Shown piece after piece: positions 1-16,562 of a stretch of DNA of 16,562 bases. Location of the stretch: positions 7,908 through 24,469 of the forward strand of contig DCTV01000043.1 of assembly GCA_002329665.1 (NCBI GenBank), given 5' to 3'. The stretch's first letter is position 1. The number at the start of each line of letters is the position of its first letter. The DNA comes from Christensenella sp. UBA1431. Its GTDB lineage: Bacteria; Bacillota; Clostridia; Christensenellales; UBA1431. A program made the position numbers and the translations under genes. The notes under the pieces were generated by a model. The model saw only the letters and a program-made list of their open reading frames with translations. It did no database searches and was not told where the DNA came from.

Positions 1-493
1 CGATAAGGCTACCCTCGCCCTCGAACGATCCGGCCATCGTGCCGTCCGGGCGGACGAGGCAGACCTGCCGCGGCTTCTTCGCTTCCGGGCGCCCGTCCAC
101 CGCAAACACCAGGTACGCTTTGGCGTGCGCCTCCATCTCCCTGACAAGGGCGGTAAACACTTCGAGGTTGCCCGGGTCGCCCGCGTCGATATAGTCGATC
201 AGAATCTCGCCGGTGCCGCCGCAGATCATGTCGGTATCGGCCGCGTCCTTGGCGGTAAGATTAAACGGGTAGATGACCGGCTGCCTGGTCTTGAGGACCT
301 CGCGCGCGCGCTTTATGGCCATGGCCTCGAGCAGGCCCCCTCCGATCGTGCCCCGTATCGAGTCGTCGGGGAGAACGGCCATCTTCGCGCCCGCCGAGCG
401 CGGCGCCGACCCGTTTTCGCTGATGATGACGGCCAGCACGAAGCTTATCCCGTTTTCAAGCAGTTCGATGATGTCCCTGTAGAGATGAATCAT
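1..493 (-). CDS. XdhC/CoxI-family molybdenum-enzyme maturation factor (partial, C-terminus outside window)
   Basis: XdhC proteins hold the molybdenum cofactor, promote its sulfuration and insert it into xanthine-dehydrogenase-type enzymes in the cytoplasm. The 164 visible residues carry the N-terminal XdhC/CoxI signature: a GSAPR motif at residues 28-32 and GTIGGGLLE at 48-56, after an amphipathic first helix. The ATG at 493 has AAGGAG about 6 nt upstream. It starts 24 nt after the stop of the C-GCAxxG-C-C gene, so it is the last visible gene of the aldehyde oxidoreductase operon. The usual C-terminal Rossmann domain, if present, lies beyond position 1. Family assignment is firm. That it serves the oxidoreductase at 4216-6945 is inferred from context. 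Confidence 0.88.
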   Translation of the reverse strand, partial: MIHLYRDIIELLENGISFVLAVIISENGSAPRSAGAKMAVLPDDSIRGTIGGGLLEAMAIKRAREVLKTRQPVIYPFNLTAKDAADTDMICGGTGEILIDYIDAGDPGNLEVFTALVREMEAHAKAYLVFAVDGRPEAKKPRQVCLVRPDGTMAGSFEGEGSLI

Positions 494-517
494 AGGTCTC
501 TCCTTTATGCGTTCTTC

Positions 518-952
518 TTACATAAGGTCGTAACCGTTATCGGCCAGTATCTCCATCGCTTTGAAATATACGCCCTGTACGATCTTCGGGCAACGCTTCT
601 TCCGGTTGGCCATGTCGCCTTGAAGGATACTGGAACAATCCTCGCCTCCGTATGCCCCGCCGACTTCCTCTTCGAACCATTCGACCAGTGAAACGATCAT
701 GTCGTTGAGCCTGTCGTCCGCCCTTTCATCGGGCGCGCCCTTGCCCGCATAGTACGCGATCAGGCAGGCGCCGCCGGTGAGCGCGCCGCAGGTCTTCCCG
801 GAAAAGCCGAGTCCGCCCGCCAGCCCGCCCAGCGCGCGGACAAGGTCCGGGTTCTGCTTGCCTTCGGCTTCCAGCCGCAGCATCAGCAGGATCTGTGAGC
901 AGAAAAACCCCTGCGATGAAAGCTCCATCAGCCGCATCAGAAAATCGTCCAT
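518..952 (-). CDS. C-GCAxxG-C-C family putative redox protein (DVU_1555-like)
   Basis: This 144-aa soluble protein belongs to the C_GCAxxG_C_C family, small cysteine-rich proteins of unknown reaction thought to be redox-active or to bind a metal or cluster. With the start at 952 the cysteines fall at 18 (in the FFCSQ helix), 55 (KTCGALTGG), 63, 106 and 121, the spacing expected of the family. The frame is open up to 994, which would overlap the methyltransferase by 35 nt. I prefer the ATG at 952 because it begins 7 nt after the methyltransferase stop, has GAGGAG 11 nt upstream, and gives the family's usual N-terminus. In Desulfovibrio aldehyde-oxidoreductase loci a protein of this family sits at the same place. 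A role in cofactor handling or electron transfer is inferred. Confidence 0.85.
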   Translation of the reverse strand: MDDFLMRLMELSSQGFFCSQILLMLRLEAEGKQNPDLVRALGGLAGGLGFSGKTCGALTGGACLIAYYAGKGAPDERADDRLNDMIVSLVEWFEEEVGGAYGGEDCSSILQGDMANRKKRCPKIVQGVYFKAMEILADNGYDLM

Positions 953-959
953 CGTAAAG

Positions 960-1595
960 TCAGCTCCTCTCTCCACGCGGATCGTATTTAGCAACCATGA
1001 TGAAGTATCCCGGCCTGCACGACAGGTCGCCTTTCGTGCAGATGTCTTTCAATCGCGCGATGTCGCCGAGTTCCCAGAGCGCGCGCGCAACGAAGCGTTC
1101 CATTACGCCGGAGCAGTCCTCCCAGCGCAGCAAGGAAAAGCCCGCCGCGGCGAGCGCGTCCTTCCATTCCCGCTCCGGTTCCGGCGCCGCCTTGTCGTAA
1201 ACGTCGGACACCATCAGCTTCCCGCCGCGCCTGAGCACGCGCGCGCACTCGCCGAGCACGGTGGCGCGGTCGTCGAGCGCGTTGAGGCTGCATTCGAAAA
1301 GCAGCGCGTCCATCGAGCGCGCTTCAAACGGCAGGGACCGGGCGTCTGCGAGGAACACCGGCACCCCGTGACGCTTTCGCGCACAGCCAGCAAGGAGCGC
1401 GGAACTGTCCACGCCCGAGGCGTCGAATCCCTGCGCGCGCAAAAAAGCCACGCCGGCCCCCGTCCCGCAGCCGATGTCCGCCACCCGCGCGCCGTGTAAA
1501 AGCCCGGCTGATTCCAGCATCCGCCGGGTGAGGCCTCGGCCGCCGGGGTGCATCTCGTCGCTCATCCACGCTTCCCAAACGCTGATTTCGCTCAT
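960..1595 (-). CDS. class I SAM-dependent methyltransferase (DVU_1556-like)
   Basis: A 211-aa cytoplasmic Rossmann-fold methyltransferase. Motif I, VADIGCGTGAG, is at residues 38-48. The acidic residue that holds the SAM ribose is D63, motif II is around 82-86 (LADAR), and the post-II loop with LLFECSLNAL is at 98-107. The start ATG overlaps the stop of the 75-aa redox protein in an ATGA junction (1592-1595), which indicates translational coupling. The methyl acceptor is unknown. Conserved linkage with a molybdopterin aldehyde oxidoreductase suggests a step in cofactor or enzyme maturation. The C-terminal half contains an unusual cysteine-containing stretch (DICTKGDLSC) that could bind a metal. 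Family is certain, substrate unknown. Confidence 0.88.
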   Translation of the reverse strand: MSEISVWEAWMSDEMHPGGRGLTRRMLESAGLLHGARVADIGCGTGAGVAFLRAQGFDASGVDSSALLAGCARKRHGVPVFLADARSLPFEARSMDALLFECSLNALDDRATVLGECARVLRRGGKLMVSDVYDKAAPEPEREWKDALAAAGFSLLRWEDCSGVMERFVARALWELGDIARLKDICTKGDLSCRPGYFIMVAKYDPRGERS

Positions 1596-1819
1596 TTGTC
1601 CTCCAGCGACTTCTCCACCTGCAACATCCTCCCCAGCGCGAGTTCCTCAGGGATGTAGACGAGGCCGCACCGGCTGCATTTCGGCAGGTTCACCGGGAAG
1701 CTGCTGCCCAGATAGGAGAGCGTGACCGTGCCGATAACAAGCGGTATCCCGCATTTGTGGCAAACCATCTCCCCCGCTTCCGAAAGGTCGACGCCGCTGT
1801 CGTACGTTTCCTGGCTCAT
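1592..1819 (-). CDS. small two-CxxC redox/zinc-ribbon protein (DVU_1557-like)
   Basis: A 75-aa protein with two CxxC knuckles: C20/C23 (VCHKCG) and C48/C51 (KCSRCG). These could bind one zinc or iron as a zinc ribbon or rubredoxin-like site. A charged C-terminal helix follows (VEKSLEDK at the end). The frame is open further upstream, but the ATG at 1819 is preceded by GAGGTG at a good distance and starts 2 nt after the stop of the 758-aa oxidoreductase. The longer version would run deep into that gene. It is coupled to the methyltransferase through ATGA. I recall the same gene order in Desulfovibrio, where the protein is classed as a redox protein, but the metal and function are not shown by the sequence. 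Confidence 0.82.
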   Translation of the reverse strand: MSQETYDSGVDLSEAGEMVCHKCGIPLVIGTVTLSYLGSSFPVNLPKCSRCGLVYIPEELALGRMLQVEKSLEDK

Positions 1820-1821
1820 GT

Positions 1822-4098
1822 TCACACCTCTATATCCATGCGGTGGCTGTACGCCCTGTGCACCCTGAATCCGCCGTTTTCGGGAGTGTACCATACCCAG
1901 TAAGTGACGGCGCCCGACTTGTGGGATGCGACGAACCGCCCCGTGGCCTTATCGAGGATCTTGTTCCCCGATTCCTCGGCGGCTGCGACAGCCCTTGCGA
2001 TGTCCTCTTTGAGGATCATGCGCTCTTCCACGTCTTTTTCCACCTGTTCGTCCAACGTGACGGATACAGCGTAACCGGATTCCAATGCTTCCTCCCCCCA
2101 TATCTCCCTTAACAGTTGTGCCCTGAGCCCTTCGCGGTTCTCCCTGCGGAGCGAATACCCCGCTACCCCGGTCTCCTTAGCGCTATCCGCCGGATAGACC
2201 AGCTCGAGAAGATGCACCGCGCGGCTGTCTTCTCGGAGGATACTGTCGCGGCAGTTGATGCAGTAGGTCAGATAGTCCGACCCGCTCTGCCCGGCGCAGC
2301 GCGCCGCCATCTCGCGGCCGACGTTTGGGTTCGCGTAGTCCGTGAGCCCGCCGTACCCGCAGCATTGCGTGATCTCCCGCGCGTACCTGGGTTCCTCAAG
2401 CGTATATCCCATCTTTTCGGCGAGGCGGCGCACGCCGTCCTGTACGTCGGGCGCATGCCGCGTGGTGCAGGCGTCCTGTACGGCCAACACGCGCCCTTTC
2501 CCGTCGACAAAGTTTTCGGGGAGGCCAGTTTTGGACAGGACGTCCCATATCCCGCGCACCCGCATCCGGGGGTAGTGTGCCTTGAACACCGTAAAGCAGG
2601 TAGGGCAGGCGGCAATCACCTCCGGCTCGCCCAGGGACGCCCACGCCCCGGTCAGTTTCTCGACGGTCTCTTCGAAGAGCCGCTCTCTCCCGGCCCAATC
2701 CGCGATCACGCCGCAGCATCCGAGCATCAGGCCCACGCCGCCCGCAAGCCGCGAAGAAAGGTCCGCGTAGGCGCGCTTCACGAGGCCGGGCGCGGACGCG
2801 CCCAGCTGGCAGCCGGGGAAGAACACGTACCTGCTCTTTTCATGCCCCGGCTGGTTGCGCGCGAGGAAATAGGCGTCCGAGTTGCTGTGCGCCAGGTCCC
2901 GCAGCGCAAAGTCATGGGCAGACGGAGGCATCTTTTTGGTACGCACCATCTCCCTGCGGGCCTGCAGGCAGACCTCGCCCATGTTCAGGCCGTTGGGGCA
3001 GATCGCGGCGCACTGCCCGCAGAGGCTGCACGAGTTGATCATCTCGTTTCCGTGGCGCATCCCCATCACGATCGTAAGGTTATTGTACACTTCGCGCACG
3101 TACCGTTTGGGATACGATTTGTAGTGCGCGAGGAACGCGCAGCCCTTCACGCATTCGAGGCACTGGCACTGGATGCACCGCTGCGCTTCCTTCTGCGCTT
3201 CCTCCTTCGTGTACGCGCCGTCCGGCCCCGAAGGGGAAACGGCCGCGTGCGGCTCGATCCTCTCCGTGTCGGTATAAAGCTCCGTCTTGAACGCGCCTTC
3301 TCTCTCCCGCCCACTCGCGAGGGACACTCCCTGCAGGAACCGGTCTATCGATATCGCGGCGCGGCGGCCGTCGCCGACGGCGGCAATCGGCGAGCAATTC
3401 TTTAACCGCATCCTTCCACCCGCGAACACTTTCTCTATCCTGGTGGCAAGTGTGGTTTCATCCGTTTCCCCGAGTTCTTCGAACCCTTCTGCGCTTCCGG
3501 CGGCGACATATACGGCGTCATACCGCTCAGTAATATCGCTGAACGGCACGCCGCCTCGGCCGACCGGCTCGTTCAGTCGTATCGTGACCGGGAGCGGTTC
3601 GAGCACTTTCAGGTCCGTCTCCAGAAGTTCGGGCGGGAGTTTTTCCGGCGGCAGCGCCAAAAGGCTGCCCCCGGGCCTGTCGCTTTTTTCGTACAGCGTG
3701 ACCTGGTACCCTTTCCTGCCCAGTTCCGCTGCGGCACAAAGCCCGCTTAGACCTCCGCCCACCACGGCGACTTCTTTGTCGCGCTTCCTTAAAAACACGC
3801 TGCGCTGTTGCCTTGTCCCGTGTTCCACGCACGCGCGTTCCAAATTTCGGATCCGGATAGGGTCTCCCGCCTCACGCCGCTTGCACGCGGTCTGGCAGGG
3901 CGCATCGCAGATCCTGCTGACCACGGAGGGAAAGGCGACCGCTTTTGCGTAAACCGCAAGCGCCGCATCAAAATCTCCCTTCGCGACGGCCGCGGCCATT
4001 TTGCGCGCGTCCACATGCACCGGGCAGGCGGCCACGCACTCGGGCGGCTGTTCCTGTATGCACTTGGCTTCCAGTTCCCGCATGAGGTCCTGTTCCAT
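1822..4098 (-). CDS. pyridine nucleotide-disulfide oxidoreductase / dicluster Fe-S protein (DVU_1558-like)
   Basis: This 758-aa cytoplasmic electron-transfer protein is built from recognisable pieces. Residues 1-95 are a GltD/dihydropyrimidine-dehydrogenase-type Fe-S domain with C13, C21, C25 and C64, C68, C72. An FAD-binding domain starts with VAVVGGGLSGL at 110-120. A cysteine cluster at 308-320 is followed by a 4Fe-4S motif at C357, C360, C363, C367-P. Two HdrB/HdrD-type CCG segments follow: C430, the CC at 461-462, C498/C501; then the CC at 579-580, C613/C616. A C-terminal extension of about 120 residues has no motif I know. It lies directly downstream of the aldehyde oxidoreductase and probably passes electrons between it and another carrier. 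AAGGAGG precedes the ATG at 4098. Electron direction and partners are inferred. Confidence 0.9.
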   Translation of the reverse strand: MEQDLMRELEAKCIQEQPPECVAACPVHVDARKMAAAVAKGDFDAALAVYAKAVAFPSVVSRICDAPCQTACKRREAGDPIRIRNLERACVEHGTRQQRSVFLRKRDKEVAVVGGGLSGLCAAAELGRKGYQVTLYEKSDRPGGSLLALPPEKLPPELLETDLKVLEPLPVTIRLNEPVGRGGVPFSDITERYDAVYVAAGSAEGFEELGETDETTLATRIEKVFAGGRMRLKNCSPIAAVGDGRRAAISIDRFLQGVSLASGREREGAFKTELYTDTERIEPHAAVSPSGPDGAYTKEEAQKEAQRCIQCQCLECVKGCAFLAHYKSYPKRYVREVYNNLTIVMGMRHGNEMINSCSLCGQCAAICPNGLNMGEVCLQARREMVRTKKMPPSAHDFALRDLAHSNSDAYFLARNQPGHEKSRYVFFPGCQLGASAPGLVKRAYADLSSRLAGGVGLMLGCCGVIADWAGRERLFEETVEKLTGAWASLGEPEVIAACPTCFTVFKAHYPRMRVRGIWDVLSKTGLPENFVDGKGRVLAVQDACTTRHAPDVQDGVRRLAEKMGYTLEEPRYAREITQCCGYGGLTDYANPNVGREMAARCAGQSGSDYLTYCINCRDSILREDSRAVHLLELVYPADSAKETGVAGYSLRRENREGLRAQLLREIWGEEALESGYAVSVTLDEQVEKDVEERMILKEDIARAVAAAEESGNKILDKATGRFVASHKSGAVTYWVWYTPENGGFRVHRAYSHRMDIEV

Positions 4099-4156
4099 AG
4101 CAATCCCTCCTTCTGTCCTGTATTCGTCATAAGTATCGCCTGGTTTTTCGAGAGAA

Positions 4157-4190
4157 GGCCTGATACGTCAGTGCAGAGACGTATCAGGCC
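4157..4190 (-). other. intercistronic hairpin between oxidoreductase and dicluster genes
   Basis: Perfect 12-bp inverted repeat GGCCTGATACGT / ACGTATCAGGCC with a 10-nt loop, 26 nt past the stop of the aldehyde oxidoreductase. The flanks GAGAG and CTCTC can extend it across an internal loop. No run of U follows on either strand, so it is not a standard intrinsic terminator. It more likely stabilises the upstream mRNA or partly attenuates downstream genes. Confidence 0.7.
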
Positions 4191-4215
4191 GTAAGCTCTC
4201 TGCGCCGTAGTTTTG

Positions 4216-6945
4216 TTATTTGATTGCGTCGATTGCCGCCTTGACCTTTTCAGGCAGGGCGGGCACCGACGTCACCCTGGCGCCCGTCGCGTTGTAGATC
4301 GCGTTGAGGATCGCGGGGTGCGGCGCGGTCAGCGGGGCTTCGCCCACGCCCGCGGCGCCGAACGGACCGAGGGGCCGCGGCGTCTCTGTGTAGATGATCT
4401 CAAAGTCGTCGGGCACGTCGCGGATCGTGGGGATGCCGCAGCCGCGCAGCGAGGTGTGCTTCTTCAAATCTTCGAAGTCCTCGGTGAGCGCAAGCCCGAT
4501 GCCCTGTGCGATGCCGCCGTAGATCTGCCCGTCCACCACCGACTTGTTGATGATGGTGCCGACATCGGCTACAGTCAGGAATTTGACGACCTTGACCTTG
4601 CCGGTCTTCATGTCGACTTCCACTTCGGGCATGAACAGTTCGTACATATACACCGAGAACGGGTTGCCCTGCGCGTCATCCATGCTGCAGGCTGTGCATG
4701 CCGAGGCCACCCATTTGCCGTTGTACCTTAGCGGGATGTTCTCCGCTGCCATTTCGTCGTAGGTGCGGTAGGTGCCGTCCGGCTTCTGCATAGCCTTTAG
4801 AAGCATTTCGCAGCCAACCTTTATTGCGTTGCCTGTCATCACATTGCTGCGGCTGCCGCCGGCTGGTCCGCTATTGGGCGTAATACCCGTATCGTTCATA
4901 ACCAGCTTTATCTGGTTGGGTTTAAGGCCGAGCGGCCTGAGCGCTTCGTGGGCCATGGTCAGCGTTCCGATATCGGCGCCCTGCCCGTGGTCTTCCCAGG
5001 AGTCACCCACGAGCACCGTGCCGTCGGGCTGCAGTTCCACGAACGCTTCGGAGGAGTCGGGGCCGTCGAGGCCGCAGCCGTAGATGCCCAGCGAAAGGCC
5101 TACGCCGCGCCTGACCTCGTCGGTGGAGAGTTCCTTGCAGCGTTCCTTGGCCTCCTCGTAATGCGGGCGCAGCACGTCGAACATCTTCTCGAGGCAGTAC
5201 ACGTCCGGCTCACAGCCGTTGGGCGTCGTGGCGCCGGGACGGTAGATGTTCTTATAACGAAGTTCAAACGGGTCGACCCCCATCTTATCGGCCAGCATGT
5301 CCACGGCTATCTCCGAGGCGAGGAAGCTCTGCGGTGAGCCGTACGCGCGGAAAGCGCTGCCCCACGCGTGGTTGGTCGCGACGGTGTGGCCCTTCATGCG
5401 CACGTTCCGGATGTCGTACCCGGCGCCGATGAACTGCATCAGGCGCATGGTCAGAAGGTCGCCGAATTCCGAATACGGACCGTGGTCGATGATGCCGTCG
5501 GCTTCCAGTGCAGTGATCTTGCCGTCAGAATCCGCCGCCATCTTGATCTTCACGAACCCGGGCGAACGTTTTCCGGTGTACGTGATGCCCTGGAACATGT
5601 TGTAGGCCAGCGAAACGGGCTTGCCGCCGGTGGCCAGGCAGGCCACGCCGAGGAGCGCCTCCATCGTCGGGCTGAACTTATAGCCGAACGTACCGCCGGC
5701 CGGGTTCTGCACGATGCGCAGCTTCTCGGGTTCGATGCCGATACCGGGGCAGACCATCGCGTGGTGCAGGTGGATGCCGATGCTCTTGGAATGGATGGTC
5801 AGGCAGCCTGATTCGTCCATGTAGGCCAGGCCGCAGTCCGGCTCGATGGTAAGGTGCGGCTGACGGCTGCAGTACGTTTCGGTCTCGATGGTGTAGGCCG
5901 CCTTTTCGAACTCGGGCGCCGTTTCCCCGCCTTTGATGCAGTTGATCTGGTAGTATTCGTTGGGGACTCCGGGGTGGATTTCGATGGCGTCGGGCTCCAT
6001 GGCGGCCGGCGCGGACATGTAGGCGGGCAGGAGCTCGAGGTCCACTTTGACCTTCGCAGCCGCCGCCTGCGCGTTCTCGACGGTGTCCGCCGCCACGATC
6101 GCGATCGCATCGCCGAACTGGAACACCTTTTCGTCGCAGAGGATCGGGCGGTCCCAGCCGTCGCCCTTGTTGGTGGGGAATGTGATCAGGCCGGTGATCC
6201 GGTTCTTGCCGGGTACATCCTTATGCGTTATGACCTTGTACACGCCGGGCATCTTCTCGGCTTCGGAAGCGTCGATGCCCTTGATGTTGGCGTGGGAAAC
6301 GTCCGCCTGCACGAGCGCGAGGCGCAGGGTCCCCTCCGGCATCTGCAGGGCGACGTCGGCGCCGTAGTCCCAAGTGCCCGTGACTTTCCTTATCGCCGAT
6401 GGGCGATGGTATACCGTGCCCAGAATCTTGTTGCCGGTAGGCTTGAACAACAGGTCCTGTTTGCGCATCTCGCCGCGCAGTACCTTGGCCGCGTCCATCA
6501 CGGCGTCTACGAGAGGCTTGTAACCGGAACAGCGGCACACGTTCTGGTGCTTGGCAAACCATTCGCGCACCTCTTCGCGTGTCGGGCTGTCGTTCTCGTC
6601 CAGCAGAGCCTTGGCCGACATGATGAAGCCGGGGCTGCAGAACCCGCACTGCGCGCAGCCATGGCCCATCCAGGCCAGTTGCAGCGGATGCAGATTCTCG
6701 GGCGTGCCCAATCCCTCGATGGTCAGGACCACGTCGCCGTCCTCGATGCGCTTCATCTTGGTCACGCACGAGAGCGTGGCCTTGCCGTTGAGCAGGACCG
6801 TACATGCGCCGCACTGGCCTTGTCCGCACCCGACCTTGCAGCCTGTCAGCAACAGCTGTTTTCGCAGCACGTCGGCAAGCGAACTTTCCGGGTCAACGAT
6901 GAGCGTGCGGCTCGAACCGTTGATGTTGAGTACCTTTTTTTGCAT
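4216..6945 (-). CDS. mop: molybdopterin-dependent aldehyde oxidoreductase (Mop-like, DVU_1559-like)
   Basis: A 909-aa xanthine-oxidase-family enzyme that would oxidise aldehydes to carboxylates with water as oxygen donor. A plant-type 2Fe-2S domain has C40, C45, C48 and C60; a second 2Fe-2S domain has C100, C103, C137 and C139. The molybdopterin domains include GTFGYKFSP, FRAYGSPQ and HGQGADIG, and the catalytic Glu lies in GVGEAPLT. From memory these positions, including E869, coincide with those of D. gigas Mop, and long stretches are near-identical (for example GLITFPTNKGDGWDRPIL). No FAD domain is present, as in Mop. The frame is open to a GTG at 6954, but AGGAG overlaps that codon, so ATG 6945 is chosen. 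It is the central enzyme of the operon; the physiological aldehyde is unknown. Confidence 0.95.
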   Translation of the reverse strand: MQKKVLNINGSSRTLIVDPESSLADVLRKQLLLTGCKVGCGQGQCGACTVLLNGKATLSCVTKMKRIEDGDVVLTIEGLGTPENLHPLQLAWMGHGCAQCGFCSPGFIMSAKALLDENDSPTREEVREWFAKHQNVCRCSGYKPLVDAVMDAAKVLRGEMRKQDLLFKPTGNKILGTVYHRPSAIRKVTGTWDYGADVALQMPEGTLRLALVQADVSHANIKGIDASEAEKMPGVYKVITHKDVPGKNRITGLITFPTNKGDGWDRPILCDEKVFQFGDAIAIVAADTVENAQAAAAKVKVDLELLPAYMSAPAAMEPDAIEIHPGVPNEYYQINCIKGGETAPEFEKAAYTIETETYCSRQPHLTIEPDCGLAYMDESGCLTIHSKSIGIHLHHAMVCPGIGIEPEKLRIVQNPAGGTFGYKFSPTMEALLGVACLATGGKPVSLAYNMFQGITYTGKRSPGFVKIKMAADSDGKITALEADGIIDHGPYSEFGDLLTMRLMQFIGAGYDIRNVRMKGHTVATNHAWGSAFRAYGSPQSFLASEIAVDMLADKMGVDPFELRYKNIYRPGATTPNGCEPDVYCLEKMFDVLRPHYEEAKERCKELSTDEVRRGVGLSLGIYGCGLDGPDSSEAFVELQPDGTVLVGDSWEDHGQGADIGTLTMAHEALRPLGLKPNQIKLVMNDTGITPNSGPAGGSRSNVMTGNAIKVGCEMLLKAMQKPDGTYRTYDEMAAENIPLRYNGKWVASACTACSMDDAQGNPFSVYMYELFMPEVEVDMKTGKVKVVKFLTVADVGTIINKSVVDGQIYGGIAQGIGLALTEDFEDLKKHTSLRGCGIPTIRDVPDDFEIIYTETPRPLGPFGAAGVGEAPLTAPHPAILNAIYNATGARVTSVPALPEKVKAAIDAIK

Positions 6946-6953
6946 TCTCTTCA

Positions 6954-6958
6954 CTCCT
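6954..6958 (-). promoter_or_regulatory. ribosome binding site deciding the mop start
   Basis: AGGAG on the minus strand, 8 nt before the ATG at 6945. Its last base is also the first base of the upstream in-frame GTG (6952-6954), which therefore cannot be the start codon. The shorter protein also restores D. gigas Mop residue numbering. Confidence 0.75.
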
Positions 6959-7082
6959 TATGGTATTTTTGCTTACACACTGCCTTTAGCGACCCTGGTC
7001 CGCCAAAGACCGCAGGCATTTTTATTGCAACGCCCGCCGGGCAGGCATCCACAATGATCGATCGCGTCCTTTGTTTGCAGGC

Positions 7083-7487
7083 CTATGAATCGCAATGATG
7101 CTCGTCGGGCCCCTGACCGGATATATCCATCAGCTTTTTCAGGTAGGCGTCAGACAGGAATACGATGCTACTGGAGCGTCCGGTCATGTCTTCGCCTGTA
7201 AGCACGATTCCGTTGTCGTTTTCCTCGTACCCGAGTTGCAGATGGCGCCTGTAGAGCTGTCCCGTGGCGGAATCCACCAGTTCCATCACCACGTTGTTGG
7301 CCACGATCTGGTCGACGCCGGATTCCGGTTCCTTATCTTCTAAGAGATTCGAAAACACTCCCTCGAGCGCGGCGTAAAAACAGTTCCTTAGGGCCATCAC
7401 CTCGTCCCTTGAAGATGGAGCTGCTTTTTGGATCAGTTCCCCGATAAACGACTCTATCCTGGCTCCGATGTCCTCGTCTGTTGACAC
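7083..7487 (-). CDS. protein of unknown function, first gene of the aldehyde oxidoreductase operon
   Basis: I do not recognise this 134-aa family. The protein is acidic and soluble, with no signal peptide or membrane segment. Residues 1-55 look helical. A mixed strand/helix part follows with hydrophobic strands around NNVVMELVD and NGIVLTGED, then SSSIVFLSD, and a polar tail ending HHCD that could bind a metal. The start is GTG at 7487, with AAGGAGG 7 nt upstream. It follows the tandem leader RNA and precedes mop by about 137 nt. That gap holds only a weak GCCC/GGGC hairpin, so the two are probably co-transcribed. Its position suggests a maturation or regulatory role for the oxidoreductase, but nothing in the sequence proves one. 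GC-rich codon use matches the operon. Confidence 0.75.
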   Translation of the reverse strand: MSTDEDIGARIESFIGELIQKAAPSSRDEVMALRNCFYAALEGVFSNLLEDKEPESGVDQIVANNVVMELVDSATGQLYRRHLQLGYEENDNGIVLTGEDMTGRSSSIVFLSDAYLKKLMDISGQGPDEHHCDS

Positions 7488-7559
7488 TCTCGTCCCTCCT
7501 TGTGTTGTTTGTCGAATCCGTTGTCCGGACGATAAACAATAAAAGGCATATGGCCGTTT

Positions 7560-7583
7560 CCCACCGCGGTCGGACGCGGCGGG
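7560..7583 (-). promoter_or_regulatory. candidate expression-platform hairpin after the leader RNA
   Basis: Read on the minus strand, CCCGCCGCG pairs with CGCGGTGGG over 9 bp (one G·U) around a 6-nt loop. It begins on the last base of leader copy B, so the two folds may compete. A U-rich stretch (TTTTATTGTTT) follows only about 20 nt later, after a TATGCC that could pair with the GGCATA opening copy B. It could be a terminator or antiterminator element, but the exact switch is not resolved by eye. Confidence 0.5.
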
Positions 7584-7693
7584 GCATTCTCCTTCCCGAA
7601 CCGGGAAGCCAGCCGGTTTCCCCGCTGACCTTTTCGCCTGCCGGCATGTCCCTCAGGGGTGAAGCGCGACAGGCTCGGAGACAACTGTATGCC
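7583..7693 (-). promoter_or_regulatory. structured leader RNA, copy B (gene-proximal); candidate Moco/Tuco-type riboswitch
   Basis: A 111-nt element matching copy A over its whole length. On the minus strand, GGCAT/ATGCC and UCUCC/GGAGA close the fold, and GAGCC pairs with GGUUC next to a GGGAA bulge. UGUCG/CGGCA forms an arm carrying a CCC-CUGA-GGG hairpin. CAGCGGG/CCGGCUG (one G·G) is capped by a GAAA tetraloop. Several pairs are G·U, which would be A·C on the other strand, so the RNA is minus-strand and leads into the oxidoreductase operon. A molybdenum-cofactor riboswitch fits the gene context and overall shape, but I could not compare it with the family model. Confidence 0.6.
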
Positions 7694-7758
7694 AATAAAG
7701 AATCCTTATGAAATTATTAAAGACATAGAGCAACCGAAACAAACGTAAAAACGCGTTT

Positions 7759-7871
7759 GGCGGTTCTCCTTTCCAAACCGGGAGGCCGCCACGTTTCCAT
7801 AACGACCCTATCGGCCTGCCGACATACCCCTCATGGGCGAAGCCCGACAGGCTCGGAGAATGCACTATGCC
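7759..7871 (-). promoter_or_regulatory. structured leader RNA, copy A (5'-most); candidate Moco/Tuco-type riboswitch
   Basis: A 113-nt element that begins about 6-7 nt after the predicted transcription start. It has the same layout as copy B: UCUCC/GGAGA, GAGCC/GGUUU with a GGAAA bulge, and UGUCG/CGGCA with an inner CCC-AUGA-GGG hairpin. A 7-bp stem CGUUAUG/CGUGGCG is capped by GAAA. That stem differs at most positions from copy B yet still pairs, so the two copies covary. This is strong evidence for selected RNA structure. The linker to copy B is about 65 nt and AT-rich. Confidence 0.6.
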
Positions 7872-7883
7872 TTATAGGATTAA

Positions 7884-7910
7884 TTTATACCATATGCTTG
7901 TAAATATCAA
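7884..7910 (-). promoter_or_regulatory. probable promoter of the aldehyde oxidoreductase operon
   Basis: On the minus strand, TTGATA (7905-7910), a 15-nt spacer, then TATAAA (7884-7889) preceded by TGG, an extended -10. The short spacer is compensated by the TGn motif. Transcription would begin near 7877, just before leader copy A. It overlaps the divergent promoter. Confidence 0.5.
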
Positions 7911-7926
7911 TGCTTTAAGGTATTTT
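7898..7926 (+). promoter_or_regulatory. possible promoter of the DUF4213/DUF364 gene
   Basis: TTGTAA (7898-7903), 17-nt spacer, TATTTT (7921-7926), giving a leader of about 50 nt before the ATG at 7985. It shares bases with the operon promoter on the other strand, so the two may compete. Confidence 0.4.
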
Positions 7927-7984
7927 TTTATCACAGGCCAATTACATTTCCCATTTTCGGGCAGGGTGAAAGGAACTGATACAA

Positions 7985-8743
7985 ATGATCGTAGAAGAAC
8001 TCATTGCCAACGCTGCCGCGCTCTCAAGTGCAAAAACCGTCGCCGACGTGCGTATCGGCCTCGGGACTACGGCCGTTCTGCTTTCGGACGGCGCATGCGG
8101 CCTGAGTTACACGATGCACCCGGGCACGGGCGCGCACTGCCATGTGCTCGACGAAGCCGGCAGCCTGTCCGGCCGCGAAGCGAAGGTGGCCGCCACCTGG
8201 GCAATGGCCGCGGACCCGGTGCTGTCCAGCGTCGGCATCGCCGTGCTCAACGCCCTGTTCGCCCCTGTCGTTACCGGGTTCTCAAAAGAAAACGCGATGG
8301 ATGCCGTCGACATACGTCCTGGCGACACCCTCGGCATGGTGGGGCATTTCGCGCCGTTTATCAGCAGGCACGGCCACCGCATCGACAGGCTTTTCGTGTT
8401 CGACCGGGACGCTGCCGGACGAGACATCTATCCGGACTGGGCTGAGGACATCTACCTCCCCCAGTGCGACGTCGTTATCGTAACCGGGACGACCCTCATC
8501 AACAAAACCATCGACCACGTGCTCTCCCTTTGCACGTCCGCGCGCGAGATCGCGCTCATGGGCGCATCTACCTGCCTGTGCCCCGATGTGTTCCGGGCGC
8601 ACGGTGTAAGCCTGATCGCGGGCACCCGCGTCACCGACTCCAATATAGCGCTCGGGATAGTATCCGAGGGCGGGGGAACGCCGGCCCTCCGCGGCTGCAC
8701 CGAACACCTCTGCATCCGGCTGAAAAACCAAGGACGTTGCTGA
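7985..8743 (+). CDS. DUF4213/DUF364 putative heavy-metal chelation protein
   Basis: This 252-aa cytoplasmic protein has an N-terminal DUF4213 (enolase N-terminal-like) part, about residues 1-90, with GLGTTAVLLSD. A C-terminal Rossmann-like DUF364 part (about 108-225) has GMVGHFAPFI near 117-126, CDVVIVTGTTLINKTI at 161-176, LMGASTCLCPDVF at 191-203 and AGTRVTD at 212-218. These match the family pattern (VG-FPP, TG-TL-N-T, GPS, G--V-D) well. Structural work on a Desulfitobacterium homologue led to the label 'putative heavy-metal chelation domain'; the reaction is unknown. AAAGGA precedes the ATG. Divergent placement next to a molybdenum operon suggests a role in handling the metal or cofactor, as inference only. 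The extra cysteines C197 and C199 in the GPS loop are unusual. Confidence 0.85.
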   Translation: MIVEELIANAAALSSAKTVADVRIGLGTTAVLLSDGACGLSYTMHPGTGAHCHVLDEAGSLSGREAKVAATWAMAADPVLSSVGIAVLNALFAPVVTGFSKENAMDAVDIRPGDTLGMVGHFAPFISRHGHRIDRLFVFDRDAAGRDIYPDWAEDIYLPQCDVVIVTGTTLINKTIDHVLSLCTSAREIALMGASTCLCPDVFRAHGVSLIAGTRVTDSNIALGIVSEGGGTPALRGCTEHLCIRLKNQGRC

Positions 8744-8810
8744 ATTTTCGTTCTCTAGGTTCGCCTGCCCCGAAGAGCTCTATGGAATTTTTTGCATGCT
8801 TCACTCCAAA

Positions 8811-9485
8811 CTATTTTTCGTTTCCTGATACTACATAACGATATAAAAACGACAATACATCCAAAGGTGTGTCCGCCATAAAATCAGCCCCGGCCTTAAT
8901 AAGCTTCTCCGTTGCATGATAGCCCCAGGCCGCACCCACCGCATACATGCCGGCCTTTTTTGCGGTAATCATATCGACCGGCGCGTCCCCGATGAATACG
9001 CATTCCTCCGTACCGAGCCCTAGCCTTAGTATGCTGTCCAATATTGCTTTTGTATCCGGTTTTCGTTCTCCGTTCGGCTTTAAGCCTACCACTTCAAAAA
9101 CATCCTGCCCAAAAACCCTGCTTACGATTTCCACCGCCTGATAATGATATTTGTTGGTGTATATGAAAAGGCGGATATCCTTCGTCTGCAGTACTTTGAT
9201 AAGCGGTACCACACCATTGTAAAGCCGCGTATTGTCTAAGAGATGTTCGGAATAATAATCCAACATCTCTCTCATAACTTTAGAGATGTTCCCGTCGTTT
9301 CTTTCAGCTTCAGGTATGGAACATTTTACCAGCTCCCTAACGCCGTCTCCGAGATACGACCGGAATTCTGTTATTGACCTTTCGGGGTATCCGTTTTGCT
9401 TCAGCGCATAATTGCCTGATGCCGCCAAATCCCCCAGAGAATCTATCAATGTTCCATCCAAATCGAAAACGCATGCTCTTATCAA
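8811..9485 (-). CDS. HAD-superfamily hydrolase, phosphoglycolate phosphatase-like
   Basis: This 224-aa cytoplasmic phosphatase has all four HAD motifs: DLDGT (motif I nucleophile and acid), YTN (motif II Thr), a Lys in GERKPD (motif III) and GDAPVDM (motif IV). The helical cap between motifs I and II is of the Gph/PGP type. I chose TTG at 9485 because AGAGG lies 8 nt upstream and the protein then begins MIRACVFDLDGT, as is usual for the family. The GTG at 9494 overlaps that ribosome binding site. It is the last gene of the right-hand block, 117 nt after the ene-reductase with a hairpin between. It converges on the DUF364 gene without a clear terminator between the two. It may dephosphorylate an intermediate of the pathway or be a housekeeping repair enzyme. 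Confidence 0.9.
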   Translation of the reverse strand: MIRACVFDLDGTLIDSLGDLAASGNYALKQNGYPERSITEFRSYLGDGVRELVKCSIPEAERNDGNISKVMREMLDYYSEHLLDNTRLYNGVVPLIKVLQTKDIRLFIYTNKYHYQAVEIVSRVFGQDVFEVVGLKPNGERKPDTKAILDSILRLGLGTEECVFIGDAPVDMITAKKAGMYAVGAAWGYHATEKLIKAGADFMADTPLDVLSFLYRYVVSGNEK

Positions 9486-9493
9486 ACTGTTCA

Positions 9494-9498
9494 CCTCT
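9494..9498 (-). promoter_or_regulatory. ribosome binding site deciding the HAD hydrolase start
   Basis: AGAGG on the minus strand, 8 nt before TTG 9485 and sharing a base with the in-frame GTG at 9494. This spacing favours the rare TTG start. Confidence 0.5.
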
Positions 9499-9529
9499 GT
9501 TCATATGCTGCCGCTTCAACGTTTTTCAA

Positions 9530-9566
9530 CTGCAAAACGCCACCATCCTGGGCGGCACTTTTGCAG
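9530..9566 (-). other. intercistronic hairpin between ene-reductase and HAD genes
   Basis: CTGCAAAA pairs with TTTTGCAG (8 bp), and inside it GCCGCC pairs with GGTGGC around CAGGAT, giving 14 bp with a small internal loop. On the minus strand it lies 35 nt past the ene-reductase stop. The sequence after it is A-rich, not U-rich, so it may end or stabilise the upstream transcript but is not a textbook terminator. Confidence 0.6.
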
Positions 9567-9601
9567 TAAAGGAGCTCGTATGGGTAGTATTAAGCGAATA
9601 C

Positions 9602-11536
9602 CTAAGCATCGTATCCGGCATGGAATCCGCTTCGTACGTTAACGCGAATCTTGCCCATAGCGACCGCATCGCCGGCACGTTTCACGTTTATGCCCTTTGT
9701 TACGAGTTTTTGAGCAAGATCTTCCCCCGCCGGTCTCTGGCTCGTAGAAACAACAACCAGATCGGCCTGAGCGAGTATTGTCTGGCCATCTTTGTCCACA
9801 TACTCCACGCCTTCAGCGGTCACTTTTTGCACCCTTGCAAGCGTTTGGATATTGACGCCGGCCTTTTTCATGATATCCAGGTCGCGCGCGCGGTGCGTTT
9901 TTTCCTGACCGCCCGATACTGTGTCGAGCATCTCGAGTATAGTGATTGAATTGCCGTGTTCGAGCATATGCAATGCGGTTTCACAGCCGACATTGCCTCC
10001 GCCGATTATCACGACCCTCTTCCCCTCGGGCATCGTGTAATCGCCGCTGAGGATATCCCAGGACTGCACCGCAGTGTCAATGCCCGGTATGGGCGGGACG
10101 GCAGGGACAGAACCGGTAGCGAGTATTACGGTATCCGGCTTAAGCGCGGCAACCGATTCCACATCCGCTTCCATGCCCAAACGCACCTCGACGCCCTCTT
10201 TGTGCATACGCAGCTCGAAATAATCGGTCGTGCTCTTCAAAATGTCCTTGTGCGGAGGTACGCTGGCGATGATCATCTGTCCGCCGAGCACGGAATCTTT
10301 CTCTATCAGTTTCACTTTATGGCCGCGCTCCGCAGCCGTAACCGCGGCCTGCATTCCTGTGACGCCGCCGCCTATCACCACAACGCGCTTCGGGTCATGC
10401 ACGCGGGGCAGGTTGTCCTCGTCATACATGCTCTCGTATCCCACGTATGGATTGATGGCGCATCGAATGCCGCTGTTTATTCCAAGAGCGGAATAGCACC
10501 CATCCAAACAGTTGAGGCATCTGCGTACTTCGTCCTCGCGTCCCTCGCGCAGCTTGTCGGGCCAGTTCGGATCGCAGATCAGCTGACGGCCAACTACAAC
10601 CAGATCAGCCGTTTTGCTTTTTATGACATCGTTGCACATCTCTCCCGTGCGCAGTTTGCCGACAATGGAAACCGGGGTCTTTACATGGGGTTTGACGGCG
10701 CGCGCAAGATCGAGGCGGAACCCGTCAGGCCTGTCCTGCGTTTCGGATGCGCTCATGTAACCGTATTTAATACCCGTTGTCAGATTCAGCAGATCGACGC
10801 TTTCCCGGTCAACAATCTTCGCGATTTCTATCCCTTCTTCTACCTTCAGGCCACGGGGATCCCAATCCTTCACCGCCAGACGGACGCTGATGAGGAAGGC
10901 AGGACCGCAGGCTTCCCGGATCGCCCGTATGATCTCAACGAGGAACCTGGTTCTGCCGGACGTATCGCCGCCGTACTCGTCGGTACGCGTATTGGTGAGC
11001 GGGGACAGGAACTGCCCGAGCAGATATCCATGCCCAGCATGGACCTCGACCCCGTCCAACCCTGCTTCCTGCGCATGCTTTGCCGCTATGGCAAATTTGC
11101 CGGTAAGCCCTTTTATTTCGCCGGCCGTCAGGCCATAAATGGGGGTTTTCCCTGATTTGTCGTCGACGGGGCCAACAACCCTGATTCCTGGGACCTGCAC
11201 GGCCCTCGTCCCGGCATGGTGCAGTTGCGCTAAAAGCTTCGTGTCACAGGAATGCACGAGATCGGCGAGCGCGCGAAACCCGGGCACCACTTCACGCTCG
11301 GCCAGCTGGAGCTGTATGAGGGACCCGCGTCCTGCCGGATAATCCACCGAAGTATACTCGAGGATGATCATCCCCACGCCGCCCCGGGCGCGCTTTCCAT
11401 AATAGCTTAGCATTTGAGGAGATACCGTGCCATCCGCATTGCAGAAATTTGTATCCATTCCCGGCATGATGATACGGTTCTTCAACATATGCGCGCCAAG
11501 GCGCACAGGAGAGAACAATTCCTCATATTTCCCCAT
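9602..11536 (-). CDS. FMN/FAD/4Fe-4S NAD(P)H-dependent ene-reductase (FadH/BaiCD/daidzein-reductase architecture)
   Basis: A 644-aa old-yellow-enzyme-type reductase with three parts. Residues 1-335 are the FMN TIM barrel, with VEVHAGHGYLLGQFLSP around 163-179 and Y171 at the FadH catalytic Tyr position. C340, C343, C347 and C359 bind a 4Fe-4S cluster. The FAD part starts with VVVIGGGVTGM (385-395), and an NAD(P)H-binding GGGNVG lies further on. Electrons would pass from NAD(P)H through FAD, the cluster and FMN to an activated C=C bond. Length and layout equal 2,4-dienoyl-CoA reductase, BaiCD and daidzein reductase, so the substrate cannot be chosen from sequence alone. AAGGAGG precedes the ATG. 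It probably belongs with the sugar-type genes upstream. Confidence 0.92.
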   Translation of the reverse strand: MGKYEELFSPVRLGAHMLKNRIIMPGMDTNFCNADGTVSPQMLSYYGKRARGGVGMIILEYTSVDYPAGRGSLIQLQLAEREVVPGFRALADLVHSCDTKLLAQLHHAGTRAVQVPGIRVVGPVDDKSGKTPIYGLTAGEIKGLTGKFAIAAKHAQEAGLDGVEVHAGHGYLLGQFLSPLTNTRTDEYGGDTSGRTRFLVEIIRAIREACGPAFLISVRLAVKDWDPRGLKVEEGIEIAKIVDRESVDLLNLTTGIKYGYMSASETQDRPDGFRLDLARAVKPHVKTPVSIVGKLRTGEMCNDVIKSKTADLVVVGRQLICDPNWPDKLREGREDEVRRCLNCLDGCYSALGINSGIRCAINPYVGYESMYDEDNLPRVHDPKRVVVIGGGVTGMQAAVTAAERGHKVKLIEKDSVLGGQMIIASVPPHKDILKSTTDYFELRMHKEGVEVRLGMEADVESVAALKPDTVILATGSVPAVPPIPGIDTAVQSWDILSGDYTMPEGKRVVIIGGGNVGCETALHMLEHGNSITILEMLDTVSGGQEKTHRARDLDIMKKAGVNIQTLARVQKVTAEGVEYVDKDGQTILAQADLVVVSTSQRPAGEDLAQKLVTKGINVKRAGDAVAMGKIRVNVRSGFHAGYDA

Positions 11537-11584
11537 AATAATCCTCCTTAGTTTATATTTTGATGAGTGTGTTCGGAGCGCCTG

Positions 11585-11620
11585 GGATAAGACGGGGAAA
11601 AGACCTTCCCCATCTTATCC
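11585..11620 (-). other. strong intercistronic hairpin upstream of ene-reductase
   Basis: Arms of 15 nt (GGATAAGACGGGGAA and TTCCCCATCTTATCC) pair at 14 of 15 positions around a 6-nt loop. It lies 49 nt before the ene-reductase start, with no U-tract on either strand. Confidence 0.65.
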
Positions 11621-11637
11621 TTCGACCAGATGGAGGC

Positions 11638-11687
11638 CCGCGGACAGTTGCCAGCAAGCTCCTTTTAAAATGCGAACATGTCCGCGG
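11638..11687. repeat. inverted repeat CCGCGGACA ... TGTCCGCGG
   Basis: Perfect 9-bp arms (11638-11646 and 11679-11687) around 32 nt, extendable by 3 bp after a bulge. It lies in the gap between the Dabb gene and the ene-reductase, beside the stronger hairpin at 11585-11620. It could be a long stem-loop or a protein-binding site. Confidence 0.5.
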
Positions 11688-11732
11688 CAATGCTCTAAAT
11701 TAATGCAATGAGACTTGAGGTTCGCTTCACGG

Positions 11733-12014
11733 TTAGAACTCAAAATCAAGCATAGCCCCTTCCTGACGGATTGATCGCAGGAAATCACGTAGCTTCACAT
11801 GTGCGGGATGATTAGTATAACGAATAAAATCTTCGCGGTTCTTAAATGTGCAAATAAAACCCAGATCATAGGAGTTTGTTTGGCGGTAAAAATCCATGCC
11901 CGCTTCCAGGTCATATAAATAATGAATTTGGTTTGGCAACTCGATAATCATATCGAGCAACTTTATTCTTTCCTGTTCATTTTTTACCCTGGCAAGAACA
12001 ATATGTTTTACCAT
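11733..12014 (-). CDS. Dabb (stress-responsive A/B barrel) domain protein
   Basis: This 93-aa protein has the ferredoxin-like dimeric alpha+beta barrel fold of the Dabb family. The N-terminal strand is MVKHIVLARVK; the middle has YDLGFICTFKNREDFIRYTNHPAH, and a helix follows with HVKLRDFLRSI. The FxxxxDFxxYxxHPxH pattern is the family hallmark. Some members act as small enzymes or chaperones in catabolic clusters; others are of unknown function. The start at 12014 has AGGAG 8 nt upstream; an earlier in-frame ATG at 12038 lacks this. It sits between the SDR and the ene-reductase, so an isomerase-like or product-handling role in that pathway is plausible but inferred. Confidence 0.87.
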   Translation of the reverse strand: MVKHIVLARVKNEQERIKLLDMIIELPNQIHYLYDLEAGMDFYRQTNSYDLGFICTFKNREDFIRYTNHPAHVKLRDFLRSIRQEGAMLDFEF

Positions 12015-12113
12015 ATATCGTGCTCCTTTTAGATGCACTGGTCATATTTGGATTATTAATCAGTAAGCCTCAATACTTTTTTATCAGAAGCTCTCCAAAT
12101 AAATGGTTAACTA

Positions 12114-12902
12114 TTACCGAAAGCGCACGTGATGTATGCGACCACCGTCAATATCAATACGCGCACCCAGAATGAACCCTGATCGTTCCCTGTCACATAA
12201 GTATACCACCAAATTGGCAACCTCTTCGCTTGTGCCTCCTCTGTGCATCGGAAGATGTTTGCAGTACTCCTCATAAGCTTCGTCCGTATATCGCGCACGC
12301 ATGATTGGCGTCATAATCACCATAGGACGTATGGTGTTAACTCGTATGCCCTGATCGGCATACTCGTTGACCATTTGCGCCATCATGCCCTCAACAGCTG
12401 CTTTCCCGGCGGGATATGCCACCGAATCACCGCCGCCGTTTTGCGTGGTGCCCGACCCCATCATTACTATGTCCCCGCATTTTCTTTCAAGCATGTAGGG
12501 GAGGCAAGCTTTCGTTACCAAAAAAGTTCCATCAACGGGGACTTGTATTATTTTTTTAAATGTACTATACGAAAGCTCGTGCATCTTTCCTTCTTTAATG
12601 ATAATACCCGCATTGTTGAAGAGATTATCTATTCGCCCCCATTTATTTATTATATTTTCAACCATCTTGTTAACAGCCGCTTCATCGGTAATATCGGCTT
12701 CAACCGCTATAGCCTCCACTCCTTTACCGGTGAGTTGCTCGACCAGTTCTGCGGCTGCTGCCCTGTCCCGTTCGGAGGGATAATAGTTTACAGCAACATT
12801 GGAACCGGCATCGGCAAAGCCAAGACAAGTAGCCGCGCCAATTCCAGTTGCCCCTCCGGTAACCAATGATACCTGCCCGGATAAATCGATAGTCCACGCC
12901 AT
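12114..12902 (-). CDS. short-chain dehydrogenase/reductase (SDR)
   Basis: This 262-aa classical SDR would oxidise an alcohol or reduce a ketone with NAD(P). Cofactor motif TGGATGIG is at residues 15-22, NNAG at 96-99, catalytic S150, and Y163-x3-K167. The residue after strand beta-2 is not acidic (AVNYYPSERDR), which hints at NADP. The usual catalytic-tetrad Asn, in the VNxxG stretch after NNAG, appears replaced by Pro122 (VPVDG at 121-125). This is uncommon and may alter proton relay. GGAGG lies 9 nt before the ATG. It lies between the kinase and the Dabb gene, 99 nt after the kinase with a long hairpin between. Substrate unknown; a polyol or sugar derivative is guessed from its neighbours. 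Confidence 0.92.
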   Translation of the reverse strand: MAWTIDLSGQVSLVTGGATGIGAATCLGFADAGSNVAVNYYPSERDRAAAAELVEQLTGKGVEAIAVEADITDEAAVNKMVENIINKWGRIDNLFNNAGIIIKEGKMHELSYSTFKKIIQVPVDGTFLVTKACLPYMLERKCGDIVMMGSGTTQNGGGDSVAYPAGKAAVEGMMAQMVNEYADQGIRVNTIRPMVIMTPIMRARYTDEAYEEYCKHLPMHRGGTSEEVANLVVYLCDRERSGFILGARIDIDGGRIHHVRFR

Positions 12903-12936
12903 ATGATTGTTCCTCCGTCTTTAGATATTTGTTTTT

Positions 12937-12974
12937 TTCGCGAACATAGGCTGTATAACAGCCTATGTCGCGAA
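12937..12974 (-). other. long intercistronic hairpin between kinase and SDR
   Basis: TTCGCG and ACATAGGCTGT pair with CGCGAA and ACAGCCTATGT: 17 bp interrupted by one bulged A, with a 3-nt loop. On the transcribed minus strand it is followed by a run of A, not U, and then by the SDR ribosome binding site. It begins 27 nt after the kinase stop. It probably protects the upstream message or is a processing site. Confidence 0.7.
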
Positions 12975-13001
12975 GGAGAACGATTGGCAGATTCGGTAAT
13001 G

Positions 13002-14573
13002 CTACTCAAAATGTGCATCCTGGAATTTTTTCTGGGCAGGGAATACCCTGGTCTTCATATCTTCATACGTCATCTTATATAGCTCAAATAGCTCTTTGTA
13101 AACCTCAACGTTGGCCGAAATCGGATCATAGTGGTTTTTGACCTTAACCATTGCATCTATGCCTTCATGAACATCCTTGTAAACGCCTGCGCCAATGGCT
13201 GCAAACATTGCCGCCGCAAGGGCTGTGGACTCGCCGCACTGTACCGTCTCAATCTGCATATTATAGACATCGGCCTGGATCTGGTTCCAGAAGTCGGACT
13301 TTGATCCGCCGCCCACCGCACGGGCCAGTGTGGGAACAGTATCCATACACTCCATAGCAGCTTCGATCATACTCATCATTTCGAAGCATACGCCTTCCAT
13401 GATAGCGCGGGTAACATCGGCCTTGGTATGTGAGAAGGTCAGCCCTGTAATTGTTCCCCTGGCATTGACGTCGAAACGGGGGCAGTCCGCGCTGGCCAAC
13501 CATGCTGTATACATTACGCCACGCGAACCGACCGGCGACTGCGAAGCCAGCCTGGTCAACTCGACAAAGACATTGCCCTTTACCACATTCGCGAATGAAT
13601 CTTCCAGCGTACAGAAGATATCCTTATACCACTCGAAACTGCTGGCAGCGGAACTGCACGAACCTTCGATCTGCCATTTCCCGGTCCCTGCGTGTCCCAA
13701 AAGCGTGATTCTGCCCTCAGGATGAACCTTGGGTTTTGAAGAAAAGGCGTGAATAACACCTCCCGTGCCCAGACACACCGAGCACGTACCGTCCTTTGCC
13801 ACACCTGCGCCGACTGCGGCACAGCGCTGGTCCCCCGCGCCTATGAATACCGGGGTTCCCGGCAGCAAGCCGGTTTTCTCGGCCGCTTCCTTACTAACAA
13901 CGCCAGCTTTGAAACCGGGGTCCTCACGGACAGGATATTTATCCAGATCCAAGTCGTACATTTGGGCTCGGAACGGATCGAACTCAAAAGTCTTGCAGTT
14001 TGCGAGCTTCGAATATCCAATGCCCGGTTTATCGTCAATATACGCTTCACCGGTATATGCCTTTGTCATGAGCGCCTGCATCCCGCAAAACTTATATGTC
14101 TTCTCGTATATATCAGGGTGGTTGTGCTTAAGCCAAAGGATCTTTGCCAGGGTAGTCAAACCGCCGAGAGGATATCCTGTGAAGTCGAAGTCTTCTTTCT
14201 CGGTAATGCCATTCTTTGCCCAGCAGTCACGGATAAAATCAAACATCTCGCCGCCGCGCGTATCGTTCCACAGCACGATTGGATGTAGATAATTCCCATC
14301 TTTGTCAACTGGCACCCATGTTGTGCACATGTGGGTAAACCCAACGCCAATGATGTCTTTGGGATCTACCCCTGAATTCTGGATGGCGAATTTTGTGGAA
14401 GACAGCATCAGTTCTTCAACATCGTTAGCATTCTGCTCACTCCAGCCAGGCCTAGGCCAATAGGTAGGGGTGTTAAAATATCCGATCCCCTTGATATTAC
14501 CCTCGATGTCAAACACGACCGACTTAGTACCTGTTGTGCCAACGTCCACGCCAACAACATACTGGTTTGCCAT
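13002..14573 (-). CDS. FGGY-family carbohydrate kinase
   Basis: A 523-aa cytoplasmic kinase that uses ATP to phosphorylate a sugar or polyol. The N-terminal FGGY domain has VDVGTTGTKSVVFD (residues 9-22), GWSEQ at 43-47 and the substrate loop WNDTR at 102-106. The C-terminal domain has GAGDQRCAAVGAG (245-257, catalytic base D248), LGTGGV at 268-273 and an adenosine motif GGGSKSDFWNQIQAD near 419-433. Length and motifs resemble xylulokinase and LsrK, but I would not name the substrate. AAAGGGG precedes the ATG at 14573. It follows the aldolase by 136 nt, and a probable LysR operator and a hairpin lie in that gap. The phosphorylated product may be what the DeoC-like enzyme cleaves. Confidence 0.93.
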   Translation of the reverse strand: MANQYVVGVDVGTTGTKSVVFDIEGNIKGIGYFNTPTYWPRPGWSEQNANDVEELMLSSTKFAIQNSGVDPKDIIGVGFTHMCTTWVPVDKDGNYLHPIVLWNDTRGGEMFDFIRDCWAKNGITEKEDFDFTGYPLGGLTTLAKILWLKHNHPDIYEKTYKFCGMQALMTKAYTGEAYIDDKPGIGYSKLANCKTFEFDPFRAQMYDLDLDKYPVREDPGFKAGVVSKEAAEKTGLLPGTPVFIGAGDQRCAAVGAGVAKDGTCSVCLGTGGVIHAFSSKPKVHPEGRITLLGHAGTGKWQIEGSCSSAASSFEWYKDIFCTLEDSFANVVKGNVFVELTRLASQSPVGSRGVMYTAWLASADCPRFDVNARGTITGLTFSHTKADVTRAIMEGVCFEMMSMIEAAMECMDTVPTLARAVGGGSKSDFWNQIQADVYNMQIETVQCGESTALAAAMFAAIGAGVYKDVHEGIDAMVKVKNHYDPISANVEVYKELFELYKMTYEDMKTRVFPAQKKFQDAHFE

Positions 14574-14597
14574 TCTGTATAACCCCTTTCTTTTATG

Positions 14598-14620
14598 ACT
14601 TCCTGTGAAATACAGGAAGT
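14598..14620 (-). other. hairpin upstream of the kinase start
   Basis: ACTTCCTGT and ACAGGAAGT form a perfect 9-bp stem with a 5-nt loop, 25 nt before the kinase ATG. No U-tract follows on the minus strand. Confidence 0.6.
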
Positions 14621-14641
14621 GTGAAATTTGCCAAGCAATAC

Positions 14642-14658
14642 TTTTCTAGCATAGAAAA
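14642..14658. promoter_or_regulatory. probable LysR operator, site 2 (TTCTA-GCA-TAGAA)
   Basis: Perfect palindrome TTTTCTA-GCA-TAGAAAA with a T-N11-A core, in the gap between aldolase and kinase. The 5-bp arms TTCTA/TAGAA and the 3-nt spacer are the same as in the palindrome between the LysR gene and the aldolase. It could allow separate control of the kinase and later genes. Confidence 0.55.
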
Positions 14659-14709
14659 CCTGAAGCGAACGGAATTCACAAAAATAAGGGCTAGAAGTAT
14701 GTTTTACCT

Positions 14710-15435
14710 TCATGCAAATTCGATTTTAGAGAATATTTCTTCATACAGCGCAAGCTCACTGATAATTTTGTCCCCTGCTCGTGTTCCTATCAATTCAGCG
14801 CCTGCGGCAAAACCACCCAGGGCTATGGGCGTCGTCCAGAACGGACCGGTCCCGGAAAATTTTATCTTGGTTTTGCTTTGAGGAGAGAGCGTGTCTTTTA
14901 TGAGTTTGATGTCGGTCCATTCAGGTCCAGCCATACGTCCAGAACCTGTCTTGATATATGAGACTTCGGCCTCCTCACAACACTTGGTAACGGATACGAT
15001 CTCCTCTTTGGTAAGAAGATGGCATTCTATGATTGGTTTTGTATCAATTCCTTGCGCTGCCTTTACCAAATCCTTGAGTTCCTGTGTCAGGCGATTCCAG
15101 TCTCGATTCTTTACAGCAGCAAAATCTATAACCATATCCAGACTTTTTGCCCCTTTGCGAACCATATCCTCCGCAGCAGCAATTTTGATTTCTTTTGTTC
15201 CGGCGCCAAAAGGATAATCCAAGACTACCGCCGCCCCAACTTTACTCCCAGCCAGTCCGTCGCGCACATATTCAAGGTAATGGGGGTTTACGCAAAAAGT
15301 GTTTACTCCCAACCTTAAACATGTCTCAATGTGTCCATCAACCGTTTTTGCATCCATATCCTGCAACACTACAGCAAAATCAATTCTGCTAGCCAGGAAT
15401 TCCGGTGTGATTTCATAACCACGTATCTTTATCAT
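14710..15435 (-). CDS. DeoC-like aldolase (class I, deoxyribose-phosphate aldolase family)
   Basis: A 241-aa TIM-barrel aldolase. The DeoC catalytic residues are present: D100 in LDMVID, Schiff-base lysine K162 in YIKTGSG, and K192 in KIKFSG. The phosphate-binding parts differ from true DeoC: the GGVR/K loop is replaced by SGTGPFWTT (194-202) and the GxSS turn by GTRAG (217-221). The substrate is therefore probably not deoxyribose 5-phosphate. The ATG at 15435 has GAGGAGG at the right distance; the frame is open a few codons further. It is the first gene of the block, divergent from the LysR gene, with a palindromic operator at its promoter. LsrF, the AI-2 pathway thiolase, is a related-fold alternative but is longer. 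Confidence 0.85.
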   Translation of the reverse strand: MIKIRGYEITPEFLASRIDFAVVLQDMDAKTVDGHIETCLRLGVNTFCVNPHYLEYVRDGLAGSKVGAAVVLDYPFGAGTKEIKIAAAEDMVRKGAKSLDMVIDFAAVKNRDWNRLTQELKDLVKAAQGIDTKPIIECHLLTKEEIVSVTKCCEEAEVSYIKTGSGRMAGPEWTDIKLIKDTLSPQSKTKIKFSGTGPFWTTPIALGGFAAGAELIGTRAGDKIISELALYEEIFSKIEFA

Positions 15436-15461
15436 ACTGCACCTCCTCATAGTGAGTCTTC

Positions 15462-15478
15462 TATTCTATAATAGAATA
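15462..15478. promoter_or_regulatory. probable LysR operator, site 1 (TTCTA-TAA-TAGAA)
   Basis: Palindrome TATTCTATAATAGAATA with 8-bp arms and a T-N11-A core, 27 nt upstream of the aldolase start, inside the divergent LysR/aldolase gap (15436-15562). It covers likely -10 sequences of the aldolase promoter (TATTAT or TATTCT on the minus strand), with a possible -35 TTGTTT further out. Binding here could repress the operon or bend DNA with a weaker upstream site. Confidence 0.6.
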
Positions 15479-15562
15479 AATACCGAATATGGAAAAACAA
15501 CTATAATGCAATCTGATACAACTGTGTTAGAATTGATATGAAAAGCAAAGGGAGGTGTCCGA

Positions 15563-16459
15563 ATGAATATAAGAGAGCTGGAGTATTTTTCCCGTTTGTG
15601 TGACAAAATGAAAATATCCACAGCGGCGGATAGCCTTTTTATTACCCAGCAAGGGTTGAGCAAAGCGATTAAAAAATTGGAGTCCGAACTGCAGGTGCCT
15701 TTGTTTAGAAGAACACCATTCGGTGTTAAATTGACAGAATTTGGCGAACTCATAATCGGCCATGTCAATGCAATACTATTGGATTATAATTGCATGCTCA
15801 ATAAAATAAACGATGCTCGGAACCGCCAGGATAAGCGCACGATCATCACTCTTGAACTAGGTATAATGGCCATCATAGGTATCTCGCCATTTAGAAAATT
15901 TCAGGAATTATATCCTAATATTGAACTCATCCTTCAGGAGCATACCGAGGCAACATGCACTAGGGCCATTATGGAGGAAGAATCCGATCTAGGTTTTGCC
16001 ATTTCTCCAATAAACAACGAGATGTTCGACTACATCCCTTTCTTTCAAGTAAACGGAGTCATCCTCGTAAATAAAAACCACCCGCTAGCGCAAAAATCCG
16101 AAATAGCCTTGGAAGATTTGCGGAACCAAAATCTGGTTTTCTCCGGTTCGGCATCATGGTACGCATATGTACGTGCCTGCCGTAGAGCCGGCTTTGAACC
16201 TAAAATCGTACTCTCCAGTATAGAACAGCATTCTTCCGATGCCTACACGCTTGTTCAAGATAATTTGGGGATCTGCCCCAATTTTCATGGTTTTACGAAT
16301 ATTGAGCATTATAGAAACATATTAGAACTCCCTTTACAAGAATCATTGCAGTGGGAAATCTGCATTGTCTATAAAAAGAACAAATCTTTATCAAGGGCAT
16401 CGAAAGTATTTGTTGACCATTTCATGGAGTTTGTAAGCCAGCATAGTATCGGCGGGTAA
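15563..16459 (+). CDS. LysR-family transcriptional regulator
   Basis: This 298-aa regulator has an N-terminal winged helix-turn-helix, residues 1-60: the helix pair runs from KISTAADSLF (17-26) to ITQQGLSKAIKKLESEL (27-43), then the wing with VPLFRRTPFGVKLTEFG. After a linker helix comes the two-lobed effector domain from about residue 92 (ITLELGIMAIIG) to the end. GGGAGGTG lies 5 nt before the ATG. It is transcribed away from the aldolase-kinase-SDR block, the classic arrangement for a LysR protein controlling the adjacent divergent operon. The effector is probably a pathway intermediate. Low GC and AT-rich codon use match the right block. No clear terminator follows; the last 100 nt show only an imperfect stem near 16505-16538. 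Confidence 0.93.
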   Translation: MNIRELEYFSRLCDKMKISTAADSLFITQQGLSKAIKKLESELQVPLFRRTPFGVKLTEFGELIIGHVNAILLDYNCMLNKINDARNRQDKRTIITLELGIMAIIGISPFRKFQELYPNIELILQEHTEATCTRAIMEEESDLGFAISPINNEMFDYIPFFQVNGVILVNKNHPLAQKSEIALEDLRNQNLVFSGSASWYAYVRACRRAGFEPKIVLSSIEQHSSDAYTLVQDNLGICPNFHGFTNIEHYRNILELPLQESLQWEICIVYKKNKSLSRASKVFVDHFMEFVSQHSIGG

Positions 16460-16562
16460 ACCGCAACTCGGAACATTAGGCAATGATATGCACCCCCTTC
16501 TTTTTCAGGAATCGCCCGAACTGCCGCCTGAATCCTGAGGATAGAGTACAATAGTGTTTGCA

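Follow-up and report, generated by a model that had tools for sequence, protein, structure and literature searches.

The closest described systems are the Moco RNAs of the Rfam family RF01055. In Regulski et al. (2008; PMC2408646), 58 of 176 Moco RNAs lack P3 and are linked to tungsten-cofactor metabolism; the match of P3-less RNAs with tungsten metabolism is given there as near-perfect, and only two GAAA-bearing members are without the receptor. Tandem arrangements are also on record: among the Moco RNAs compiled by Sherlock et al. (2022; PMC9481103) are 13 doublets and 2 triplets, and the same paper gives tandem Wco RNAs in front of genes other than those of cofactor synthesis.

Here, a tandem pair of P3-less Moco RNAs is described in a 16,562-nt stretch of the genome of Christensenella sp. 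UBA1431 (contig DCTV01000043.1), referred to as the window. The pair lies upstream of Mo/W cofactor genes, namely an operon encoding an aldehyde oxidoreductase and its maturation factors. The RNA class and its doubling are already known, and the pair is one more example of the published list. A preliminary description of the window had considered a tandem pair before a structural enzyme uncommon, an expectation that does not agree with the tandem Moco/Wco RNAs before non-biosynthetic genes, e.g., hydrogenases, in PMC9481103. A literature search covering titles and text passages retrieved no report of P3-less RNAs before the aldehyde oxidoreductase family encoded here. The RNAs and the genes following them are:

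7750..7870, minus strand: aptamer 1 (RF01055, P3-less; 121 nt, P1-to-P1 core 7765-7860; 70.8 bits with the Rfam model, 76.8 bits with model R1)
7573..7692, minus strand: aptamer 2 (RF01055, P3-less; 120 nt, P1-to-P1 core 7588-7682; 38.1 bits with the Rfam model, 55.7 bits with model R1)
7485..7501, minus strand: Shine-Dalgarno sequence AAGGAGG and GTG start codon of the first gene, read from the sequence
7083..7487, minus strand: first gene, 134 aa, without Pfam or NCBIfam match
4216..6954, minus strand: aldehyde oxidoreductase (NF045668, 1635 bits, cut-off 1100) with Pfam 2Fe-2S and molybdopterin domains and no FAD domain
1822..4098, minus strand: pyridine nucleotide-disulfide oxidoreductase/dicluster-binding protein (NF045663, NCBIfam)
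2..1894, minus strand: DVU_1557-like redox protein, DVU_1556-like methyltransferase, C-GCAxxG-C-C protein (DVU_1555/1556/1557-type) and the start of an XdhC-type factor (NCBIfam)

Both elements are genuine members of the Moco RNA family. With the RF01055 covariance model, a search that the preliminary description had proposed, copy 1 (aptamer 1) was found in the window with an E-value of 1.2e-15 and copy 2 (aptamer 2) with 4.5e-06, both above the Rfam cut-off of 36 bits, and a scan of the window with filters off revealed no further match reaching 9 bits. The serial order of the two elements on the minus strand was thereby recovered, with a period of 177-178 nt and a gap of 57 nt, and the Rfam matches together with the gene content support the supposed sensor of the molybdenum or tungsten cofactor in front of a molybdenum-hydroxylase operon. 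By fold energy alone, 4 of 200 shuffled sequences were as stable as copy 1 and none of 200 as stable as copy 2.

The Moco RNA architecture of P1, P2, P4 and P5 around a conserved junction is present in both copies, and 30 (copy 1) and 28 (copy 2) of the 31 consensus pairs are formed. The P1 helix UCUCC/GGAGA had been assigned correctly, and the hairpin described with an NUGA loop (AUGA/CUGA) makes up the inner portion of P2. A proposed GAGCC/GGUUY helix had to be replaced: in the family, GCC and GGC form the basal pairs of P2, with both-sided variation at these three pairs in 4, 6 and 6 of 24 sequences, and GGUU is located in the P5 loop. The GAAA-capped stem is P4, which keeps its tetraloop in both copies and is paired throughout in copy 1, but contains one G-G in copy 2 that the strands given earlier (CAGCGGG/CCGGCUG) had masked. 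Covariation between the copies, also claimed before, holds for three of the four consensus pairs differing on both sides, which are compensated, and fails for the fourth, which is broken (A-U to G-G).

P3 is absent from both copies, and P2 and P4 are joined by linkers of 4-5 nt (CGATA in copy 1, GAAA in copy 2). In P2, the 5′ side of the GAAA receptor (7839-7842 and 7661-7664, minus strand) is CUUC in both, compared with CUAA in 17 of 22 other aligned aptamers; a pattern count over 176 RNAs of other genomes yielded CUAA in 101 and CUUC in 7. Copy 2 further deviates by a C-A in the P2 inner arm, by GGGAAGG for GGAAAGG and by GGCGAAA for the usual linker. The copies are 75% identical to each other, the next best value among the 24 sequences being 63%, and judged by these sequences the pair would most simply be a local duplication. 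Upstream, one promoter-like site (7910-7882) was found, with 0.7 expected, and was set aside. A divergent gene with DUF4213 and DUF364 domains (7985-8743, plus strand; putative heavy-metal chelation) begins about 115 nt from the leader, and a functional tie of this gene to the Mo/W operon is possible.

Because copy 2 is close to the Rfam cut-off, a separate model, R1, was built from 20 P3-less sequences, all from genomes other than that of the window. The training alignment A3 consists of 20 of the 37 rows of alignment A2, the rows dropped before the covariation count being mostly out of register at the 3′ side (MAFFT). In 801,686 bases from 83 sources, R1 detected copy 1 with E = 1.2e-19 and copy 2 with E = 2.7e-13. 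At E ≤ 1, 24 matches were obtained, every one below 2e-11; four of them are training sequences (L085 minus, L087 minus, L096 and L114), which do not include the window copies. In the training alignment, 90.5% of the cells are paired and both-sided changes occur at 23 of the 31 pairs, with a covariation score of 0.525 compared to 0.205 for shuffled and at most 0.133 for slid partners. The alignment of the 24 matches fitted to the structure is 93.2% paired, with both-sided changes at 22 pairs. The new model from homologues that had been suggested thus recovers both copies and covaries strongly.

Proteins related to the 134-aa product (38-48% identity) are encoded in 21 of 80 aldehyde oxidoreductase loci, in some of them upstream and in others at the distal end. 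Past the window end, genes for an XdhC-type maturation factor, a MocA-like NTP transferase and TrsS follow. The closest solved relatives of the aldehyde oxidoreductase, matched over the full length, are 1dgj (1300 bits) and 1sij (1292 bits; also 1vlb), which we take to be molybdenum enzymes. Among 297 genomes sampled from the order, the enzyme was found at E ≤ 1e-200 in four, including that of the window; in the three other loci no RNA above 12 bits was detected, and the match in G026 begins at the first base of its contig and has no upstream DNA.

Within the genome of the window (1.53 Mb, 74.7% complete), four RF01055 matches at three loci were identified, window pair included, and all four are P3-less by reading. 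A single RNA (L022, G000 C10:22084-22202, minus strand) lies 76 nt before the sole AFOR_N match found in the genome; it is of the long form, as is the window pair, and no terminator was found after it by scan. Enzymes of the AFOR family are tungsten-dependent. The RNA L023:6441-6536 (plus strand) is followed by a terminator-like hairpin, a gene for a 378-aa lipoprotein-like protein and, further on, a MobB-like gene. No TupA, no PF00994 match and no MoaA above its own cut-off were found in this genome, though cofactor enzymes are present; as the genome is incomplete, no conclusion is drawn from their absence.

Same-strand RNAs upstream of this aldehyde oxidoreductase are present in 15 of the 80 loci, with up to 4 kb of upstream DNA covered per locus. 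In total these are 18 RNAs, all P3-less, and the loci presumably belong to Bacillota, Synergistota, Spirochaetota and Desulfobacterota. Although the training set of R1 was P3-less, the model finds all 20 P3-bearing RNAs of these genomes at E ≤ 1 (at least 26.9 bits) in a search of their loci, and a simple pattern scan revealed no RNA with P3 in the 80 loci, so that the absence of P3 RNAs there is not merely a blind spot. The RNA lies within about 1.4 kb of the enzyme in nine loci (L065, L078, L082, L083, L087, L093, L096, L109 and L117), at 2.2 kb in L085 and at 3.5-3.8 kb in the Sporomusa loci L050, L053, L055 and L058 and in L114. Between RNA and enzyme, L050 and L058 carry a regulator, which in L050 is of the sigma-54 type, and a gene resembling the one of L117. 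Due to the intervening genes and the distance of 3.5-3.8 kb, RNA control of the enzyme is putative in the Sporomusa loci and L114. A close tandem pair before this enzyme occurs in one of the 15 loci, that of Desulfocucumis palustris (L117). In Desulforamulus aeronauticus, whose aldehyde oxidoreductase has P3-less RNAs upstream on its own strand, a P3-less RNA (L087:1677-1772, minus strand) also stands before a TupA-like gene divergent from the enzyme; the best NCBIfam match of this TupA-like protein is NF041772 (175 bits, under the cut-off of 400).

The relation of P3 to the metal was surveyed in 35 genomes, i.e., that of the window and the 34 of 77 with RNA matches. AFOR_N is encoded in 31 of the 35 and a relative of the TupA-like protein of L087 in 28. 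Classification by reading gave 152 P3-less RNAs, 20 with P3 and 2 unassigned (G100:C90 and G109:C14:13193, the latter before TupA) in the 34 other genomes, where one 242-nt match was excluded and the class of some RNAs below 99 nt rests on their length. Downstream genes were counted on the same strand within 1.5 kb. An AFOR gene or TupA relative follows 30 of the 152 P3-less RNAs compared to one of the 20 with P3 (p = 0.13), the latter standing before an AFOR gene, and the aldehyde oxidoreductase follows 18 and none, respectively (p = 0.14). Any of the three follows 48 of 152 versus 1 of 20 (p = 0.015), a pooled test made after the separate ones and on related genomes that are not independent. 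P3-less RNAs precede tungstate-uptake, AFOR and these aldehyde oxidoreductase genes, in the direction of the published rule.

Two other ways of assigning the P3 class were given up. Classification by match length (P3-less up to 126 nt) was replaced by reading, which found 5 of the 27 long matches to be P3-less (including L065) and 20 to bear P3; the length-based counts had been 31 of 151 versus 2 of 27 for AFOR/TupA (p = 0.18) and a table of 18/0 versus 129/27 for the aldehyde oxidoreductase (p = 0.08), with the L065 RNA misclassed. Linker lengths taken straight from the model alignment were dropped, as they missed most P3 stems.

Of the 18 other P3-less RNAs before AFOR genes, 11 have a compact form (core 83-87 nt, without the CUAA/GAAA receptor), unlike the window pair. 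The compact P3-less form was read in 19 of the 176 RNAs (core 83-89 nt; e.g., G074:C5:170701-170783, G071:C57:72411-72497 and G066:C6:142212-142298), 11 of them directly before AFOR genes. Its P4 cap is by eye GGAA, GUAA, GCAA or GCGA and not GAAA, the CUAA receptor is missing, and the 3′ side resembles GCCUGCC...GCAAAGGAAG; it is possibly a subtype of its own. In another recurring form (15 RNAs, e.g., G071:C109:112259-112352 and G132:C11:56124-56223), CUCCUUAGC replaces CUCCGAGC, and CGAUCGGUAU stands before P4.

The leader was also searched for expression platforms. A canonical intrinsic terminator was found after neither window copy, and the following hairpins were predicted from fold energies, which omit tertiary contacts and ligand:

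7728..7769, minus strand: hairpin B, candidate expression platform 1 (7726-7770: -16.3 kcal/mol, z -3.27, 0 of 200 shuffles as stable)
7750..7795, minus strand: hairpin A, terminator-like stem and U-run (-15.7 kcal/mol, z -0.79), which needs P4 and P1 of aptamer 1 opened
7560..7583, minus strand: hairpin C, directly after aptamer 2 (7556-7586: -19.1 kcal/mol, z -4.53), with a U-rich stretch about 14 nt later
7496..7545, minus strand: hairpin extending into the ribosome-binding site, through which aptamer 2 may act on translation as its candidate platform (-12.4 kcal/mol, z -3.34)

Hairpin A is doubtful as a terminator and was rejected as main platform, since it is no more stable than shuffled sequences (43 of 200 as stable). 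Hairpin B takes up the 3′ strand of the aptamer 1 P1 in its 5′ arm, and full hairpin B and P1 are therefore mutually exclusive. In transcripts of increasing length, the pair probability of this P1 (five pairs) is 0.69-0.96 for a transcript ending at P1 and about 0.5 after fifteen more bases, drops to 0.06-0.07 with hairpin B complete and returns to 0.58-0.71 once the transcript reaches copy 2, a fall and recovery that indicates two nearly balanced states. The P1 of aptamer 2 opens in the fold model once the start codon is transcribed, and in the computed fold the P1 5′ strand shows long-range pairing with the region 7496..7545.

The direction of control was approached from the fold model and from relatives. 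Forcing P1 of aptamer 2 in silico raised the unpaired probability at 5 of 7 ribosome-site bases and lowered it at 2, and the modelled fold thus leans to ON. Among relatives of both P3 types, an intrinsic terminator follows 43 of 65 distinct aptamers. In the 42 terminators tested, the 5′ arm and loop are more complementary to the aptamer 3′ strand than in 229 others (p = 1.3e-7). Of 100 shuffled probes, 25 equalled the true one in complementarity to the terminators, so a large part of this signal is due to base composition, and it was kept as a hint; as a sequence argument, the relatives' terminators lean to OFF. The E. coli Moco RNA represses according to PMC2408646. On balance, it is slightly more probable that ligand binding turns the operon OFF than ON.

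The reading preferred here is that two homologous P3-less aptamers with their own platforms steepen the response to one ligand and that the tungsten cofactor lowers operon expression; as a whole, its chances are about even. P1 of aptamer 1 would compete with hairpin B as platform 1, and aptamer 2 would act through hairpin C and the hairpin reaching the ribosome-binding site as platform 2. An own platform per aptamer would result in a steeper, 'pseudo-cooperative' response to one ligand, and such action of the pair is probable. Both aptamers are of the same P3-less type, which makes the two-input response considered in the preliminary description unlikely. With less weight, the ligand of both copies would be the tungsten cofactor rather than Moco, and its binding would lower operon expression, so that the molybdenum enzyme would be made when tungsten cofactor, and thus AFOR, is short. 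By analogy, the published P3 correlation (PMC2408646) points to the tungsten cofactor, which appears a fairly likely ligand. Counting against tungsten are the solved relatives of the enzyme, presumably molybdenum enzymes, and TupA, which was not found in the 74.7% complete genome.

Alternatively, both copies may sense Moco, in which case the absence of P3 would not decide the metal and the operon would simply respond to the cofactor it uses, a possibility to be taken seriously even though it is the less probable one. It would account for the match of the enzyme to structurally known aldehyde oxidoreductases of the presumed molybdenum type and for the P3-less RNAs that 15 of the 80 loci have upstream of it, and it accords with the P3-bearing RNA before an AFOR gene in one genome and with AFOR/TupA alone not being significantly tied to P3 absence (p = 0.13). 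It does not fit the AFOR and TupA genes behind P3-less RNAs, nor the near-perfect match with tungsten metabolism stated in PMC2408646. That copy 1 alone works and copy 2 is a decaying duplicate is rather unlikely: the barely sufficient Rfam score of copy 2 (38.1 vs. 36), its G-G in P4, the C-A in the P2 inner arm and the GGGAAGG and GGCGAAA deviations speak for decay, whereas its 55.7 bits with the P3-less model R1, the formation of 28 of 31 pairs, compensation at three of the four pairs that differ from copy 1 on both sides, and 0 of 200 shuffles folding as well speak against it. A mobile or REP-like repeat lying before the operon by chance, looked for as a refutation of the sensor, would also produce two similar adjoining copies; with just four copies at three loci in 1.53 Mb, high Rfam scores, covariation in other genomes and the recurring position before Mo/W genes, this explanation is hardly credible.

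Under the preferred reading of a doubled tungsten-cofactor sensor, the pair may, as a speculative extension, act with a sharp threshold and switch off the operon of the molybdenum aldehyde oxidoreductase, maturation genes included, while AFOR in this genome has one such sensor. This RNA-level metal swap, if true, would take place between two unrelated enzymes for the same chemistry. P3-less RNAs at this enzyme in four phyla would then mean a general regulon, or a 'molybdenum' enzyme using tungsten there. The main point is the mismatch between a sensor of the presumed tungsten type and a molybdenum-like enzyme, which occurs in several phyla and is testable. The metal selectivity of the Moco RNA class rests on the 2008 correlation, and such leaders are clean test cases, which would show either the P3 rule failing or tungsten status controlling molybdenum enzymes.

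Tandem arrays are not rare in the genomes searched: RF01055 matches at E ≤ 0.01 were obtained in 42 of 138 genomes, and 10 of these 42 contain in total 16 arrays with gaps below 300 nt, including the window pair and two arrays with a member below cut-off. In three cases (G109, G118 and G103) a tandem pair precedes TupA; one member of the G103 pair scores 24.5 bits. Triple series were observed at G074:C5:353436-354044 and G118:C146:27127-27593.

Compared with the known systems, the window copies share P1, P2, P4 with GAAA, P5, the junction and the Mo/W gene context with the Moco RNA RF01055 as described in PMC2408646, but lack P3 and carry CUUC in place of CUAA at the receptor 5′ side. Like the P3-lacking Tuco/Wco RNAs, for which that paper describes tandem and triple arrays in Syntrophomonas wolfei, the window pair is P3-less and in series; it differs in standing before an XDH-family aldehyde oxidoreductase operon and in having no plain terminator after either copy. 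With the pseudo-cooperative tandem riboswitches (TPP and others) in PMC9481103, the window leader has two homologous aptamers in common, the separate expression platforms being putative in the window. In Desulfocucumis palustris (L117), the receptors are canonical, a terminator follows each copy and the gene between RNA and enzyme matches the molybdenum cofactor synthesis domain TIGR00177 below cut-off (59.7 bits against 85.35), unlike in the window; both loci nevertheless consist of two P3-less aptamers with a period of 177-178 nt before the same enzyme.
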